Below, piece by piece: positions 1 through 64,000 of a DNA stretch of 64,000 bases. Under the pieces are notes generated by a model, which made no database searches, had not been told where the DNA came from, and saw only the letters and a list, made by a program, of their open reading frames with translations. The position numbers and the translations under genes are program-made. The DNA is from Turicibacter sanguinis (GTDB lineage Bacteria > Bacillota_I > Bacilli_A > MOL361 > Turicibacteraceae): assembly GCF_013046825.1 (NCBI RefSeq), contig NZ_CP053187.1, forward strand, positions 1,849,501 through 1,913,500, written 5' to 3'. Position 1 is the first letter of the stretch. Each line of letters begins with the position of its first letter.

Positions 1-571
1 TATAGAAATATTTTTCAGTTCCAACACTCACGTAGTTTTCACTTTTCGTAATAACAAATGATACAAAGTGATCATCACTATACTTAATTTCATAATCAAC
101 ATTGACCAAAACAGGTAGAAACTCTTGTCCTTCTGTATTCGTGGCCATGAAAGCATCGTAATATTCTTGAGCTCGTTTTTCCGACTCTGCGACACTTAAA
201 TTAATTTTTTCTAAAATCTCCTGGTTGATTTGATTTTCAAGTTTTGTATTGCCAGTATCTTTTAATCCCGGAATTTTAACATCAACTAATTTCACTGTAT
301 CCTCATGATAGTAACTACTAATGGTAAAGATTTTTGCTAGTTGGCTAATAATAGGAATATCTGAAAGGCTTGCAGCAAAGGTTGGAGAAGTGTTTAGTAA
401 TAAAATAAAAACCGTTGAAATAGATAAAAAAATGGCTATGAAAGGAGACCTAGAGTTAATAGGACGGGAGCCCTGAGCCGACGCATAAATAGCCTCATTG
501 ACAACATCGGTTAATTCTTTTGGAATAGGAGTTTCATCATAAATTTTTTTGGTGCCTCTTAGTCTATTCAT
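1..571 (-). CDS. rsiV: RsiV-like anti-sigma factor (partial, C-terminus beyond window)
   Basis: Membrane anti-sigma factor predicted to hold the adjacent ECF sigma factor inactive. The reading frame runs from ATG at 571 to the window edge without a stop (about 190 codons). A cytoplasmic N-terminal part (about residues 1-50) is followed by one hydrophobic segment (about residues 51-72, AIFLSISTVFILLLN), then an extracellular region starting KLVDVKIPGLKDT that matches the DUF4163/DUF3298 type domain of Bacillus RsiV. Its start overlaps the sigma-factor stop by 8 nt (ATGAATAG), so the two are translationally coupled. In B. subtilis RsiV is the lysozyme receptor that releases SigV; whether this one senses lysozyme is inference. 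The C-terminal DUF3298 half lies outside the window. Confidence 0.85.
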   Translation of the reverse strand, partial: MNRLRGTKKIYDETPIPKELTDVVNEAIYASAQGSRPINSRSPFIAIFLSISTVFILLLNTSPTFAASLSDIPIISQLAKIFTISSYYHEDTVKLVDVKIPGLKDTGNTKLENQINQEILEKINLSVAESEKRAQEYYDAFMATNTEGQEFLPVLVNVDYEIKYSDDHFVSFVITKSENYVSVGTEKYFY

Positions 572-1070
572 AAAAATCACTCTCCTTGAGTTCAAGTTTT
601 AATAGTTTTAAGGCTTTGTATAACCTCGATTTTACTGTACTGAGATTCAGTTTAGTAATCGTTGCGATTTCTTCTAAAGACATTTCCTCATAAAAACGAA
701 GAATGATAATGACCCTTAATTTATCTGGTAATGCATTGACGTTTTGATACAGATTTAATTCATCTATGTCATATTGATGTTGATATCCCATGACAAAATC
801 AATTTCCTCAATGGCGAGCATTCTTTTATTTTTACGAAGATAGGTCATGCTTTCATTTATGAGAATACGATAAAACCATGTTTTCAAATGGTTCATCTCG
901 CGTAAATTTTGATATTTAGTTAAAGCTTTATATACGGCGTTTGATACAACATCGAGCGCCGCTTGTTCATTTGGAATATAACGATAAGCAAACCGATAAA
1001 ATTGAGCTTGATTGGTCGTTATAAATTCAACTAGTTGTTTGTATACTTCCTCATCTTGATGTGGTGCCAC
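564..1070 (-). CDS. sigV: ECF RNA polymerase sigma factor, SigV-like
   Basis: Alternative sigma factor of 168 aa, the usual ECF length. Region 2 (about residues 20-90, with DVVSNAVYKAL and LKTWFYRILINE) recognises the -10 element; region 4 (about residues 110-165, LPDKLRVIIILRFYEEMSLE and the helix-turn-helix SLEEIATITKLNLSTVKSRL) recognises the -35. The sequence resembles B. subtilis SigV throughout, and the RsiV-like gene overlaps its end, supporting a SigV-type cell-envelope or lysozyme stress pair. The start is GTG at 1070: GGGAG stands 9 nt upstream and no better ATG exists. Regulon members such as oatA or dlt are not visible in this window. Confidence 0.88.
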   Translation of the reverse strand: MAPHQDEEVYKQLVEFITTNQAQFYRFAYRYIPNEQAALDVVSNAVYKALTKYQNLREMNHLKTWFYRILINESMTYLRKNKRMLAIEEIDFVMGYQHQYDIDELNLYQNVNALPDKLRVIIILRFYEEMSLEEIATITKLNLSTVKSRLYKALKLLKLELKESDFYE

Positions 1071-1281
1071 GGCCGTCGGCTCCCTTCTAACCCTAATTTG
1101 TTCCCATTCATTAGACGCATATAAGTTTAAAAAAGTTTAAAAAATTTTTAAAAAGTGTATATTTTTAATTATTTAGAATGGAAAGGAGTCATAGTAATGA
1201 CCTGTGCTCTTGGCGAATAGGACTAGCTGTTAATGGAGTAGTATGATTTATCCCATGAATTTGCGTGAATCATATTGTGTC

Positions 1282-1317
1282 AAAATAAAAGACCACTTCT
1301 AATGAGTTGAAGTGGTC
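1282..1317 (-). terminator. intrinsic terminator of the secreted RsiV-like gene
   Basis: A 9-bp stem (GACCACTTC/GAAGTGGTC, 1291-1299 and 1309-1317) followed on the minus strand by a U-rich run. The stop codon of the upstream gene (1299-1301) lies at the edge of the loop, so the hairpin overlaps the last codons. Confidence 0.8.
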
Positions 1318-2006
1318 TCTTGATCAACTATAAATTCAGGAAAACCCATATAGCCAGGCGCAATGTCATATTTATCAAAAACAATGACAATTTGATTTTG
1401 CTCATTTAGATAAAATTTTTGATGATCTGAAATGGATTGGAATTCATTTTCATCATGAAAGAATAATTGATTTTCATGTTTTTCTCGTTGTGCAATTTGT
1501 TGTTTGATTTGAGGATTGATAATTTCTTTATAAGTAGGGCCAAAAAAATCTTCGAGTGTGAGCATTTTTCCAGTGGTTAAATCGATATTGTAAAAGTATT
1601 CTTCTGTTTGAGCACTCAAAAAACTTTTAAATAAGGTTAATTCAAATGATAACACATCAGCATTTTCTTTTTTTATGTCATAAGTCACCAAAACTTCAAG
1701 TGGGATGAACTGATCTTCTTTTGAATGAGAGGCCATAAATGCTTCATAATATTGCTCAGACTCATGTGTCACTTCCTCTATTTTAGAATTGACTTTATGT
1801 AAGATATCGTTGTTAATATCTTTTTCGAGTTCAGGAAAAGATGTGTTTGAAAGACCTGGAACCGTTAAGTCGATTTTAAGTAGAGGGGACTCGGTGTGTT
1901 CTTCTTTGACGGTATTGACGTAGTTGAGAGAGTCCTTGGCATAAATTTTAATCTCACAAAGTAAACACATGGCGATGAAACTTAGAAATAACCATCGTTT
2001 TTTCAT
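1299..2006 (-). CDS. secreted DUF4163/DUF3298 (RsiV/PdaC-like) domain protein
   Basis: A 235-aa exported protein made almost entirely of the extracellular domain found in RsiV and PdaC. It has a signal peptide (MKKRWLFLSFIAMCLLCEI, no lipobox evident), then DUF4163-like (about 40-130) and DUF3298-like regions (about 145-230), the latter with the typical YLNEQNQIVIVFDKYDIAPG and YMGFPEFIV motifs. It closely matches the RsiV-like gene (TVPGLSNT versus KIPGLKDT, EQYYEAFMAS versus QEYYDAFMAT). It has no cytoplasmic anti-sigma part and no membrane anchor after signal cleavage. I chose ATG at 2006 because GGAGG is 9 nt upstream; the in-frame ATG at 2015 abuts the Shine-Dalgarno. Its role is unknown; lysozyme binding as a decoy is a hypothesis. 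Confidence 0.78.
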   Translation of the reverse strand: MKKRWLFLSFIAMCLLCEIKIYAKDSLNYVNTVKEEHTESPLLKIDLTVPGLSNTSFPELEKDINNDILHKVNSKIEEVTHESEQYYEAFMASHSKEDQFIPLEVLVTYDIKKENADVLSFELTLFKSFLSAQTEEYFYNIDLTTGKMLTLEDFFGPTYKEIINPQIKQQIAQREKHENQLFFHDENEFQSISDHQKFYLNEQNQIVIVFDKYDIAPGYMGFPEFIVDQETTSTH

Positions 2007-2062
2007 GGTAATCATCCTCCTTTAACTTTAATTTGTTCGAATTAAAAGAAAGTATACAAAAG

Positions 2063-2088
2063 AAAAAAAGATGCATAGACATCTTTTT
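2063..2088 (-). terminator. intrinsic terminator after the methyltransferase gene
   Basis: An 8-bp A/T-rich stem (AAAAGATG/CATCTTTT) with a U-run on the minus strand, overlapping the methyltransferase stop codon at 2087-2089. Confidence 0.6.
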
Positions 2089-2692
2089 AGATATATGAAA
2101 GTTGATAAACGAGAAATCGTTCCCGATGATTTTTATGATGATTTGGAAGCGGGATGTTATGAATTAAGGAAAAGGCTGTTTTGTGCTCTAAATAGTAAAG
2201 ATAGTCATCAGATGGATAGTAGAAGATGAGTTCAACACATCGTGGATGCTCTTCAAGGGATATTAAAATTTTTTCGATGACTTTTCGAAGGATTTGAATC
2301 GAGAAAGGATTAAAAAAATAAAACTTGTTATCGAGTGGATCGATGTTATATTCTTCTGCATAACAGCATAGAAACTTTATTTTCTCTTCTTTTAATGGGT
2401 ATTTTTTTTGGTAGTTAAGTTGATTATGAATCGCATCCTGATAATACGTTTCATTCATTTCAATGCCAGTCACATAAGCCTGGAATTGATGATGAATATA
2501 AAAATTTAAACGGCCCTTTCCGCAACCAAAATCAACAATGTGATCATTTTTAGTTAATTGATAGTGATTAAATAACGTTTCAAGAACGTCATAAGGGGTT
2601 GGTTCGTAGCGATGATATTTAGCAGAGGTATGATATTTGTCTTCTCCACTCGTTTGAATATTTAATAAAGTTTCATATTTTTTTTCGTTCAT
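2087..2692 (-). CDS. class I SAM-dependent methyltransferase
   Basis: Cytoplasmic methyltransferase of 201 aa; substrate unknown. Motif I is HIVDFGCGKGRLNFYIH (about residues 53-69), followed by a motif II acidic loop (GIEMNETYY) and FYFFNPFSIQIL, which resembles the catalytic post-II stretch. The open frame continues upstream to 2836, but that would overlap the divergent radical SAM gene; the ATG at 2692 has AAAGG 9 nt upstream and begins MNEKKYETLL, a typical N-terminus for small SAM-binding methyltransferases. The 133-bp gap to the divergent gene then leaves room for both promoters. Confidence 0.82.
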   Translation of the reverse strand: MNEKKYETLLNIQTSGEDKYHTSAKYHRYEPTPYDVLETLFNHYQLTKNDHIVDFGCGKGRLNFYIHHQFQAYVTGIEMNETYYQDAIHNQLNYQKKYPLKEEKIKFLCCYAEEYNIDPLDNKFYFFNPFSIQILRKVIEKILISLEEHPRCVELIFYYPSDDYLYYLEHKTAFSLIHNIPLPNHHKNHRERFLVYQLSYI

Positions 2693-2825
2693 GGTGATTA
2701 CCTTTCTATGTGGTCTCTTGCCTTTATTGTAGGACTTTATAGGCAATTTATCAAGGTTGGTTTCAAAAAACGACTTTATTTGCCCACTTAAGCGATTAAA
2801 GTGATAGTAACTAAGGGGGGATTGT

Positions 2826-3896
2826 GTGTTATCCATTTTAATAAAGCCAGCATCAAGTCGTTGTAATTTAAAATGTAAGTATTGTTTTTATGAGGATGAG
2901 AGTTTGAATCGGAGCCAATCTGATTATGGGATGATGAAAGTAGAAACTCTAGAAGTAATTATAAAAAAAGCATTAGAGTATGAAGTGGATGTTTGTTCAT
3001 TTTTATTTCAGGGAGGGGAACCCACGTTAGTAGGACTTCATTTTTATGAGCATGTCATCAAGTTTCAACAACGTTATAATGTGCATCACGTAAAGATTAT
3101 GAATTCGATTCAAAGTAATGGTTTGCTCCTAGATGAATCATGGGCGCACTTTTTTAAACAGCATGACTTTTTAGTCGGTCTTTCGATTGATGGGATTAAA
3201 GTAACGCATGAATGTTATAGAGGGAAGAATTTTGATCAAGTGGTGAAGGCAGCCGAGTTATTAAAGCGATTTGAAGTGCCATTTAATGTATTAACAGTTG
3301 TGACGGATGAGGTTTGTGAGCAGATTGCAGCGATTTACACGTTCTATAAACAGCATCATTTTAGATATTTACAATTTATACCGTGTCTAGATTCACTTGA
3401 TAATCACAATTATCTTAGTGTGGACTCCTATACCACTTTTTTAAAGACGTTATTTCAGTTATGGTTTGACGATGCAACGAAGGGAAATTTAATTTCTATT
3501 GGCTATTTTGATGATTTGCTACATCTTTTATGTGCAGAGTTTCCGAAGACGTGTGGAAGACTTGGACGATGTGGAATGCATTATGTTTTGGAGGCAGATG
3601 GTAGTGTTTATCCGTGTGATTTTTATATGATGGATGCTTATTATTTGGGAAATTTGCTTCAAGATAATTTTGAAGTGTTAAATGATAAACGACGAGACCT
3701 TCAGTTTTTAGAACCGATTTTTTCTAAGACGTGCAAGAAGTGCAAATGGTATCGTTTATGTTATGGGGGATGTCGTCGTGAGCGAGTATCACAATTAGGT
3801 GTCAATAAGTATTGTCAGGCCTATCAAGCCTTTTTGGAGGAAGCTTATCCGTTACTTCAGTGGATGGCAAATAGGATTTTAATGACTAACATATAG
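2826..3896 (+). CDS. anaerobic sulfatase-maturating enzyme (radical SAM/SPASM)
   Basis: Oxygen-sensitive radical SAM enzyme (356 aa) that oxidises the active-site Cys or Ser of a sulfatase to formylglycine in the cytoplasm. The radical SAM cluster motif is C13-x3-C17-x2-C20 (CNLKCKYC). A C-terminal SPASM region carries two auxiliary clusters (CGRLGRCGMHY, YPCDFY, CKKCKWYRLCYGGCRRER and KYCQAY). Length and Cys pattern match the anSME family. The start is GTG at 2826, shortly after a GGGGGG Shine-Dalgarno. The sulfatase follows 66 bp downstream on the same strand, so substrate and maturase are almost certainly co-expressed. Confidence 0.9.
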   Translation: MLSILIKPASSRCNLKCKYCFYEDESLNRSQSDYGMMKVETLEVIIKKALEYEVDVCSFLFQGGEPTLVGLHFYEHVIKFQQRYNVHHVKIMNSIQSNGLLLDESWAHFFKQHDFLVGLSIDGIKVTHECYRGKNFDQVVKAAELLKRFEVPFNVLTVVTDEVCEQIAAIYTFYKQHHFRYLQFIPCLDSLDNHNYLSVDSYTTFLKTLFQLWFDDATKGNLISIGYFDDLLHLLCAEFPKTCGRLGRCGMHYVLEADGSVYPCDFYMMDAYYLGNLLQDNFEVLNDKRRDLQFLEPIFSKTCKKCKWYRLCYGGCRRERVSQLGVNKYCQAYQAFLEEAYPLLQWMANRILMTNI

Positions 3897-3962
3897 ACAA
3901 AACTGAGGTGGGGATTTTAGGGTGATATAATAAGGTTAGCGCATACAAGTGGAGGGGGATTT

Positions 3963-5291
3963 ATGCAAAGACCGAATATTGTGTTTTTATTTTGTGATCA
4001 GCAGCGTTTTGATACACTAGGTGTGAATGGGCAACCGCTTGATATGACACCTAATTTGGATGCTTTGGCGTTTGAGGGCGTAAATTTTTTACATGCTTAT
4101 ACACCACAACCTGTTTGTGGACCTGCGCGTTCTTGCTTACAGTCGGGATTGTTTGCAACAGAAACAGGGTGTTTTGTGAATGGAATTTCGTTACCAGAGA
4201 GGCAGCCAACGCTAGCCAAGTCACTTCGTGAGGCAGGATATGAAACGGCCTATGTTGGAAAGTGGCATTTGGCAACGGATCGTGAACAGAATTATGAGAC
4301 GGTTGCCATTCCAAAAGAACGTCGCGGTGGTTATGAGGATTATTGGATGGCATCCGATGTTTTAGAGTTTACGTCGGATGGTTACGGTGGTTTTGTTTTT
4401 GATCGAGAGGGGAATAAAGTGGAATTTGAGAAGTACCGTGTCGATGCAATGACAGACTATGTGATAGATTACTTAATGAATCGAAATAAAGAAGTGCCAT
4501 TTTTCTTATTTGCTTCTTATATTGAACCACATCATCAAAATAATCATCATGCTTTTGAAGGTCCAATAGGGAGTAAAGAGCAATTTGCTAACTTTGTAAA
4601 ACCGGATGATTTAGCAGAGGGAAGTGGAGATTGGGAAGCTCAGATGCCTGATTATTTAGGCTGTTGTCACTCTCTTGATCAAAATGTCGGACGGATTATA
4701 TCAGTGTTAAAAGAACAAGGTATTTATGAAAATACACTCATTATTTATACGAGTGATCATGGGTGTCATTTTAAAACGATGAAAAAGTATATTAATCCGT
4801 TTGGAGCGGATGACTATAAGCGCTCACCTGATGAGAATTCAATACATATTCCACTTGTGATGAGAGGACCAGGATTTTTAGGTGGGGTTATGGAAGTGAA
4901 ACTCGTCAGTCTCCTTGATTTACCGAAAACGATATTGAGCCTAGCAAAGGTGGATTCAGACTTTATGCAGGGGCGTGACCTTCAAACTATTTTTACGGAT
5001 GATGAGTGGGAGAATGAAGTTTATATCCAGATTAGTGAAAGTATGGTCGGACGGGCACTTAGAACGGAGCGTTATAAGTATGTAATTCATGCTCCGCATA
5101 AAAAGCCGTTTGAAGATTTTGGAAGTGATTACTATGTTGAGGGATGGCTCTATGATTTAAAGAAAGATCCACTTGAGAAGCATAACTTGATTGATGATTT
5201 GGACTATGAAGAAGTTAAAAAAGTGTTGCGTGAGAAGATAATGAAGCATGGGAATCGTGCTCATGAGGTGTTCAATATAGTTGTGAATTAA
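3963..5291 (+). CDS. Cys-type sulfatase (S1 family)
   Basis: Sulfate ester hydrolase of 442 aa in the alkaline-phosphatase superfamily. The sulfatase signature is C52-G-P-A-R56 (QPVCGPARS), so the formylglycine arises from Cys, matching the anSME next door. N-terminal metal ligands appear in PNIVFLFCDQQ, and YTSDHGCHFK (about residue 262) gives the conserved Asp-His metal pair. No signal peptide is visible, so the enzyme probably acts inside the cell on imported sulfated sugars. The substrate (mucin glycan, glycosaminoglycan or other) cannot be told from sequence. GGAGGGGG lies just before ATG 3963. Confidence 0.9.
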   Translation: MQRPNIVFLFCDQQRFDTLGVNGQPLDMTPNLDALAFEGVNFLHAYTPQPVCGPARSCLQSGLFATETGCFVNGISLPERQPTLAKSLREAGYETAYVGKWHLATDREQNYETVAIPKERRGGYEDYWMASDVLEFTSDGYGGFVFDREGNKVEFEKYRVDAMTDYVIDYLMNRNKEVPFFLFASYIEPHHQNNHHAFEGPIGSKEQFANFVKPDDLAEGSGDWEAQMPDYLGCCHSLDQNVGRIISVLKEQGIYENTLIIYTSDHGCHFKTMKKYINPFGADDYKRSPDENSIHIPLVMRGPGFLGGVMEVKLVSLLDLPKTILSLAKVDSDFMQGRDLQTIFTDDEWENEVYIQISESMVGRALRTERYKYVIHAPHKKPFEDFGSDYYVEGWLYDLKKDPLEKHNLIDDLDYEEVKKVLREKIMKHGNRAHEVFNIVVN

Positions 5292-5324
5292 AAAAAGAGT
5301 GTCGCCATTGCAGCGACACTTTTT
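5291..5324. terminator. bidirectional terminator between sulfatase and nitroreductase genes
   Basis: Stem AGTGTCGC/GCGACACT (5298-5305 and 5313-5320) flanked by an A-run and a T-run, serving the two convergent genes. Confidence 0.85.
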
Positions 5325-5326
5325 GG

Positions 5327-5842
5327 TTATTTAACGATAATGTATTGACCTTTACGTGGTCCACGAGATGGAGTATTAACACGATGACCTAGTGCAATAC
5401 TTGTTTGGAATTCGTATCCATCAGGGAGATTGAATTCTTTTTTATAGTGTTCGAATTTATCACTGTTATTAATCGCCAGAATTCCATCAACCCAACACGC
5501 TGCAAGATTTAAGTCTTCGGCTGCGAGTAGGATGTTTTGTGTACACGTTGCAGCGTCAACAATAGGTGTTTTAGCTGTTTTATTGACGGCAACTAAAATA
5601 GCAGCAGGAGCGTAGAAGAAGTGTGCTTTTGTGTCTTGATGAATGGCTTGAATATCTTTGTCAAGTTGTTCAACTTTTTCTTTGTTTAAAATACCAACAA
5701 GGTACCAAGGTTGTTCGTTTTCACTACTTGGGGCATATAGGCCAGCTTCTAATAATACTTTAAGTTGGTCTTCAGTTAAAGGTGTGTCTTGGTATTCACG
5801 ATGGCTACTTGATTTTGAGATTGCTTCTAATGTATTCATCAT
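5327..5842 (-). CDS. nitroreductase family flavoprotein
   Basis: FMN-dependent NAD(P)H oxidoreductase of about 171 aa, a short form of the nitroreductase fold. The N-terminus AISKSSSHREYQDTPLTEDQ contains the usual SxRxY phosphate/FMN-binding motif; YAPSSENEQPW and AAEDLNLAACWVDGI match the second and third family blocks; the C-terminus has SIALGHR and the late basic stretch PSRGPRKGQ. The substrate is unknown. The ATG at 5842 has GGAG 7 nt upstream; a TTG one codon earlier is less likely. It stands alone, convergent with the sulfatase gene. Confidence 0.88.
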   Translation of the reverse strand: MMNTLEAISKSSSHREYQDTPLTEDQLKVLLEAGLYAPSSENEQPWYLVGILNKEKVEQLDKDIQAIHQDTKAHFFYAPAAILVAVNKTAKTPIVDAATCTQNILLAAEDLNLAACWVDGILAINNSDKFEHYKKEFNLPDGYEFQTSIALGHRVNTPSRGPRKGQYIIVK

Positions 5843-6013
5843 CAATCAACTCCGTTATCTAAAATTTTCTTTGTTAGTTTTAACAATTAAAAGTTAGCTC
5901 ATGCATGGAATAATGGGTGGAGTGCGAGTTTTGGTTTCATTGACGCTTGAGGAGAAGATTTAGTATAATAAAAAAATCTGTATGATTTTTTTGTCTATAG
6001 AAAGAGGAGTATC

Positions 6014-7888
6014 ATGAAAGTTTTTGGGACGGTAAAGGTGATTCCTAAAAAGAATCCACGAGAGTTATATGAACACCAGTTAGAAGCAATCAGTTGTTTA
6101 GATGAGATGGATGAACAATCATCTTTTCGTACGCTCGTAGTCATTCCAACCGGTGGTGGGAAAACGTTGACAGCTAGTTGGTGGTTACTTAAAAAGGCGT
6201 TGAATGAGGGAAAGAAAGTGTTATGGATTGCGCATCGTCAAATGTTACTTGAACAGGCATTGATGACGTTTAAACAGAATGCATACGCTACTTGTATGCC
6301 AACGCGTTGGAGTTTTGATTATCGAATTGTTTCTGGCATTCATGATAAAGTGAGTCAGATAAAAAAAGAGGATGATTTGTTAATCATTAGTAAGGATAGT
6401 TTAGTTAGTCGTCTAAATGGATTAAAATCTTGGTTAAAGGATCAAAAAGAAGTATATGTCGTGATTGATGAGGCGCATCATGCACCTGCGAAGTCGTATC
6501 AAACTATTTTAAATTATATAGATTCACAGGTTGAACAGGTCAAATTGCTGGGATTAACGGCGACACCTTTTAGGACGGAAGAAAAAGAGTCCGGTATTTT
6601 AGCTCAGATTTTTAGGGATGATATTTGCTATAAAATTGATTTAACAGATTTAATTAAGCGTGGCATTTTAGCAAGGCCTCATTTTGAAGAGTGTACAACG
6701 GATTTAACTTTTACAGCAACACCCAAAGAGTTACAAAAAATGAAGATTTCCGATATTATTTCCGGGGAAATCGCCACAAAATTAGTCGGACATAAAGTGC
6801 GAAATGCGATGATTGTCAACCATTATAAATTGAATCAAGACCGTTATCAACAGACGATTGTGTTTGCGATTAATCGGATGCATGCTCTTGTTTTGAAAAC
6901 TTTATTTGAAAAAGCAGAGATTAGATGTGGAATTGTGATTTCTCGTGATTTGATGGAATTAGCACATCAAAATCAAGAAGTTATCACTGCTTATCAACAG
7001 GGAAAAATTCAAGTTTTAATTAACGTCAATATTTTAACTGAGGGGATTGATTTACCTTGTACAAAAACGGTCTTTTTAACTAGACCTACGGTTTCGAGTA
7101 TTTTGATGACGCAAATGATTGGTCGTGCATTAAGAGGAGAGGTCGCTGGAGGCACAAAAGATGCGTATTTAGTTAGTTTTGTAGATGATTGGCAGGATCA
7201 AATTGCGTGGATTAATTCAGAAAGTATTTTTTATCAGTCTACAGATGTGATGGATGAGGAGCAGGTTTCAGAGTCTTTAAAAGTAGTGGAGATGATTTCG
7301 TTAAAGCAACTTGAGCTATTTGCACAGATGCTTGATGATAGTGTCGATACGAAAGAACTTGAGAAGATTCCATTTATTAAACGAGTCCCACTAGGTCTTT
7401 ATAATGTGACGCTTGGGAAGAAGAGCCATCCTGTTTTAGTTTACGATAGTACAAAAAGACGCTATGAGCATTTGATTAAGCAATTGCCATCCTTTTTTGA
7501 GTATCATCAGATTAACGAAACTAGCTTATCAAGAGAGAAACTGAAAGAGTTAAGTTCGATTTGTTCGAGACGTTGTTTCACAGGTGAAATTGTTCCGGCT
7601 TACGATGAACGAGATATTATGGCGATTTTAAAATATTATGCGAAGTATCGAGTGAAACCGCCTTTTTTATCATTTGATGAACTCGATCGTGAGAAAATTG
7701 ATCTTAAAGCGGTTGCCACCTTTATTATTGAGCAGGATCTGACTCGGTCACAGCAAGTAAGTTATATTGATGAGCTGTGGAATGATGCGACGAAGTTGTA
7801 TTCTATTTATTTTCATAAGAAGTCCTTTTTTATGAGGCAGTTAAATCTTGAGTTAAGACGCTTGATGAAGGAGGGAATTAGAGGATGA
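6014..7888 (+). CDS. SF2 DEAD/DEAH-box helicase, RadD-like
   Basis: Superfamily 2 helicase of 624 aa. Motifs: Q-like YEHQLEAI (about residue 19), Walker A PTGGGKT (45-51), DEAH in VVIDEAHHA (about 150-158), motif III LTATPFR (about 181), motif V-like ILTEGIDLP (about 341) and motif VI QMIGRALRG (about 366). The core resembles RadD/type III-type helicases; the C-terminal 220 residues have no motif I recognise. No nuclease or zinc-finger motif is evident. Its TGA overlaps the start of the next gene (ATGA), implying coupling to that small protein. DNA repair or phage defence are possible; neither is shown. Confidence 0.85.
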   Translation: MKVFGTVKVIPKKNPRELYEHQLEAISCLDEMDEQSSFRTLVVIPTGGGKTLTASWWLLKKALNEGKKVLWIAHRQMLLEQALMTFKQNAYATCMPTRWSFDYRIVSGIHDKVSQIKKEDDLLIISKDSLVSRLNGLKSWLKDQKEVYVVIDEAHHAPAKSYQTILNYIDSQVEQVKLLGLTATPFRTEEKESGILAQIFRDDICYKIDLTDLIKRGILARPHFEECTTDLTFTATPKELQKMKISDIISGEIATKLVGHKVRNAMIVNHYKLNQDRYQQTIVFAINRMHALVLKTLFEKAEIRCGIVISRDLMELAHQNQEVITAYQQGKIQVLINVNILTEGIDLPCTKTVFLTRPTVSSILMTQMIGRALRGEVAGGTKDAYLVSFVDDWQDQIAWINSESIFYQSTDVMDEEQVSESLKVVEMISLKQLELFAQMLDDSVDTKELEKIPFIKRVPLGLYNVTLGKKSHPVLVYDSTKRRYEHLIKQLPSFFEYHQINETSLSREKLKELSSICSRRCFTGEIVPAYDERDIMAILKYYAKYRVKPPFLSFDELDREKIDLKAVATFIIEQDLTRSQQVSYIDELWNDATKLYSIYFHKKSFFMRQLNLELRRLMKEGIRG

Positions 7889-8319
7889 TGTATACACCAA
7901 AAGAAGTGGCACAGTTTTTAAGGATTTCTGATTTTCCGTATTCAAAAGAACGAAAAATCATCCACATGATTTACTCACAGGAAGCTTCAATTTATGAAAG
8001 GTTGGTGGATGTTGAGCTTGAATTATTAGTTGAAGGACGCGAATTAATTAAAAATCAGGAGGAGGCTTTGTGGAGTTTTTTCAAGGTTATCAAGTTGCGG
8101 CTTGTGTACAATGAAGAGTGCGAGTTTGTCCGCATTAAGCTTCGAACTGTCTTAAAAGAGTTTGGTTATAAGCGTCGTAGTGACAAGTTGATGAGTGAAA
8201 TTCAGTTGATATTGGATACTTTAGAATTAGACACATTTTTGAAGGGATATGTGGGGTGTGAGTTAAAGGAAATCGATTTAGATGACTTTGTGATGATTAG
8301 GTTGCAAAATAAACATTAA
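7885..8319 (+). CDS. unknown 144-aa protein coupled to the helicase
   Basis: I do not recognise this protein. It is a soluble, charged, mostly helical sequence (143-144 aa) beginning MYTPKEVAQFLRISDFPYSK, with a possible small helix-turn-helix-like N-terminus, a central ELELLVEGRELIKNQEEALW helix and a basic stretch LKEFGYKRRSDK. No Cys/His metal site or membrane segment is present. The gene overlaps the helicase stop by 4 nt (ATGA), so the two proteins are probably made together and may form a complex. The downstream Nudix gene is 46 bp away with its own Shine-Dalgarno. Confidence 0.75.
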   Translation: MMYTPKEVAQFLRISDFPYSKERKIIHMIYSQEASIYERLVDVELELLVEGRELIKNQEEALWSFFKVIKLRLVYNEECEFVRIKLRTVLKEFGYKRRSDKLMSEIQLILDTLELDTFLKGYVGCELKEIDLDDFVMIRLQNKH

Positions 8320-8365
8320 GAGTGGAATAGTTATGATAGAATACAAAAAGATAGGAGTGAACTTG

Positions 8366-8929
8366 ATGTATAAGAATCAAATTAAAAGGTATCAGCCGAT
8401 AAATGAACAAGAAGTTCAAGATCAAAAGGTGATGCTTGATTATATAGAGGCATTTTCTCACAATCTTTTAACACGTGAAAATGAATTTGCACATTTAACA
8501 AGTTCTGGTTTTATTTTAAATGAAACATTGGATAAAGTTTTAATGATTTATCATAATTTATATCAAAGCTGGGCTTGGACAGGTGGCCATGCAGATGGAG
8601 AAGCTGACTTATTAAAAGTTGCGATAAAAGAGGCAAAAGAGGAAACTGGCGTGGTGAATATTCGTCCTCTAAGTGAGGAAATAATGGCGCTTGATATTTT
8701 GCCAGTTTGGGGACATATGAAAAAAGGTCAATATGTTAGTTCACATTTGCATTTAAATGTTTCTTATTTATTAGTCGCAAGTGAAGCCGATATTTTAAGA
8801 ATTAAAGAAGATGAAAATAGTAATGTTGGGTGGTTACCGATTGATGAGTTAGCATCGTTTTGTGATGAACCACAGATGTTACCTGTCTATGAAAAACTGG
8901 TGAATAAATCAAAAAAAATTACAAAATAA
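8366..8929 (+). CDS. Nudix hydrolase
   Basis: Hydrolase of nucleoside-diphosphate-linked compounds, 187 aa. The Nudix box GHADGEADLLKVAIKEAKEE then TGV fits the 23-residue pattern, but the Arg of the REuxEE core is Lys and the upstream Glu is shifted by one; the metal-binding EExG is intact. The fold is embedded in LNETLDKVLMIYHNLYQSWAWTGGH, typical of the family. Substrate unknown. I start it at ATG 8366 (GGAG 8 nt upstream) rather than the in-frame ATG at 8333, which lacks a Shine-Dalgarno. It could be in one transcript with the helicase pair. Confidence 0.85.
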   Translation: MYKNQIKRYQPINEQEVQDQKVMLDYIEAFSHNLLTRENEFAHLTSSGFILNETLDKVLMIYHNLYQSWAWTGGHADGEADLLKVAIKEAKEETGVVNIRPLSEEIMALDILPVWGHMKKGQYVSSHLHLNVSYLLVASEADILRIKEDENSNVGWLPIDELASFCDEPQMLPVYEKLVNKSKKITK

Positions 8930-8953
8930 TCTACAAAAATGAAGGGGGATTAT

Positions 8954-8961
8954 TTAATTAA
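8954..8961. repeat. 8-bp target-site duplication, left copy (TTAATTAA)
   Basis: TTAATTAA directly precedes the left end of the ISL3 element and recurs exactly at 10470-10477. Eight-bp duplications are characteristic of ISL3-family transposition. Confidence 0.9.
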
Positions 8962-8984
8962 GGTTCTTTGTCAAATAGTGTTGC
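8962..8984. repeat. left terminal inverted repeat of the ISL3 element
   Basis: Begins GGTTCTTTGTCAAATAGTGT; pairs with the reverse complement of 10447-10469 over the outer 6 bp and the inner 7 bp, with a diverged middle. Confidence 0.85.
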
Positions 8985-9023
8985 TGATTAATTTGTAACC
9001 TATTATAATGAACGACCGAATTG

Positions 9024-9055
9024 AAATCCTAGTAGCTATGCTGCTAGGATTTTTC
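9024..9055 (+). terminator. hairpin/terminator inside the left end of the IS
   Basis: A 13-bp stem (AAATCCTAGTAGC with GCTGCTAGGATTT, one G-T wobble) and a 3-nt loop, followed by a T-rich run on the plus strand. It would stop transcripts entering from the Nudix side. It overlaps the ancestral transposase stop codon. Confidence 0.7.
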
Positions 9056-9079
9056 TTTTGGGTTTAGTTAGATTTTGAA

Positions 9080-10345
9080 TCATAAGAATTCTTGATTTGA
9101 AATGATAGAAGCTGCGATATCCAAACGCGATACGTTTGATGACTTTAACGCGATACGTTTGATGACTTTAATTTTATTATTGATTCCTTCAATAGGACCA
9201 TTAGTATAGGGAGTAGTCAGAGTATTGTAGATATAAGAAGTATAGGTTTTAAAGGTTTGAAAAGATGTTTGAAGTTCGGGTGAAATCATTGGATGTTCTG
9301 TTTCAAGTAAGTGATTAAATCGATTCACATTTTTCGATTGAATGGCGAATAGTAAATCTTGATAAAGCTCATAAGTTGCTTTTAATTCAGGTGATAAATC
9401 GAGAAGGAAGTTTAAGATATCTATTTCACGCATCGGTTGCTTAAAACAATAAACAGATCGATAAGTTGTGGTATCGAGTAGGGTATGTGATTTTAAAAAT
9501 AGTCGCCAGTAACGTTTGAATTTACGACCATGTTTTTTGAATTTTTTCATTAATCGAATACGTGTTTTATTGAGTGCACGGGAGATATGTTGAACGAGGT
9601 GAAACTTATCAAGGACAATTTTGGCATGAGGAAAAAGCTCCTTAATCAAACTGATATAAGGGGCGTACATATCAGTGACAATATGTTTCACACGCGCACG
9701 AGCTTCTTTTGTGTATCGCTTGAAATAAGTCTGAAGAGAGGTTAAGCGTCGATCTTCAATGATATCAATAATCTGCTTGGTATCTGCATCACAAAAGATA
9801 AAAGACATATGACCCTCAGCCGATTTTACCGATTTAAATTCATCAAAACAAAGATTTTCAGGTAGATCATTAAAGTTCAAAGTTTGAGATTCATAAAAGC
9901 TATGAATGATCCGATTAACGGTTGAATGAGAAACTTGATGGCGACGGGCAATATCGCACTCTGAAATTTTATTTTGAGCTTCTAAAGCAATCGCGTGTTT
10001 CGTATTGTAAGAAATATAACAGTTCTTTTCAACAATAGATGTTTTTAATGTAAAGGTGGATTGACAATGCCCACAATAATAACGCTGTTTCTTTAAAACT
10101 AAATAGGTATCATGGAGTGATACTTTTGGAATGATAATTCGAGAAGTTTTAAACCCATGCTTTTTAAAATTGGAATCAAAAAGAGTTCCACAGTGTTCAC
10201 AATGAGTGGGTTGGTAAGATAAGATTCCCTTAAAAACAAAGCTAGTGATCCCATTTAATTTAACTTCTTCAAAATAATCTTCAGGAAAGATGATATTTTT
10301 ATCTTTAATATTTAAAAATTTTCTAGTAGAATATGAGTGAGACAT
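9080..10345 (-). CDS. ISL3-family transposase, C-terminus frameshifted
   Basis: DDE transposase of 421 aa as it reads now. N-terminal zinc-ribbon pairs (CEHC and CGHC), an HTH (ISECDIARRHQVSHSTVNRI), then catalytic-core residues in NLCFDEFKSV, KHIVTDMYAPY and GPIEGINN (D, D, E). After KVIKRIA (about residue 395) a 23-bp tandem duplication (9124-9169) shifts the frame, replacing the usual family ending (FGYRSFYHFKSRI...) with an unrelated tail ending at 9080. Removing one copy restores a 429-aa frame ending at 9036. The catalytic Glu precedes the break, so partial activity cannot be excluded. Start ATG 10345 with GGA upstream; a TTG one codon earlier is less likely. Confidence 0.9.
   Translation of the reverse strand: MSHSYSTRKFLNIKDKNIIFPEDYFEEVKLNGITSFVFKGILSYQPTHCEHCGTLFDSNFKKHGFKTSRIIIPKVSLHDTYLVLKKQRYYCGHCQSTFTLKTSIVEKNCYISYNTKHAIALEAQNKISECDIARRHQVSHSTVNRIIHSFYESQTLNFNDLPENLCFDEFKSVKSAEGHMSFIFCDADTKQIIDIIEDRRLTSLQTYFKRYTKEARARVKHIVTDMYAPYISLIKELFPHAKIVLDKFHLVQHISRALNKTRIRLMKKFKKHGRKFKRYWRLFLKSHTLLDTTTYRSVYCFKQPMREIDILNFLLDLSPELKATYELYQDLLFAIQSKNVNRFNHLLETEHPMISPELQTSFQTFKTYTSYIYNTLTTPYTNGPIEGINNKIKVIKRIALKSSNVSRLDIAASIISNQEFL
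9124..9169. repeat. 23-bp tandem duplication within the transposase gene
   Basis: Two exact, adjacent copies of a 23-bp unit (9124-9146 and 9147-9169; unit begins AACGCGATACG). Because 23 is not a multiple of 3 it breaks the transposase frame. Confidence 0.95.
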
Positions 10346-10395
10346 CAAAAATTATCCTTTCAATATTGTTTTAGCCGATAACATTGTAACAGGAT

Positions 10396-10417
10396 AGAGA
10401 CTTGATGTCTCTTTTTT
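10396..10417 (+). terminator. hairpin with T-run inside the right end of the IS
   Basis: AGAGAC-TTGAT-GTCTCT followed by six T on the plus strand, between the transposase start and the right inverted repeat. Confidence 0.55.
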
Positions 10418-10446
10418 GATGCCATAAAAAAGGCGTTGCTTAGTTT

Positions 10447-10469
10447 GCAACACCAAATATTATAGAACC
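10447..10469. repeat. right terminal inverted repeat of the ISL3 element
   Basis: Ends with AGAACC; its reverse complement begins GGTTCTATAATATTTGGTGT and matches the left end at 16 of 23 positions. Confidence 0.85.
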
Positions 10470-10477
10470 TTAATTAA
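10470..10477. repeat. 8-bp target-site duplication, right copy (TTAATTAA)
   Basis: Exact repeat of 8954-8961, directly abutting the right inverted repeat. Confidence 0.9.
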
Positions 10478-10522
10478 TCACTTTTTATTTTTTATATTTT
10501 TGTTAATTTTTATGTTAATTTG

Positions 10523-10551
10523 TTGATTTGATGGAAAAAAATGTGTATAAT
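10523..10551 (+). promoter_or_regulatory. sigma-A-type promoter of the solute-binding protein gene
   Basis: TTGATT (10523-10528), a 17-bp spacer and TATAAT (10546-10551), about 120 bp upstream of the GTG start. The IS inserted 45 bp upstream, leaving this promoter intact. Confidence 0.7.
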
Positions 10552-10671
10552 CTGGGTGTAAGTGAAAAGGAAAAATAGAGAAACAAATGTATGAAACAGG
10601 TATCAAAGGAGAAATCCTTTAATACATATTAAATTCAACGGCCATATTGAATTTTAGGGAGGACAAAAAAA

Positions 10672-12030
10672 GTGAAAAAATTATTAGCTTCGCTAACAGT
10701 AGTATTAGGATTATCAACAGTGGTAGCTTGCTCAAATGAAACAAAAGGAGAACAAGTAACACCTGAAACACCTACTACAGAAGAATCAACAGACACAACA
10801 AAAGAAACAGGTAATGACTTAGTTGTTACAATTAATGAACCAGTTTCAATCGAATTCTGGCATGCGATGTCAGGAGATAATGAAAAAGTTGTAAACGAAT
10901 TAGTTGAAAACTTTAATTCAACAATTGGACAAGAAAAAGGAATTACGGTAACTCCTGTTTATCAAGGAGCTTATAATGATTTAAAATCTAAAACAACAGC
11001 CGCTATCAAAGCAAAAAATGCACCAGCTATTTCTCAGGCATATCCTGATTGGGTAGCAGAATATTTACAATCAGGTGCAGTTGTTGCTTTAAATGAATAT
11101 ATCGAACACCCAGAAGTAGGAATCACTGATTTTGAAGATATTGCAGAAGCATATCGCTTAGAAAACAGTCAATATACAACAGATGGAACGTTCTACTCAT
11201 TACCATTTAATAAATCAACAGAAGTTTTATATTACAATAAAACATTCTTCGAAGAACATGGTTTAACAGTTCCAACAACTTGGACAGAATTAGAAGAAGT
11301 TTCTAAACAAATCACTGAAATTACTGGAAAACCAGCTTTCGGATTTGACTCAGCTCAAAATGCGTTCATCACATTAGTTCAACAATTTGGAGGACAATAT
11401 ACAACATCTCAAGGTGAAGTCTTATTCGGTGAAACTGATGCTGCAGTACAAGCATTAGAGATGATTAAACGTAATACAGATGCTGGATATTGGCGTTTAC
11501 CAGGGGAAGATAAATATATGTCAGGACCATTCGTTTCTGAATTAGTTCATATGTTTATTGGATCAACTTCAGGATCGACTCATGTTGTGAATGATAACTT
11601 TGAATGGGATTCTGCTCCAATTCCACAAGTTTCTGACGATACAAAAGCAGTTATCCAACAAGGAACTAATGTTGTTGTTATGAACTTAGGTCAAACTGAT
11701 GAGCAAGTTTATGCTGCGTATGAGTTTGCTAAATATTTAGGATCTTATGAAGCAAATCTTTTATGGGCAACGAACACAGGATACTTACCAATTCGTCAAT
11801 CAGTTATTGATTCAGCTGAATATCAAGCGTATATTTCTGAATCAGGAAACTCAACAAAACAAACTGGACCAGCACAAGCAGACTACTACTTCTATGATCC
11901 AGCATTCTATACAGATACTTTCTCTTCTTATAATGTGCGTACAGAAGCAGGATTAGCCATTGAACGTGTTGTATTAGAAGGTATGGAACCTGCTGCAGCA
12001 GTTGAAGCAGCATTAAAAGCTTTAAAATAA
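10672..12030 (+). CDS. ABC transporter substrate-binding lipoprotein (UgpB-like, family 1)
   Basis: Extracellular sugar- or glycerol-phosphate-type binding protein of 452 aa, anchored by lipid. Signal peptide MKKLLASLTVVLGLSTVVAC ends in the lipobox VVAC (Cys20), followed by a Thr/Glu-rich linker and the family-1 binding fold (SIEFWHAMSGDNEKVVNELV; later FNKSTEVLYYNKTFF and GFDSAQNAF). The pattern HAMSGDNEK and the PW/Y-rich core resemble UgpB. No permease or ATPase gene lies nearby, so the partners must be elsewhere. Start GTG 10672 after AGGGAGG. A terminator follows, so it is monocistronic. Confidence 0.9.
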   Translation: MKKLLASLTVVLGLSTVVACSNETKGEQVTPETPTTEESTDTTKETGNDLVVTINEPVSIEFWHAMSGDNEKVVNELVENFNSTIGQEKGITVTPVYQGAYNDLKSKTTAAIKAKNAPAISQAYPDWVAEYLQSGAVVALNEYIEHPEVGITDFEDIAEAYRLENSQYTTDGTFYSLPFNKSTEVLYYNKTFFEEHGLTVPTTWTELEEVSKQITEITGKPAFGFDSAQNAFITLVQQFGGQYTTSQGEVLFGETDAAVQALEMIKRNTDAGYWRLPGEDKYMSGPFVSELVHMFIGSTSGSTHVVNDNFEWDSAPIPQVSDDTKAVIQQGTNVVVMNLGQTDEQVYAAYEFAKYLGSYEANLLWATNTGYLPIRQSVIDSAEYQAYISESGNSTKQTGPAQADYYFYDPAFYTDTFSSYNVRTEAGLAIERVVLEGMEPAAAVEAALKALK

Positions 12031-12041
12031 TTATAGTGACC

Positions 12042-12069
12042 AAAACACCGCTATTTAGCGGTGTTTTTT
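12042..12069 (+). terminator. intrinsic terminator of the UgpB-like gene
   Basis: AAAACACCGCT stem pairing with AGCGGTGTTTT around a 4-nt loop, followed by T-run. Confidence 0.9.
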
Positions 12070-12234
12070 AATGTTAAAATACTTTCCTATTAGTTTTATC
12101 GAAATCGTATTTGATAAGCAGATTAGGATAGCAGGAGTTATTATTCTTTTCTTTAAATAATCAATAGAAGGTAGTCTTTTTTTATTTTACTTCGCGAAAG
12201 GTTGGATGGAATTTCAGAATTTGTCGTTTTCTGT

Positions 12235-12240
12235 TATAAT
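12235..12240 (+). promoter_or_regulatory. extended -10 promoter of the PHP gene
   Basis: TGTTATAAT (TG at 12232-12233, TATAAT 12235-12240), 35 bp upstream of the PHP-domain start codon. No good -35 is seen, as is usual for extended -10 promoters. Confidence 0.5.
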
Positions 12241-12274
12241 GATAGAAGTATGAATTTTGTTAGGAGTTGTTTAA

Positions 12275-13099
12275 ATGTTAGTAGATTTACATATGCATAC
12301 GTATTATTCAGATGGCTCATTTTCGCCGCGTGAAATGGTTCAATTAGCAAAGAAAAAAGGATTAGGATTGATTTCAGTAACTGATCATAACACCATTGAA
12401 GCTCATGAAGAGTTTGAAGCTGCCTGTCAAGAGTTAGAGATGAATTATGTGGTAGGGGTGGAGTTAGACTGTGTGTTTAAAACAAAGTCTGTCCATTTAT
12501 TAGCCTATAATTTTAACGTGAATGAGGAGTTTTTAGCGATTATTCAAAAATCACGTCATCAGTTAGATCAAATGGGGATTGATTTAGTCAAGTTAATGGA
12601 AAAGGATTATCCGCAAGTATCGTCTGAAGATTATGAAAATTATACGTATGACCGTACTAAAGGTGGATTTAAAGGCATTCATTATTTAATGGATCGCGGA
12701 TTAACGGATAATTTAATGGATGGTTTTAAATTTTACAAAGAATATGAAGTATTTTACTGGAATTATGAGTTTCCTACTGTTGAAGAGGCCATTGTTCAAA
12801 TTCATGCGTGTGGTGGTAAAGCGGTGCTTGCTCATCCTGGAAAGTATTATCGTTTTACACCATTAGATGAAGTCGTAGAAGATTTTAAACTTCTGGTGTC
12901 ACAAGGAATTGATGGAATTGAGTGTTACTATCCGATTCATAGTGAAGAGTTGACAGCATGTTGTGTTGAGTTTTGTCAAGAACATGATTTAATGATAACA
13001 GTTGGATGTGATTGTCATGGTGAGATGAGTAAAAAAGAGGATGAATATGTGATGGGATGTATTAAAAAAGAGGATTCAGATTTAGTTTTAAAGTTTTAA
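12275..13099 (+). CDS. PHP domain phosphoesterase (TrpH/YciV-like)
   Basis: Metal-dependent phosphoesterase of 274 aa. N-terminal PHP motif I DLHMHTYYSDGSFSP supplies the first His ligands, SVTDHNTIEAHEE motif II, then ECYYPIHSE and VGCDCHGEM late metal-binding motifs; the AHPGKY motif (about residue 188) is also present. Family members hydrolyse RNA/DNA oligonucleotides from the 5' end or 3',5'-nucleoside bisphosphates, but specificity is not determined here. The gene has its own promoter and no partner; it lies between two unrelated binding-protein genes. Confidence 0.88.
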   Translation: MLVDLHMHTYYSDGSFSPREMVQLAKKKGLGLISVTDHNTIEAHEEFEAACQELEMNYVVGVELDCVFKTKSVHLLAYNFNVNEEFLAIIQKSRHQLDQMGIDLVKLMEKDYPQVSSEDYENYTYDRTKGGFKGIHYLMDRGLTDNLMDGFKFYKEYEVFYWNYEFPTVEEAIVQIHACGGKAVLAHPGKYYRFTPLDEVVEDFKLLVSQGIDGIECYYPIHSEELTACCVEFCQEHDLMITVGCDCHGEMSKKEDEYVMGCIKKEDSDLVLKF

Positions 13100-13214
13100 T
13101 ACAAAATGATATCGCTTTCGACATAAAATAACATTAGCGATTTTTGGCGTGATTTTTGAAAAAATAATGGTACTTTTTCTTTATAAAAAGGAATAATTTA
13201 TAATATTTTATAGG

Positions 13215-13230
13215 GTGTAACCGTTTGCTT
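13215..13230 (+). promoter_or_regulatory. cre-like CcpA site upstream of the MalE-like gene
   Basis: GTGTAACCGTTTGCTT matches the consensus WTGNAANCGNWNNCWW at all positions but the first. It is about 90 bp upstream of the start codon, near AT-rich sequence that could hold the promoter, so catabolite control is plausible. Confidence 0.5.
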
Positions 13231-13319
13231 ATGATATTAAAGCTATTGTTTAATATAAAATCTGGTGTTATAGTCTTCTTGTAAAAGATTTTCTAAATTA
13301 TGTCAGGGGGCACATATTA

Positions 13320-14630
13320 ATGAAAAAGCTAGTATCATTAGGTTTAGTTGCATCGTTATCTTTCGCGGGATTAGTTGCATGTAGTGGGAATGAGTCAGAG
13401 ACACCAGCTGAAACACCAGCAGGTAGTGACACAACGACTGAAGCACCAGCTGAGACACCGGCAACATCAGGTGAAAAAGTAGAGATTAAATTATGGTTAG
13501 ATGACGATGATTACGCAGCAGCTATTGAACCAGCAATCGAAGCCGCTTACCCAAACATCGATATCGTTTATGAAAAAGTAGGAGCAGTTGATGCTCGTAC
13601 AAAATTAGAATTAGACGGTCCTGCAGGGTTAGGTGGAGATGTATTCATTCAACCTCATGATGGAATGAGTGAATCAATCATTTCTAATATCTTATTACCA
13701 TTAGGATCAGATATGGGAGCAATGATTGAAGAGCGCATGTTAGAAGGAGCTGTGGGAACAGTTAAGAAAGATGGTAACTATTATGGTGTTCCATTAGCAA
13801 CTGAATCAATTGCGTTATTCTATAATAAAACATTATTAGATGAATATGGATTTGAAGTTGCAACTTCTTTTGAAACAATTAAGGAGCAAGCTGCAGTTTA
13901 CAACGATAATGCAGCAAATAAATTCTTAATTCGTTGGGAACCAGGTAACTCTTATACGAACCAATTCTTCTTAACTGCAGCAGGATTCCAATTATATGGT
14001 GAAAATCATGATGATGCTTCTCAAGTTAACTTAAATACTCAAGAAGTTATCGATGGTTTAACATTCTTCCAATCAATGAAAGAATATTTACCAGTCCCAT
14101 ATGCAGATTTAAATTGGGATACTATCCATGGTGAGTTTATTAAAGGAAACGTTCCTTACATGATCTCTGGACCTTGGTCATTAGCTGAAGCAAAAACTGG
14201 AGCTGAAGACAATGGATTTGAATTCGGGGTAACAACTATCCCAACAATCAATGGTGTTCAAGGGGAAACATTCTCAGGAAATATCATTGCTTGCGTTAGT
14301 GCATACACACAACACCCAACAGAAGCTAAACAAGTGGTTGACTTCTTAGCATCTGAAGAAGGATTACAAATTATGTATGATGTTCAAGGTAAAATCCCAG
14401 CATTAAAAGATTCATCTGTTATTGAAGGTGTAGTAGAAGATCCATATATCGCTGGAATTTTAGCTCAAGCTGAATACTCTCAACCAATGCCAATCTTACC
14501 AGAAATGTCAAAATACTGGGGTGCAGCTGAAACAATGTATCGTTCAGTATGGGAAGGTTTAGCAACTCCTGAAGAAGCAGCTGCTAAAGCTTTAGACGAT
14601 TACAATACTGCATTACAAATGACTGAATAG
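13320..14630 (+). CDS. maltodextrin-type ABC substrate-binding lipoprotein (MalE-like)
   Basis: Lipid-anchored extracellular binding protein of 436 aa. Signal peptide and lipobox MKKLVSLGLVASLSFAGLVAC (Cys21), a Thr/Pro/Glu-rich linker with repeated ETPA, then the MalE-type fold (VEIKLWLDDDDYAAAIEPAI; YGVPLATESIALFYNKTLL; GEFIKGNVPYMISGPWSL; EYSQPMPILPEMSKYW). The two-lobe pattern and SGPWSL motif are typical of maltose/maltodextrin binders. No malFG-like permeases are nearby. Start ATG 13320; GGGGG lies upstream. A cre-like site in the leader suggests sugar regulation. Confidence 0.9.
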   Translation: MKKLVSLGLVASLSFAGLVACSGNESETPAETPAGSDTTTEAPAETPATSGEKVEIKLWLDDDDYAAAIEPAIEAAYPNIDIVYEKVGAVDARTKLELDGPAGLGGDVFIQPHDGMSESIISNILLPLGSDMGAMIEERMLEGAVGTVKKDGNYYGVPLATESIALFYNKTLLDEYGFEVATSFETIKEQAAVYNDNAANKFLIRWEPGNSYTNQFFLTAAGFQLYGENHDDASQVNLNTQEVIDGLTFFQSMKEYLPVPYADLNWDTIHGEFIKGNVPYMISGPWSLAEAKTGAEDNGFEFGVTTIPTINGVQGETFSGNIIACVSAYTQHPTEAKQVVDFLASEEGLQIMYDVQGKIPALKDSSVIEGVVEDPYIAGILAQAEYSQPMPILPEMSKYWGAAETMYRSVWEGLATPEEAAAKALDDYNTALQMTE

Positions 14631-14642
14631 TTAACACACTTA

Positions 14643-14671
14643 AAACTCCTCGGATTCCGGGGAGTTTTTTT
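14643..14671 (+). terminator. intrinsic terminator of the MalE-like gene
   Basis: AAACTCCTCGG-ATT-CCGGGGAGTTT stem, then T-run. Confidence 0.9.
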
Positions 14672-14679
14672 ATGATAAG

Positions 14680-14714
14680 AAAAAAGGTTGTTCGATGAGA
14701 GCAACCTCTTTTTT
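14680..14714. terminator. second hairpin with A- and T-runs
   Basis: AGGTTG/CAACCT stem flanked by an A-run and a T-run directly after the first terminator; a back-up terminator working in either direction. Confidence 0.55.
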
Positions 14715-14823
14715 ACATATGTTATTAGGATAAATTTGTAAAGGGTTAACTTGAGAAAGTAACCTTTATCGGGAATTAGCATATCAATATTAAAGAATGA
14801 ATGTTGATTGGAGTGATGAGTAA

Positions 14824-15393
14824 ATGGATTCTTTAGTGTCAGGTGAAACATTGAAAAATTTAAAAGGGACGAAGACGGAACAAAATTTAAAAAATGCCTT
14901 TGCAGGGGAGTCACAAGCAAGAAATAAATATACATTTTATGCAGAAGTTGCAAAGGATGAAGGATATGAACAAATTGCAGCCTTCTTTACAGAAACAGCA
15001 GGAAATGAAAAAGAACATGCCGAGATGTGGTATAAACTTTTACATGATGGTGGGTTAGGAACAACAAAAGATAATTTAAAAATAGCAGCCTTTGGAGAAA
15101 CCGGAGAATCAGAGGATATGTACCCTGATTACGCAAAAATTGCCAAAGAAGAAGGGTTGCCTGAGATTGCTGCTTTATTTGAAGGGGTAGCTAAAATTGA
15201 AAATGGACATAGTATTCGTTATTCTAAACTATTAAATAATCTTGAAAATAATCAAGTTTTTGAAAAAAAAAATCCCGTCGTTTGGGAATGCCGAAATTGT
15301 GGACATCGTCAAGTTGGTAAAGAAGCTCCAGATTACTGCCCAGTCTGTGGGTATCCAAAAAGCTATTTCCAAATGCCATGCCATAATTATTGA
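14824..15393 (+). CDS. rbr: rubrerythrin
   Basis: Peroxide-scavenging non-haem iron protein of 189 aa, cytoplasmic. The four-helix diiron domain carries the paired ExxH-type ligands (NAFAGESQARNKYTFYA; AGNEKEHAEMWYK; EGVAKIENGHSIRY), and the C-terminus is a rubredoxin-like Fe(SCys)4 site (WECRNCGHRQVG and APDYCPVCGYPKSYF). Typical of anaerobes exposed to oxygen, where it reduces H2O2 using rubredoxin or NADH-linked donors. ATG 14824 is preceded by GGAG at a somewhat long distance and TGATGAG. Monocistronic, ended by a shared terminator. Confidence 0.95.
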   Translation: MDSLVSGETLKNLKGTKTEQNLKNAFAGESQARNKYTFYAEVAKDEGYEQIAAFFTETAGNEKEHAEMWYKLLHDGGLGTTKDNLKIAAFGETGESEDMYPDYAKIAKEEGLPEIAALFEGVAKIENGHSIRYSKLLNNLENNQVFEKKNPVVWECRNCGHRQVGKEAPDYCPVCGYPKSYFQMPCHNY

Positions 15394-15399
15394 TAACAA

Positions 15400-15430
15400 A
15401 AAAGACTTGCTCAAGGGCAAGTCTTTTATT
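15400..15430. terminator. bidirectional terminator between rbr and the DUF2812 gene
   Basis: AAAGACTTGC/GCAAGTCTTT stem flanked by A-run and T-run. Confidence 0.88.
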
Positions 15431-16688
15431 ATTTTATTAAATCTACAACTTGTTGAATGACATAATTAAAATCTTCACGATTATTTTCAAAATAGAGATA
15501 AATGAATTCATCATCTTTTTCAGCTACAATAAATAGGTCTTGATTGTCACAAACATATAAATTAAAGGATTTGAATTGAGCAAAGAGATAAGGATATATT
15601 CTGAATGGATCATGCTGTTTTATTTGTTGAGTAAAGTAATAGTTTAAATAAGTTTGTAGTTGGGAAGATGAAGTTTTAAACGATTTAAAATCTAATTGAT
15701 GTAAAGAAGAACTCTCACTATAAATTTTTACTTCTTCGAAGATAGGTCCAATATGATTGGAATACTGGCTGTAATAGGTTAAAACCTCATGAGGGGTTAA
15801 ATCAGCTATTGTGATGATATCTTTGACGTCGACTTCATTATAAGGATGAGACATATCAAAAAAGGCACTCCAAAGAAGTAACAAAAGTGGAAGAATCCAA
15901 CTTAAGGCATTGAATTTTTTAGTAGACAATTGAAGTGGACTATACTTTTCTAAGACTTCACTTATAAATTGAATACCAAAGGGAAGACCCAGAAATAAAA
16001 GTGTTTCTTGAGAGGGTTGTTTATTTAAAAGAATGCCGATGCAACAAAGAGGAAGAACAATCACAACGTTTAGGATAGAGAAAATGGTTGTGATGGTAGG
16101 GAGCTGATGCCTGTATTTTTTGAACGAGTCATTAAAGGGGGAAGATTGTAATTCGTTGAAGGTGCATAAATACTTTATATTGATTAGGATTTGAAGAAAT
16201 AAGGCAATCGAAATGAGTATCATCATCAGGAGAAGCGCAAATGTATCCCAGTTTATTAAAAAATTGAGGTCCATCAGAAAAAACGCTAGAATGAAAGAGA
16301 TGGCAAGAAGTGATAGAGTCGCGCTGAATAAATCGTGAACAAGATAAGTTTTAAACTGTTTAAATTTCATTTGTTCAATTTTAGGGATGTAGGCAAATAC
16401 ATCGCTAGAATAAAATAAGTAATGTGATTGATAGTGAGCAACATAGTGCCAACCCTCTGTTTCAAATGCATCTAAATATGAGGGGAACTTTTTGTTTAGT
16501 TTTTCAATTGTTGAATAAGTATATGGGAAAGTGTCGAAATGGAAAATAACATCTTGAGGTTGTGATTCCTCTAATATAATGTAGGATGAAGAAAAAGATG
16601 TTGGAAACCACCCTTCACGTGCTTGTTGCCTTAAAAAAGCATAAAGTTCTAACTCAGATAATTGTTTTATTTTAACCTTCTTCATCAT
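15429..16688 (-). CDS. DUF2812 domain membrane protein
   Basis: Integral membrane protein of 419 aa. The N-terminal 110 residues show the DUF2812 pattern (FLRQQAREGWFPTSF, VIFHFDTFPYTYS, AFETEGWHYVAHYQSHYLFYS), followed by five or so hydrophobic segments (about residues 125-275) and an extracytoplasmic or cytoplasmic C-terminal domain without motifs. In other Firmicutes such genes usually sit beside a PadR-type regulator; none is here. Function unknown. GGGAG precedes the tandem ATG codons at 16688 and 16685; either could be used. Confidence 0.78.
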   Translation of the reverse strand: MMKKVKIKQLSELELYAFLRQQAREGWFPTSFSSSYIILEESQPQDVIFHFDTFPYTYSTIEKLNKKFPSYLDAFETEGWHYVAHYQSHYLFYSSDVFAYIPKIEQMKFKQFKTYLVHDLFSATLSLLAISFILAFFLMDLNFLINWDTFALLLMMILISIALFLQILINIKYLCTFNELQSSPFNDSFKKYRHQLPTITTIFSILNVVIVLPLCCIGILLNKQPSQETLLFLGLPFGIQFISEVLEKYSPLQLSTKKFNALSWILPLLLLLWSAFFDMSHPYNEVDVKDIITIADLTPHEVLTYYSQYSNHIGPIFEEVKIYSESSSLHQLDFKSFKTSSSQLQTYLNYYFTQQIKQHDPFRIYPYLFAQFKSFNLYVCDNQDLFIVAEKDDEFIYLYFENNREDFNYVIQQVVDLIK

Positions 16689-16788
16689 ATCATCTCCCTA
16701 ACGACTTTATTTTACTATAAACTGTAAAAAAAGCGTGCTGTTAAGGTGTGATATAATTAAAAATAAACATTATTAAAGGAGTTATAAA

Positions 16789-17208
16789 ATGGATTATCGA
16801 GTGAATAAAGCGATTGAAAAACATTGCAAAGGCTATAATTGTTCTCAGGCTGTTTTGTGTGCCTATCATGATTTAATTGGTTTAGAAGAGGAACAAGCCT
16901 TTCGATTAGCTGAAGGATTTGGAAGTGGAATGGGAGGCTTACGTGATACTTGTGGTGCGGTGACGGGAATGTTTATGGCTGCTAGCTATCTAGCATCAGA
17001 TGGTGATCGTGAGAAAAATGCTTCTCGTAAATCATGCTATGAATTGATTCACACATTAGGAGATAAATTTAAAGAAAAGAATGGCTCTTTAAGGTGTGAT
17101 GAATTATTGCAATGTGAACAACATAAGCGTCATGAAAAATTATGTACGTCATATGTTGAAGATGCCGCACAACTCCTTGAGGCATACATAAAAAAAACGT
17201 CAGTCTAG
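16789..17208 (+). CDS. C_GCAxxG_C_C family protein
   Basis: Small Cys-rich protein of 139 aa with the redox-type family signature: CSQAVLCAYHDLIGL, EGFGSGMGGLRDTCGAVTGM (the GCAxxG-like core) and later single Cys residues (SCYELIH, RCDELLQC, KLCTSYV). Members are common in anaerobes, often near redox enzymes, but their reaction is not established. No signal peptide. ATG 16789 has AAAGGAG 9 nt upstream; an ATATAAT-type -10 sits about 40 bp before the start. Monocistronic with a convergent terminator. Confidence 0.88.
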   Translation: MDYRVNKAIEKHCKGYNCSQAVLCAYHDLIGLEEEQAFRLAEGFGSGMGGLRDTCGAVTGMFMAASYLASDGDREKNASRKSCYELIHTLGDKFKEKNGSLRCDELLQCEQHKRHEKLCTSYVEDAAQLLEAYIKKTSV

Positions 17209-17231
17209 ATGAACTAGATTGACGTTTTTTT
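17191..17231. terminator. bidirectional terminator
   Basis: AAACGTCAGTCTAG/CTAGATTGACGTTT stem (one G-T pair) with flanking A- and T-runs, between convergent genes. Confidence 0.88.
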
Positions 17232-17233
17232 TA

Positions 17234-18583
17234 TTATTTTACTTCAGTGTAATAAGCTTTTTCATCTAAACTGTTTTCTGATTTTGCCACAACAACAGCT
17301 GTTGCAGAATCTCCAACGACATTTAGGGCCGTCACTAACATTTCAACTGGACGGTTGATTGCTAAGATTAATGAGTAAGCTAGTAAAGCAGCATCATTTT
17401 GATATCCCATTCCTGATAATACCGTAAACAAGATAACAGCACCAGCACCAGGAGCAGCAGGCGTTCCGATTGAAGCGATTAAAGCTAGGATAGCGATTAA
17501 TGAAATACTTCCAAATGTGACTTCATATCCAGCACTTGAAGCGATGAAGATGGCTGCAATGACTTGCATAATGGCAGTTCCGTTCATATTAATAGTCATT
17601 CCAAGTGGTAAGATGAATGAAGCAATTTCTTTGTTTACTCCAAGTTCTTCTGTTGTTGTCTTTGTGTTTAAAGGTAATGTTGCAGCAGAAGATGATGTTG
17701 AGAATCCAAACATCGCAACTTTAGAGATTTTCTTAACGAATGGCATTGGATTTAAACGAGTTGCAATTAAAATGAATAATGCATAACCAAATACTAAGAA
17801 GAATAATAAGGTTAAAACAACTGTTACGACATAAGCTAAGGCAGGTTTCAAGTGTTCAACACCATAAATGGCGAATGTTCTCGTTAATAAGACGAAGATA
17901 GCAAATGGACCGAATTTTGTAATTAAGAATGTTAAGAAGACCGTGATAATTTTATTAACATCTTCAAGAAGTTTCTTTAAAACTGAAATTTGATCACCTA
18001 AATGATTAATTGATAAACCTGTTACAACAGCTAAGAATACGATTGAAAGAATGCTTCCGTTTGTTGAAAAGACTGATGTAATGTTATTTGGGATAGCTTT
18101 AACGAAGATTAATAATGGGTTAGAACCTGTTGTGCCTGTTTGAGCGGTAATATTATCGATGCTTACATTAAAGATTCCAAATTTATTAGCAACTAATCCA
18201 ACAACACCAGCAAGTAATAAGGCGAAGACTGAAGTTGCTAAGAATCCACCGATTGTTTTGTAAGATAAGCGTCCAAGTGTTTTCGTATCAGAGATACGGC
18301 ACATTGCTAAAGCAATTGATGTAAATACCATTGGAACAATCACAAGTTGCATTGAATTTAAGAATAATTGACCTAAAATATAGAAGATTCCAAATGCATC
18401 TGTTGCTCCTTCAGCACTGATATCTTGGAATAAAATTTTATTAATGGTTGCCCAAAGATCGGCATTGCCACCTGCTAATAAATTTTCACGTAAAATTAAG
18501 AATAATGATCCTGTAATTAATCCAGCAACTAAGGCAATTGCCATATGAATCGCTAAACGATTATTTGATTTTTTTTGACGCAT
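17234..18583 (-). CDS. dicarboxylate/amino acid:cation symporter (DAACS family)
   Basis: Secondary transporter of 449 aa importing acidic amino acids, dicarboxylates or cystine with Na+ or H+. Eight transmembrane helices and two re-entrant loops; diagnostic motifs are FSTSSSAATLP (HP1, serine-rich), GMTINMNGTAIMQ (TM7) and IGTPAAPGAGAVI (HP2). The long insert between TM3 and TM4 (NVSIDNITAQTGTTGSNP) is seen in TcyP/GltP-like members. Exact substrate not determined; the aspartate catabolism genes elsewhere in the window make an acidic amino acid plausible. It is transcribed through a 200-nt leader with an attenuator. Confidence 0.9.
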   Translation of the reverse strand: MRQKKSNNRLAIHMAIALVAGLITGSLFLILRENLLAGGNADLWATINKILFQDISAEGATDAFGIFYILGQLFLNSMQLVIVPMVFTSIALAMCRISDTKTLGRLSYKTIGGFLATSVFALLLAGVVGLVANKFGIFNVSIDNITAQTGTTGSNPLLIFVKAIPNNITSVFSTNGSILSIVFLAVVTGLSINHLGDQISVLKKLLEDVNKIITVFLTFLITKFGPFAIFVLLTRTFAIYGVEHLKPALAYVVTVVLTLLFFLVFGYALFILIATRLNPMPFVKKISKVAMFGFSTSSSAATLPLNTKTTTEELGVNKEIASFILPLGMTINMNGTAIMQVIAAIFIASSAGYEVTFGSISLIAILALIASIGTPAAPGAGAVILFTVLSGMGYQNDAALLAYSLILAINRPVEMLVTALNVVGDSATAVVVAKSENSLDEKAYYTEVK

Positions 18584-18621
18584 TGTTAAATCCTCTCCTC
18601 ATATAAGATGCTAGGACCCAG

Positions 18622-18668
18622 TAAAAAAAGCCTTAATTTCATGAAGGATGTCACGAAATTAAGGCTCA
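18622..18668 (-). terminator. terminator in the leader of the DAACS gene (attenuator)
   Basis: A 12-bp perfect stem (GCCTTAATTTC region, 18629-18640 pairing with 18655-18666) followed on the minus strand by seven U. It lies between promoter and start codon, so it must be read through for expression. Confidence 0.85.
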
Positions 18669-18787
18669 AATGAATACAACGATATAAGTAAAAAAGCAAC
18701 ATAGAAGTCATGCATTTTCACACTTTATAAAACGTATTATTTTACCTTAATAGCTTCTCGTGAGCTATCTTAAAGGGTTCCTATTTG
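18669..18787 (-). promoter_or_regulatory. 5' leader of unknown class upstream of the attenuator
   Basis: About 120 nt of transcribed leader between the predicted start point and the attenuator hairpin. Its 5' part folds into an imperfect hairpin (CCTTTAAGATAGCT / AGCTATTAAGG, loop CACGAGA, 18745-18776). I could not match it to SAM, T-box, lysine, glycine, purine, c-di-GMP or other common riboswitch consensus motifs. It may be a riboswitch, a protein-binding leader or an amino-acid-sensing RNA. Confidence 0.45.
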
Positions 18788-18792
18788 TAAAT

Positions 18793-18821
18793 AATATACC
18801 GACTAATGATTTTAAAGTCAA
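18793..18821 (-). promoter_or_regulatory. sigma-A-type promoter of the DAACS gene
   Basis: On the minus strand TTGACT, 17-bp spacer, TATATT; the start point would be near 18787, giving a leader of about 200 nt. Confidence 0.7.
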
Positions 18822-18964
18822 TAAAAAAGTAGAAATTTAGCGAAAAAAAGACATAAAAATATTTTTTTGAAGGGATGTTGAGTGAAGTAATTTAAATAAA
18901 TAGATGAATAAAGTCCTAAATTTAATGAGATAGAAGGCTAATGACTAACAAAGAGTGGTACAGA

Positions 18965-19113
18965 TCCTGCTAAATAAGCAGTATATGAATTTATGGATGA
19001 ACGCAAAGTGATATCATGAGAATATTTTATCAACTAAGTTAAAAGAAATTGGAATTGGAGTGGGTGAAAAAGCAGGAAAAGGTTTAGCAACACCGGATTT
19101 TTTTGAAAAATAA
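18965..19113 (+). pseudogene. 3' remnant of a decayed gene
   Basis: Short fragments in two frames read like one protein tail: AVYEFMDERKVIS (ending at a stop near 19009) and, shifted, YHENILSTKLKEIGIGVGEK continuing AGKGLATPDFFEK to TAA at 19111-19113. There is no start codon or Shine-Dalgarno, and stops interrupt the frame, but a hairpin terminator follows right after the TAA. I do not recognise the protein family. The rest of 18822-19193 is AT-rich with no feature I can support. Confidence 0.4.
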
Positions 19114-19120
19114 TTAATTT

Positions 19121-19149
19121 AAAGAGCGATGATGTCACGCTTTTTGAAT
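19121..19149 (+). terminator. terminator after the gene remnant
   Basis: AAAGAGCG/CGCTTTTT stem (one G-T pair) with T-run, 7 nt after the remnant's TAA. Confidence 0.6.
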
Positions 19150-19211
19150 ATTTTAAGTGTAAGAAGTTTACAATAGAATAAATTTTATGAAAAATGGAAG
19201 GGAGTGAAGAC

Positions 19212-20480
19212 GTGTCACATTTAGTTGCAAAAGATGCCTATAAAAGTTTAGAAGAGAGAATTAATAAATACCCTCAAGGAGCTCCAAAAAGTGAAACATT
19301 GAATGAAATTTTAAAACTGTTATTTTCTGAACGTGAAGCAGATTTAGTTTCTAAATTACCGGTTCGTCCATTTAACTCAGCAAGAGCCTCGAAGGCGTGG
19401 AAATTACCACTAGACGAAACGGAAAAAATCTTAGAAGAACTAGCTTCTCGTGCCATTTTATTAGATATGGAAACAAAAGAAGATCGTCTTTTTATGCTAC
19501 CTCCTCCAATGGCAGGTTTTTTTGAGTTTTCATTGATGCGAATCGGAAAAAATGTGAATCAAAAAGCATTGGCTGAATTATATTATCAATATTTGAATGT
19601 AGAAGAAGATTTTGTTAAGGATTTATTTTACTCAACGGACACCAAACTTGGACGTGTTTATGTCAATGAATCAGTCTTAAGTCGTGAAAATACTGTTTCA
19701 ATTTTAGATTATGAAAGAGCCTCACACATTATTAAATCGGCTTCACATATTGCCTTAGGTGATTGTTATTGTCGTCATAAGATGTTACATATGAATCAAG
19801 CCTGTAATGCTCCACTTGATGTCTGTTTAACGTTTGGTGGTGCGGCCCAATCATTAATTAAGTATGGTTATGCAAGGGAAATTGATGCTTCTGAATGTCT
19901 AGACGTTTTAGAGCGTTCCTATGAATATAAACTAGTTCAATGCGGTGAGAATGTTCAAAATAATCCAACCTTTATTTGCAACTGCTGTGGTTGCTGTTGT
20001 GAGGCTTTATTAGCAGCGAAAAAGTTTGGAAATCTTCATCCGGTTGAAACAACAAATTTTATTCCATCAATTAATCATGAAACGTGTGTGAAATGTGGAC
20101 GATGTTTGCGTGATTGTCCAATTGATGCAATTTCGAAAGTAAAAGTCGATGAAGGAAAGTCAACAGAGCGCTTTGAATATCAGGTGAATGAAGAAGTTTG
20201 TCTAGGATGTGGTGTTTGTGTAAGCGCTTGTTTTAATAAAAGTATCATGCTTAAAAACCGTGGAAAACGTGTGATCACACCTGTTAATTCTGTCCATCGT
20301 GTTGTCTTACAAGCGATTGAAAAAGGGCAGTTACAAGATTTAATTTTCGATAATCAAGCGTTTGGTTCACATCGTGCAATGGCGGCCATCTTACAGGCTA
20401 TTTTAAACTTACCGCCACTTAAACAAGCGATGGCAAGTGAACAAATGAAATCAAAATACTTAGCTAAATTACTAAAGTAG
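19212..20480 (+). CDS. 4Fe-4S dicluster-type protein of unknown function
   Basis: Cytoplasmic iron-sulfur protein of 422 aa. N-terminal half (about 1-150) has a winged-helix-like look (PFNSARASKAWKLPLDETEK, EELASRAILLDM). The middle carries Cys clusters CYCRHK, ACNAP, VCLTFG and the dense FICNCCGCCCEALL; the C-terminus has two ferredoxin motifs CVKCGRCLRDCPIDAI and CLGCGVCVSACFNKSI. It is likely an electron-transfer or regulatory Fe-S protein of anaerobes. I start it at GTG 19212, with GGGAG 7 nt upstream; the ATG at 19194 overlaps that Shine-Dalgarno. aroQ follows 75 bp downstream. Confidence 0.85.
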   Translation: MSHLVAKDAYKSLEERINKYPQGAPKSETLNEILKLLFSEREADLVSKLPVRPFNSARASKAWKLPLDETEKILEELASRAILLDMETKEDRLFMLPPPMAGFFEFSLMRIGKNVNQKALAELYYQYLNVEEDFVKDLFYSTDTKLGRVYVNESVLSRENTVSILDYERASHIIKSASHIALGDCYCRHKMLHMNQACNAPLDVCLTFGGAAQSLIKYGYAREIDASECLDVLERSYEYKLVQCGENVQNNPTFICNCCGCCCEALLAAKKFGNLHPVETTNFIPSINHETCVKCGRCLRDCPIDAISKVKVDEGKSTERFEYQVNEEVCLGCGVCVSACFNKSIMLKNRGKRVITPVNSVHRVVLQAIEKGQLQDLIFDNQAFGSHRAMAAILQAILNLPPLKQAMASEQMKSKYLAKLLK

Positions 20481-20555
20481 CTAGGAATGGTTGACTCTAG
20501 GGATGTTTTAGTATTCAATAAAAGTTAAAGTGCTAGACTTAGAGGAGATATCATA

Positions 20556-21005
20556 ATGAAAATTTTAGTGTTAAATGGACCAAACTTAAATATGATTGGG
20601 ATTCGTGAAAAAGGAATTTATGGAAGCCGTAGCTATGCTGATATCGTTGGCTATCTTAAAGAAGAAGGAACAAAGCGTGGTCATGAAATTGAAGTTCTTC
20701 AAAGTAATTATGAAGGACAGATCATTGAATGGTTACAAAAGGCATACTTTGAACACTATGATGGCGTGATCATCAATCCAGGTGCCTTTACTCATTATAG
20801 CTATGCTCTTCATGATGCTATTAAAGCAATCGCAGATGTGCCAACGGTTGAAGTTCATCTTTCAAATGTCCATGCTCGTGAAGCGTTTCGTCATCAATCA
20901 GTTACAGCGCCGGCTTGTATTGGACAAATATGCGGATTTGGTGAGTTTGGATACATTTTAGGAATCATGGCATTAGAAAATAATAAAGCAAAAAATCAAA
21001 AATAA
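20556..21005 (+). CDS. aroQ: type II 3-dehydroquinate dehydratase
   Basis: Converts 3-dehydroquinate to 3-dehydroshikimate in the shikimate pathway; 149 aa, normal for the type II dodecameric enzyme. Diagnostic blocks: LNGPNLNMIGIREKGIYG (contains the catalytic Arg and the mobile-loop Tyr), QSNYEGQIIEWLQ, INPGAFTHYSYALHDAI, VEVHLSNVHAREAFRHQS with the catalytic His, and ACIGQICGFGEFGYILG. GAGGAGAT precedes the ATG. It is separated from other aro genes, and shares only orientation with the Fe-S protein upstream. Confidence 0.95.
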   Translation: MKILVLNGPNLNMIGIREKGIYGSRSYADIVGYLKEEGTKRGHEIEVLQSNYEGQIIEWLQKAYFEHYDGVIINPGAFTHYSYALHDAIKAIADVPTVEVHLSNVHAREAFRHQSVTAPACIGQICGFGEFGYILGIMALENNKAKNQK

Positions 21006-21013
21006 TCACATTT

Positions 21014-21048
21014 AACCCTCAAAGTCTGATTAGATTTTGAGGGTTTTT
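21014..21048 (+). terminator. intrinsic terminator of aroQ
   Basis: AACCCTCAAA/TTTGAGGGTT stem followed by T-run. Confidence 0.9.
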
Positions 21049-21292
21049 ATAAAAAGAAAAGGTTTAGAAGATTAAGAGGCTATCTAAGGACAGTCTTTTT
21101 TTGTGATTAAAAATCAAAAAAATCCATATAAAAAGAAATGATTTCGATATTTTTTGTAAGCGCTGTGTGCTAAGATGAGCTTAATAATAAGATTGGATAC
21201 CTCATCAAGATTAGGAAAAAATTAAGGTTTTATTTCCTATGATTTGGGTAAGTTAGAAAAGATGTTCAAATTTAATAAGGAAGTGAAGCGAC

Positions 21293-21439
21293 ATGAAAAA
21301 AATCATGCTTGTAATGGGACTGATTTTAATACTAGGAGGATGCCAAAATGTAGAACTCAAAAACGAAGAAAGTGAAAAGCAAACACTAGAAAGTCCACAA
21401 GCGGAAAAAGAGCATTTTAGATGGAGTTTAATTTATTAG
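21293..21439 (+). CDS. small putative lipoprotein (48 aa)
   Basis: A short open frame with GGAAG 9 nt upstream of ATG. The product starts MKKIMLVMGLILILGGCQNV, a clear lipoprotein signal with lipobox LGGC (Cys17), then a short charged tail ending WSLIY. It ends 17 bp before the start of the next membrane-protein gene, so the two may be one transcript. It may be a genuine mini-lipoprotein or the truncated start of a longer one. A weak cre-like sequence (TTGTAAGCGCTGTGTG, 21154-21169, two mismatches) lies upstream; the rest of 21049-21292 holds nothing clear. Confidence 0.5.
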   Translation: MKKIMLVMGLILILGGCQNVELKNEESEKQTLESPQAEKEHFRWSLIY

Positions 21440-21456
21440 TTAATGGGGGAGCGGAG

Positions 21457-22086
21457 ATGGGAGCAGTCAAAGTTGATTTGAAGCAGTATATTACGAATGG
21501 GTTTGTACGATCAGGGGTTAGTTATTTCGGATATGGGATTATTTTAGGCGTGATAACGGCAGGTTTAGGATATGGAACTTATATCATTCATCAAAAAAAT
21601 AGTTTAAATCCGGTTCAAGGTTTCTCCCAGATTGTTGGCTATTTATTGCTTGTGATGGTTGGCATTTTAGTATTAGTAACTTTTTCATTACTTTATCACG
21701 GGATTAAATTATTTAAACAATTTGTAGCTTTTATGAAATCAGATGAAGTAGTGTTGATTTCACATGAAGAACCGATGTCAATTGGGATTGCGCTTGATTA
21801 TTTATCAGAGGAAACCATCATTTATGAAAATCGTCAGTTAGTGTTAACTGAAAAACACATTATTATATTAGAGGGGGAACCTTGTATTAAGCCCAAATCC
21901 TTATTAAGGGCAGCGAGTCTTGATACTCGTGGATTAAAAGAGGGACAGAGAGCGCGGTTAAATCAATTGAAGACGGTTGTATTAGAATTTAAAAATCATG
22001 AATTGAAAAAAGTAAATTGCCACTATATTCAAGAAGCGAATGATATTTTACAAAAATTAAAAGAACAAGGAATTAGAATGATTTAA
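21457..22086 (+). CDS. unknown membrane protein with two transmembrane helices
   Basis: 209-aa protein I do not recognise. Two hydrophobic helices near the N-terminus (about residues 20-42, YFGYGIILGVITAGLGYG, and about 55-85, IVGYLLLVMVGILVLVTFSL), followed by a soluble, probably cytoplasmic domain with alternating hydrophobic strands (RQLVLTEKHIIILEGEPCI) reminiscent of PH-like or YcxB-like membrane-adjacent domains. Start chosen at ATG 21457, preceded by GGGGGAGCGGAG; the ATG at 21421 lies inside the small lipoprotein gene. Followed by a strong terminator. Confidence 0.7.
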   Translation: MGAVKVDLKQYITNGFVRSGVSYFGYGIILGVITAGLGYGTYIIHQKNSLNPVQGFSQIVGYLLLVMVGILVLVTFSLLYHGIKLFKQFVAFMKSDEVVLISHEEPMSIGIALDYLSEETIIYENRQLVLTEKHIIILEGEPCIKPKSLLRAASLDTRGLKEGQRARLNQLKTVVLEFKNHELKKVNCHYIQEANDILQKLKEQGIRMI

Positions 22087-22110
22087 AGTGTAGAATTTGT
22101 ATGAAATCGA

Positions 22111-22150
22111 AAAAAAGCATTGAAGTCTACAATGACTTTAATGCTTTTTT
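22111..22150 (+). terminator. intrinsic terminator
   Basis: AAAAAAGCATTGAAGTC pairing with GACTTTAATGCTTTTTT around a 6-nt loop. Confidence 0.9.
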
Positions 22151-22195
22151 TGATATAATAAATTATATTTTTAATAGAAGAAGGGGTCATTTTCG

Positions 22196-22900
22196 ATGTA
22201 TCTAATGGCAGGTCGTGTAAGATATAGTGAAGTCGGATTAGATGGGGGCTTGACGCTGCATCATTTAATTAATTATTTCCAAGATTGCAGTACATTTCAT
22301 TTAGAAGATATTGGCCTTGGGTTGGATTATTTTCAGTCTCAAAACTTAGCTTTCTTTATTTTGTCGTGGCAGATTGAAATTAATCGTCTACCAAAGGAAA
22401 GTGAAAAGATTAAAGTCGGAACACAAATTTACGAGTGTAAAGGTTGCTTTGGTTACCGTAATTATGTGTTATATGATGAGGCGGATAACGTCCTAGCTTA
22501 TGCCAACCTTGGAGGCGTATTTATGGACACGATTTCGGAAAGTTTTGCTAAATTATCAACGGAAGAAATTGCTAAATATCCGATTGAAGAAAAGTTTGAA
22601 ATGGAGTACTTGCCTCGTAAGATTAAAGCACCAAAGGCAACGGATACATTCCCGAAGGTTACCATTCGCCCGTGTCAAATTGATACAAACGGCCATGTTA
22701 ATAATAGTCACTATGTAGCATTAGCACTTGAATGCCTTCCGCAAGAGTTAGAGATTAAACGTGTCCGTGTTGAATACAAAAAAGCAGCTAAATGTGGTGA
22801 TATCATGATTCCAGCATCAGTCTCTTTAGATGGGATATACTATGTATCATTAAATGATGAAGAAGGACATCCCTACGCGATTTTAAGTTTCAACGAGTAA
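22196..22900 (+). CDS. acyl-ACP thioesterase
   Basis: Releases free fatty acids from acyl-carrier protein; 234 aa with two hotdog folds, the normal bacterial FatA-like length. First hotdog: GRVRYSEVGLDGGLTLHHLI, LAFFILSWQIEINRLP, CKGCFGYRNYVLYDE. Second: TIRPCQIDTNGHVNNSHYVA with the conserved Asn-His catalytic motif (DTNGHVNN), then RVRVEYKKAAKCGD. ATG 22196 follows AGAAGGGG. The VOC gene begins 20 bp downstream, probably the same transcript. In gut anaerobes these enzymes may serve fatty-acid release or lipid remodelling. Confidence 0.88.
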   Translation: MYLMAGRVRYSEVGLDGGLTLHHLINYFQDCSTFHLEDIGLGLDYFQSQNLAFFILSWQIEINRLPKESEKIKVGTQIYECKGCFGYRNYVLYDEADNVLAYANLGGVFMDTISESFAKLSTEEIAKYPIEEKFEMEYLPRKIKAPKATDTFPKVTIRPCQIDTNGHVNNSHYVALALECLPQELEIKRVRVEYKKAAKCGDIMIPASVSLDGIYYVSLNDEEGHPYAILSFNE

Positions 22901-22920
22901 AGGGAATAGGAGAGTTTAAT

Positions 22921-23319
22921 ATGAGTATTAAAATGATGCATCACGTTTGTATTCAAACAGAAAAGTATGAAGAATCTCTTGAGTTTTATATGAGAATTTT
23001 AGGATTTGAAATCGTACAAGAAACACCAAACTTCCATAACCGAGCGTTTAATACCTGGTTAAAACTTGGAAACTTTATGATTGAACTTCAAACAGCTAAA
23101 CAAGGCGAGACGCTAAATCCTTGGAGTTCATTAAATGAAGGAATCGTTCATCTGTGTTTTTTAGTTGATAATGTTTTTGAAGAAATTGAGCGAATTCAAC
23201 AATTAGGATATGAACATTTCAAAATCAAAAATGGTGAGATCGTTTATAAAGTTGAAGAGGGATATCTCTTTAAAATTAAAGCACCCGAAGGAACAGAAAT
23301 TGAAATTAGAGATTTATAA
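22921..23319 (+). CDS. VOC superfamily (glyoxalase/bleomycin resistance-like) protein
   Basis: 132-aa metal-binding-fold protein with two betaalphabetabetabeta modules: MMHHVCIQTEKYEESLEFYM (first ligand His), FMIELQTAK (Glu), IVHLCFLVDN (His) and GTEIEIRDL (Glu), placing four ligands where lactoylglutathione lyase has them. Substrate unknown; could be a small detoxifying enzyme. GGAG is 9 nt before the ATG. Likely co-transcribed with the acyl-ACP thioesterase. The gap 23320-23604 contains two terminators and nothing else convincing. Confidence 0.88.
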   Translation: MSIKMMHHVCIQTEKYEESLEFYMRILGFEIVQETPNFHNRAFNTWLKLGNFMIELQTAKQGETLNPWSSLNEGIVHLCFLVDNVFEEIERIQQLGYEHFKIKNGEIVYKVEEGYLFKIKAPEGTEIEIRDL

Positions 23320-23480
23320 GCTCAGATAAGTGTTTCACACTTGAAAAACTTTTATCCTGCTAGTGGGGAAGGGGACCCCTAGACTATGGTTATGTCTTTG
23401 TATTAAAAAGACTTAGGTAATGAGACTATTTGATAATAGTGAAATACATGTTTTGTTTCAATATAGAAATTAAATCGTTA

Positions 23481-23516
23481 AAAAGCAGGTGAGGATTGAA
23501 TCACCTGCTTTTTTTT
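23481..23516 (+). terminator. intrinsic terminator
   Basis: AAAAGCAGGTGA/TCACCTGCTTTT stem followed by T-run. Confidence 0.88.
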
Positions 23517-23525
23517 GATGTAATT

Positions 23526-23548
23526 CGTCATGATAAATGACGTTTTTT
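23526..23548 (+). terminator. short hairpin with T-run
   Basis: CGTCAT-GATAA-ATGACG followed by six T, a second terminator before the next gene. Confidence 0.55.
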
Positions 23549-23604
23549 CATAAAATGTAAGGTGTAGAGAAATGATTGACCTTAAATAAAGTGGGTGAGA
23601 AGAA

Positions 23605-24213
23605 ATGATGAAAGTTAAGGATGAATTAGAAAAAAAAGAAGTGATAAAATCATTAAGAATAGCGTTGGATGAAACGTTAAAACAATGTGATTCTTGTGAA
23701 GACCGAGTCCATCAATCTATTAAAATAGCAAACTGTGTGTTAAGCAAGGAAGAATATTATGAATTGTTGAATGAGTATCAACGATTCGAAAATAATTTTG
23801 GTATATTAGAAAGTTTATCGGTGCAAATCACAGAATTGAGTTCTATTTTACAAGCCATGTCAGTCGCCGCAGCTCTTAAAGAAGTTCGAAATAGCATCGA
23901 TCAATTACTTGATATTATGGAAAAAATTAATTTTAGACTAGATGTTCAAAAGTTTGATCTACTGATGGCCCAACTCATGGAAGAGTTAATGGGGGTCATT
24001 GACTTTGATGCGATCGAATATGAAACCTTAGAGGCGGCACTGGGCGCACCTTTTATCGTCTTAGAAACCCTAGATGTTTTAGATCGTGAATATCAAGATA
24101 TTTATTATCCTTTAAACGTTTTGAAAATACAATCATTTAATAGTAAAACCGCTGCCTATCAATATGCACTAAGTCGCGGTATTAGAAAAGAATTCGTCAT
24201 CAAAAAAGCGTAG
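23605..24213 (+). CDS. unknown helical protein
   Basis: 202-aa soluble protein that I do not recognise. It is strongly acidic and predicted almost all-helical (KVKDELEKKEVIKSLRIALD; ILQAMSVAAALKEVRNSIDQ), with a CDSCEDR Cys pair near residue 32 that could be incidental. No membrane segment, signal peptide or nucleotide-binding motif. Two tandem ATG codons (23605, 23608) follow GGTGAG; the second has the better spacing. It stands between its own terminators and so forms a single-gene unit. Confidence 0.65.
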   Translation: MMKVKDELEKKEVIKSLRIALDETLKQCDSCEDRVHQSIKIANCVLSKEEYYELLNEYQRFENNFGILESLSVQITELSSILQAMSVAAALKEVRNSIDQLLDIMEKINFRLDVQKFDLLMAQLMEELMGVIDFDAIEYETLEAALGAPFIVLETLDVLDREYQDIYYPLNVLKIQSFNSKTAAYQYALSRGIRKEFVIKKA

Positions 24214-24234
24214 CGACATCGCTACGCCTTTTTT
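24202..24234. terminator. bidirectional terminator
   Basis: GCGTAGCGA/TCGCTACGC stem with flanking A- and T-runs, between convergent genes. Confidence 0.92.
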
Positions 24235-25070
24235 AAAAGTTCTTTGATTTTTAAAATTTCCTTCGATAAATCCTTACGCCCCATCGCATAAATCGGTTCT
24301 AAATTCTCTTTATGTTTTTCAAAACGACTAATCGTAATGGGATGACTTGGTGCGATGACCAAGGCTTTCCCTTCGCTTTCAAGTTCTCTTAAATAAGCAA
24401 GTGTTTCATTATAATTTTTATGCCTATTGTCTAGTAATTCAATCATTTTGGGATACTTTTTAAACACGCGTTTATAAACAAATCTAAATTGTTCTGGTGA
24501 CTTTTGATAATGTCGATCACGTGTTAAAATCACCACGACTTTATCACAGCCATCTTCTAATGCTTTTTTAACAGGAATGGCATCAGATGTTCCTCCGTCT
24601 AAATATTTTTTCCCTTTATACTCAACAATAGGAGAAAATACTGGAATAGAAGAGGAAGCTTTTAAAACAGTACAATCATGATCAAGTGCCGTTTTATCAA
24701 AATAAACCGGTTTTCCAGTTTCAACATCGGTTACACCCAGTTTAAATTCACAGGGGGATTTAAAGAAAGTGTCATAATCGAATAAGTCTAGTTTATGAGG
24801 AACTTCATCAAAAATAAAATCCATCCCAAAAATAGATCTGGTTTTAATAAAGTTAGAAAAGCTAATGTAACGTTTATCACCTAAGTAATTTGTATTAACA
24901 CGATAACTTCGTTTAGCTTGATTTGAAACGTAAGAAACACCGTGACAAGCCCCAGCTGAGACGCCAATGACATAATCAAAAAGTATCCCTTGTTCCATCA
25001 GATAATCTAGTGCACCCATTGTATAAAAGCCGCGCATCCCGCCACCTTCAAGTACTAAACCTACTTTCAT
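24222..25070 (-). CDS. patatin-like phospholipase
   Basis: Ser-Asp lipid acyl hydrolase of 282 aa, probably cytoplasmic or membrane-associated. Oxyanion motif LEGGGMRGF (residues 8-15), nucleophile elbow G36-V-S38-A-G, and catalytic Asp158 in KYLDGGTSDAIP. Architecture resembles RssA/YchK-type short patatins without extra domains. It is transcribed alone, divergent from the radical SAM gene; ATG 25070 follows AAAGGATGATGATG. Substrate not determined. Confidence 0.9.
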   Translation of the reverse strand: MKVGLVLEGGGMRGFYTMGALDYLMEQGILFDYVIGVSAGACHGVSYVSNQAKRSYRVNTNYLGDKRYISFSNFIKTRSIFGMDFIFDEVPHKLDLFDYDTFFKSPCEFKLGVTDVETGKPVYFDKTALDHDCTVLKASSSIPVFSPIVEYKGKKYLDGGTSDAIPVKKALEDGCDKVVVILTRDRHYQKSPEQFRFVYKRVFKKYPKMIELLDNRHKNYNETLAYLRELESEGKALVIAPSHPITISRFEKHKENLEPIYAMGRKDLSKEILKIKELLKKA

Positions 25071-25211
25071 TCATCATCATCCTTTTTAATTGATTGTGTC
25101 TTTTATTCTAACTAATTTGGAAATGATTGTCTATGGACAGTGGTGGGATTGAGTTTGAAATGTGAGATAGCTGTGCTAAAATAAGTGTAGATTATTTAAA
25201 GGAGAGGTCCT

Positions 25212-26087
25212 ATGCCCCGATTTAAAAAGATATATGTCGAAATAACGAATCGTTGTAATTTAAAGTGTGATTTTTGTCCAAGTGCTACACTCGGGCGAAA
25301 TGGAAAAGTCATGAATGAAGACGATTTTAAACATATTTTAAAAGAAGTTAAACCTTATACGAATTATTTATATTTTCATTTACTCGGAGAACCTTTCTTA
25401 AATCCTCGAATTGGGCGTTTTTTAGAAATGAGTCATGAAGCGGGAATTCAGGTTAATTTAACGACAAATGGTGTTTTGATTGGAAAAGTAAAAGAAACGT
25501 TAATTCAATCACCGGCACTTCGTCAAATTAACTTCTCGGTTCATTCTTTCGAAGCCAATGAATCAACGCAAACGTTAAAAGACTATCTGATGCAAATTGC
25601 TTCTTTTATTGATGAAATACAAGCAGTGCGTCCTGTCTACTGCAATCTACGACTTTGGAACATGGATGGCGAAGCATTACAGGCGAAAAATACACTTAAC
25701 CAACAGATTTTAGACTTGATTGAAGAAGCCTTTCATCTTCCGTATCGCCTAAACGAAAAACTCATGGAAACGAACAATGTTAAAATTCGTGATCGCGTGT
25801 TTATTAATATGGCGGATAAATTTGAATGGCCAAGTTTAGAGCGCGAGGTGATTAGTGAGAAAATGTTCTGTTACGGTCTTCGCGATCATATTGGAATTCA
25901 GGCGGATGGAACAGTGGTGCCTTGCTGTTTAGATAGTGAAGGGAAAATTCCTTTAGGAAATGTATTTGAAACACCGCTGCATGATATTTTAGAAAGTGAG
26001 CGTGCCAAGGCGATGTATGATGGCTTTTCAAATCGTGTAGCAGTCGAAGAACTCTGTAAGAGATGTGGTTACGCGAAGAGATATTAG
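25212..26087 (+). CDS. radical SAM/SPASM protein
   Basis: Radical SAM enzyme of 291 aa. Cluster motif C15-x3-C19-x2-C22 (CNLKCDFC) at the very N-terminus, then the SAM-binding GEP motif (HLLGEPFLNP) and a C-terminal SPASM-like auxiliary site (MFCYGLRDHIGIQADG, VVPCCLDSEGKIPLGN, LCKRCGYAKRY). The reaction is unknown. Start ATG 25212 has GGAGAGG upstream. A deformylase-like gene follows after 10 bp with its own Shine-Dalgarno, an operon that may link the two activities. Confidence 0.88.
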   Translation: MPRFKKIYVEITNRCNLKCDFCPSATLGRNGKVMNEDDFKHILKEVKPYTNYLYFHLLGEPFLNPRIGRFLEMSHEAGIQVNLTTNGVLIGKVKETLIQSPALRQINFSVHSFEANESTQTLKDYLMQIASFIDEIQAVRPVYCNLRLWNMDGEALQAKNTLNQQILDLIEEAFHLPYRLNEKLMETNNVKIRDRVFINMADKFEWPSLEREVISEKMFCYGLRDHIGIQADGTVVPCCLDSEGKIPLGNVFETPLHDILESERAKAMYDGFSNRVAVEELCKRCGYAKRY

Positions 26088-26097
26088 GAGGTAGACA

Positions 26098-26508
26098 ATG
26101 ATTAGACCGATTATGAAAGATGAAAAATTTTTAGCACAAAAATCAGTTCCTGCAACAAAAGCAGATTTAGCGGTTGTTGAAGATTTAATCGATACGTTAC
26201 GAGCTAATTTAGAGCGATGTGTGGGCATGGCCGCCAATATGATTGGGATTAAAAAACGCATCATCGTCTTTGCGATTGGGGAGATCATTGTTCCAATGAT
26301 TAATCCCGTTATCGTAAAAAAAGAAAAAAGTTATGTGACAGAAGAAAGCTGTTTATCACTTGTTGGATTTAGAGAAACAACACGATATGAAACCATTGAG
26401 GTAGAATATTTAGATAAGCAATTTAATAAACAAAAAGGAACGTTTACCGGATTCGTTGCACAAATCATTCAACATGAAATTGATCATTGTAATGGAATCA
26501 TTATTTAA
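26098..26508 (+). CDS. peptide deformylase-like protein, motif I Gln replaced by Met
   Basis: 136-aa member of the peptide deformylase fold. The zinc site is intact: Cys84 in EESCLS and H125-E126-x2-H129 (QHEIDH). In motif I (usually GxGxAAxQ) the Gln that stabilises the transition state is Met48 (CVGMAANMIG). The GCLS Gly is Ser. Such AANMIG variants are known as a divergent deformylase-like group in Firmicutes; their substrate is uncertain. The normal def gene must lie elsewhere. AGGAGG is 7 nt upstream of the ATG, and the radical SAM gene is immediately before it. Confidence 0.85.
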   Translation: MIRPIMKDEKFLAQKSVPATKADLAVVEDLIDTLRANLERCVGMAANMIGIKKRIIVFAIGEIIVPMINPVIVKKEKSYVTEESCLSLVGFRETTRYETIEVEYLDKQFNKQKGTFTGFVAQIIQHEIDHCNGIII

Positions 26509-26511
26509 ATT

Positions 26512-26549
26512 AAAAAAGCTAATTCAAGTGAGATGAATTAGCTTTTTTT
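26512..26549 (+). terminator. intrinsic terminator
   Basis: AAAAAAGCTAATTCA/TGAATTAGCTTTTTT stem and T-run; nothing else is evident in 26550-26700. Confidence 0.9.
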
Positions 26550-26700
26550 GATGGGGTAAAATGAAGTATCGTGTAAGTATCACAGGAGAATATCCTTTGT
26601 GTTTTTAGTAGTGATAGGTCAAGTGTATTTAGTACGTTAAGTTTCTGGTAGAAGTATTAAATGAAAAAAATGATTCGTGATGGTTAGTTAGGATACTTAT

Positions 26701-27756
26701 TTAATTTTGAATAAAGTTTTTAAGTTTGAAGCTTCCAGCACTTAAGAAAGCCACACCAAACAGCAAAATGATGATTAGATTCGGCCATAATGTTAGATTA
26801 AGGGCTGTATCAAATGCCCAGTAAATCGGGAATAGCTTCGCGATATTCATCATGAGCGTTGGTTCAAAACCGAAATCGAACAGGTTAATACTAAGCATCG
26901 ATAAAATAAACCCGAAGAGTGCATACATAACGATTGACATCTCAATTAAACTTGGATTTTTCACGACACGTGTGACAAAAATAACAAGACTCGACGCAAC
27001 AAACGACATACTAAACATCAATAAAAGTGGAAGCAATGGATTTGGCATTGACACATCCAAGACCATCATCCCAATATAATAGACAATCGTAAAACAAATT
27101 CCCTGAATGAAACACATCGCCAAAATTAACCCACCAAATATCTCAATATCCTTGTTCGCCGTACTCAACGCACGATGTAAAACCTTTTGTTGTTTTAATT
27201 GATACACATCCTTTGCGAGTGAGGTGGCACCGATGAACATGAAATAAATGATCATCACGATAAACATCGTCATACTCATATCAACAGGCTTTTCTTTGAA
27301 CTCGATTTTTGTCGTTATCAGTGAAATCGGATTCAGGTTATAGTAGTCAGTTAGCCAAGTGTTAATTTGTTGTTCAATTTGAATTTCAACTTCTGCTGTT
27401 CCAGCGCCCTCCGTTGTTTTTAAAATTTCAACTTGCGGTTTGACACCACCTTCAATGTCAGTTGAAAACGTCTTTGGAATGATAATGACACCTGCTAACT
27501 CATTCGCCATTAATCCCTCAAGTGCAGATTCTTGATCGTGATAAATAAATTTTTCTTCAACGCCTAAATTTTCTAACAGTTCTATTTCATAAATGCCATT
27601 TGATTCTAAAACATAAGCAACATTTGGAGTTATTTGATCACTATCTGAAAAAAATAGAGAACCGAGGACAAGAAATAAAGGAATAGGTCCCATCATTAAC
27701 AATAAGATAGGATTTTTAAGATAACGTCTAATATGAACTAAAGCTAATCGAATCAT
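26701..27756 (-). CDS. ABC-2 type transporter permease (LnrN-like)
   Basis: Membrane subunit of about 351 aa: one N-terminal helix (about 15-35), a large extracytoplasmic domain (about 36-175, YVLESNGIYEIELLENLG, ILKTTEGAGTAEVEIQIE), then five helices (about 180-350). This is the ABC-2/YhgE-like permease layout of lipid or peptide exporters. Start ATG 27756 with GGAGG 7 nt upstream; it overlaps the stop of the preceding permease by 4 nt (ATGA). Last gene of the HK-RR-ATPase-permease-permease cluster. Together with the preceding subunit it should form the heterodimeric channel. Confidence 0.88.
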   Translation of the reverse strand: MIRLALVHIRRYLKNPILLLMMGPIPLFLVLGSLFFSDSDQITPNVAYVLESNGIYEIELLENLGVEEKFIYHDQESALEGLMANELAGVIIIPKTFSTDIEGGVKPQVEILKTTEGAGTAEVEIQIEQQINTWLTDYYNLNPISLITTKIEFKEKPVDMSMTMFIVMIIYFMFIGATSLAKDVYQLKQQKVLHRALSTANKDIEIFGGLILAMCFIQGICFTIVYYIGMMVLDVSMPNPLLPLLLMFSMSFVASSLVIFVTRVVKNPSLIEMSIVMYALFGFILSMLSINLFDFGFEPTLMMNIAKLFPIYWAFDTALNLTLWPNLIIILLFGVAFLSAGSFKLKNFIQN

Positions 27757-28844
27757 CTTTTTACCTCCCAAAAACGATATTTTTCTTTTAAACAGGTCAT
27801 TAAATATAAACTAAGCGCAATTGCTATCGTCATTAGGAATGGTGTTTTTAAACTTTCCCACGTTCCATATAAAATATAGTTTTGAAACATTTTAGTAATC
27901 GAATAAGACGGAGAGAAGGTTGCGACACTGTCAGTCGGTAAGAAGGTGCCACCGATAAAAATTTGTAAAAAGAATAAAATTAACGCCAACATGTTTCCAT
28001 ATTTAGCGGAGAAAAAGTGACCAATAAATGATCCGACACTTACCATAAAACAAGAGGTTGCCAAAATAGGTAAAAGTAACAGAGCAATAGGTCCCTCAAA
28101 TGAATATCCAAGGACTCGGTAAACCAAAACGTAAAAGCTTAATAAAATAACACAATATAGTAAATTTGCTAAATAATCATAATTAAACATACGGACTCGT
28201 GTAAGCGGGGCTGAATACATTCGCTTATCAAGTCCAAGCTCCGCACTTTTATAACTAGCTCCTGAAATGTTCATGATCATCATGAAGACAAAGAAAGACA
28301 TCATTCCAACAGAGTAATACGTGGTTGAGTTTAAGGCAAGAGCAGATTCGATATAAACAGATTTTAAACTGGTGTTATCATAAATTAAAGATAATTGCTC
28401 GGGATTATCTGTGGATAAACTTCTAAAAAGACCTTCGTGGTACTGATCGAGAATTGACTTTGCTACAGTAAGAGATAACATATGTTTATTCGTATTGAGT
28501 TCTTCTAAAACTAACTCACCACCCATTCCCGTTAAAAGATTTTCTTCATAACCATCGGGGATAACTAAAGTCGAAGCACGTTCATCATTTGAAATGATAA
28601 AGTAGGAAGACATTGACTCATCGTTTAAAAATGAAATCAACTGATTCGATAAGGTAGATTGATCCTCATCTATGATTTGTAGAGGTAAAGGTTCCATCGA
28701 ATTTGGATTTGCAAACAGGATGGTCATCATATTCCCCATTAAAAGTCCAATGAATAAGGGCAGTCCAAGCATATACAAAATCGTCATTGGAAACTGCTTA
28801 AAAACGACTTTCAAATTCACATAAAGCCACATTAATAATCGCAT
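27753..28844 (-). CDS. ABC-2 type transporter permease (LnrM-like)
   Basis: 363-aa permease with the same plan as its neighbour: N-terminal helix (VFKQFPMTILYMLGLPLFIG), extracytoplasmic region of about 150 residues, and five C-terminal helices (SVGMMSFFVFMMIMN through the final MTIAIALSLYLM). ATG 28844 follows AGGAGG by 7 nt, 12 bp after the ATPase stop; a GTG one codon upstream is less likely. Pairs with the ATPase encoded upstream. Substrate cannot be read from sequence; gene order suggests an envelope-active antibiotic or lipid. Confidence 0.88.
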   Translation of the reverse strand: MRLLMWLYVNLKVVFKQFPMTILYMLGLPLFIGLLMGNMMTILFANPNSMEPLPLQIIDEDQSTLSNQLISFLNDESMSSYFIISNDERASTLVIPDGYEENLLTGMGGELVLEELNTNKHMLSLTVAKSILDQYHEGLFRSLSTDNPEQLSLIYDNTSLKSVYIESALALNSTTYYSVGMMSFFVFMMIMNISGASYKSAELGLDKRMYSAPLTRVRMFNYDYLANLLYCVILLSFYVLVYRVLGYSFEGPIALLLLPILATSCFMVSVGSFIGHFFSAKYGNMLALILFFLQIFIGGTFLPTDSVATFSPSYSITKMFQNYILYGTWESLKTPFLMTIAIALSLYLMTCLKEKYRFWEVKR

Positions 28845-28856
28845 CACTCTTCCTCC

Positions 28857-29792
28857 TTAGTCGCGTAACGATTTCCCAGTTAACCATAAGAACACATCTT
28901 CAAGACGAGGTTCTTCGTAACGAATCCCTTGTAACTGCGAAGAATATGACTCAAGTAATGCAATAGCGGACGTTAATTTGAAGTCTTTATTAATCGTTAA
29001 CGTCACTTGATTACCTTCTTCCGTTACTAATGAAACACCCTCAAGTCCTCGTAACTTTAGAACGATTTCCCCACTTAGATGACCGACCGTTAGAATGACC
29101 TTTGTTTGTTCTCCAGATAAGGATTTAATTTGTTCCTGACTTCCAGACGCAATTTCTTTACCTAAATCCATGATGAAAACTTTTGAACAAAGCTCCTCAA
29201 TCTCTTCCATGTAATGAGAGGTATAAATCACTGTTGTGTTTCGTTCCTTACAAATCTTTTTCGTAAACTCAAAAATATGATTACGAGATTGTGGGTCAAC
29301 CCCAACAGTGGGCTCATCCATAATTAAAATTCTAGGATGATGCATCAAAGCAGCGGCAATATTTAATCGACGTTTCATCCCTCCTGAAAACTTTTTAACT
29401 TTCTCCTTTTTACGATCCATTAAACCGGTTGCCATTAAAGCCTCATTAATACGTTCCTTTAGCACCTTGTAACTTAGACCATAAAGAGAACCGAAAAATA
29501 ACAAATTATCATAGGCCGTCATTTCCTCCATCAACGCTAACTCCTGAGGAACAAGACCGATTAAAGACTTCGCCTCAATCGGTTGCTTCACAATATCATA
29601 GCCCCCAATTTCAACACTTCCATTTGTCGCCTCAACGAGTGTCGTCATAATATTAATCAACGTCGATTTTCCGGCTCCATTCGGTCCGATAAGTCCAAAA
29701 ATTTCACCCTCTTCAATTTCAAAACTGATATTATCTAAAACAAGTTTGTCATTAAAACGTTTCGTTACATTACTCACCTTAACAATACTCAT
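28857..29792 (-). CDS. ABC transporter ATP-binding protein (LnrL-like)
   Basis: ATPase subunit of 311 aa, the same length as B. subtilis LnrL as I recall it. Walker A GPNGAGKST (36-44), Q-loop LVPQELALMEEM, signature FSGGMKRRLNIA, Walker B ILIMDEPTVGVDP, and the H-loop in IYTSHYMEEIEEL. C-terminal DUF4162-like tail (KVILTVGHLSGEIVLKLR ... YEEPRLEDVFLWLTG) is usual in drug exporters. AGGGAGG lies before ATG 29792. The upstream intergenic has a 14-bp palindrome (29880-29893) and a TATAAT-like -10 (minus strand), so it probably has its own promoter. Confidence 0.9.
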   Translation of the reverse strand: MSIVKVSNVTKRFNDKLVLDNISFEIEEGEIFGLIGPNGAGKSTLINIMTTLVEATNGSVEIGGYDIVKQPIEAKSLIGLVPQELALMEEMTAYDNLLFFGSLYGLSYKVLKERINEALMATGLMDRKKEKVKKFSGGMKRRLNIAAALMHHPRILIMDEPTVGVDPQSRNHIFEFTKKICKERNTTVIYTSHYMEEIEELCSKVFIMDLGKEIASGSQEQIKSLSGEQTKVILTVGHLSGEIVLKLRGLEGVSLVTEEGNQVTLTINKDFKLTSAIALLESYSSQLQGIRYEEPRLEDVFLWLTGKSLRD

Positions 29793-29879
29793 GTTATTTC
29801 CTCCCTGATTTTATCATCTGATACCTTCATTATAGTCATAACTGGATATCAATTCCATAACCCATCGTCATAGTAGGGG

Positions 29880-29893
29880 GTGACTTAAGTCAC
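29880..29893. promoter_or_regulatory. perfect 14-bp palindrome, candidate response-regulator operator
   Basis: GTGACTTAAGTCAC, 88 bp upstream of the ABC ATPase start and just after the response regulator's terminator. NarL/LuxR-type regulators bind short dyads, so this is a candidate site for the adjacent regulator; no binding evidence is available. Confidence 0.45.
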
Positions 29894-29924
29894 TTACTTA
29901 GAAAAAATGACCTTATAGGGAAAT

Positions 29925-29962
29925 AAAAAAACATCAGTCTAAGTAGAAACTGATGTTTTTTT
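29925..29962. terminator. terminator after the response regulator
   Basis: AAACATCAGT/ACTGATGTTT stem with long A- and T-runs, separating the two-component genes from the ABC genes. Confidence 0.88.
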
Positions 29963-30605
29963 ATGCTAATCCATTCTTAAATGCAAAAATGGCGATTTGA
30001 GTGCGATCTCGAAGCTCAAGTTTAAATAAAATATTCGTGATATGATTTTTGATCGTTCCTTCGGATAAAAAGAGTTTGGCGGCGATTTCTTTATTTGTTA
30101 ATCCTGTTGCAATCTCACGAATAATCATCAGCTCCTTTTCGCTTAAACGATACTGCTCATAAAATTGTGCATCACTTTTAATTGAAGTCGTTTGCGTATT
30201 TAACAGTTGAGTTGCAACTTCCGGATGAAAAATAACATTCCCCATGATGGCAGATTTAATTCCCTCATAAATCACCTCATGCGAACTATCCTTTAATAAG
30301 TAGCCACTTGCACCGAGTTGCATCGCCTCTTGGATATAAGATTGATCTTTAAACGTGGTTAAAATCAACACTTTTATCTTTGGAAAAGCTTCTTTAATCA
30401 AACGTGTTCCAAGAACTCCATCGTATAAAGGCATGCGAATATCTATCAAAACAAGATCTATATCCGGGTGTGATTGACAGGCCTTCAGGGCTTCCTCACC
30501 ATTTGACGCTGTTGCTACGACCTCAATATCTTCAAATAACGACAACATTAAACGAAGTCCATCACGAATTAGCGCTTCATCATCAACAATTAAAATCCTA
30601 ATCAT
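29961..30605 (-). CDS. NarL/LuxR-family response regulator (LnrK-like)
   Basis: 214-aa regulator. Receiver domain (residues 1-120) with acidic pocket D8-D9, phospho-acceptor D55 (LVLIDIRMP), T in LILTTF and K in YLLKDSS; a LuxR-type HTH at the C-terminus (LSEKELMIIREIATGLTNKE and LFLSEGTIKNHITNIL). ATG 30605 overlaps the kinase stop by 8 nt (ATGATTAG) and follows AAAGGG by 8 nt; an upstream in-frame GTG is less likely. Predicted to control the downstream ABC exporter genes. Confidence 0.92.
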   Translation of the reverse strand: MIRILIVDDEALIRDGLRLMLSLFEDIEVVATASNGEEALKACQSHPDIDLVLIDIRMPLYDGVLGTRLIKEAFPKIKVLILTTFKDQSYIQEAMQLGASGYLLKDSSHEVIYEGIKSAIMGNVIFHPEVATQLLNTQTTSIKSDAQFYEQYRLSEKELMIIREIATGLTNKEIAAKLFLSEGTIKNHITNILFKLELRDRTQIAIFAFKNGLA

Positions 30606-31752
30606 AACTTTCACCCTTTCCCTTTGGAATCGTAATTCTTATTTTAAAGCCAACTGTAGAAGGGATAAAGTGAACCTTCCCATTGACCTCACTGACACGC
30701 TCGCTCATACTCGTTAAACCGACCCCTTTTTGAAAATTAGGACAGCCAATTCCATTATTTTCAGCCGTTAACACCACATGATCAGGTGAAAAATGAATTG
30801 AAATGGACGCATCCGTTGCTTGACCATGACGGAGTGCATTCGACAATGTTTCTTGAATGGCACGATATAGTGTCAATCCCATTTTCGGGCTTAGTTCCCA
30901 TTTTTGTTTAGAAATCGTCAGTCTGACATTCATCCCAGATAACTTTTTAAAATTCTCAATTAATTCTTCAATCCGATATAACTCTTGATACGTTTGATAC
31001 TCACTCGGTTTTAAAGTCGAAATGGCCTCACGAACTTCTTGTAAACAATTTTTTAAAAATTCACGTAAATTTAAAGCCAGAGGAGCAACACTTGAATTCT
31101 CTTTTGAGGCGATAACTTCCATCGCATTCAATTGAATGATGGCTGTTGAGAGAGCATGTCCGACACTGTCATGAATATCACGTGAAATTCGATTTCGCTC
31201 TTTTAAAACGGCAAGTTCTGTTATTGAAGCCCCGTAAAGTTCTAATTCTTCTTTAGCCTGTTTTAATTTTTCTTCAGAAATTCGAAGTTCATCATATAAA
31301 AGTTGAGCATCTAATTTCTTCTCATGTTCTTCTTTAATATAAAGCCCTAAAAAAGCAACGATGAGAAACACAAATAAAGAAGTTATCTGATTTAATGTGA
31401 AAGAGTGAGAAATTAAAAATAGCAAGATCATTCCGATTAAACAAGACAAGGAAAGATGATAACGTCTTGGTAACAGTAAAATACTATCAAGTATCGGTAA
31501 AATAAAATAATAGGCTACCATTTGCGGTTGATACGAACTTAAACAAATAAATAAGATTAAATCAACAACTAACGAACATATAATATAAGGTGCTTGACGA
31601 AGCGAGAAAAAACGAAACTGACTATTGATAAGTAAGCATAACAGCATTAAGATAATAAAAATCGATAATGTTTCATTCAAACTAATGAAAGAAAAAATAA
31701 CCGTGAGTAAACTTAAGTAACGAACAGTAATTAATAGTTTGTTTTTTCTCAT
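30598..31752 (-). CDS. sensor histidine kinase, HisKA_3 type (LnrJ-like)
   Basis: 384-aa membrane kinase. About five transmembrane helices in residues 1-140, a coiled-coil linker (EEHEKKLDAQLLYDELRISE ... ELELYGA), then the HisKA_3 dimerisation motif with phospho-His194 (RNRISRDIHDSVGHALS) and a HATPase domain (N-box QETLSNALRHGQAT; G1 AENNGIG; G2 GVGLTSM). There is almost no extracellular loop, so it is an intramembrane-sensing kinase, a class tied to envelope stress and antibiotic detection. ATG 31752 after AGGAGG. First gene of the five-gene locus. Confidence 0.92.
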   Translation of the reverse strand: MRKNKLLITVRYLSLLTVIFSFISLNETLSIFIILMLLCLLINSQFRFFSLRQAPYIICSLVVDLILFICLSSYQPQMVAYYFILPILDSILLLPRRYHLSLSCLIGMILLFLISHSFTLNQITSLFVFLIVAFLGLYIKEEHEKKLDAQLLYDELRISEEKLKQAKEELELYGASITELAVLKERNRISRDIHDSVGHALSTAIIQLNAMEVIASKENSSVAPLALNLREFLKNCLQEVREAISTLKPSEYQTYQELYRIEELIENFKKLSGMNVRLTISKQKWELSPKMGLTLYRAIQETLSNALRHGQATDASISIHFSPDHVVLTAENNGIGCPNFQKGVGLTSMSERVSEVNGKVHFIPSTVGFKIRITIPKGKGESYD

Positions 31753-31822
31753 AAGATACCTCCTGTTTATTTTTGTATTGTATCATGCAAACAATTGGTA
31801 AATAAAGTTACGAGGTGATATT

Positions 31823-32563
31823 TTGAAAAAAGTTATCGCAATTTCAAGTAGTGGGCGTCAAAAAAATACATATCAACTCATTCAATCGGCGGCTCCCTTA
31901 TTAAAGGAAGCGGGAATTTCTTTGCAAATCATTCATCTGTCAAATTACTTGATTCAAGATTGCAAAGGGTGTGAGGCTTGTATCTTAAGTGACCGGTGCC
32001 CGATTAAAGATGATGTGATCGGGATTTTAGAAAAACTGGGGCAGGCGGATGGAATTATTTTAACGTCACCTGTTTACATGGCAGGCGTGAGTGGACAACT
32101 TAAACGATTTATTGACCGTACCTGCAAGTGGTATCATCGTCCAGAATTAGTAAAAAAACCAGTTTTATTAATGACCACAACAGCAGGGGGATATGCCGAT
32201 GAAGTTCTAGACTATATGGAAAAAGTCGCAACTTTTTGGGGGATGCATCTTTGTGGTCGAGTGAAGCGGAACGTAAAAACTTGGGATGAAGCGGTCAGTA
32301 GAAAAGAGTTGAAATTTTTTATTAAAGCGGTGGAAGAAGGGGAGGAAACGGAGTGGATTCCAACAAAGGATCAGGTTATCGCATTTCAGGTGCAGAAAAC
32401 ATTAGCCATGAATATCCTTCCAAGAGATCGAAAGTATTGGATAGAACATGGTTATGATGTACAAGTTTACTATGAAGAGAATGATGTGCCCTTTTATTTA
32501 AAGTGGATGGGGAACTCTTTTTATAGTTTCTTTAGCCGTATTATTAAAAAAAAATCCTCTTAA
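31823..32563 (+). CDS. NADPH-dependent FMN reductase / iron-sulfur flavoprotein-like
   Basis: Flavodoxin-fold oxidoreductase of 246 aa. FMN-binding loop SSSGRQKNTYQLIQ (residues 8-21), a CKGCEACILSDRCPIKDD cluster typical of the Isf/flavodoxin-reductase group, and the second FMN contact TSPVYMAGVSGQLKRFIDR. Substrate unknown. It uses a TTG start at 31823, with GAGGTG 5 nt upstream and no ATG nearby. Transcribed divergently from the histidine kinase gene. The terminator hairpin includes its stop codon. Confidence 0.85.
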   Translation: MKKVIAISSSGRQKNTYQLIQSAAPLLKEAGISLQIIHLSNYLIQDCKGCEACILSDRCPIKDDVIGILEKLGQADGIILTSPVYMAGVSGQLKRFIDRTCKWYHRPELVKKPVLLMTTTAGGYADEVLDYMEKVATFWGMHLCGRVKRNVKTWDEAVSRKELKFFIKAVEEGEETEWIPTKDQVIAFQVQKTLAMNILPRDRKYWIEHGYDVQVYYEENDVPFYLKWMGNSFYSFFSRIIKKKSS

Positions 32564-32577
32564 TAGGAGGATTTTTT
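32547..32577. terminator. bidirectional terminator
   Basis: AATCCTC/GAGGATT stem with A- and T-runs; loop contains the flavoprotein stop codon. Confidence 0.85.
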
Positions 32578-33067
32578 AATGATGATGAGAAGCTTTTGAG
32601 ATTAAAAATCCAATGGTTGTTGAAATCAAGTCGCGAAGTTGAATAATCCCTTCTTGATAACTTAGATTATTCGTTCGATTAGCAATCATTAAAACAATGA
32701 TACAAATGATGCACACCGTTGTTGAAAACAAAATTCTAACGTGAGTTGCTTTATTCAAATTAATATCTTTATTGAATACAAACTCTTGTTTCTCATGATC
32801 TTCAGATTCTTCAGAAGGTGGCGATGCTTTTTTAGTTGAATAGCTATGAGCCATCCCAAGAATAAAACCAAAGATACTTGAGGTACTTGTTCTAAAGACA
32901 ATCTGAGTGGTGGAATCTAGCGCATTAGCTGGAACAAAAATAGCATAAATCAGTTGGAAAAGAAGGAGGATTCCAATGAAAAAAATACATTTAGTGGCAA
33001 AGTCGAGGTGTCCCCATTCATACTTGAGTTTTTTATAGAGTTTATAGATGCTTGAATTTTTATTCAT
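32576..33067 (-). CDS. unknown membrane protein, about 163 aa
   Basis: Three hydrophobic helices (FATKCIFFIGILLLFQLIYA; SIFGFILGMAH as a short one; and ILFSTTVCIICIIVLMIA) with a charged loop (STKKASPPSEESEDHEKQEF) between. No recognised domain; the C-terminal pair of helices and the ending KASHHH are features only. ATG 33067 is 8 nt after GGAG; two in-frame codons upstream are weaker starts. Single-gene unit, convergent with the flavoprotein gene and divergent from the MazG-like gene. Confidence 0.65.
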   Translation of the reverse strand: MNKNSSIYKLYKKLKYEWGHLDFATKCIFFIGILLLFQLIYAIFVPANALDSTTQIVFRTSTSSIFGFILGMAHSYSTKKASPPSEESEDHEKQEFVFNKDINLNKATHVRILFSTTVCIICIIVLMIANRTNNLSYQEGIIQLRDLISTTIGFLISKASHHH

Positions 33068-33192
33068 CGTCATCACTCCTTTATTTAAGTTACTATAGAG
33101 TATGAAGATTAAACAAAATAATAAAGTGGTAGTATCACGATATTTTAAATATGTTAAAATAAACTGAAACTATAAAAGTGAGGACTTCTATC

Positions 33193-33474
33193 ATGAAAGA
33201 GACAATGAAAGAAATTATCAAATTTAGAGATGATCGTGGCTGGAAACCTTATCATACTCCAGAAAATTTAGCAAAATCTATTTCAATTGAAGCAGCTGAA
33301 TTGTTAGAATGCTTTCAGTGGAATAATGACTTTGATGCAGAACATGTTTCTGAAGAATTAGCAGATGTGATGATTTATTGCATGCCAATGGCTGATGTAT
33401 TAGAAGTAGATGTCAAAGACATTATTTTAAAGAAATTAGAAAAGAATGCGATTAAATATCCAAGTACAAAATAA
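33193..33474 (+). CDS. MazG-like nucleotide pyrophosphohydrolase
   Basis: Short all-alpha NTP pyrophosphatase of 93 aa, the length of RS21-C6/MazG-like house-cleaning enzymes. The Mg-binding motifs are EAAELLECFQW (ExxxE) and EELADVMIYCM (ExxD). Such enzymes hydrolyse dNTPs or modified nucleotides to monophosphates. GAGG is 9 nt upstream of the ATG at 33193; the upstream in-frame GTG-like start has no Shine-Dalgarno. Monocistronic. Confidence 0.88.
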   Translation: MKETMKEIIKFRDDRGWKPYHTPENLAKSISIEAAELLECFQWNNDFDAEHVSEELADVMIYCMPMADVLEVDVKDIILKKLEKNAIKYPSTK

Positions 33475-33499
33475 AACCCGTGATTTTCACGGGTTTTAT
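33472..33499. terminator. bidirectional terminator
   Basis: AAAACCCGTGA/TCACGGGTTTT stem, shared by the convergent genes. Confidence 0.9.
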
Positions 33500-34050
33500 T
33501 GATGAATGGCGTAAACCATGGTTGTATAAGTTTCATAAAGGACGTAAAGTACCATACTGATTAAGAGCATTTGACTGATGAAACGTTCACCTTTGGCACC
33601 TGTTTTAAAGTTGGCGAGTTTAATTTTTTTCTTACACGGATAAAATAAGCAAACCCCTTGATGCGTGAATAAATCAAGTACAATATGTGAAATATGACCA
33701 AGCATTAAGCCGCAGGTAATAATAATATAAAACTCATTTCCGACGTCTAGTAATGGAGCGCAGGCAATTAAAACAAAAAAGAAGGCGATAGAAAGAAAGC
33801 TATGAGTCAGTGTTCGATGTTTAAAGTTTTTAGCAATGAATTTTGAGATAAAGGGAAAAAGTTTTCCCATTTGAGATCCTGTCATGTCGATATCGGGTAA
33901 TAATGACCCGACGGTGGTCGCAAGACAATAAAGGGTGATAATGAAAATTTTAGAATAAAGATTAGCCTCCTCGTAATAAGGGGCAATAAAAAGATGGTGG
34001 GTCACAAGTCCGCAAAGTAGGCCACCTCGTTGATGCGTTCCGGCAGTCAT
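33496..34050 (-). CDS. YdjM-like (DUF457) membrane-bound metal-dependent hydrolase family
   Basis: 184-aa membrane protein with the DUF457 pattern: N-terminal THQRGGLLCGL, the DIDM acidic motif (SLLPDIDMTGSQMGK), HRTLTHSFLS, and a late HIVLDLFTHQGV. Four or so helices carry the His/Asp motifs at the membrane face. Catalytic activity has not been shown for this family as far as I know. In E. coli the homologue YdjM is in the LexA regulon, and here a LexA-like box overlaps the predicted promoter. ATG 34050 follows AGGAGG at a distance of 9 nt. Confidence 0.85.
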   Translation of the reverse strand: MTAGTHQRGGLLCGLVTHHLFIAPYYEEANLYSKIFIITLYCLATTVGSLLPDIDMTGSQMGKLFPFISKFIAKNFKHRTLTHSFLSIAFFFVLIACAPLLDVGNEFYIIITCGLMLGHISHIVLDLFTHQGVCLFYPCKKKIKLANFKTGAKGERFISQMLLISMVLYVLYETYTTMVYAIHQ

Positions 34051-34114
34051 AGTTAAAAGTCCTCCTGTATAAACCTGATGTCGAATTTAAAAGATTAATG
34101 TCATCTATTTTATA

Positions 34115-34144
34115 TTATACAAGAAAAAAACGAATATTCGTTTG
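34115..34144 (-). promoter_or_regulatory. promoter with LexA-like operator
   Basis: On the minus strand a TATAAT -10 (34115-34120) with a 17-bp spacer places the -35 within the palindrome AACGAATATTCGTT. The sequence CGAATATTCGTTTG (34131-34144, plus strand) matches the Gram-positive SOS box CGAACRNRYGTTYG at 12 of 14 positions. The remaining intergenic sequence to 34426 shows no other feature I can support. Confidence 0.45.
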
Positions 34145-34426
34145 AATTCTATGAGGGAAATAATGGTATATTAGATATAGGGAGAGAGAGACTTGCATAA
34201 AATGAAAGGATAGTGTTAAGGTAAGAGGAGATAGAAGTCTAGAGCATTTTTTTAAGCCTCTTTTTATTAGACTATAGGATCCTCGATACAAAAGGGTTTA
34301 AGGGTTTAAGAACTGATTATGATTTTAAAATGTTGCGTCTTAGTATTTTGTTTGAGCAACCCAACATAACTGCTAAGGAACAATCGTTTTGTATCGGGAT
34401 AGATAATGAAGTGAGAGTGATGTTTC

Positions 34427-36976
34427 ATGAATTTAGAAGAAGAGTTAACGGGTTTAAATGACGCACAATCTGAGGTCGTTTCTAACCTAAATGATAATTT
34501 ATTAGTCATGGCTCCGGCAGGAACAGGGAAGACGAAAGTTATTTCATTACGAGTAGCGGGATTTATTAATCAGGGGATTGAGGCGAAAGAGATATTGTGC
34601 TTAACCTTTACGAATAAAGCTTGTCATGAATTAGCAGAACGATTGCTAAAAGTAACGAATGGGTTGGCCAAAGAGGTTTTCGTTAAAACGTTTCATAGTT
34701 TTTGTTTTCAACTCATTAAAGAAGAAGCGAAAAACTTCGGTAAGATTTCGCGTGATTTTTCGGTGATGGATGAAGAGGATGGAAAGTTTTTAGTGCGTCA
34801 GTTAATGAAAGATGATTATGTCATTGCCGATTTGGCCTATCAATATTTGCAAGAATTGAAACTATATCGCTTAATGATTCCAAAAGCGTATCGTGACGAT
34901 TATAAAAGAGTGGTCGCCTCTTTTCATCAATCTGAAAAAGCACAAAAACTTCAATATTCGAATAGAAGAAGTGATGCTGGAGCATATACCCTTGGATTTT
35001 TAGCTCAGTATGGTTGTTGGTTATATGAAACATATCAAACGTATCTTCTTGAAAATCACCTTGTTGACTTTAATGATTTGATTGTTTATGCTAGCGAATT
35101 ACTAGAAGATGAGGAGATTTTAGAACGTTGGCGTGAGCGATTTAAGGTGGTGATGGTAGATGAAGTACAAGATACCTCCCAATTTGAATATCAACTGATT
35201 GAAAAATTAGCAAAAGGAAAGCAATTTAGTGTTTTTGGGGATTTCAATCAAACCATTTATGAGTGGCGTGATTCAAATCCAGAACTGATTTTGTCACAAA
35301 TTATGACGACATTTAATCCAAAACGATTGGAGTTATCCCTAAATTATCGGTCTTTGAAACGATTAGTTCAAATGAGTGCCAATTATTTACAAAATGCGAA
35401 AAAAGCACGCTTAATTAATCCGAGGCTATCCCCACGCGTGATTGAGGCAGCGAATGAGGAAGTGGGAGGTCGGCCTGTCTTTTATGAAGCACAGACCCAA
35501 CAAGAGGAAATGGATTTTATTATCGATCACCTAAAGCATTATCGATTAGATGACCTCGCTAATACTGTGATTCTAACGCGAACAAATAAGCAAAATATTC
35601 AAGTTTCAAACTTTTTAAGAAATGTGGGGATTCCCTGTTATTTGATTGAAGATTTAAGTTTATTTAGACGCAAAGTCGTAAAAGACTTACTTGCCTTTGT
35701 CAAATTTCAACTTAATCCATTTGATCATTTATCACTTGAACGATTGTTGCCACTTATTTGTCCTGAGGTATCTCCTGAGTTATTTAATCAAACGTATCGT
35801 CAACGATATGTTAGTTATGGGATGAGAATGATTGATTTGTTTCAAGAAGCTGCTTATGAGTATGAAGAACCGTATGGATTATTAAAGAAGCAGTTTGAAA
35901 AGGGACGAATTGTCATTTTTGATGTGGAATCAACGGGTCTTGATGTGACTCAAGATGAAGTTATTCAAATTGCAGCTATTGAATTGGTGAATGGTGAGTA
36001 TACTCGTTCATTTGAACGATTTATTAAACCGAGCCACTCGGTTGGAGACTCAGCTTTGGTGCACGGATTTAGTGATGACTATTTAAACGAACATGGCGAA
36101 GAGGCGAGAGAAGTCTTTTTACAGTTTCAAGCGTTTGTAGAAGGCGCTTTATTGATTGGTCATAATGTTCAATATGATTTAAAAATTGTGAGTAGTCAGA
36201 TGAATCGTTTAGGTCTGATGTTTGAAAATTCAATGGGCTATTATGATACCTTAGATATTGTTAGGCGCCTGTATCCAGATTTGAAAAATCATAAGTTAGA
36301 TACCGTCAGCGCCTATGTTGGTGTGAGTCATGAGCCGACGCATAATGCGATGGATGATATTTTAGCAACAAAAGATGTGCTCGTTAAAAGTATGGATTTG
36401 TTAATGACGCATCATGAAAACCGTAAAAAAGTCATGAAATTTTATGAACCTCATTTATGGGGAGCGATTCAAAGGTTAAAAGAAATTCAAGACTGTTTTG
36501 AAACACAGCCGCCACATGTTGCGATGAAAGGTTTAATAGATGCTTTTGAGTGTGAGGATGAAGCACATAAGCAAAGTATCATAGAGTTACTTAATTACAT
36601 TGGGGCGACCTATCATCGCCTGCATCATACGAATCCACATCAACCAAATTTAGAAATTTGGATTCAAATGCTTAATTTGATGGCGTTATCAAGCAGTGAA
36701 CTTGATCGTGTCATGAAAGAGGAAAATAAGCTTGCAATTATTACGGTGCATCAGTCAAAGGGGCTTGAGTTTGATCATGTGATTATTCCATTTATGAGTC
36801 AGGGGATGTTCCCGCTCGATTTTGATGGGATTAATCAAGAGGAAGAATGCCGATTATTTTATGTTGCGATGACTCGTGCGAAGCAGAGCTTATTATTGAC
36901 GCGCCATATGAAAGAAACCTCTTCATCTAGAAGGGTGAAAGAGCGAAGTCAATTTATATCGTTTTTATATTCATAA
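34427..36976 (+). CDS. UvrD/PcrA-like helicase with embedded DEDDh 3'-5' exonuclease domain
   Basis: Protein of 849 aa. N-terminal SF1A helicase core: Q motif LNDAQSEVV, Walker A APAGTGKT (29-36), motif Ia LTFTNKACHELAERL, Walker B VMVDEVQDTSQFEYQ (about 243), motif III FGDFNQTIYEWRDSN, motif IV LNYRS. Between the 1B/2A parts and the last helicase motifs sits a complete DnaQ-like exonuclease (about 494-660): FDVESTGLD (D, E), IGHNVQYDLKIV (D) and HNAMDDILAT (H, D). Motifs V and VI then resume (TVHQSKGLEF, about 771; LFYVAMTRAKQSL). Likely role in repair or replication-fork processing. Domain order is unusual. ATG 34427 has only a weak Shine-Dalgarno. Confidence 0.92.
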   Translation: MNLEEELTGLNDAQSEVVSNLNDNLLVMAPAGTGKTKVISLRVAGFINQGIEAKEILCLTFTNKACHELAERLLKVTNGLAKEVFVKTFHSFCFQLIKEEAKNFGKISRDFSVMDEEDGKFLVRQLMKDDYVIADLAYQYLQELKLYRLMIPKAYRDDYKRVVASFHQSEKAQKLQYSNRRSDAGAYTLGFLAQYGCWLYETYQTYLLENHLVDFNDLIVYASELLEDEEILERWRERFKVVMVDEVQDTSQFEYQLIEKLAKGKQFSVFGDFNQTIYEWRDSNPELILSQIMTTFNPKRLELSLNYRSLKRLVQMSANYLQNAKKARLINPRLSPRVIEAANEEVGGRPVFYEAQTQQEEMDFIIDHLKHYRLDDLANTVILTRTNKQNIQVSNFLRNVGIPCYLIEDLSLFRRKVVKDLLAFVKFQLNPFDHLSLERLLPLICPEVSPELFNQTYRQRYVSYGMRMIDLFQEAAYEYEEPYGLLKKQFEKGRIVIFDVESTGLDVTQDEVIQIAAIELVNGEYTRSFERFIKPSHSVGDSALVHGFSDDYLNEHGEEAREVFLQFQAFVEGALLIGHNVQYDLKIVSSQMNRLGLMFENSMGYYDTLDIVRRLYPDLKNHKLDTVSAYVGVSHEPTHNAMDDILATKDVLVKSMDLLMTHHENRKKVMKFYEPHLWGAIQRLKEIQDCFETQPPHVAMKGLIDAFECEDEAHKQSIIELLNYIGATYHRLHHTNPHQPNLEIWIQMLNLMALSSSELDRVMKEENKLAIITVHQSKGLEFDHVIIPFMSQGMFPLDFDGINQEEECRLFYVAMTRAKQSLLLTRHMKETSSSRRVKERSQFISFLYS

Positions 36977-37028
36977 AGAAGAATGAGCCAAAAAGTATGA
37001 ATGAAAGGGTTAAACGATTATTTGAAAT

Positions 37029-37054
37029 AAAAAAAGAGTCTCAGTTACCTGAGA
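37029..37054. terminator. bidirectional terminator
   Basis: AAGAGTCTCAG/CTGAGACTCTT stem with A- and T-runs. Confidence 0.9.
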
Positions 37055-37061
37055 CTCTTTT

Positions 37062-38048
37062 TTATTCTGTCACTTTGTCAACAACGATGAAGGGTTGTAA
37101 TTGATAAGGTTTAGGTGCGACTTTACGATCTTGCCACATATAGAAGAAGCGTTCAAGTGGAAAAATAGTATATCCATCTTGCCAATGGTCTGATGTATCA
37201 TAAGGATCAGCAAAAATTAAGGTATCATCTCCAATACTTGGTGTTCCATTGTTATCATATCCAATAATAGAGACCCAATGACCATCCCAGTCTCCCCATT
37301 CAACCATAACGGGTCTTCCTGCTTTTAAGTGTCCTGTTAGCCATGTGACGAAGTAAGAATCTTTAGCATCGTCAACCCAAGCTTCAGTATCGTCACTATT
37401 TTCTGAAGCGTATAAAGATGATGAAGAGAAGGTCGGTTTTAGATTTCCGATATTAGAAGGGGTTGCTCCATCCTCTTCGCTTACCAAGTCAGCCTCGGTA
37501 TAATCAGCGCGATAACTTGTTTCTAATACTTTAAATCCTTCTAAATTAGAAAAGAAGTTGTACATGTCTTCAACGGTTGTGCCATATTCATGAAAGTTAT
37601 TAGCACTTCCAGGAAGAGCGCCTTCCGTATCATCGTCAACACTTGAACCCATGGCAAGTGCGATATCCCATTCTGTTAAATCAGTTTTTCCCATATTCCA
37701 AAGTGTCATTAAAGAAACGGCGTTTCCACATGACCATTCCGTTGTTTGTTGCATCGTTTTAAAACCTTCAATGAGGGTTAAGGTTTCGTCTGATTTTAAT
37801 CGATAAAAATCGGGATTAACATAAAATCGTGAAGTAGCGTTATCACCTAAAAAGTTATAAGAATCTGCTCCCCCCAATTCATCGTAATCTTCTCCCTCAA
37901 TAAAATCTGGTTTTAATTTAACTGTCTCAGAAACGGTTTTAACTGCCTCCTCTTCAAGTGGTTCAATGGCAGGTATTTCATTTTGATTTTGGCATCCTGT
38001 CATCACCCCTAATGCCATAATTAAAGTTAATAATGAAATTTTTTTCAA
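37062..38048 (-). CDS. lipoprotein with C39-like cysteine peptidase domain
   Basis: Lipid-anchored extracellular protein of 328 aa. Signal peptide MKKISLLTLIMALGVMTGC (lipobox MTGC, Cys19). A papain-like C39-type domain follows: catalytic Cys107 in TTEWSCGNAVSLMTLW, His257 in WGDWDGHWVSIIGYD, and Asp281 in FADPYDTSDHWQDGY. The domain resembles bacteriocin-leader peptidases but is not fused to an ABC transporter. Target unknown. No GG-leader peptide gene was found next to it. AAAGGATG precedes ATG 38048. The neighbouring gene is divergent. Confidence 0.85.
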   Translation of the reverse strand: MKKISLLTLIMALGVMTGCQNQNEIPAIEPLEEEAVKTVSETVKLKPDFIEGEDYDELGGADSYNFLGDNATSRFYVNPDFYRLKSDETLTLIEGFKTMQQTTEWSCGNAVSLMTLWNMGKTDLTEWDIALAMGSSVDDDTEGALPGSANNFHEYGTTVEDMYNFFSNLEGFKVLETSYRADYTEADLVSEEDGATPSNIGNLKPTFSSSSLYASENSDDTEAWVDDAKDSYFVTWLTGHLKAGRPVMVEWGDWDGHWVSIIGYDNNGTPSIGDDTLIFADPYDTSDHWQDGYTIFPLERFFYMWQDRKVAPKPYQLQPFIVVDKVTE

Positions 38049-38368
38049 AAGTAATCATCCTTTCAAATTTTGATTTTCGTAATTTTATTCAACATTATGT
38101 TTAGTATTTATAAACTTTTTGAGCAAAAATAAAATGTTTAGATGAGAATCATCGAAACAAAAGAGAGGGGGAATAGCTAATTTATTAACGTTTTATTGCT
38201 CATTAATCATATATTAAACGATTTTTAAGGATAAATCAATCATTTTTATTTAAAAAATTCATAATTTTTTACAATTTATATAAGTAAACATTTAGATTAT
38301 TATTTTTGTTCTACAAATGGAGAAGTTTCATCTCAAGAGATGAATAAAAAGAAGTAAAAAAAGTAAAA

Positions 38369-38398
38369 TTGTTTTAATTGAATTGGTAGATTTATAAT
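38369..38398 (+). promoter_or_regulatory. promoter of the acyltransferase/DUF6320 pair
   Basis: TTGTTT (38369-38374), 18-bp spacer, TATAAT (38393-38398), 74 bp before the start. The rest of 38049-38368 is AT-rich; a small hairpin TTCATCTC/GAGATGAA at about 38329-38345 is the only structure I see. Confidence 0.55.
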
Positions 38399-38471
38399 CT
38401 TAGTTATTGTATGATTAGCTATAAAGCATTGATTTTTGCGATGTAGATTTAAAAAGTAAGGACGATGGTAG

Positions 38472-39767
38472 ATGAATGATAATTACCAAGCATTTTATTG
38501 GAGTAAGCTTGATAATGTGGCGAAGTTATATTCACTCGTATCGAGTACAAAGGCAACAAATGTATTCCGAATTTCGGTCAAAATGACAGAACCAATTCAA
38601 GCGGATTACTTATCAGAAGCTGTCGTGGGGGCACTTCTTGAAATGCCATCATTTAGTGTACGTCTAAGGATGGGAATTTTTTGGTACTACTTTGATATGA
38701 ATATTCAAAAACCAAGAGTTCGTAAAGAGTTTACGTATCCATGTTCAAAAATGACGAAGTACACTAATAATGGTTATTTATTTAATGTCACCTATTATGA
38801 AAACATGATGCATCTAGAAGTTTTTCATGCTTTGGCTGATGGAGCAGGCGCATTACAGTTTTTACAGGTTCTATTGTATCAATATTTAAAAAGAGTTTAT
38901 CCTAATTCAGTCAATCAACATTTACAGTTAATGAGTGACCAACAATCTCAACGTGCAATGGATGAGGACAGTTTTTTAAAAGTTGTGTCGGATCGAGATG
39001 GAAAAGTTATTCCAACGACTTCTAAAGCATATAAAATACTAGGAATTAAAAAACGTCCTCAAGAATTAAAAGTGATTCATGGAATGATGCCAGCAAAACA
39101 GATTGTTAAATTATCAAAACAATATGGCGTTAGTATGTCTTGTTTTTTATCTTCTTTATTAATTTATTCGATTTATATGGAAAATGAGAAATTCACAAAG
39201 AATAAGCGACCAATTACGGTGACAATTCCATTTGATTTAAGAGCCCGTTTTGAGTCAAATACTGTGCGTAATTTCTTTTCTAATGTGACGGTATCGGTTA
39301 ATGTTTTAGAGGAGATGAGTTTTGAAGATATTTTAAAGCAGGTATCCATTCAATTAATTGAGGGGCAAGATCAACAAGTTGTGACGCATAAAATTAAAGA
39401 TAATGTGAGTGCTCAAGAAAATTTAGCCATCCGTTTTGCTCCACTGTTTATCAAAAATACGGTGATGAGACAAATTTATTTAAAGGCCGATCAAGGGGTG
39501 ACAACCACGTTATCGAATCTTGGGCGTATTGTCTTTTTAGATGAAATTTCACAGTATGTCGATCAAGTACGCGTCATGCTTCCGGTGACACCACATCAAC
39601 GAATTCGTTGTGGGGTTTGTTCATTTAAGGAGACGTTAGTCGTTAGTTTTACATCATCATTAGAAGAAACTGATATTCAACGATTCTTCTTTAGATTTTT
39701 AAAAGATCAGAAAGTTGAAATTACAATTTCATGTAACGAGGAAATAAATAATGAGATATTGTTCTAA
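38472..39767 (+). CDS. condensation-superfamily acyltransferase (alcohol acetyltransferase-like)
   Basis: CoA- or carrier-dependent acyltransferase fold, 431 aa. The catalytic motif is H119-x3-D123-G124 (FHALADGAGALQFL), as in alcohol O-acetyltransferases, PapA and NRPS condensation domains; the later VTIPFDLRARFESNTVRNFF matches the DFGWG-region counterpart. No carrier-protein or adenylation gene is near. The next gene (DUF6320 zinc-ribbon membrane protein) overlaps by 17 nt, so they act together. Substrate unknown; a surface or lipid acylation is plausible. The Shine-Dalgarno is AAGGACG before ATG 38472. Confidence 0.8.
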   Translation: MNDNYQAFYWSKLDNVAKLYSLVSSTKATNVFRISVKMTEPIQADYLSEAVVGALLEMPSFSVRLRMGIFWYYFDMNIQKPRVRKEFTYPCSKMTKYTNNGYLFNVTYYENMMHLEVFHALADGAGALQFLQVLLYQYLKRVYPNSVNQHLQLMSDQQSQRAMDEDSFLKVVSDRDGKVIPTTSKAYKILGIKKRPQELKVIHGMMPAKQIVKLSKQYGVSMSCFLSSLLIYSIYMENEKFTKNKRPITVTIPFDLRARFESNTVRNFFSNVTVSVNVLEEMSFEDILKQVSIQLIEGQDQQVVTHKIKDNVSAQENLAIRFAPLFIKNTVMRQIYLKADQGVTTTLSNLGRIVFLDEISQYVDQVRVMLPVTPHQRIRCGVCSFKETLVVSFTSSLEETDIQRFFFRFLKDQKVEITISCNEEINNEILF

Positions 39768-40413
39768 ATGTCAAATGAATGTAGAAAATGAATTGAAAAG
39801 ATGTCCTTTATGTGGGGAAATATTGGACTTAGTTGAAATTGAAGTGGTTCGAGATTATCCATCCCGATTTGCAAAGAAACGTCGCGTGCCGATTCGTAAA
39901 CTGATTGTATTTATGGCCATGGTGATTATTTCGTATTCTTTTATCATCGGAATTTTTCATGATTTTAATTGGAATTGGGTCTTTATTATTGTGTGTTCTA
40001 CTTTATATTTGTCAGTGAGTGTTATTATTGGCTTAAGAGTGAAAAAAAATATTGGACCAAATATTTTGACGCATGTCTTTGGTGGAACTGTATTTGCCGT
40101 TATTTTAGATTATTTACTTGGCTATCAAGGGTGGTCATTGAATTTTGTGTTTCCATTGGCACTGATGGCAGGAACATCTGTCTTTACATTGTTAATTATT
40201 TTAAGACCAAAGCGTTTTACAGATTTTGCAAGTTATCAGTTACTGCTTGGCGGTATTGGATTGTTTTTATTAATGCTCGTTTATTTTGAGTTAATTAGTT
40301 TTCCAGCGGTTGCAGTGGTTGCAGGATATTACGCCTTAATAACGTGTGTTGGGATGTTTATGTTTGCTGATCGTAAACTGATTCATGAAATAAAAAAGAA
40401 ATTTCATTATTAA
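39751..40413 (+). CDS. DUF6320 zinc-ribbon membrane protein
   Basis: 220-aa protein with an N-terminal zinc ribbon (CSKCQMNVENELKRCPLCG, four Cys in residues 4-22), a basic linker, then six transmembrane helices (about 50-205). DUF6320 proteins occur beside alcohol-acetyltransferase-like enzymes, as here, though their role is not established. The start overlaps the acyltransferase by 17 nt and has GAGG 8 nt upstream, so it is translated from its own site on the same mRNA. Could tether or couple the acyltransferase to the membrane. Confidence 0.8.
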   Translation: MRYCSKCQMNVENELKRCPLCGEILDLVEIEVVRDYPSRFAKKRRVPIRKLIVFMAMVIISYSFIIGIFHDFNWNWVFIIVCSTLYLSVSVIIGLRVKKNIGPNILTHVFGGTVFAVILDYLLGYQGWSLNFVFPLALMAGTSVFTLLIILRPKRFTDFASYQLLLGGIGLFLLMLVYFELISFPAVAVVAGYYALITCVGMFMFADRKLIHEIKKKFHY

Positions 40414-40419
40414 AAAGAC

Positions 40420-40448
40420 TTTACATTCCATAAAATGGATGGTATAGT
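40420..40448 (+). promoter_or_regulatory. promoter of the met operon
   Basis: TTTACA, 17-bp spacer, TATAGT (40443-40448), 35 bp before the first SAM-I aptamer. Confidence 0.6.
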
Positions 40449-40482
40449 ATCCGTAAGTTAAAAAAGAAATAAAAATGGATTC

Positions 40483-40580
40483 CTTATCAAGAGAAGTGGA
40501 GGGACAGGCCCTATGAAGCTTCAGCAACCGGTACAGTCGTACACGGTGCTAAATCCGACAGATTAATTCTGGCAGATGAG
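40483..40580 (+). promoter_or_regulatory. SAM-I (S-box) riboswitch, first copy
   Basis: Full S-box aptamer: P1 CTTATC pairing with GATGAG at 40575-40580, the conserved AGAGAAGTGGAGGGAC block, GGCCC, GAAGCTTCAGCAACC, a kink-turn region and the GTGCTAAATCC motif. It binds S-adenosylmethionine and lowers expression of the downstream methionine-uptake genes. Confidence 0.96.
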
Positions 40581-40600
40581 GAGCGCGAGTTGTAAGTTAG

Positions 40601-40643
40601 ACTAAGCGTTCTTCAAATTTTTGAAGGATGACTTAGTTTTTTT
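40601..40643 (+). terminator. riboswitch terminator 1
   Basis: ACTAAG/CTTAGT outer and TTCTTCAAA/TTTGAAGGA inner stem, then eight T. Expression platform of the first S-box. Confidence 0.88.
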
Positions 40644-40661
40644 ATTAATTAAATATAAAAC

Positions 40662-40759
40662 CTTATCAAGAGAAGTGGAGGGACAGGCCCTATGAAGCTT
40701 CAGCAACCGGTACAGTTGTACACGGTGCTAAATCCGACAGATTGATTCTGGGAGATGAG
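40662..40759 (+). promoter_or_regulatory. SAM-I (S-box) riboswitch, second copy
   Basis: A second aptamer differing from the first by only about three bases over 98 nt (for example CAGTCG versus CAGTTG and TTAATTC versus TTGATTC). It begins 82 bp after the end of the first and has its own terminator, so the operon has two consecutive SAM-dependent gates. Confidence 0.96.
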
Positions 40760-40789
40760 GGGATTGTTTATTAGAGGACTCTAATGAGA

Positions 40790-40824
40790 CGGACCCCAGC
40801 TTTTGATAAGGGGTCCGTTTTTTT
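40790..40824 (+). terminator. riboswitch terminator 2
   Basis: CGGACCCC/GGGGTCCG stem followed by seven T, directly before metN. Confidence 0.92.
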
Positions 40825-40853
40825 ATTTCAACTGACAAGGAGGGAGATAGAAG

Positions 40854-41897
40854 ATGATTGAGTTAAGACAGGTAAGTAAGAACTTTGAAAGTCAAGGGCA
40901 AGTGGTTAAAGCTTTACAAAATATAAATTTAAGGGTGAATAGAGGTGAAATCCTTGGAATCATTGGGTATAGTGGAGCAGGAAAAAGTACGTTAATCAGA
41001 TGCTTGAATTATTTAGAAATTCCAACAGAGGGAGAAGTGTTGATTAATAATTTGGTTCTGGGGCAATTGAATGCGAAGCAATTAAGAGAGGCTAGACGAA
41101 AAATCGGAATGATTTTTCAACATTTTAATCTCATGAAATCACGTAATGTTTATGAAAATATTGCTTATCCGCTAAAAGGTCAAGGATTGAATCGTGATGA
41201 AATAAAGGAGAAGGTTGATCGTTTATTAAAGCTTGTTGGATTAGAGGAAAAGGCTAATGTCTACCCTAATCAGTTGAGTGGGGGTCAAAAACAACGTGTG
41301 GCAATTGCTCGGGCATTGGCAAATGATCCAGAAGTGTTGCTTTGTGATGAGGCGACATCAGCTCTTGATCCTCAAACGACTAAATCGATTCTTAGGTTGT
41401 TAAAAGAAATTAATGAACGGTTAGGAATTACGATGGTATTGATTACGCATCAAATGGAGGTTGTTAAAGATATTTGTCATCAAGTGGCGGTGATGGAAGA
41501 AGGTGAAATTGTTGAAGTAGGACCTATAGTTGATGTTTTTTCAAATCCTAAAGCAACTATTACAAAGGATTTTGTGGCCAATGTATTTCAGGATGAACGG
41601 ATTTTTGAGTTATTAGAGTCGAGAGGTTCGTTTGAAGAATTAACAAAACTTGAAAAACTTGTGAAGATTTCATTTGTTGGACAACAGACAGGTAAAGCCT
41701 TTATTTCTAATATTTCAAAGTTGTTTGATATTGAGGCGAGTATTTTATTTGGAAGTGTGGAGATGATACAAAAAACGCCCATTGGGCATCTAATTGTCAG
41801 TTTACATGGCGATGAGAAATTGATGAGTCAGGCACTACAGTATTTAAATGATAATCAGATTAAAGTGGAGGTGTTAAGTGATGGTCGAGTTCTTTAA
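40854..41897 (+). CDS. metN: methionine ABC transporter ATP-binding protein
   Basis: ATPase of the D/L-methionine importer, 347 aa. Walker A GYSGAGKST (about 38-46), signature LSGGQKQRVAIA, Walker B VLLCDEATSALDP, H-loop LITHQME. The C-terminal NIL domain (FVGQQTGKAFISNISKLF ... QIKVEVL, about 275-345) is the substrate-sensing regulatory domain typical of MetN. ATG follows GGAGGGAG. Preceded by tandem SAM-I riboswitches and followed by metI and metQ in the same direction, so it belongs to a SAM-regulated operon. Confidence 0.95.
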   Translation: MIELRQVSKNFESQGQVVKALQNINLRVNRGEILGIIGYSGAGKSTLIRCLNYLEIPTEGEVLINNLVLGQLNAKQLREARRKIGMIFQHFNLMKSRNVYENIAYPLKGQGLNRDEIKEKVDRLLKLVGLEEKANVYPNQLSGGQKQRVAIARALANDPEVLLCDEATSALDPQTTKSILRLLKEINERLGITMVLITHQMEVVKDICHQVAVMEEGEIVEVGPIVDVFSNPKATITKDFVANVFQDERIFELLESRGSFEELTKLEKLVKISFVGQQTGKAFISNISKLFDIEASILFGSVEMIQKTPIGHLIVSLHGDEKLMSQALQYLNDNQIKVEVLSDGRVL

Positions 41898-42561
41898 TCA
41901 AATTTGTCCAAATGTGGTCGAGTATTTTCCTGATTTATTAAAAGCACTTAACGAAACGTTATTAATGGTTAGTATATCGGGGATTTTTGCAACGATGATT
42001 GGATTGCCAATTGGGGTTGTTTTAGTGGTGACAAGGCAAAATCATTTGGTTGAAAATAAATGGGTCTATTATATCATCGGAAAATTAATGAATGTTTTGA
42101 GATCCATTCCTTTCATTATCTTGCTTGCGTTTATTATGCCATTTACGAAGTGGATTGTTGGCACAACGATTGGGTTAAAAGGGGCTTTAGTTCCGTTAAT
42201 TGTGGGGACGACACCGTTTGTAGCGAGACAAGTTGAGTCGGCACTGTTAAATGTTGATGATGGGGTAATTGAAGCAGCAAAAGCGATGGGATCGAGTCCA
42301 TTTGAAATTATCTATCGTGTCTTGTTAAAAGAAGGATTACCAAATATCATATATGCACTCACGATTACGATCGTAAGTTTGATTGGATTTTCAGCTATTG
42401 CTGGAAGTGTTGGTGGAGGTGGTCTTGGAGATTTTGCCATCCGTTATGGTTATCAATATTTTAAAGGAGACATCATGTTTGTGACTGTTGTCGTTTTACT
42501 TGTGTTAGTGTCACTAGTTCAAAGTGCCGGGGAATGGCTCCAACGGAAACTCAGTCATTAA
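41881..42561 (+). CDS. metI: methionine ABC transporter permease
   Basis: Inner-membrane permease of about 226 aa with five transmembrane helices and the EAA coupling motif (EAAKAMGSSPFEIIYRVLLK). The helix layout and the GSVGGGGLGDFAIRYGYQ ending are typical of MetI. It overlaps metN by 17 nt; ATG 41881 has GGAGG 9 nt upstream, so the GTG one codon before is less likely. Forms the transporter with MetN and the MetQ lipoprotein. Confidence 0.95.
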   Translation: MVEFFNQICPNVVEYFPDLLKALNETLLMVSISGIFATMIGLPIGVVLVVTRQNHLVENKWVYYIIGKLMNVLRSIPFIILLAFIMPFTKWIVGTTIGLKGALVPLIVGTTPFVARQVESALLNVDDGVIEAAKAMGSSPFEIIYRVLLKEGLPNIIYALTITIVSLIGFSAIAGSVGGGGLGDFAIRYGYQYFKGDIMFVTVVVLLVLVSLVQSAGEWLQRKLSH

Positions 42562-42588
42562 AATAAATCATATTAGGAGGAATTGATC

Positions 42589-43398
42589 ATGAAAAGAAAA
42601 TTATTAGGGTTAGTAATGTCAGTTTGTTTAGGATTTTTATTAGTTGCATGTGGTAATGAAGTGGGAAGTGATTCGGTTATTAAGTTAGGAATTAATGGCG
42701 AAGTTAATTCCATTTGGAAAAGTGTTCAAAGTCGTCTTGCAGAAGAAGGGATTATCCTTGAGTTTGTGACTTTTAGTGATTATAACTTACCAAATACCGC
42801 ACTAGCCGATGGAGAAATTGATGCGAATGCTTTTCAAACAATCGCATTTTTTGAAGAATTTAAAAGCAATCATAACTTAGATCTAACATCAATTGGATAT
42901 ACCGTTTTAGCCCCAATGGGAATTTACTCATCGCAATTAACGGATGTAGCACAATTACAAGAGGGAGATAAAGTGTCAATTCCAAATGATGCTTCAAATG
43001 GTGGTCGAGCTCTATTATTACTTCAAGATGCAGGTTTAATTACATTAAAAGAAGGAGTGGGGATTACGCCAACGGTGAAAGATATCATTGCCAATCCTAA
43101 AAAGTTAGAAATCGTTGAATTAGTTGCTCAACAATTACCGCGTTCATTTGAGGATGTGGCAGTCGCAGTCATTAATAATGGGGTCGCTGTTCAAGCTGGC
43201 TTATCACCACTTGATGATTCGATTTATGTTGAGAATACAGAAAGTGAAACGGTTGTAAATTACTACAATATCATTGCGGTTCGGACAGAGGATCAGGATA
43301 AAGAAGCATTAAAACGTTTAGTGGAAGTCTATCAAACGGAAGAAACTAAAAAAGCTATAGAAGAAGAATACAAAGGGGCATCGATTCCAGCATTTTAG
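42589..43398 (+). CDS. metQ: methionine-binding lipoprotein
   Basis: Substrate-binding lipoprotein of the methionine importer, 269 aa. Signal peptide ends in LLVACGNE (lipobox Cys22 or so). NlpA/MetQ-type fold with IKLGINGEVNSIWKSVQSRL, FVTFSDYNLPNTALADGEID, NAFQTIAFFEEFK and ILAPMGIYS-like YTVLAPMGIYSSQL; VSIPNDASNGGRALLLLQDAG is the conserved binding-cleft block. ATG 42589 follows AGGAGG by 8 nt; an upstream TTG is less likely. Third gene of the riboswitch-controlled operon. Confidence 0.94.
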   Translation: MKRKLLGLVMSVCLGFLLVACGNEVGSDSVIKLGINGEVNSIWKSVQSRLAEEGIILEFVTFSDYNLPNTALADGEIDANAFQTIAFFEEFKSNHNLDLTSIGYTVLAPMGIYSSQLTDVAQLQEGDKVSIPNDASNGGRALLLLQDAGLITLKEGVGITPTVKDIIANPKKLEIVELVAQQLPRSFEDVAVAVINNGVAVQAGLSPLDDSIYVENTESETVVNYYNIIAVRTEDQDKEALKRLVEVYQTEETKKAIEEEYKGASIPAF

Positions 43399-43417
43399 TG
43401 AATAGGAGAGAGAACGT

Positions 43418-44596
43418 ATGGAAAATCAAATTCGTCAATTTATAAAGGAACAAGAAGCTTATTTTATCAACCTGAGTCATCAAATCCATGAACATCCTGA
43501 AATTGCAAACGAGGAATATTTTGCGTGTGAGTTGTTAACGAATGTTTTAAAAGAAAGAGGATTTGATGTAAAGACAAATATTGCGGGGCATGAAACAGGA
43601 TTTGTGTCACGATATATTGCTAAAAAACCTGGTCCGGTGATTGGTTTTTTAGCTGAGTATGATGCTTTAGCGGGACTTGGGCATGGATGTGGTCATAATA
43701 TTATTGGGGTAAGTAGTGTATTAGCTGCTTGCAGTTTAGCACCTTTATTAGAATTAACTGGAGGAGAAGTCATTGTTTTTGGGACACCGGCTGAAGAAGG
43801 TGGAAATAATGGGAGTGCGAAAGCTTCGTTTGTTAGAGCGGGATTGTTTGATGATGTAGATGCTTGTATGATGATTCATCCAGGTAATAAAACAGCAATA
43901 ACAACTAGCTCTTTAGCCAATCATCCCATTGAGTTTGAATTCTTTGGACGTCCCGCTCATGCAGCAGGATGTCCGGAGAAAGGAATTAATGCATTAGATG
44001 CCATGATTTTATTTTTTAGTGGGGTGAATGCTTTAAGACAACATGTAACATCTGATGTTAGAATTCATGGAATTATTACACACGGAGGAGATGCACCTAA
44101 TATTATTCCAGAGTATACGAAAGCGAGATTTTATGTTCGTGCCAATACGATTGCAACCTGTGAAGAAATCACGAATAAGGTCATTCAAATAGCGAAAGGT
44201 GCGGCATTGAGTACAGGGTGTGAGGTGAAATATAATACGTATCAAAATATTGTGGAAGATTTAATTGTGTATCCCTTATTTAATGAATTATTTAAAAAGA
44301 TTGCAACTGAAGTGGGATTGATTGTAGAGGACATCAATCCTAATGAATCAAAAGGTTCAACCGATGCTGGGAATGTCAGTCATGTCATTCCAACGATTCA
44401 TCCATCTGTAAAAATCTGTGACTCTGAGGTAGTGACTCATACTGAGGAATTTAAGCAGGCAGCGATTTCTAAACAGGGGGATGAAGGGTTGCTTCAAAGC
44501 ACAGAAATTTTAGCTCGAATAGGATTACGATTATTAAGTGATGGTGAGTTGTTAGCACAAATTAAAGAGGAGTTTGAGTTGAATAAAGTGAGATAA
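43418..44596 (+). CDS. M20 family metallopeptidase/amidohydrolase
   Basis: 392-aa zinc-dependent amidohydrolase. Metal-binding motifs: GFLAEYDALAGLGHGCGHN, TPAEEGGNNGSAK with the catalytic Glu, GRPAHAAGCPEKGINA in the dimerisation domain, and GSTDAGNVSHVIPTIHP near the end. It lies 20 bp after metQ with GGAGAGA before the ATG, under the same SAM riboswitches, which suggests hydrolysis of an N-acyl-methionine, N-acyl-cysteine or related sulfur compound that MetNIQ imports. This substrate is inference. A close paralogue is at 54927-56138. Confidence 0.9.
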   Translation: MENQIRQFIKEQEAYFINLSHQIHEHPEIANEEYFACELLTNVLKERGFDVKTNIAGHETGFVSRYIAKKPGPVIGFLAEYDALAGLGHGCGHNIIGVSSVLAACSLAPLLELTGGEVIVFGTPAEEGGNNGSAKASFVRAGLFDDVDACMMIHPGNKTAITTSSLANHPIEFEFFGRPAHAAGCPEKGINALDAMILFFSGVNALRQHVTSDVRIHGIITHGGDAPNIIPEYTKARFYVRANTIATCEEITNKVIQIAKGAALSTGCEVKYNTYQNIVEDLIVYPLFNELFKKIATEVGLIVEDINPNESKGSTDAGNVSHVIPTIHPSVKICDSEVVTHTEEFKQAAISKQGDEGLLQSTEILARIGLRLLSDGELLAQIKEEFELNKVR

Positions 44597-44687
44597 CATC
44601 AAAAGTTGAATTTATAGTTATATCACTAAAGCACTTGAATATAATAAAGTGATTTAATAATTATAAATTTGAAGATGAGGTGAGAGG

Positions 44688-45140
44688 ATGGGCACTTTTT
44701 TCGAACAGTTTGGTAAGAAGGTTACTCAAACAAGTCAAGATGCGATGAAAAAGACAAAAGAATTTGCGGAAATCGCAAAATTAAACACACAGATTAGTGA
44801 CGAAGAAAAACGATTAAATAAAATATATATGAATTTAGGTCGCTTATATTATCAACTTTATGGAAATCAACCTAGTTTGGAATTTAAAGATTTATGTCTA
44901 GCAATTGAAGGAAGTTTAAAGAATGTTGAGCATTATGAGGTAATGGTTAATGAATTAAGAGGGATTAAACGTTGTGAATCTTGTGGGACAGAAATGCCGA
45001 TTGATTCAACGTTTTGTCAAACGTGTGGAAGTCGCTTAAATGAAGAAAGAGGAAGTGTCGTTGCTGTTGTTTGTGCTAAATGTGGAATGGAAAATGGAGC
45101 ACAAGCTACATCTTGTATTGGTTGTGGACAACCTTTATAA
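44688..45140 (+). CDS. zinc-ribbon domain protein
   Basis: 150-aa soluble protein: an N-terminal coiled-coil helix (about 1-75, KKVTQTSQDAMKKTKEFAEI and LNTQISDEEKRLNKIYMNLG) and two C-terminal zinc ribbons (CESCGTEMPIDSTFCQTCG, about 100-120, and CAKCGMENGAQATSCIGCG, about 129-147). This layout is common in Firmicute proteins of unknown role. GAGG precedes the ATG. Monocistronic with a strong shared terminator. Confidence 0.82.
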   Translation: MGTFFEQFGKKVTQTSQDAMKKTKEFAEIAKLNTQISDEEKRLNKIYMNLGRLYYQLYGNQPSLEFKDLCLAIEGSLKNVEHYEVMVNELRGIKRCESCGTEMPIDSTFCQTCGSRLNEERGSVVAVVCAKCGMENGAQATSCIGCGQPL

Positions 45141-45142
45141 AA

Positions 45143-45180
45143 GAAAAATCCCCGGTGATACCTTTCACCGGGGATTTTTC
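45143..45180. terminator. strong bidirectional terminator
   Basis: GAAAAATCCCCGGTGA pairing with TCACCGGGGATTTTTC, 16 bp, with A- and T-ends. Confidence 0.95.
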
Positions 45181-45184
45181 TATA

Positions 45185-46828
45185 TTACCATTGGAATTCT
45201 TTCCAATCTTCCGCGTATTTAGAGAATAATTCGTTAACTGCTTTACCAATTTCAGCGTATTCTTCATCTTTTAAGTTAGCTAAGGAAACACGGATTGACC
45301 AAGATGGCCCTTCGAATCCACTACCGTTTAATAAGACGATACTGTATCGATCGGCTAATTCGAATAAGAATTCTAATGGGTTACGTTTTTCTTTTAAGTA
45401 TTTAACGAACTCCTCACCGTATTTTAATTTTGCCCAAACAAGAAGGTCAATTTCATTGTAGTATGACGTACTATATGGATCTTCTTTATAAGATAAGTTA
45501 TCAAAGTTATCATATAGTAAATGTTTACGACGACGGCAAATTTCTTTCGTTTGTTCTTTATAAACATTTTCTTTATCTAATAAGGCAAAGATAGAGAAGA
45601 TTGCCATTTGGACCTGACAAGGAGTGGATAATCCAGCAGTGTGGTTAAGTGCAACCTGACGGCTATCTGCTACGATACGATCGATAAATGGAATATTATC
45701 TGGATCAGTTGTTAAGGCGCCATAACGTTCACGTAAAATATCTTTTTCATCTTCTGGTAATTTGTTGATTAAGTGATTGAAGACATTGTCTTTTTCTAAT
45801 GCGATAACCCCTAAACGCCAACCAGTGACACCGAAGTATTTAGAGTACGAATAAACTCCTAATGTGTTGTAAGGAAGGGTACACATTAATGATTTGAAAT
45901 CGTTAGAGAATGTACCATATACGTCATCGGTAACAATCATTAAATCTGGATTTTGACGTTGTACGACTGATTTTAAGTAATACATAGACTCTTCGTTGAT
46001 TGCAACTGACGGTGGATTACTTGGGTTAACAACACAAGCTAATTTGATGCTAGTATCTGCTAATTTATCTAACTCTTCTTGCGGATATTGCCAAGTATGA
46101 CGGCCTTCTTCACTAATTTCTGAAGCATAAATTTTTACGATATCGAAATGATAACGAGGTAAGTTAGCAATTTCTACATAAGGGGTAAAGATTGGAACGA
46201 ATAAGGCGATTTTATCTCCTGGAGATAAAATGCGGTTGGCAATTAGTGAGTCGAAGATATAGCACATTGCGGCTGTACCACCTTCAACAGCGTATAATTG
46301 GTGAGTAGATGTTTCGGGATTCCCACCCATTTCTTTAATCACATAATCTTTCACAACTTGTTCGATATGGATTAACATACGATCAGGAACTGGGTAGTTG
46401 TCACCGATAATAGCATCAACTAATTCAAATACCCAAGAATCTGGATCAAATCCTTTATCTTTAATACCATATTCAATGATGTTAGATAGTAATTCAATAC
46501 CAGGAGCATCTTTATGATTTCTTACATAAGAGGTGAATCGCTCATAAATTCCTGGTTTTTCAGGCATACCAGCTAAATCTTTTTCATGCCAAGTACGTTG
46601 TGTTTCTTCAACGGCGAATTGTCCAAGAGTGAAGAAGGCTTGACGTGGAGTGGCAGCTGTCCAGTTAGGATTTCCGCGTCCTGCATTGAGCATAATACGG
46701 ACACCTTTTTGTTCAGATTGTTTAGCCATATGAATTAACTCATCTTTTAATTCAAATGGGCTTAAGTGTTGTACTCTTTCAATGATATCATTGATTTTTT
46801 TACGCTTAACTTCAGCTCGTGTAGTCAT
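45185..46828 (-). CDS. aspD: aspartate 4-decarboxylase / aspartate aminotransferase
   Basis: PLP enzyme of 547 aa (family length about 530-550) that decarboxylates L-aspartate to L-alanine and CO2. Fold-type I signatures: NAGRGNPNWTA near the N-terminus, YAVEGGTAAMCYIFDSL, ACVVNPSNPPSVAINE, MIVTDDVYGTFS and the PLP lysine in GVYSYSKYFGVTGWRLG. The long N-terminal extension distinguishes it from plain aminotransferases. ATG 46828 follows GAAAGG. The antiporter gene aspT is directly upstream (42 bp), so the two form the aspartate/alanine cycle. Confidence 0.94.
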   Translation of the reverse strand: MTTRAEVKRKKINDIIERVQHLSPFELKDELIHMAKQSEQKGVRIMLNAGRGNPNWTAATPRQAFFTLGQFAVEETQRTWHEKDLAGMPEKPGIYERFTSYVRNHKDAPGIELLSNIIEYGIKDKGFDPDSWVFELVDAIIGDNYPVPDRMLIHIEQVVKDYVIKEMGGNPETSTHQLYAVEGGTAAMCYIFDSLIANRILSPGDKIALFVPIFTPYVEIANLPRYHFDIVKIYASEISEEGRHTWQYPQEELDKLADTSIKLACVVNPSNPPSVAINEESMYYLKSVVQRQNPDLMIVTDDVYGTFSNDFKSLMCTLPYNTLGVYSYSKYFGVTGWRLGVIALEKDNVFNHLINKLPEDEKDILRERYGALTTDPDNIPFIDRIVADSRQVALNHTAGLSTPCQVQMAIFSIFALLDKENVYKEQTKEICRRRKHLLYDNFDNLSYKEDPYSTSYYNEIDLLVWAKLKYGEEFVKYLKEKRNPLEFLFELADRYSIVLLNGSGFEGPSWSIRVSLANLKDEEYAEIGKAVNELFSKYAEDWKEFQW

Positions 46829-46870
46829 ACAAAACTTCCTTTCAAATTTTGTTTCAAGATATTAATAAGG

Positions 46871-48556
46871 TTAGGAGAAGAAAATAATAACCAAGGATCC
46901 CCAAACAGTTAATAAGATATTACCAACAGCGTAAGGAACGGTGTATCCAAGTACGGGTGCATTACTTTCAGCTTTCTCAGTAATAGCCCCAATTGCCGCT
47001 GTTGTTGTTAAAGCTCCTGCAGTTGCTCCTAGAGCAATTGGAGCTGAAAATTTGAATACATATTTTCCAAGAAAAATTCCCGCGAATGTTGGAATAAGTG
47101 TCACCACCACACCTGCTAAGAAGAAACTGATCCCTGATGATCTTAAACCAGAAACGAACCCTGGACCGGCATTAATACCGACAACAGCAACGAAAGCAGC
47201 AAGACCAACATTACTTAAGAACCAAGCAGTTCCTTTTGGAATACGACCAATGGTCGGACGACGAGAATGAATTAGTCCAAAGATTAATCCCATAATCAAA
47301 GCCCCACCACTTGTAGATAAGCTGATTCCAACATGGCCAATCGTGAGCGCCGGTATCCCAATTAATCCACCAATTAAAATCCCTAAACCAACGAAAATCA
47401 TATCCGTTTCATCTGAATCACGTGCTGGTTTTCCGATTTTGTACGCTAAAGCTTCTACATCATCAACAGGTCCTGTTAGTGTAATCACATCTTTCTTTTT
47501 AATAACTGTTTCGTTATTATAAGGGATTTCATCTCCTGTACTTTGAAGTTTAGAGATAAAAACACCACGTGTTAAAGTGTTGTGACGAACCTCACTAATT
47601 GATTTTCCAGTAATTTCACTATCTTTAACATAAACAGCCACTGTTTCAGTTGGAAAGTTAATTAACGTATAGTCTGAAATTTCTTGCCCAATCTCTAGAA
47701 GGTTAATTTTAGAGACATCTCGTTCTTTAAAAGAAAATGCAACGCGATCATTTTTTTGGATAATTTCATCCTCATTTGGTCTGAAGACATCATTCCCACG
47801 TTTCATTCTCACCATAAATAGACGAATACCTTCTGTGGCAAGTTTGTGTTCAACTGCTTTTACAGTTTGTCCAATGTAGCAATCATCAATGATATAAGCG
47901 CGATAATCGACATCTCCTGCACGCGAATTTAAAAGTTTTCCTTCAAGTGCATCTTTAGACGCATTATCGATTTTTCGACTTTCTTCAGCTAAATCAACTC
48001 CATAAATTTTTGGACCCAGTGTTGAAAGAACAAAAGCGCATCCGATGGTACCAAAAATGTAAGTGACGGCGTAACCGACTGGAACGAAATCACTCATGGA
48101 TTTAATATCAGCAGCTGAGACTGATAGCTGACTAATCGAATCTTGAGCAACCCCGATAACAGCAGATTGAGTTAAAGCTCCCGCTGCGAGCCCTGCGGCT
48201 TGTCCAGCGTTGTAATGAAGGATTTTTCCAACGATAATTGTTGAAATGAGTCCAATTACGCAGACGATAACTGAAAAAATAACTTGTGGAATTCCGTCTT
48301 TTTTGAGCCCTTTAAAAAATTGAGGTCCTGCATTATAACCTAGAGCAAATAAGAAAAGAAGGAAGAAAACTGATTTTACAGTGGCATCAATCGTGATGTT
48401 TAATTGCCCGATGATAACCCCTGTTACTAATACCCCAGTAACGGAACCGATTTTAAAGGTACCGATTTGGATTTTTCCTACTGCGTATCCAATGGCTAGC
48501 GTTAAAAAAAGCGTTAGTTCTGGATGTGAGCGTAATGCATCGATAAACCATGTCAT
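46871..48556 (-). CDS. aspT: aspartate:alanine exchanger
   Basis: Membrane antiporter of 561 aa in the AAEX family: two blocks of transmembrane helices (about 1-170 and 385-560) flanking a cytoplasmic region with two TrkA-C-like domains (about 205-370, IIDDCYIGQTVKAVEHKL and AVYVKDSEITGKSISEV). It swaps external aspartate for internal alanine; with AspD this consumes a cytoplasmic proton and yields a proton motive force. I start it at ATG 48556 (MTWFIDALRSHPEL), with GAGG upstream; the ATG at 48661 would add a non-homologous extension. Confidence 0.93.
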   Translation of the reverse strand: MTWFIDALRSHPELTLFLTLAIGYAVGKIQIGTFKIGSVTGVLVTGVIIGQLNITIDATVKSVFFLLFLFALGYNAGPQFFKGLKKDGIPQVIFSVIVCVIGLISTIIVGKILHYNAGQAAGLAAGALTQSAVIGVAQDSISQLSVSAADIKSMSDFVPVGYAVTYIFGTIGCAFVLSTLGPKIYGVDLAEESRKIDNASKDALEGKLLNSRAGDVDYRAYIIDDCYIGQTVKAVEHKLATEGIRLFMVRMKRGNDVFRPNEDEIIQKNDRVAFSFKERDVSKINLLEIGQEISDYTLINFPTETVAVYVKDSEITGKSISEVRHNTLTRGVFISKLQSTGDEIPYNNETVIKKKDVITLTGPVDDVEALAYKIGKPARDSDETDMIFVGLGILIGGLIGIPALTIGHVGISLSTSGGALIMGLIFGLIHSRRPTIGRIPKGTAWFLSNVGLAAFVAVVGINAGPGFVSGLRSSGISFFLAGVVVTLIPTFAGIFLGKYVFKFSAPIALGATAGALTTTAAIGAITEKAESNAPVLGYTVPYAVGNILLTVWGSLVIIFFS

Positions 48557-48728
48557 AGTAACTACCTCATTTACTAGATTTTTAAAAATGACAATAATAT
48601 TATTATCTGTGCTAGTAAATTTATGCTGTCTTTTAAGGATTCCCAACAATTTACTACCCAATGTTTGGTTTAAATTTGAAAATCAATATAAACTAATAAA
48701 GATATAATTTTAAAAAAGAGGTGTTTAA

Positions 48729-50114
48729 ATGAATTTTTATTTAATGCCACATCCACCGATTATTATTCCCGCTATTGGAAAAGGGGAAGAATTAAAGCTT
48801 TATAAAACGACATTAGCCTGCAATCAAATTGCCGAGGAAATATCAAAGCTTAAACCTCAAACCATCATTATCATTACTCCCCACGGGCCGATGTTTTCAG
48901 ATGCCATTTGTATTTTAGATGATGAAAAAATAGAAGGTGACTTATCGCAATTTCAATGTCATGATGTGAAGATGAGTCTAACATTCGACCGGGAGTTAAA
49001 TGAATTAATTTTGAATTTAAGTCAAAACAGAAATATTCCAGTTGTCTCAGTTGATCAACATCTTTTAAAAATGTATCATCGTCGATTTCAACTAGATCAC
49101 GGAGTTGTTGTTCCTCTTTACTTTATAAATGAGCAATATCGAGACTATCAATTAGTTCATATTACTTATGCTCCATTAAAAGATCGTCAACTTTATGAAT
49201 TTGGAATGGTTTTACAAGAAGCAGTCAAACAATTAGACCGACAGGTTGTCATGATTGCGAGTGGTGATTTATCACATAAATTAAAAGAAGCAAACATGAA
49301 GTATGGCGAAGAGTTTGATCGCCAGTTTTTAAACCACCTAAAAAAAGGTGAGCTTTTAGAGCTTTTTGAATTAGATAAAGAAGTGGTCTACCAGGTGGCA
49401 GAGTGTGGATTACGCTCGATGAAAATTATGAGTGGTGCCATGGATGGTGGAAAGTATGAAGGTAATGTGTTAGCTTATCAATGTCCTTTTGGTGTCGGTT
49501 ATGGAACGGTAAAGTTTAATTATTTAGGAGTAGGGATAAAAGGATTAAAATATATTGAGAAAAAGCCTAAAATTAAGGCAGTATCGATTTTACAGAAAGA
49601 AAATCCCTATGTTTATGTTGCACGTAAAGCGTTAGAGGATTATTTTCAACAAACTAAAACGCTGTTAACACAGGAAGATTTACCGAGTGAAATGTTTGTT
49701 AAACGGCAAGGTGTGTTTGTTTCCTTAAAAAAACAGGGTCAATTACGTGGTTGTATTGGAACCATTTTTCCAACAACTGATTGTGTAGCAACAGAAATTG
49801 TAAGAAATGCGATTGCAGCGGCAACACAAGATCCTCGTTTTATGCCAGTTGAGGAAGAGGAATTAACCGAGTTAAAGGTTTCCGTTGATGTCTTAACCGA
49901 GCCTATTTCTTGTTCTAAAGAAATGTTGAATCCTAAAAAATATGGGGTCATTGTTAGCTGTGGAATGAAAAAAGGGGTATTATTACCTGACTTAGAGGGG
50001 ATTGAAACAGTCGAGGAACAACTATCAATTGCCTGTCGTAAAGCGGGGATTGGTGAAACTGAATCTTATGAAATTGAACGATTTGAAGTGATTCGCTATC
50101 AAGAAGGTGATTAA
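48729..50114 (+). CDS. AmmeMemoRadiSam system fusion: MEMO/LigB-like domain plus AMMECR1 domain
   Basis: 461-aa protein joining two parts of the system. Residues about 1-255 form a class III extradiol dioxygenase/MEMO-like domain (MPHPPIIIPAIGKGEE, ITPHGPMF, DHGVVVPLYFI, IASGDLSHKL, His-rich metal-site residues). Residues about 290-460 form the AMMECR1 domain (YVYVARKALEDYFQQT, VKRQGVFVSLKKQGQLRGCI, AAATQDPRFMPVEEEEL). The radical SAM partner starts 1 bp after its stop. Function of the system is unknown; both domains occur in human proteins. GAGG precedes ATG 48729; divergent from aspT. Confidence 0.9.
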   Translation: MNFYLMPHPPIIIPAIGKGEELKLYKTTLACNQIAEEISKLKPQTIIIITPHGPMFSDAICILDDEKIEGDLSQFQCHDVKMSLTFDRELNELILNLSQNRNIPVVSVDQHLLKMYHRRFQLDHGVVVPLYFINEQYRDYQLVHITYAPLKDRQLYEFGMVLQEAVKQLDRQVVMIASGDLSHKLKEANMKYGEEFDRQFLNHLKKGELLELFELDKEVVYQVAECGLRSMKIMSGAMDGGKYEGNVLAYQCPFGVGYGTVKFNYLGVGIKGLKYIEKKPKIKAVSILQKENPYVYVARKALEDYFQQTKTLLTQEDLPSEMFVKRQGVFVSLKKQGQLRGCIGTIFPTTDCVATEIVRNAIAAATQDPRFMPVEEEELTELKVSVDVLTEPISCSKEMLNPKKYGVIVSCGMKKGVLLPDLEGIETVEEQLSIACRKAGIGETESYEIERFEVIRYQEGD

Positions 50115-50115
50115 G

Positions 50116-51105
50116 ATGGATGCTCCTGTTTTGTTTTATAAAGGAAAAAAAGATTTAATTCAGTGCGAATTATGTTCACATCTTTGCATTTTATCGGAAG
50201 GAAAGTGGGGGAGGTGTAAAGTTCGGACGGTTCATGATGGACAATTAATTGCAACTAATTTTGGTAAAGTTACCTCAGCAGCTTTTGATCCGATTGAAAA
50301 GAAACCCTTGTATCATTTCATGCCAGGGACTTGTATTTTATCGATTGGAAGTTTTGGATGTAATATGACCTGTTCTTTTTGTCAAAATTATGAGATTTCA
50401 CAACATCAACCTCATTCAAAGACTTTACCGGTTGAACAGTTATGCCAGATTCTTTCTGAACAACCCAATCATGTTGGCGTCGCGTTTACCTATAATGAAC
50501 CTTTCATGTGGTATGAGTATGTCTATGAAGCCGCTAAAAAAATTAAACAAACAATGCCACATCAAAAAATTGTGATGGTCACGAATGGCTATATAAATCA
50601 ATCGCCATTAATGAAGTTATTACCGTACATTGATGCCATGAATATTGATTTAAAAGGATATACCAATCAGTATTACCGTAAAATTTGTGGAGCAAAATTA
50701 AACCCAGTTCTTGAAACCATTAAGCTAGTAGCGAATAAAGTACATCTTGAAATTACAACGTTGCTAGTGAGTGATGAGAATGATTCACTTGAGGAAGTCA
50801 AGGAAATTGCAAAATTTATTGCCAGTATTAATCCTAATATTCCGTTTCATTTAAGTCGATATTTTCCCAAATATAAATTAAATCATCAAGCAACGGAAAT
50901 AGAGGTGTTAATAAAGGCGAAAGCGATTGCTCGAAATTATTTGAATTATGTTTATATTGGTAATGTTGCTAATCTCAATCAAAATACTTACTGTCCCGAT
51001 TGTCAGGAGTTGTTGATTGAGAGAAATTTATATGAAAGCAAAGTTTTTTTAACTGAACCCAAGTGTCCAACCTGTGGAGCAAAAATTGAAATGATATTAA
51101 CTTAA
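50116..51105 (+). CDS. AmmeMemoRadiSam system radical SAM enzyme
   Basis: 329-aa radical SAM protein. An N-terminal Cys-rich stretch (CELCSHLCILSEGKWGRC; C17, C20, C24, C34) precedes the cluster motif C82-x3-C86-x2-C89 (GCNMTCSFCQN). The SAM motif TYNEPFMWYEY follows, and a C-terminal zinc ribbon ends the protein (CPDCQELLIE, CPTCGAKIE). ATG 50116 comes 1 bp after the preceding TAA, with AAGGTG upstream, so expression is coupled. Homologous to pyruvate-formate-lyase-activase-like enzymes but a glycyl radical target is not seen here. Confidence 0.92.
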   Translation: MDAPVLFYKGKKDLIQCELCSHLCILSEGKWGRCKVRTVHDGQLIATNFGKVTSAAFDPIEKKPLYHFMPGTCILSIGSFGCNMTCSFCQNYEISQHQPHSKTLPVEQLCQILSEQPNHVGVAFTYNEPFMWYEYVYEAAKKIKQTMPHQKIVMVTNGYINQSPLMKLLPYIDAMNIDLKGYTNQYYRKICGAKLNPVLETIKLVANKVHLEITTLLVSDENDSLEEVKEIAKFIASINPNIPFHLSRYFPKYKLNHQATEIEVLIKAKAIARNYLNYVYIGNVANLNQNTYCPDCQELLIERNLYESKVFLTEPKCPTCGAKIEMILT

Positions 51106-51195
51106 AAACTAAATATTGTTAAAAAAAGTGTGTTATTTTTGACTTTTTCTCAAGAAGAAGATAAAATATTTTTTGTCTTGAGAGGAGAGATATTT

Positions 51196-51615
51196 ATGAT
51201 GAAAAAATTGGTTAATACCGCTTTTACTTACACAGTAGTTGCGTTAGTTTGTGGGGTTATTTATCGTGAGTTCACAAAAATGGTAGGATTCACAGGCCAA
51301 ACGAATTTATCATTATTACATACCCACTTATTTACACTTGGAATGTTATTTTTCTTAGTGGTGTTAGCTTTAGAAGCAATCTTTAAAGTAAGTGAGCAAA
51401 AAATGTTCAAGTGGTTCTTTATTATTTATAATATTGGATTAGTTTTATCAGCAATGATGATGGCTGTTCGTGGATTTTTACAAGTTCAAGGAACAGAATT
51501 ATCAAAAGCATTAAACGCTTCAATTTCTGGTATCTCTGGGATTGGACATATTGGTTTAGGGGTTGGATTAGCTTTATTCTTTATTGTTTTAAAACGAAGT
51601 GTAGCGACAAAATAA
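51196..51615 (+). CDS. DUF2871 membrane protein
   Basis: 139-aa protein with four transmembrane helices, matching DUF2871: AFTYTVVALVCGVIYREF, SLLHTHLFTLGMLFFLVVLA with the conserved HTH pair, MFKWFFIIYNIGLVLSAMMM, and GIGHIGLGVGLALFFIVL with a third His. The His residues suggest metal or haem binding, not demonstrated. ATG 51196 follows GAGGAGAG; the in-frame start at 51130 is upstream of the Shine-Dalgarno. Monocistronic. Confidence 0.85.
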   Translation: MMKKLVNTAFTYTVVALVCGVIYREFTKMVGFTGQTNLSLLHTHLFTLGMLFFLVVLALEAIFKVSEQKMFKWFFIIYNIGLVLSAMMMAVRGFLQVQGTELSKALNASISGISGIGHIGLGVGLALFFIVLKRSVATK

Positions 51616-51652
51616 AAAAAGTGATGCAAATCTCATTTGCATCACTTTTTTT
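51614..51652. terminator. bidirectional terminator
   Basis: AAAAAGTGATGCAAAT/ATTTGCATCACTTTTT stem, between convergent genes. Confidence 0.92.
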
Positions 51653-52706
51653 ATGAAGATAAAGCCGTTCTGGGTGGATAATTGGTTTTATCTTTTGATA
51701 AAACGATATGAACAATCATTGAAATGATCCCACTTATTAATAAGAATGAATAAAAGCTAATTCCACGACATAATAACATAGCTGGAACTAATAGATGGCT
51801 TGCAAAAAATAATTTAAAGACACTCATAAAGGCATTTTCTGAAGCTCCGACTGCACCTGGTAAGGGAATAGAGGAAACAGCTAATGAAACGAGTGCTTGT
51901 AAGGAAATAATTTCAAGCATAGTATATGTATTTAAATGAAAGGCTTTGTAGACGAAAAATGGAACAAGATAAGTGGCAGTTAGTTGAATCGTTGTTGTCA
52001 ATACAATTTGAAGTAGTAAAAGGGGTTGCGTTTTAATGTAAGCTGCGCCTTTTGTATATTCTAAAACGAGTGTTTCTAGTTTTTGACGGGTTGCTTCAAC
52101 ATTTTTTAGAAGTTTCATTTTGGCCAATAAGGTCGTTAAAAAATTAATTAACTGATAAATGAATTTTTTAGAAAACATTGCCATCAAAATTGCAGTCGTT
52201 AAAATTAAATTAATAGAGACACTAAAGATTAAGAAATATTTAATTCCATTTAAGTTAGTCATGAGAAAGTCATGATTGACTAAAAAGAGAATTCCACCAT
52301 ATAACATCATGACAATTTGATAAACGACGGTAATAATTAATAAATTTAAGGAAGAGTAAGAAAGATTAATTTTTGCTTTACTCATATAAAACATTTGAGC
52401 GGGTTGGCCTCCAGATGAAGAGGGGGTAATCGAACTAAAGTAGAATCCTACGAAAGCAAACCCTAAACATTTAAGATATGAAACCTTTTGTTTTAAAGCT
52501 TTCATAATGGAAAAAGTATTCATTGCTTCGCATGCCACAAAAATAAACATCATAGCAAGTCCTAATAGAATGTAAAATGGATTCACCGTTTTGAGTGCTT
52601 GGAGAAGCGAACTGATGGATTGATCTTTGAAAATGAAATAACTTGTCAAACCCATTAGGAGTATCATAAATAAAAGACTTAAAGATTGCTTTGTTTTACT
52701 ATTCAT
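51651..52706 (-). CDS. flippase-like membrane protein (LPG synthase TM/UPF0104 family)
   Basis: 351-aa polytopic protein with about eight helices, of the lysylphosphatidylglycerol synthase transmembrane/YbhN type: FVGFYFSSITPSSSGGQPAQM is the diagnostic loop, and ISLQALVSLAVSSIPLPGAVGASENAF near the end. It lacks the cytosolic synthase domain, so it probably moves a lipid or polyprenyl-linked sugar across the membrane. It overlaps the deacetylase gene by 4 nt (ATGA), last of the three-gene module. Confidence 0.87.
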   Translation of the reverse strand: MNSKTKQSLSLLFMILLMGLTSYFIFKDQSISSLLQALKTVNPFYILLGLAMMFIFVACEAMNTFSIMKALKQKVSYLKCLGFAFVGFYFSSITPSSSGGQPAQMFYMSKAKINLSYSSLNLLIITVVYQIVMMLYGGILFLVNHDFLMTNLNGIKYFLIFSVSINLILTTAILMAMFSKKFIYQLINFLTTLLAKMKLLKNVEATRQKLETLVLEYTKGAAYIKTQPLLLLQIVLTTTIQLTATYLVPFFVYKAFHLNTYTMLEIISLQALVSLAVSSIPLPGAVGASENAFMSVFKLFFASHLLVPAMLLCRGISFYSFLLISGIISMIVHIVLSKDKTNYPPRTALSS

Positions 52707-53398
52707 AAAGAACTCCTTTCTAGTGTAATGAAGTGATAACCTTGTTGTTTTAAATGTGGAAGTGTTGTTTTTAATGCCTCAAGCATACGTTTTGGGGCTA
52801 AAGGATCGGCATAGGCGCCATGTCCTGAATCATGTAAACATAAGATAGAGGAGTCATTAATTGAATTCAAAATTTTATTTTGAAGAATTAAGCTCATACT
52901 ATTGTAATCCCAATCGTTAACCATTAAATTCCATAATATCATGGTTAAATCGTGTTTTTTTACAAAGTAATAGGTGAAAAGATTCGTATGTCCCCACGGG
53001 GGACGGTAATAATGAGATTTTACACCGATTTCTTCCATGATTTCAAGGCTTTTAGAGAAATCTTTTTTAGTATAAATGTAACTATAAAACCAAGCGTTTC
53101 GATGATTTAATGAATGAAGGGCAATCGTATGTCCCTCCATTTGCATACGTCGTACTAATTCAGGGTGTTGCAAAGCATGATCAGCGACGACGAAAAAGGT
53201 TGCTTTAATTTGATGTTGTTTCAATAAATCTAATAGTTTTGGGGTATACAAAGGGTTGGGGCCATCATCGAATGTTAGCATAATTCCTTTTTTTGGTGTC
53301 GATTTTATCACATTTTTATTAATCATCTTATTATAATATGTTGGTAAAATAGAGTGGATCATAAACAAAATGATTAAAATTGTAGAAAATAGTTTCAT
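52703..53398 (-). CDS. polysaccharide deacetylase (CE4, membrane-anchored)
   Basis: 231-aa NodB-fold deacetylase with an N-terminal membrane anchor (FSTILIILFMIHSILPTYY). Motif 1 GIMLTFDDGPNPLYT (TFDDG), metal-binding HSLNH (about residue 96), motif 3 YYRPPWGHTN, and motif 4/5 LCLHDSGHG with catalytic His. Removes N-acetyl or O-acetyl groups from an extracellular glycan or glycolipid. It overlaps both neighbours by 4 nt, so glycosyltransferase, deacetylase and flippase-like protein are made from one mRNA; the substrate is probably that module's product. Confidence 0.9.
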   Translation of the reverse strand: MKLFSTILIILFMIHSILPTYYNKMINKNVIKSTPKKGIMLTFDDGPNPLYTPKLLDLLKQHQIKATFFVVADHALQHPELVRRMQMEGHTIALHSLNHRNAWFYSYIYTKKDFSKSLEIMEEIGVKSHYYRPPWGHTNLFTYYFVKKHDLTMILWNLMVNDWDYNSMSLILQNKILNSINDSSILCLHDSGHGAYADPLAPKRMLEALKTTLPHLKQQGYHFITLERSSL

Positions 53399-54495
53399 GA
53401 TGCATACGCTCCTAACTGTACAGATAAAATAATCTCTTCTAATGCATTTTTATCAAATTGTTTTTTTAATTGTTGCATGTTGCGTTTAATCTCATCTAAA
53501 GCCTTTGCATCATAAATAAGATTAGAAACCATTTCAATATAATCTGTTTGCTTTTTTTGAATGACATGTCCAAGGCAATGAAGTGAAATAAAGTTCGCGT
53601 TATTTACTTCCTGTTGTAAAAATGGTTCAAAGACAAGCAACGGAATTTCAGAATTAATCGCCTCAAATACCGTGATTCCACCTGGTTTAGAAATCATTAA
53701 ATCAGCTTCTTGCATAAATTTATATACCTGGTCCGTAAATCCAATGACCTCAATATTTTGGTATTTATTATGCAATAAATTAAAAAGACGCTTGTTTTTC
53801 CCGGTAATTACCGTTGTTTTAACATGATTTAATTGATTTAGTGCTTCATAAAAAGATTCGGATTTGGGTAAGAGACCAAGACCACCTCCCATAATTAATA
53901 ATTTCTTTTCATAGCTGTGACTATTTTTAAATGAAGACTCAATCGGTTCATTGAATTCGCGCTTAACAGGGATCCCGATGACTTGTATTTGACTGGCATG
54001 CACGCCTTTATTAATAAGGTCCATTTTGATAGAAAGAGAAGCAACTAAATAATAGGTTGTATTTTCATTAATCCATTCACAGTGACTACTTACATCAGTG
54101 ATACAGGTAACAAAGGGAATTCTTTTTTTCGATTTTTTATCATAGTGAGACAATAACTGAGAACAAAACGGAACGGTTGAAATAATTAAAGTTGGATTTA
54201 ATTCATTTATTAATTGCTGAAGAGAACGTGAAAAGTAGTCCACTAAAATAGGTTTTTGATTAATTTCCCCTTTTTCTGACAAACGATAGAAAAAGTTATA
54301 GCAAGTACTGGCTCGATTAATTAATAAATTAAAACTTTTATACAGGATATTTGAAACTCTGGGAGCTGAATATTCAAAAAAATCAACAATTGAAATTGAA
54401 GCATTTGGAAATTTTTGTTGAATTTGCTGTTCGATTGAATGCGAAGCAGAATAATGTCCCATTCCAAATTTAGCAGTTAAAATTAATATTTTCAT
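53395..54495 (-). CDS. diacylglycerol-type glycosyltransferase (MGDG synthase/UgtP-like)
   Basis: GT28-family glycosyltransferase of 366 aa. MGDG_synth N-terminal domain: KILILTAKFGMGHYSASHSI (GxGH motif), SISIVDFFEYSAPRV and LSEKGEINQKP; C-terminal donor-binding fold with MGGGLGLLPKSESFYEAL, VIGFTDQVYKFMQEADLMIS and KPGGITVFEAINS. The acceptor is likely diacylglycerol, as for processive UgtP, but specificity is not shown. GGAG precedes ATG 54495. First gene of the coupled module. Confidence 0.9.
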   Translation of the reverse strand: MKILILTAKFGMGHYSASHSIEQQIQQKFPNASISIVDFFEYSAPRVSNILYKSFNLLINRASTCYNFFYRLSEKGEINQKPILVDYFSRSLQQLINELNPTLIISTVPFCSQLLSHYDKKSKKRIPFVTCITDVSSHCEWINENTTYYLVASLSIKMDLINKGVHASQIQVIGIPVKREFNEPIESSFKNSHSYEKKLLIMGGGLGLLPKSESFYEALNQLNHVKTTVITGKNKRLFNLLHNKYQNIEVIGFTDQVYKFMQEADLMISKPGGITVFEAINSEIPLLVFEPFLQQEVNNANFISLHCLGHVIQKKQTDYIEMVSNLIYDAKALDEIKRNMQQLKKQFDKNALEEIILSVQLGAYAS

Positions 54496-54696
54496 TTGAC
54501 ATTCTCCTTTTTCCTTTTCATACGAGTATTATAAAAGTTAAATCTTTAGAATTAAGGAGAAAAAGTCTTAAGAAATTTTAAAGATTCTCTAATCAAACCT
54601 TAAGAATTAAGGTGATAATTCGAGATTAATGCATATTGTAATAAAAGTATGGATGATTGTCATACTATATATAAATAGAAATATCATTCATCATTT

Positions 54697-54746
54697 TATC
54701 ATTCGTCTTAGTATTCAAACTTTTTTGAATACTAAGACGAATGATA
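54697..54746. repeat. 23-bp perfect inverted repeat with 4-nt loop
   Basis: Two 23-bp arms (54697-54719 and 54724-54746) pair exactly around CTTT. Neither strand has a long T-run after it, so it is not an ordinary terminator. It lies in the 431-bp gap between the glycosyltransferase and M20 genes. It could be a transcription barrier, an operator or the scar of a small palindromic element. Confidence 0.85.
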
Positions 54747-54747
54747 G

Positions 54748-54844
54748 TCGAGGGGTCATTTTACAATAGAATTTAAAATCGTGTGGGTCACTTTAGTAGT
54801 GAGTATAGTAAGATTCCTACGCTAGTAGGATATAACATCCTCGA
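54748..54844 (+). ncRNA. candidate structured leader RNA upstream of the M20 gene
   Basis: A closing helix TCGAGG/CCTCGA (54748-54753 and 54839-54844) encloses three hairpins: ATTTTA/TAAAAT (54758-54779), TCACT/AGTGA (54788-54802) and TCCTAC/GTAGGA (54815-54830). The four-way layout plus a following A/T-rich hairpin with T-run resembles a riboswitch, but I cannot match it to a known class. The helices are short, so chance is possible. Confidence 0.4.
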
Positions 54845-54881
54845 TGGTTACGGAAAATAAAAAATTTTTAAGTGTCAAACA

Positions 54882-54915
54882 TTTATCTAGAGTTATAGAT
54901 AAAGATTATTTTTTT
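54882..54915 (+). terminator. A/T-rich terminator-like hairpin before the M20 gene
   Basis: TTTATCTA-GAGTTA-TAGATAAA then TTATTTTTTT, ending at the Shine-Dalgarno of the M20 gene. Weak stem; may act with the upstream structured leader. Confidence 0.5.
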
Positions 54916-54926
54916 AAAGGAGGGAT

Positions 54927-56138
54927 ATGGTGAGGGATATTAACTCTTACATCACAACCATAAAAAATCAGATTGAGAAAAACCACGATGAGATTTTGTC
55001 ATTAAGTCATGAAATTCATGATAACCCTGAAATTGGGAATCAAGAGGTAAAGGCTTGTAAATGGCTAACCGATTTATTAATCAAGCATGGATTTGAAGTG
55101 AAGGTTAATATTGCGACTCATCCGACGGGTTTTATTGCACGTAAAAAAGGGCAGAATAAAGGGCCTGTTATTGGATTATTAGCTGAATACGATGCTTTAA
55201 AGGGCTTAGGTCACGCGTGTGGACATAATATTATCGCGATGACGAGTGTAGCGGCAGGGATTGCACTTGCCCAAATCATCGATCAAACAGGTGGAGAAAT
55301 TGTGGTGTTTGGAACGCCGGCTGAAGAGGGTGGACCTCATGGGAATGCAAAAGCCTCTTATGTTGCGGCCAATTTGTTTGAAGGTGTTGATGTTTGTATG
55401 ATGATTCATCCTTTTCATACAACAGCTAAAACCCAGCCGACACTCGCGATTGTTCCGATTGAATTTGAGTTTTTTGGAAAAGCTTCTCATGCAGCCTCTG
55501 CACCTGAACAAGGGGTTAATGCCTTAGATGCTATGATTTTGTTTTATAACGGTGTTAACGCACTTCGTCAACAAAGTCCACGTGATGTTTTATATCATGG
55601 GATTATTACTCATGGCGGTGAAGCACCTAATATTATTCCAGATTATACAAAAGCAAGTTTTTATATTCGAGCTGCGCATCACGAAACTTGTTTAATTTAT
55701 AAAGAAAAGATTTTACACATCGGAAAAGGTTGCGCTGAAGCAACAGGATGCGAGTTTAAGTATAATGATGATTTTAATCAAGTTCATGAGATGTTAATCT
55801 GTGATCGATTTGAACAGTTATTTATTGAAGAAGCAAAGAGATTAGGGTTAGAAGTTAAGTTAGAAGGTGCTAAAAGCATTGGTTCAACGGATGCCGGAAA
55901 TGTGAGCCAAGTGGTTCCAACGATTCACCCAACACTTAAAATTTGTGACGAGTCCATTACGATTCATACCCAACACTTTAAAGAAGCTGCTATTTCAAAA
56001 GTAGGAGATCAAGCTATCTTAGATGGAGCATTGATTTTAGCTTCGATTGGGCTTCGATTATTAACAGAAGAATCGTTATTAAATGAGATAAAAAATGAAT
56101 TTGAACAACTAAAATCGTTAAAGAGTCTAGTCAACTAA
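54927..56138 (+). CDS. M20 family metallopeptidase/amidohydrolase (second copy)
   Basis: 403-aa zinc amidohydrolase, clearly paralogous to the one behind the SAM riboswitches (for example GLLAEYDALKGLGHACGHN, TPAEEGGPHGNAKASYVAA, GKASHAASAPEQGVNALDA, GSTDAGNVSQVVPTIHP). All metal and catalytic residues are kept. Start is ATG 54927 directly after AAAGGAGGG, or GTG 54930, which has better spacing. It is followed by its own terminator, with cysK downstream in a separate unit. A sulfur-related acyl-amino acid substrate is possible but unproven. Confidence 0.9.
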   Translation: MVRDINSYITTIKNQIEKNHDEILSLSHEIHDNPEIGNQEVKACKWLTDLLIKHGFEVKVNIATHPTGFIARKKGQNKGPVIGLLAEYDALKGLGHACGHNIIAMTSVAAGIALAQIIDQTGGEIVVFGTPAEEGGPHGNAKASYVAANLFEGVDVCMMIHPFHTTAKTQPTLAIVPIEFEFFGKASHAASAPEQGVNALDAMILFYNGVNALRQQSPRDVLYHGIITHGGEAPNIIPDYTKASFYIRAAHHETCLIYKEKILHIGKGCAEATGCEFKYNDDFNQVHEMLICDRFEQLFIEEAKRLGLEVKLEGAKSIGSTDAGNVSQVVPTIHPTLKICDESITIHTQHFKEAAISKVGDQAILDGALILASIGLRLLTEESLLNEIKNEFEQLKSLKSLVN

Positions 56139-56150
56139 AGACTCTTTTTT
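56119..56150 (+). terminator. intrinsic terminator of the M20 gene
   Basis: AAAGAGTCT/AGACTCTTT stem then T-run; overlaps the last codons. Confidence 0.88.
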
Positions 56151-56214
56151 AGTTTGTTTGTCATAATTGTAGGTTTTTTTTGAGTATACTATAGTAAAAA
56201 AAGGGGGAATTGTA

Positions 56215-57147
56215 GTGGAAAAAATGGTGCACAGTTTAATTGAGTTAATTGGACATACTCCGTTGTTAGAATTATGTCAGTACAATCAGCAAGAAGGAGT
56301 TTTGGCTTCTATTGTTGCTAAACTTGAGTATTTCAATCCTGCAGGAAGTGTAAAAGACCGCATTGCTTATTCGATGGTATTAGCAGCAGAGGAGGAAGGG
56401 AGATTAAGTAAAGACTCAGTTATTATTGAACCAACCAGTGGGAATACTGGGATTGGATTGGCTTTTGTTTGTGCAGCTAGAGGGTATCAACTAACTTTAG
56501 TCATGCCAGAAACAATGAGTCTTGAAAGACGTCATTTACTAAAGGCACTAGGTGCAAATTTAGTTTTAACAAAAGGCAGTGACGGAATGAAGGGCGCTAT
56601 CGCTAAAGCAAATGAATTATGTGCTAGCACACCTAGAGGAATTATTTTACAACAGTTTGAAAATTCAGCTAATCCGTGCATTCATAAGCAAACGACCGCA
56701 CTTGAGATTTGGGATGATTTAGAAGGGAATGTTGATGTGTTTGTAGCAGGGGTTGGGACGGGGGGAACGATTACCGGTATTGGTGAAGTTTTGAAACAGA
56801 AAAATCCCGATATTAAAATTATTGCTGTTGAGCCGAAAAGTTCGCCTGTTTTATCAGGAGGAAAACCAGGACCTCATAAGATTCAAGGAATTGGAGCAGG
56901 CTTTGTTCCTAAAATTTTAAATGAATCGATTATCGACGACATTGTGCAAGTTAGCGATGAGGATGCTATTGCAACATCGCGAAAGTTAGCCAAATCAGAA
57001 GGATTATTAGTTGGTATTTCATCAGGAGCAGCGATTTTTGCAGCGACTGAGCTAGCAAAACAAGAAGCATTTGCATTTAAACGAATTGTTGTTTTATGTC
57101 CGGATACAGGAGAGAGATATTTATCAACAGGTCTTTATGAACTGTAA
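56215..57147 (+). CDS. cysK: cysteine synthase
   Basis: PLP enzyme making L-cysteine from O-acetylserine and sulfide; 310 aa, the usual length. The PLP lysine is in YFNPAGSVKDRIAY, the asparagine loop in EPTSGNTGIGLAF, and the phosphate loop in GVGTGGTITG; SGGKPGPHKIQGIGAGFVP and GISSGAAIFAA are also conserved. Start GTG 56215 follows GGGGG by 7 nt; the ATG three codons later is a weaker choice. A TATACT -10 lies at about 56184. cysE is not present in the window. Confidence 0.94.
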   Translation: MEKMVHSLIELIGHTPLLELCQYNQQEGVLASIVAKLEYFNPAGSVKDRIAYSMVLAAEEEGRLSKDSVIIEPTSGNTGIGLAFVCAARGYQLTLVMPETMSLERRHLLKALGANLVLTKGSDGMKGAIAKANELCASTPRGIILQQFENSANPCIHKQTTALEIWDDLEGNVDVFVAGVGTGGTITGIGEVLKQKNPDIKIIAVEPKSSPVLSGGKPGPHKIQGIGAGFVPKILNESIIDDIVQVSDEDAIATSRKLAKSEGLLVGISSGAAIFAATELAKQEAFAFKRIVVLCPDTGERYLSTGLYEL

Positions 57148-57150
57148 TGA

Positions 57151-57192
57151 AAAAAGACGACTTTCACGTTTTAGTGAAAATCGTCTTTTTTA
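57151..57192. terminator. bidirectional terminator
   Basis: AAAAAGACGA...TTTCAC/GTGAAA...TCGTCTTTTT stem, between convergent genes. Confidence 0.9.
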
Positions 57193-57194
57193 CT

Positions 57195-57626
57195 TTATAG
57201 AACGTTAATGACACGACGGTTAATTACGGTAGTTGCTTTTTTGGGGAAGATAATAGTTAAGGTATCCTGATTGAGCCTAGCTGTAATTTTATTACTTTCA
57301 ACATCGCCTAAATTGAATGTTTGAGAAAAAGAGCTAGATTGATAACTTTGAGCCCCATCTTGCGTTGCCTGATATTCTTGTTTAACTGTTAAAATTAAGA
57401 GTTGATCTTCAACCACAAGTTGAATGTTTTCTCTTTTTAAATTAGGAAGAGTTAGCGTAAAGATGTATTCTGAACCTTGATCGATGAAAGAGGTGTTGTT
57501 CATTGTATTAAAGCTTGATTGAAATGAATTGAACATCATATTTTCCATCTGATTAAAAAGATCAAAAAAACCATTACCACTAGAAACTTGATTAGTCTGA
57601 TTTTTAAAAGGTGTCAAATTAAACAT
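57195..57626 (-). CDS. Hsp20/alpha-crystallin small heat-shock protein
   Basis: 143-aa ATP-independent chaperone. N-terminal Gly/Phe/Asn-rich arm (FFDLFNQMENMMFNSF), then the alpha-crystallin beta-sandwich (about 48-140): GSEYIFTLTLPNLKREN, QLLILTVKQEYQ, SFSQTFNLGDVES, ARLNQDTLTIIFPKK and a C-terminal RRVINVL, which resembles the I-x-I/V anchoring motif. GGAGG precedes ATG 57626 by 9 nt. No CIRCE-type inverted repeat was seen upstream. Confidence 0.9.
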   Translation of the reverse strand: MFNLTPFKNQTNQVSSGNGFFDLFNQMENMMFNSFQSSFNTMNNTSFIDQGSEYIFTLTLPNLKRENIQLVVEDQLLILTVKQEYQATQDGAQSYQSSSFSQTFNLGDVESNKITARLNQDTLTIIFPKKATTVINRRVINVL

Positions 57627-57761
57627 AAAAATGCCTCCTTTTTAGCTGTTTTAGATTTTCTTCTTATTATATGTGTGATTGCCTCGAAATGTGCTCTATG
57701 ATTAGACGTTAATTTATGCTAACATTAAAGAGGTCTAATATTTTATTATATGGTGATAAAA

Positions 57762-58754
57762 ATGAATATTGTGGAGATTGCAAAGTTAGCCGGCGTTTCT
57801 AAATCGACGGTTTCAAGATATTTAAATGATGGCTATGTCAGCGAAGATGCCAGTACGAAAATTAAAGAAGTGATTGAAAAAACAGGATTTGTTCCAAAAC
57901 GTCAAGCACAAATTATGAGAACACAAAAAACAAATTTAATCGGTGTTATTGTTCCTAAAATCAGTACTGAAACGGCAGCCCGCGTTGTTGAGGGAGTGAC
58001 TAAAGAGTTAAGTAAGTATGGTTATGAAGTGTTGATTGGAAATTGTGAGTTATCGATTGAAAAAGAAATGGACTATTTAAAAGTATTTCGTAGTTATCAA
58101 GTCGATGGTATTATTTTCATGGCAACAGAAATAACACCTAAGCATTATGAGTTGATGGATCAACTTAATGTCCCGATTGTGGTTTTAGCACAAAGAGTTG
58201 AAAATTATCCATGTATTATTCACGATGACTATCATGCGAGCCGAGATGCTGTTAGGTTTCTTTTAGAAAAAGGCCATGAATCAATTGGATTTATTGGAGT
58301 AGGTGAATATGACGTGGCAGTTGGGGTTGAGCGTAAGAGAGGATATAAAGATGAGTTAATGGCTCAAGGAATAGCAATTGATGAGAATTTAATTCAAATT
58401 GGTGATTTCTCTCAGCAAAGTGGGTATCGTTTAGCAAAAGAGTTAATGGAGTTAAAGCGTCGACCGACTGCTATTTTCGCGGTAACTGATCATTTGGCCA
58501 TTGGATGTATGGAGTATCTAAAAGAAGCGGGATATAAAATTCCTGAGGATATTTCTGTGATGGGACTTGGTGATACACAAATTGCAGGATTAGTTACGCC
58601 TAAATTAACAACCATTCATTATTATTTTCAAACGTTAGGCGTTAGAGGAGCTAAGTTATTAGTTGATTATATTCAACAAGGGAAATCATCTACTAAAAAT
58701 TGTGAAAGCAATTTTATTTTTACGTATAGACTTATTGAAAGAGATAGTGTATAA
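57762..58754 (+). CDS. scrR: LacI-family sucrose operon repressor (ScrR-like)
   Basis: 330-aa repressor. N-terminal HTH NIVEIAKLAGVSKSTVSRYL and hinge helix (VPKRQAQIMRTQKTNLIGV), then the periplasmic-binding-protein-like sensor domain (IHDDYHASRDAVRFLLEKGH, AIFAVTDHLAIGCMEYL, VMGLGDTQIAGLVTPKLTTI). Directly upstream of the sucrose PTS, kinase and hydrolase genes, which carry two GGGAACGTTC-type operators; the effector is probably sucrose-6-phosphate or fructose. ATG 57762 is preferred over 57750 because GGTGA precedes it. Confidence 0.85.
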   Translation: MNIVEIAKLAGVSKSTVSRYLNDGYVSEDASTKIKEVIEKTGFVPKRQAQIMRTQKTNLIGVIVPKISTETAARVVEGVTKELSKYGYEVLIGNCELSIEKEMDYLKVFRSYQVDGIIFMATEITPKHYELMDQLNVPIVVLAQRVENYPCIIHDDYHASRDAVRFLLEKGHESIGFIGVGEYDVAVGVERKRGYKDELMAQGIAIDENLIQIGDFSQQSGYRLAKELMELKRRPTAIFAVTDHLAIGCMEYLKEAGYKIPEDISVMGLGDTQIAGLVTPKLTTIHYYFQTLGVRGAKLLVDYIQQGKSSTKNCESNFIFTYRLIERDSV

Positions 58755-58784
58755 TAATCTTCGAAATGGAGATTATTATTTTTT
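58751..58784 (+). terminator. intrinsic terminator of the repressor gene
   Basis: ATAATAATCT/AGATTATTAT stem then T-run; overlaps the stop codon. Confidence 0.8.
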
Positions 58785-58793
58785 ATCCGCGGT

Positions 58794-58805
58794 GGGAACG
58801 TTCCC
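58794..58805. promoter_or_regulatory. LacI-type operator 1
   Basis: Perfect palindrome GGGAACGTTCCC, the typical site for ScrR-like repressors, between scrR and the PTS gene. Confidence 0.75.
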
Positions 58806-58882
58806 TTAAGGTAGGGATCAGTTAATATAGTTTATTTTGCTCCAAGCAATGAGTAAGCGCAAATATTTTTATTAGAGAATGT

Positions 58883-58894
58883 GGGAACGTTCTC
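58883..58894. promoter_or_regulatory. LacI-type operator 2
   Basis: GGGAACGTTCTC, one base off the palindrome of operator 1, 89 bp downstream; spacing allows looping between the two bound repressors. Flanked by GAATG/CATTC arms. Confidence 0.7.
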
Positions 58895-59025
58895 TCATTC
58901 TTTTGTAAAATAAGAAAGCGTGTTCTAAGAGTGAATGAGTAAGATAAAAGAGTTAATCAAAGCTATAAGAGAATCGTTTTATGAAAATATTAATCTTATG
59001 AGACCTATCATGGGGTCGATCTAAT

Positions 59026-59063
59026 CTTTAAGATAATGTCCCGAATAAATGATTATCTTAAAG
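59026..59063 (+). promoter_or_regulatory. 12-bp perfect hairpin in the leader of the sucrose operon
   Basis: CTTTAAGATAAT pairs with ATTATCTTAAAG around a 14-nt loop, 38 nt before the PTS start codon; no T-run follows. Possible mRNA-stabilising or antiterminator element. Confidence 0.5.
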
Positions 59064-59101
59064 TAGAGCTTGTAAATATGAAATTTGAGGAGGAGTACTC
59101 A

Positions 59102-60478
59102 ATGGCAAATTAAAATTATGCTGAAGTAGCAAAAGCTATCCTTTCTGCTATTGGTGGAGCAGAGAATGTTAATAGTGCTGCACATTGTGCAACACGTTTA
59201 CGTTTAGTTTTAAAAGATGAATCAAAGGTTGATCAAGCTGCGATTGAAAAAATGGATATTGTAAAAGGTGTATTTTCAACGGCTGGACAGTTCCAAATTA
59301 TTATTGGACAAGGGACAGTTAATCGCGTTTATGCAGAATTAGCATCACTTGCTGGAATTCAAGAAATGAGTACGGCGGATGTTAAAGATGCTGCGATGGA
59401 AAAATTAAATCCTTTCCAACGTTTCTGCCGTATGTTATCAAACATTTTCGTTCCAATTATTCCTGCAATTGTAGCCGCTGGATTATTAATGGGAATTTTA
59501 GGAGTTGTTGATAAAGTTGGTTTAGGACATTTAAAAGAAGAATGGTGGTTCATGTTATTAGATATGTTCTCATCAGCAGCTTTTAACTTCTTACCAATTT
59601 TAATTGCAATCTCTGCAGCAAAACAATTCAAGTGTAATCCTTACTTAGCAGCAACAATCGGGGGAATTATGATTCACCCTGCTTTACAAAATGCTTGGAC
59701 ACAAGGGACAGGATATGAAACAGTTAGTGTTATGGGATTATTTGATATGCCATTACTTGGATACCAAGGAACTGTTTTACCAATCTTAATTGTGATCTTT
59801 GTTATGTCTTATGTTGAGAAATATACTCGTAAATTCGTACCTAAGATGTTAGATATTTTATTAACTCCATTAATTACAGTCCTAGTAACTGGATTCTTAG
59901 CTTTAGTAGTTATCGGACCAATCGCTAACACAGTAGGTGGAGCAATCTCAACATTCTTCACGTATGCCCTAAATAACTTTGGAATCTTCGCAGGATTATT
60001 ATTAGGTGGAACTTATTCATCAGTTGTTATCACTGGGATTCACCATAGTTTCCATGCTGTTGAATTAGAGTTAATTGGAAATACTGGATTCAATCCATTA
60101 TTACCAATCTGGGCAATGGCAAACGTGGCACAAGGTGGGGCAGCATTCGCAGTTTACTTTATGACTAAAAATGCTAAAACAAAAGCAATCGCTTTACCAT
60201 CGGCAGTTAGTTGCTTATTCGGTGTAACAGAAGCAGCAATCTTCGGTGTAAATATGAAGTATGGTCGTCCATTTATCGGGGCAGCAATTGGTGGTGCTTT
60301 AGGTGGAGCATATGTTGTGATGACTAAAGTATTATTTACAGCTGTTGGTGTAACTGGATTACCAGCCTTAGCTATCACTGCACCAGGAACAATGTTAAAT
60401 TATTTAATCGCAATGGGAATTGCACTTGCAGGTGCATTTATTGCAACATGGATTCTTGGAATTAAAGAAGAAAACTAA
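59102..60478 (+). pseudogene. scrA: sucrose PTS EIIBC gene with in-frame stop at codon 4
   Basis: Sucrose permease of the phosphotransferase system, about 456 aa when intact. GAGGAGG precedes ATG 59102, but the frame reads M-A-N-stop, then continues with the EIIB domain (NYAEVAKAILSAIGGAENVN and the phospho-Cys site HCATRLRLVL), and the EIIC domain (PFQRFCRMLSNIFVPIIPAI ... GIKEEN). The TAA comes from a tandem AAATTA duplication (59107-59118); with one copy the N-terminus would be MANYAEVAK. No ATG, GTG or TTG occurs in frame until 59252, which lacks the phospho-Cys. No EIIA domain is fused. Kinase and hydrolase genes downstream are intact. Confidence 0.85.
59107..59118. repeat. 6-bp tandem duplication creating the scrA stop
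   Basis: AAATTA twice in a row; the junction gives the in-frame TAA at 59111-59113. Confidence 0.9.
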
Positions 60479-60562
60479 TATTTAAATATTGAGATCAAAG
60501 ATGAATAATGGGAGTTTCCCACTATTCAGTTTTGCGTATATAAAGAAAAGGAGAACGGTATC

Positions 60563-61531
60563 ATGAAAAAAGTCATTGCAATCGGAGAAGCATTAATTGA
60601 TTTTATTCCACAACAAAAAGGAGTCGCTTTAAAAGACGTTGAAGGATTTGTGCGTGTTCCAGGAGGAGCACCATTAAATGTGGCAGCAGCCGTTGCAAAA
60701 TTAGGTGGTCGTGCACAAATGTTAACCAAGTTAGGGGTAGATGGATTTGGAGATGCCATCTTAGAAGAAGTTAAACCTTTAGGTGTTGATGTGTCACGCA
60801 TTAGTCGTACAAATGAGGCGAATACAGCTTTAGCATTTGTATCATTAAAAGAAGATGGAGAGCGTGATTTCTCATTCTATCGAAATCCAAGTGCAGATAT
60901 GTTATTAAGTGCTGAAGAAATTTGTGAAGAAGATTTTGAAGAAGGAATTATCTTACACTTCTGTTCAGTAAGCCTAATTGATGCTCCAATTAAAGAGGCA
61001 CATAAAAAAGCGATTGAATATACAACGAAGCATAATGGAATCATCAGTTTCGATCCAAATGTTCGCTTACCTTTATGGAAAACACCAGAAGCTTGCCGTC
61101 AAGCTATTTTAGAATTCTTACCATTATCAAATATCGTGAAAATTAGTGATGAGGAATTAGAATTTATCACAGGAATTAAAGACGAACAAGAAGCACTAAA
61201 ATCATTATTTGTTGGTCAAGTTGAAGTTGTCATCTATACGAAGGGGACGGAGGGTGCAGAATTTATTACGAAAGAACGTAATATTTCAGTTCCATCATTT
61301 AAGGTAAAAGCAGAAGATACGACTGGGGCAGGAGACTCTTATATCGGATCATTCTTATATCAAGTTTCAAAAGCAGCGACAAACTTAGAAGAATTAGTGA
61401 ATTTAGATGAAGCTAAAGTAGTAGAAATCTTAACGTTTTCAGCCGCAACAGCAGCACTAACAGTTTCTAAAAAAGGTGCAATTGCAGCCTTACCAACAAC
61501 AGAAGCAGTCATTGAAATGATGAATCGCTAA
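60563..61531 (+). CDS. scrK: fructokinase (PfkB family)
   Basis: Sugar kinase of 322 aa phosphorylating the fructose released by the sucrose-6-phosphate hydrolase. PfkB signatures: IGEALIDFIPQQKGVAL and VPGGAPLNVAAAVAKLGG at the N-terminus, and the C-terminal catalytic motif KAEDTTGAGDSYIGSFLY with the base Asp in GAGD. Length and gene context (PTS, kinase, hydrolase) support fructokinase over other PfkB members. AAAAGGAG precedes the ATG. Same transcript as scrA and scrB. Confidence 0.93.
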   Translation: MKKVIAIGEALIDFIPQQKGVALKDVEGFVRVPGGAPLNVAAAVAKLGGRAQMLTKLGVDGFGDAILEEVKPLGVDVSRISRTNEANTALAFVSLKEDGERDFSFYRNPSADMLLSAEEICEEDFEEGIILHFCSVSLIDAPIKEAHKKAIEYTTKHNGIISFDPNVRLPLWKTPEACRQAILEFLPLSNIVKISDEELEFITGIKDEQEALKSLFVGQVEVVIYTKGTEGAEFITKERNISVPSFKVKAEDTTGAGDSYIGSFLYQVSKAATNLEELVNLDEAKVVEILTFSAATAALTVSKKGAIAALPTTEAVIEMMNR

Positions 61532-61556
61532 GCTATAAAAAATGGGAGGCTAGAGC

Positions 61557-62987
61557 ATGATGACAAAAGAGCAGTTTATTAAAGAAATTGAAGCCCACAA
61601 ACACGAAGTAATGAATAAAGTTGCAACGGATGCTTGGCGCAATAAGTATCATATTATGGCCCCAATGGGATGGATTAATGATCCGAATGGATTATGTTAT
61701 TTTAAAGGTTTATACCATGTGTTTTATCAATACTCTCCACTTGATGCAAAGGGTGGCTTAAAATTTTGGGGACATTATACATCGCCAGATATGGTAAATT
61801 GGACAGAGCATGAAATTGCCTTATATCCAGATATTGCGGCAGATGTTGATGGAGTTTATTCGGGTTCAGCCATTATTCATAATGATGAAATGTACTTATT
61901 TTATACAGGGAATGTTAAACATGAGGGGAATCATGATTACATCTTAACAGGACGTGAACAAAATGTAATTATGGTTAAATCAAGTGATGGATTTAACTTT
62001 TCAGAAAAACAAGTTTTATTAACAAATGAAGATTATCCTAAAAATATGGGCCTTCATGTTCGTGATCCAAAAGTTTGGGAAGAAGATGGAATGTTCTACA
62101 TGGTTTTAGGAGCTCGTTCTGTTGACGATAAAGGATATGTTTTACTATACCAATCAACTAATTTAGCGGATTGGAAATTATTAAGCGTTCCTGCTGGTGG
62201 ACTTGATGACATGGGATTCATGTGGGAGTGTCCAGATACATTCAAGTTAGAAGGTAAAGATGTTTTTATGTTCTCACCACAAGGAATAGACGCTAAAGGA
62301 TTAAAATTCCATAATGTTTATCAAAGTGGATATGCGATTGGTTCATTTGATGAATCTAAACATGTTTTAAATCTAGGAGAATTTGATGAGCTAGATCGCG
62401 GATTTGATTTTTATGCGCCACAAACATTTATTAATCATGATGGACGTGTGATTATGTATGGTTGGGCAGGTGTTCCGGATGCAATTGAACATAGGAATCC
62501 AACGATTGAAAATGAATGGCAACATTGTTTAACCCTTCCACGTCAACTTGTCTTAAAAGGTGATAAAATTTATCAATTACCTGTTGACGAACTAAAAGCG
62601 ATGCGTCAATCAGAAATTGCCATGAATAATTTATCTTTAGGTGAAAAGAAGGAAATTGAATTATTCGAAAACTATGCTTTTGAATTAAACTTAGAATTTA
62701 CTAACTCAACGAAATTTAGACTTACACTTCGTGAAGATTTAAAATTATCTTATGAAAATGGTATTTTTACATTAGCGTTAGGTGAAAGTGGATATGGGCG
62801 TGATGAACGTTCGGTTGCGGTTGACACGATTGAAAATCTTCATATTTATTCCGATCATTCAATCGTAGAAGTTTATTTAAATAATGGAGCAGAAGTCTTT
62901 ACAACTCGTATTTATAATAAGGAAGTTGATCAAAACTTAGTTCTTGAAGGTGAAGGGCAAGTTAATCTTGTAAAATGGCAATTATAA
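61557..62987 (+). CDS. scrB: sucrose-6-phosphate hydrolase (GH32)
   Basis: Glycoside hydrolase family 32 enzyme of 476 aa, cytoplasmic (no signal peptide). Nucleophile Asp42 in GWINDPNG, transition-state Asp in HVRDPKVW (about 168), acid/base Glu in MWECPDTF (about 222). The C-terminal beta-sandwich follows (about 340-476, HSIVEVYLNNGAEVFTTRIY). Splits sucrose-6-phosphate into glucose-6-phosphate and fructose; the latter goes to the kinase upstream. GGGAGG is 7 nt before the ATG. Last gene of the operon, with a palindromic terminator after it. Confidence 0.94.
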   Translation: MMTKEQFIKEIEAHKHEVMNKVATDAWRNKYHIMAPMGWINDPNGLCYFKGLYHVFYQYSPLDAKGGLKFWGHYTSPDMVNWTEHEIALYPDIAADVDGVYSGSAIIHNDEMYLFYTGNVKHEGNHDYILTGREQNVIMVKSSDGFNFSEKQVLLTNEDYPKNMGLHVRDPKVWEEDGMFYMVLGARSVDDKGYVLLYQSTNLADWKLLSVPAGGLDDMGFMWECPDTFKLEGKDVFMFSPQGIDAKGLKFHNVYQSGYAIGSFDESKHVLNLGEFDELDRGFDFYAPQTFINHDGRVIMYGWAGVPDAIEHRNPTIENEWQHCLTLPRQLVLKGDKIYQLPVDELKAMRQSEIAMNNLSLGEKKEIELFENYAFELNLEFTNSTKFRLTLREDLKLSYENGIFTLALGESGYGRDERSVAVDTIENLHIYSDHSIVEVYLNNGAEVFTTRIYNKEVDQNLVLEGEGQVNLVKWQL

Positions 62988-62990
62988 TGT

Positions 62991-63026
62991 AAAAAAGAGA
63001 AATCACATGTGATTTCTCTTTTTTTA
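62991..63026 (+). terminator. intrinsic terminator of the sucrose operon
   Basis: AGAGAAATCACATGTGATTTCTCT, a near-loopless palindrome, then T-run. Confidence 0.85.
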
Positions 63027-63100
63027 CACATACCTAACTAACAAATTAACATAATGATATAAAATATGGAAATTATACTTTAGTAAAATTCTAAACGTGT

Positions 63101-63106
63101 TATAAT
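63101..63106 (+). promoter_or_regulatory. -10 element of the chromate transporter pair
   Basis: TATAAT preceded by GTGT, 32 bp upstream of the start; the -35 is poor (CTTTAG at 17-bp distance). Confidence 0.4.
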
Positions 63107-63138
63107 GATAGAAATAGCTTTGATATGGGAGAGAGAGT

Positions 63139-63717
63139 ATGAAAAAGGACGCTAATTTTTACTTTAAACTATTTTATTCAACGTTTTGTTTGAGTGCTTT
63201 TACTTTTGGTGGTGGCTATGTCATTGTTCCATTAATGAGAAAGAAATTTGTTAATGAATTAGAGTGGTTAGATGAAAAAGAAATGCTCGATTTGACTGCA
63301 ATTGCACAATCAGCACCAGGGGCAATGGCGGTTAATGCTGCCATTTTAGTTGGATATCGATTAGCTGGAATTTTAGGAGCATTTATCACTATCTTAGCGA
63401 CAGTTTTACCACCTTTAATTATTTTATCGGTTATTTCAATGTTTTATCAATTGTTTAGAGAAAGTATTTTGGTGGGTGCATTGATGTTTGGAATGCAAGC
63501 AGCGATTGGAGCTGTTATTGTAGATGTTGTTTTTGGCATGGCAAATAATCTTGTGAAAGATAGTGGGAAAAAGATGATTTGGATGATGTTAATCGTTTTT
63601 ATACTCAGTTATATTTTCAATGTGAATCTAATTTTAATTATCATCACATGTGCACTAATCGGAGCATTTTTAGTTCATAAACATAGAGAAACAAAGGGAG
63701 ATGAGGTGACAGAATGA
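63139..63717 (+). CDS. chromate transporter (CHR family), subunit 1
   Basis: 192-aa short-chain CHR-family membrane protein, about six helices. Signature FTFGGGYVIVPLMRKKFVNE near the N-terminus, then AIAQSAPGAMAVNAAILVGYRLAG, the conserved second motif. Short CHR proteins work as pairs of opposite topology; the second gene follows with a 4-nt overlap (ATGA). Native substrate in gut bacteria is unlikely to be chromate and may be sulfate or another anion. GAGAGAG precedes ATG 63139. Confidence 0.9.
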   Translation: MKKDANFYFKLFYSTFCLSAFTFGGGYVIVPLMRKKFVNELEWLDEKEMLDLTAIAQSAPGAMAVNAAILVGYRLAGILGAFITILATVLPPLIILSVISMFYQLFRESILVGALMFGMQAAIGAVIVDVVFGMANNLVKDSGKKMIWMMLIVFILSYIFNVNLILIIITCALIGAFLVHKHRETKGDEVTE

Positions 63718-64000
63718 TTTATCTAAAACTATTTCTTAGTTTTTTTCAAATAGGTCTATTTAGTTTTGGAGGAGGATATGCGGCATTACCTCTGATAGAG
63801 GAACAAGTTGTTGTACAAAATGGTTGGTTAAGTATGACGGGATTCACAGATATTATAACGATTTCGCAAATGACACCGGGTCCGATTGCAATTAATGCTG
63901 CAACCTTTGTTGGAATGCAAATTGCAGGACTTCTAGGAGCCATTATTGCAACAATGGGGTGTGTTTCTCCATCTTGTATCATTGTCTTAACCTTAGCCTT
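63714..64000 (+). CDS. chromate transporter (CHR family), subunit 2 (partial, cut by window)
   Basis: Open to the window edge (95 codons seen). MIYLKLFLSFFQIGLFSFGG then GYAALPLIEE and TISQMTPGPIAINAATFVGM match the CHR N-terminus, clearly the partner of the preceding gene. ATG 63714 overlaps the first subunit's stop by 4 nt and has GAGGTG upstream. The C-terminal half lies outside the window. Confidence 0.9.
   Translation, partial: MIYLKLFLSFFQIGLFSFGGGYAALPLIEEQVVVQNGWLSMTGFTDIITISQMTPGPIAINAATFVGMQIAGLLGAIIATMGCVSPSCIIVLTLA

Follow-up and report, generated by a model that had tools for sequence, protein, structure and literature searches.

What does a gene pair that brings together a Memo/LigB-type domain, an AMMECR1 domain and a radical SAM (rSAM) enzyme do? 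Conservation of Memo and AMMECR1 reaches from archaea to humans, and the bacterial system adds a separately encoded rSAM partner. One such pair lies in the window, the stretch of 64,000 nucleotides of Turicibacter sanguinis DNA that was analysed:

48729 to 50114, plus strand: fusion of a Memo/LigB-type domain with AMMECR1 (AmmeMemoRadiSam proteins B and A), 461 amino acids, identified by NCBIfam and Pfam scores and an AlphaFold model
50116 to 51105, plus strand: AmmeMemoRadiSam rSAM enzyme, 329 amino acids from the ATG, identified by TIGR04337, a structure model and its superposition on pyruvate formate-lyase activating enzyme (PFL-AE; Z 23.5)

A single base (50115) separates the stop codon of the fusion from the ATG of the rSAM gene, which might instead start at a GTG at 50107, with a slightly longer open reading frame. 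The fusion scored 137.3 bits with TIGR04335 (protein A; cut-off 99) and 41.6 bits with TIGR04336 (protein B; cut-off 26), and the second frame scored 288.4 bits with TIGR04337 (rSAM; cut-off 220); the three components whose co-occurrence marks AmmeMemoRadiSam are adjacent in the window. The pair is an AmmeMemoRadiSam system, and the reading frames, the spacing and the three models agree with an earlier sequence-only reading, which had described a MEMO-like/AMMECR1 fusion followed at 1 bp by an rSAM gene. That reading had also held the reaction of the system to be undescribed, and no published reaction for AmmeMemoRadiSam was found in the open-access literature; a passage of PMC7159879 cites Burroughs et al. 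2019, the main comparative study, for Memo-AMMECR1 systems that include this rSAM.

The window's pair is an ordinary member of this known, uncharacterised system, and nothing in the window sets it apart. It shares all three components, and the order of fusion then rSAM, with most of the Bacillota relatives retrieved. In that set, whose retrieval favours close relatives, the fusion lay directly upstream of rSAM in 60 of the 76 loci with a called rSAM gene, and the gaps, with start codons chosen by a simple rule, ran from -11 to 324 bases; the fusion, earlier singled out as noteworthy, is thus the standard architecture in Bacillota. Of 15 genomes in which no fusion was found beside rSAM, 13 encoded AMMECR1 and 14 encoded Memo at another site, and AMMECR1 was often fused to a classical Memo domain in such genomes. 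The neighbourhood survey that had been proposed as a check bore out the pairing, and no third gene was broadly kept beyond fusion and rSAM when 998 neighbouring open reading frames from 80 loci were clustered; two genes identified by eye from sequence, one for a LysE-type transporter and one for an N-acetylmuramoyl-alanine amidase, recurred at 14 loci each, in only part of the sample. Genes resembling rplM and rpsI, together with an amidase, stood just upstream of the fusion at four loci (L015, L028, L037 and L070), and at one further locus (L003:2444-3855) a Memo-AMMECR1 fusion was split into two frames by a frameshift or an assembly error.

Several features of the surrounding window were also recorded. 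Divergent to the fusion, the minus strand at 45185-48661 encodes an aspartate 4-decarboxylase (TIGR03801) beside an aspartate-alanine antiporter (TIGR03802), a known proton-motive metabolic cycle. Two paralogous M20-family amidohydrolases (TIGR01891; 43418-44596 and 54927-56138) lie on either side of the region, roughly 10 kb from each other. A DUF2871 protein is encoded directly downstream of rSAM (51199-51615), in a position kept in all five genomes of the genus, whether rSAM is present or absent. Further along, the minus strand at 51651-54495 encodes an LPG_synthase_TM protein, a polysaccharide deacetylase and an MGDG-synthase-like glycosyltransferase, with overlaps of a few bases between the genes, which suggests an operon, perhaps for envelope lipids.

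The N-terminal part of the fusion holds one domain and a set of candidate metal ligands:

48729 to 49532, plus strand: LigB/Memo-type domain, residues 1-268, with a class III extradiol dioxygenase fold (PF02900 and structural superposition)
48750 to 48752, plus strand: His8, predicted metal ligand, histidine in 60 of 61 fusions with a gap in the other
48882 to 48884, plus strand: His52, predicted metal ligand, present in 61 of 61 fusions
49401 to 49406, plus strand: Glu225-Cys226, with Cys226 predicted from conservation and profile alignment as the third ligand of the metal (MEMO1 C244)

The label MEMO-like, given to this domain by the sequence-only reading, holds only in part. Pfam LigB (PF02900) matched residues 3-259 far more strongly (E 3.7e-52) than Pfam Memo (PF01875) matched the fusion (E 3.2e-6, 27 bits at a cut-off of 27), and within AmmeMemoRadiSam the window's Memo part is a LigB-like subtype, not the classical PF01875. 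The best fold match of the AlphaFold model of the fusion (built from 31 sequences, pLDDT 90) was TK2203 (5HEE; Z 31.4); class III extradiol dioxygenases, HpaD-like and LigB enzymes among them, gave Z 22-28, with aminophenol and homoprotocatechuate dioxygenases at 27-28, and human MEMO1 (PDB 7KQ8, 3BCZ), a related fold, gave 19.7 at about 12% identity in the structural alignment. Judged by this model, the domain resembles class III extradiol dioxygenases more closely than it does MEMO1, from which it further differs in its fusion to AMMECR1 and its pairing with rSAM. In keeping with the label, an invariant cysteine, Cys226 (61 of 61 fusions), pairs with the Memo cysteine in the profile comparison, at the third metal-ligand position.

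As in the dioxygenases, the His pair, further pocket histidines and a glutamate at 225, which pairs with the Glu of the HpaD GEGG motif, are kept. Unlike them, the fusion adds Cys226 right after this Glu, which is itself Gln in 5 of the 61 sequences (Glu in 56), and has a genetic link to AMMECR1 and rSAM. The two possible third ligands thus seem to be neighbours in the domain, and conservation speaks for the cysteine rather than E225. In hhalign, His52 aligns with the PSH motif of Memo (MEMO1 H81), displaced by one residue, and His8 is probably the counterpart of LigB H12 and MEMO1 H49, because model residue 1, where the structural alignment begins, corresponds to MEMO1 residue 42. MEMO1 binds iron through H49, H81 and C244, and no dioxygenase activity was detected for it (PMC11081632). 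The residues of a 2-His-1-Cys site of this type are invariant or nearly so in the fusions, which may bind metal through H8, H52 and C226. D180 and H183 are invariant among the 61 fusions and H124 nearly so, making these pocket residues about as conserved as the ligands.

The C-terminal half of the fusion is an AMMECR1 domain:

49608 to 50096, plus strand: AMMECR1 domain, residues 294-456 (PF01871, E 1.6e-45; 1vaj, Z 20.8)
49743 to 49763, plus strand: LRGCIGT motif, residues 339-345, with R340, C342, G344 and T345 invariant

The Pfam match spans residues 296-455, and the model of this part superposes on AMMECR1 structures with Z 16-21; fold and LRGCIG motif are both those of the AMMECR1 family (human AMMECR1; 1VAJ, 1ZQ7). 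The glycines and the cysteine of LRGCIG are invariant across relatives, and the motif lies on a beta strand in the AlphaFold model. Human AMMECR1 retains LRGCIG, and a disease variant falls in the motif (PMC5502304).

The rSAM protein carries cysteine motifs on both sides of its radical SAM core:

50164 to 50217, plus strand: N-terminal four-Cys motif C17-x2-C20-x3-C24-x9-C34, invariant in 77 of 77 sequences, a candidate ligand set for Zn or an auxiliary Fe-S cluster
50359 to 50382, plus strand: radical SAM CxxxCxxC motif (C82, C86, C89), invariant in 77 of 77 (PF04055, E 5.8e-18)
50992 to 51075, plus strand: C-terminal zinc ribbon CxxC...CxxC (C293, C296, C317, C320), in 70-71 of 77 sequences and absent from many family members

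Both the extra N-terminal cysteines and the ribbon had been noted before and are there as described. The argument then made from the ribbon for a protein or RNA substrate is a weak one, since about 55 of the 86 rSAM matches in one class sample (that of G001) end before it, an approximate figure because the alignments are local, although most of those open frames are short as well. Short family members without the ribbon also rule it out as an essential part of the enzyme. A further cysteine, C191 (50686-50688), lies outside any cluster motif and is kept in 73 of 77 members.

When the rSAM model (pLDDT 95.4) was compared with known folds, a comparison in which residues 1-50 were covered by few matches and the N-terminal fold lay outside its scope, the core superposed best on PFL-AE (3CB8, 3C8F; Z 23.5 over 224 residues, rmsd 2.4), the next protein reaching Z 17.9; PFL-AE was also nearest in sequence. 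The window's rSAM differs in its added four-Cys motif and zinc ribbon, and the PFLA model TIGR02493 gave it 55.5 bits against a cut-off of 231.75. From these scores the enzyme resembles the PFL-AE family without being a member, and no glycyl radical enzyme partner was recognised near fusion and rSAM among the neighbouring frames of the 80 loci.

Genome co-occurrence bears on how the two proteins depend on each other. A sample of 195 genomes taken around that of the window had rSAM above cut-off in 11 and AMMECR1 in 13, and all 11 rSAM genomes had AMMECR1; among 245 genomes of the class of G001 the figures were 86 (E <= 1e-40) and 95, again with AMMECR1 in all 86, or in 97 of 97 rSAM-bearing genomes when both samples are pooled. 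AMMECR1 without rSAM occurred in two genomes of the first sample and nine of the second. One of these nine (G433) has its rSAM cut by a contig end and two (G254, G331) carry a stand-alone divergent AMMECR1 and no rSAM; the remaining six (G414, G455, G424, G359, G448 and G327) encode a fusion whose metal-site and LRG-C-(I/M)-GT motifs are intact and have generic, low-scoring rSAM matches only. The dependence is one-sided: in these two samples rSAM always occurs with AMMECR1, and the fusion can persist without rSAM, which is not obligatory everywhere since intact-site fusions occur without it. In another rSAM-less genome, of the window's own class (L115, G199), the fusion keeps H8, H52, C226 and C342 and has H124Y, R340H and T345A.

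Within the window's genus, the absence of rSAM takes a different form. Of five genomes, rSAM was present in three (the window's, G210 and G196) and absent from G079 (99% complete, one contig) and G211 (85% complete). The DUF2871 gene directly follows the fusion in these two and follows rSAM in the other three; the rSAM gene is therefore missing from an otherwise syntenic locus. The fusion frames of both genomes (L114:3583-4923 in G079, L129 in G211) are open, at 447-453 amino acids, and both have lost H52, H124, D180, C226, R340, C342, T345, N360, D368, R370 and F371. Altogether 32-34 of 78 highly conserved positions are lost in G079 and G211, compared with one or two in G210 and G196; the losses lean modestly towards H/C/D/E/R/K, a bias that is no more than suggestive (Fisher p 0.06 and 0.03).

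Between G211 and G079 dS was 1.41 and dN 0.30, a dN/dS of 0.21 that is close to the 0.11-0.24 found between rSAM-bearing members, and in a neutral simulation the frame was never stop-free, even at 0.1 substitution events per site; the rSAM-less fusion of G079 and G211 is under purifying selection. In a tree the five genus members grouped together (support 1.0), with G079 and G211 sharing a long stem branch (1.10 substitutions per site). The fusions of the genus stood beside those of Clostridium and Terrisporobacter, not with most sequences of the window's class, and horizontal transfer of the genus's fusion is possible from its placement.

The simplest reading of these losses is that rSAM was lost once and that both candidate active sites went in a burst of change, in either order, with the fusion then retained in a non-catalytic role. 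The rSAM gene and both sites are gone from the two genomes, and the protein left behind may serve as a pseudoenzyme; as far as could be checked, such an rSAM-less pseudoenzyme lineage is new, that is, without earlier description. Their joint loss in G079 and G211 suggests that rSAM and fusion work as one unit in which the rSAM step is dependent on the fusion.

The explanation that we tentatively prefer, at somewhat less than an even chance for the whole, is a metal-dependent fusion with a radical step by rSAM downstream, the two forming one functional unit in the genus. The fusion would most likely be a metal-dependent enzyme in which H8, H52 and C226 hold Fe(II) or a metal like it, and the LRGCIG face of its AMMECR1 domain may be a second catalytic or substrate-holding centre. 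The PFL-activase-type rSAM would, most likely, use a 5'-deoxyadenosyl radical to abstract hydrogen from something that the fusion makes or presents. Because the gene dependence is one-sided, we place rSAM as the dependent step: it would require the fusion, and the reverse would not always hold. The three centres would behave as one unit in the genus, where the loss of rSAM went with that of both active-site candidates and the fusion left behind was apparently retained as a pseudoenzyme. That the system runs an undescribed O2-independent reaction, with a dioxygenase-fold Fe-(His)2-Cys centre and a PFL-activase-type rSAM working one after the other, and that rSAM loss in one lineage left the fusion as a pseudoenzyme conserved in a new, non-catalytic role, is possible and on balance rather unlikely.

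The same resemblance to PFL-AE, which includes the peptide-bound entry 3cb8, can be read otherwise: rSAM might be an activase that modifies the fusion itself, abstracting hydrogen from a glycine of LRGCIG or modifying C342, much as PFL activase acts on its glycyl radical enzyme. The invariant glycines and cysteine of the motif, and its loss together with rSAM in G079 and G211, are consistent with this, but six rSAM-less genomes keep both LRG-C-(I/M)-GT and the metal site. Human AMMECR1 retains LRGCIG too, and this rSAM is not known from humans. A glycyl-radical site is a loop, unlike the predicted beta strand of LRGCIG. We consider the activase reading unlikely, and its strict form, in which activation of LRGCIG obligatorily requires rSAM, is weakened by the rSAM-less genomes with the motif intact.

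Improbable to a similar degree is the modification of an external macromolecule, protein or RNA, which the four-Cys motif and zinc ribbon of rSAM would help to bind. Base modification is reportedly among the suggestions made for the system by Burroughs et al. in 2019; the N-terminal Cys motif is invariant, and RlmN, TYW1 and Mmp10 appear in the fold list of rSAM. These three enzymes nonetheless score well below PFL-AE, the ribbon is absent from most of the sampled members of one class, as noted above, and the neighbourhoods showed no conserved third gene that might encode a protein substrate.

Less probable again is a fusion that mainly binds iron or senses redox state and that rSAM repairs or loads, with no common pathway. 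The iron site of MEMO1, its lack of detected dioxygenase activity (PMC11081632) and the alignment of Cys226 with the Memo cysteine fit such a role; against it, the conservation of H124, D180 and H183 at about the level of the ligands suggests catalysis over storage, and the listed clusters of neighbouring genes contained no recurring iron-related one. That the fusion is an O2-dependent extradiol dioxygenase with a catechol substrate, beside an unrelated rSAM, appears very improbable, for although aminophenol and homoprotocatechuate dioxygenases are among the closest folds and E225 aligns with the HpaD Glu, that residue varies to Gln beside an invariant C226, fusion and rSAM co-occur consistently, and many relatives are, judged by name, from anaerobic groups.

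The metal-dependent fusion with a dependent rSAM step is the reading that we tentatively retain, and the window's genus offers a means of approaching its chemistry. One genus contains species with the complete system and species with a stripped fusion, a natural comparison in which a differing metabolite or modification could reveal the reaction.
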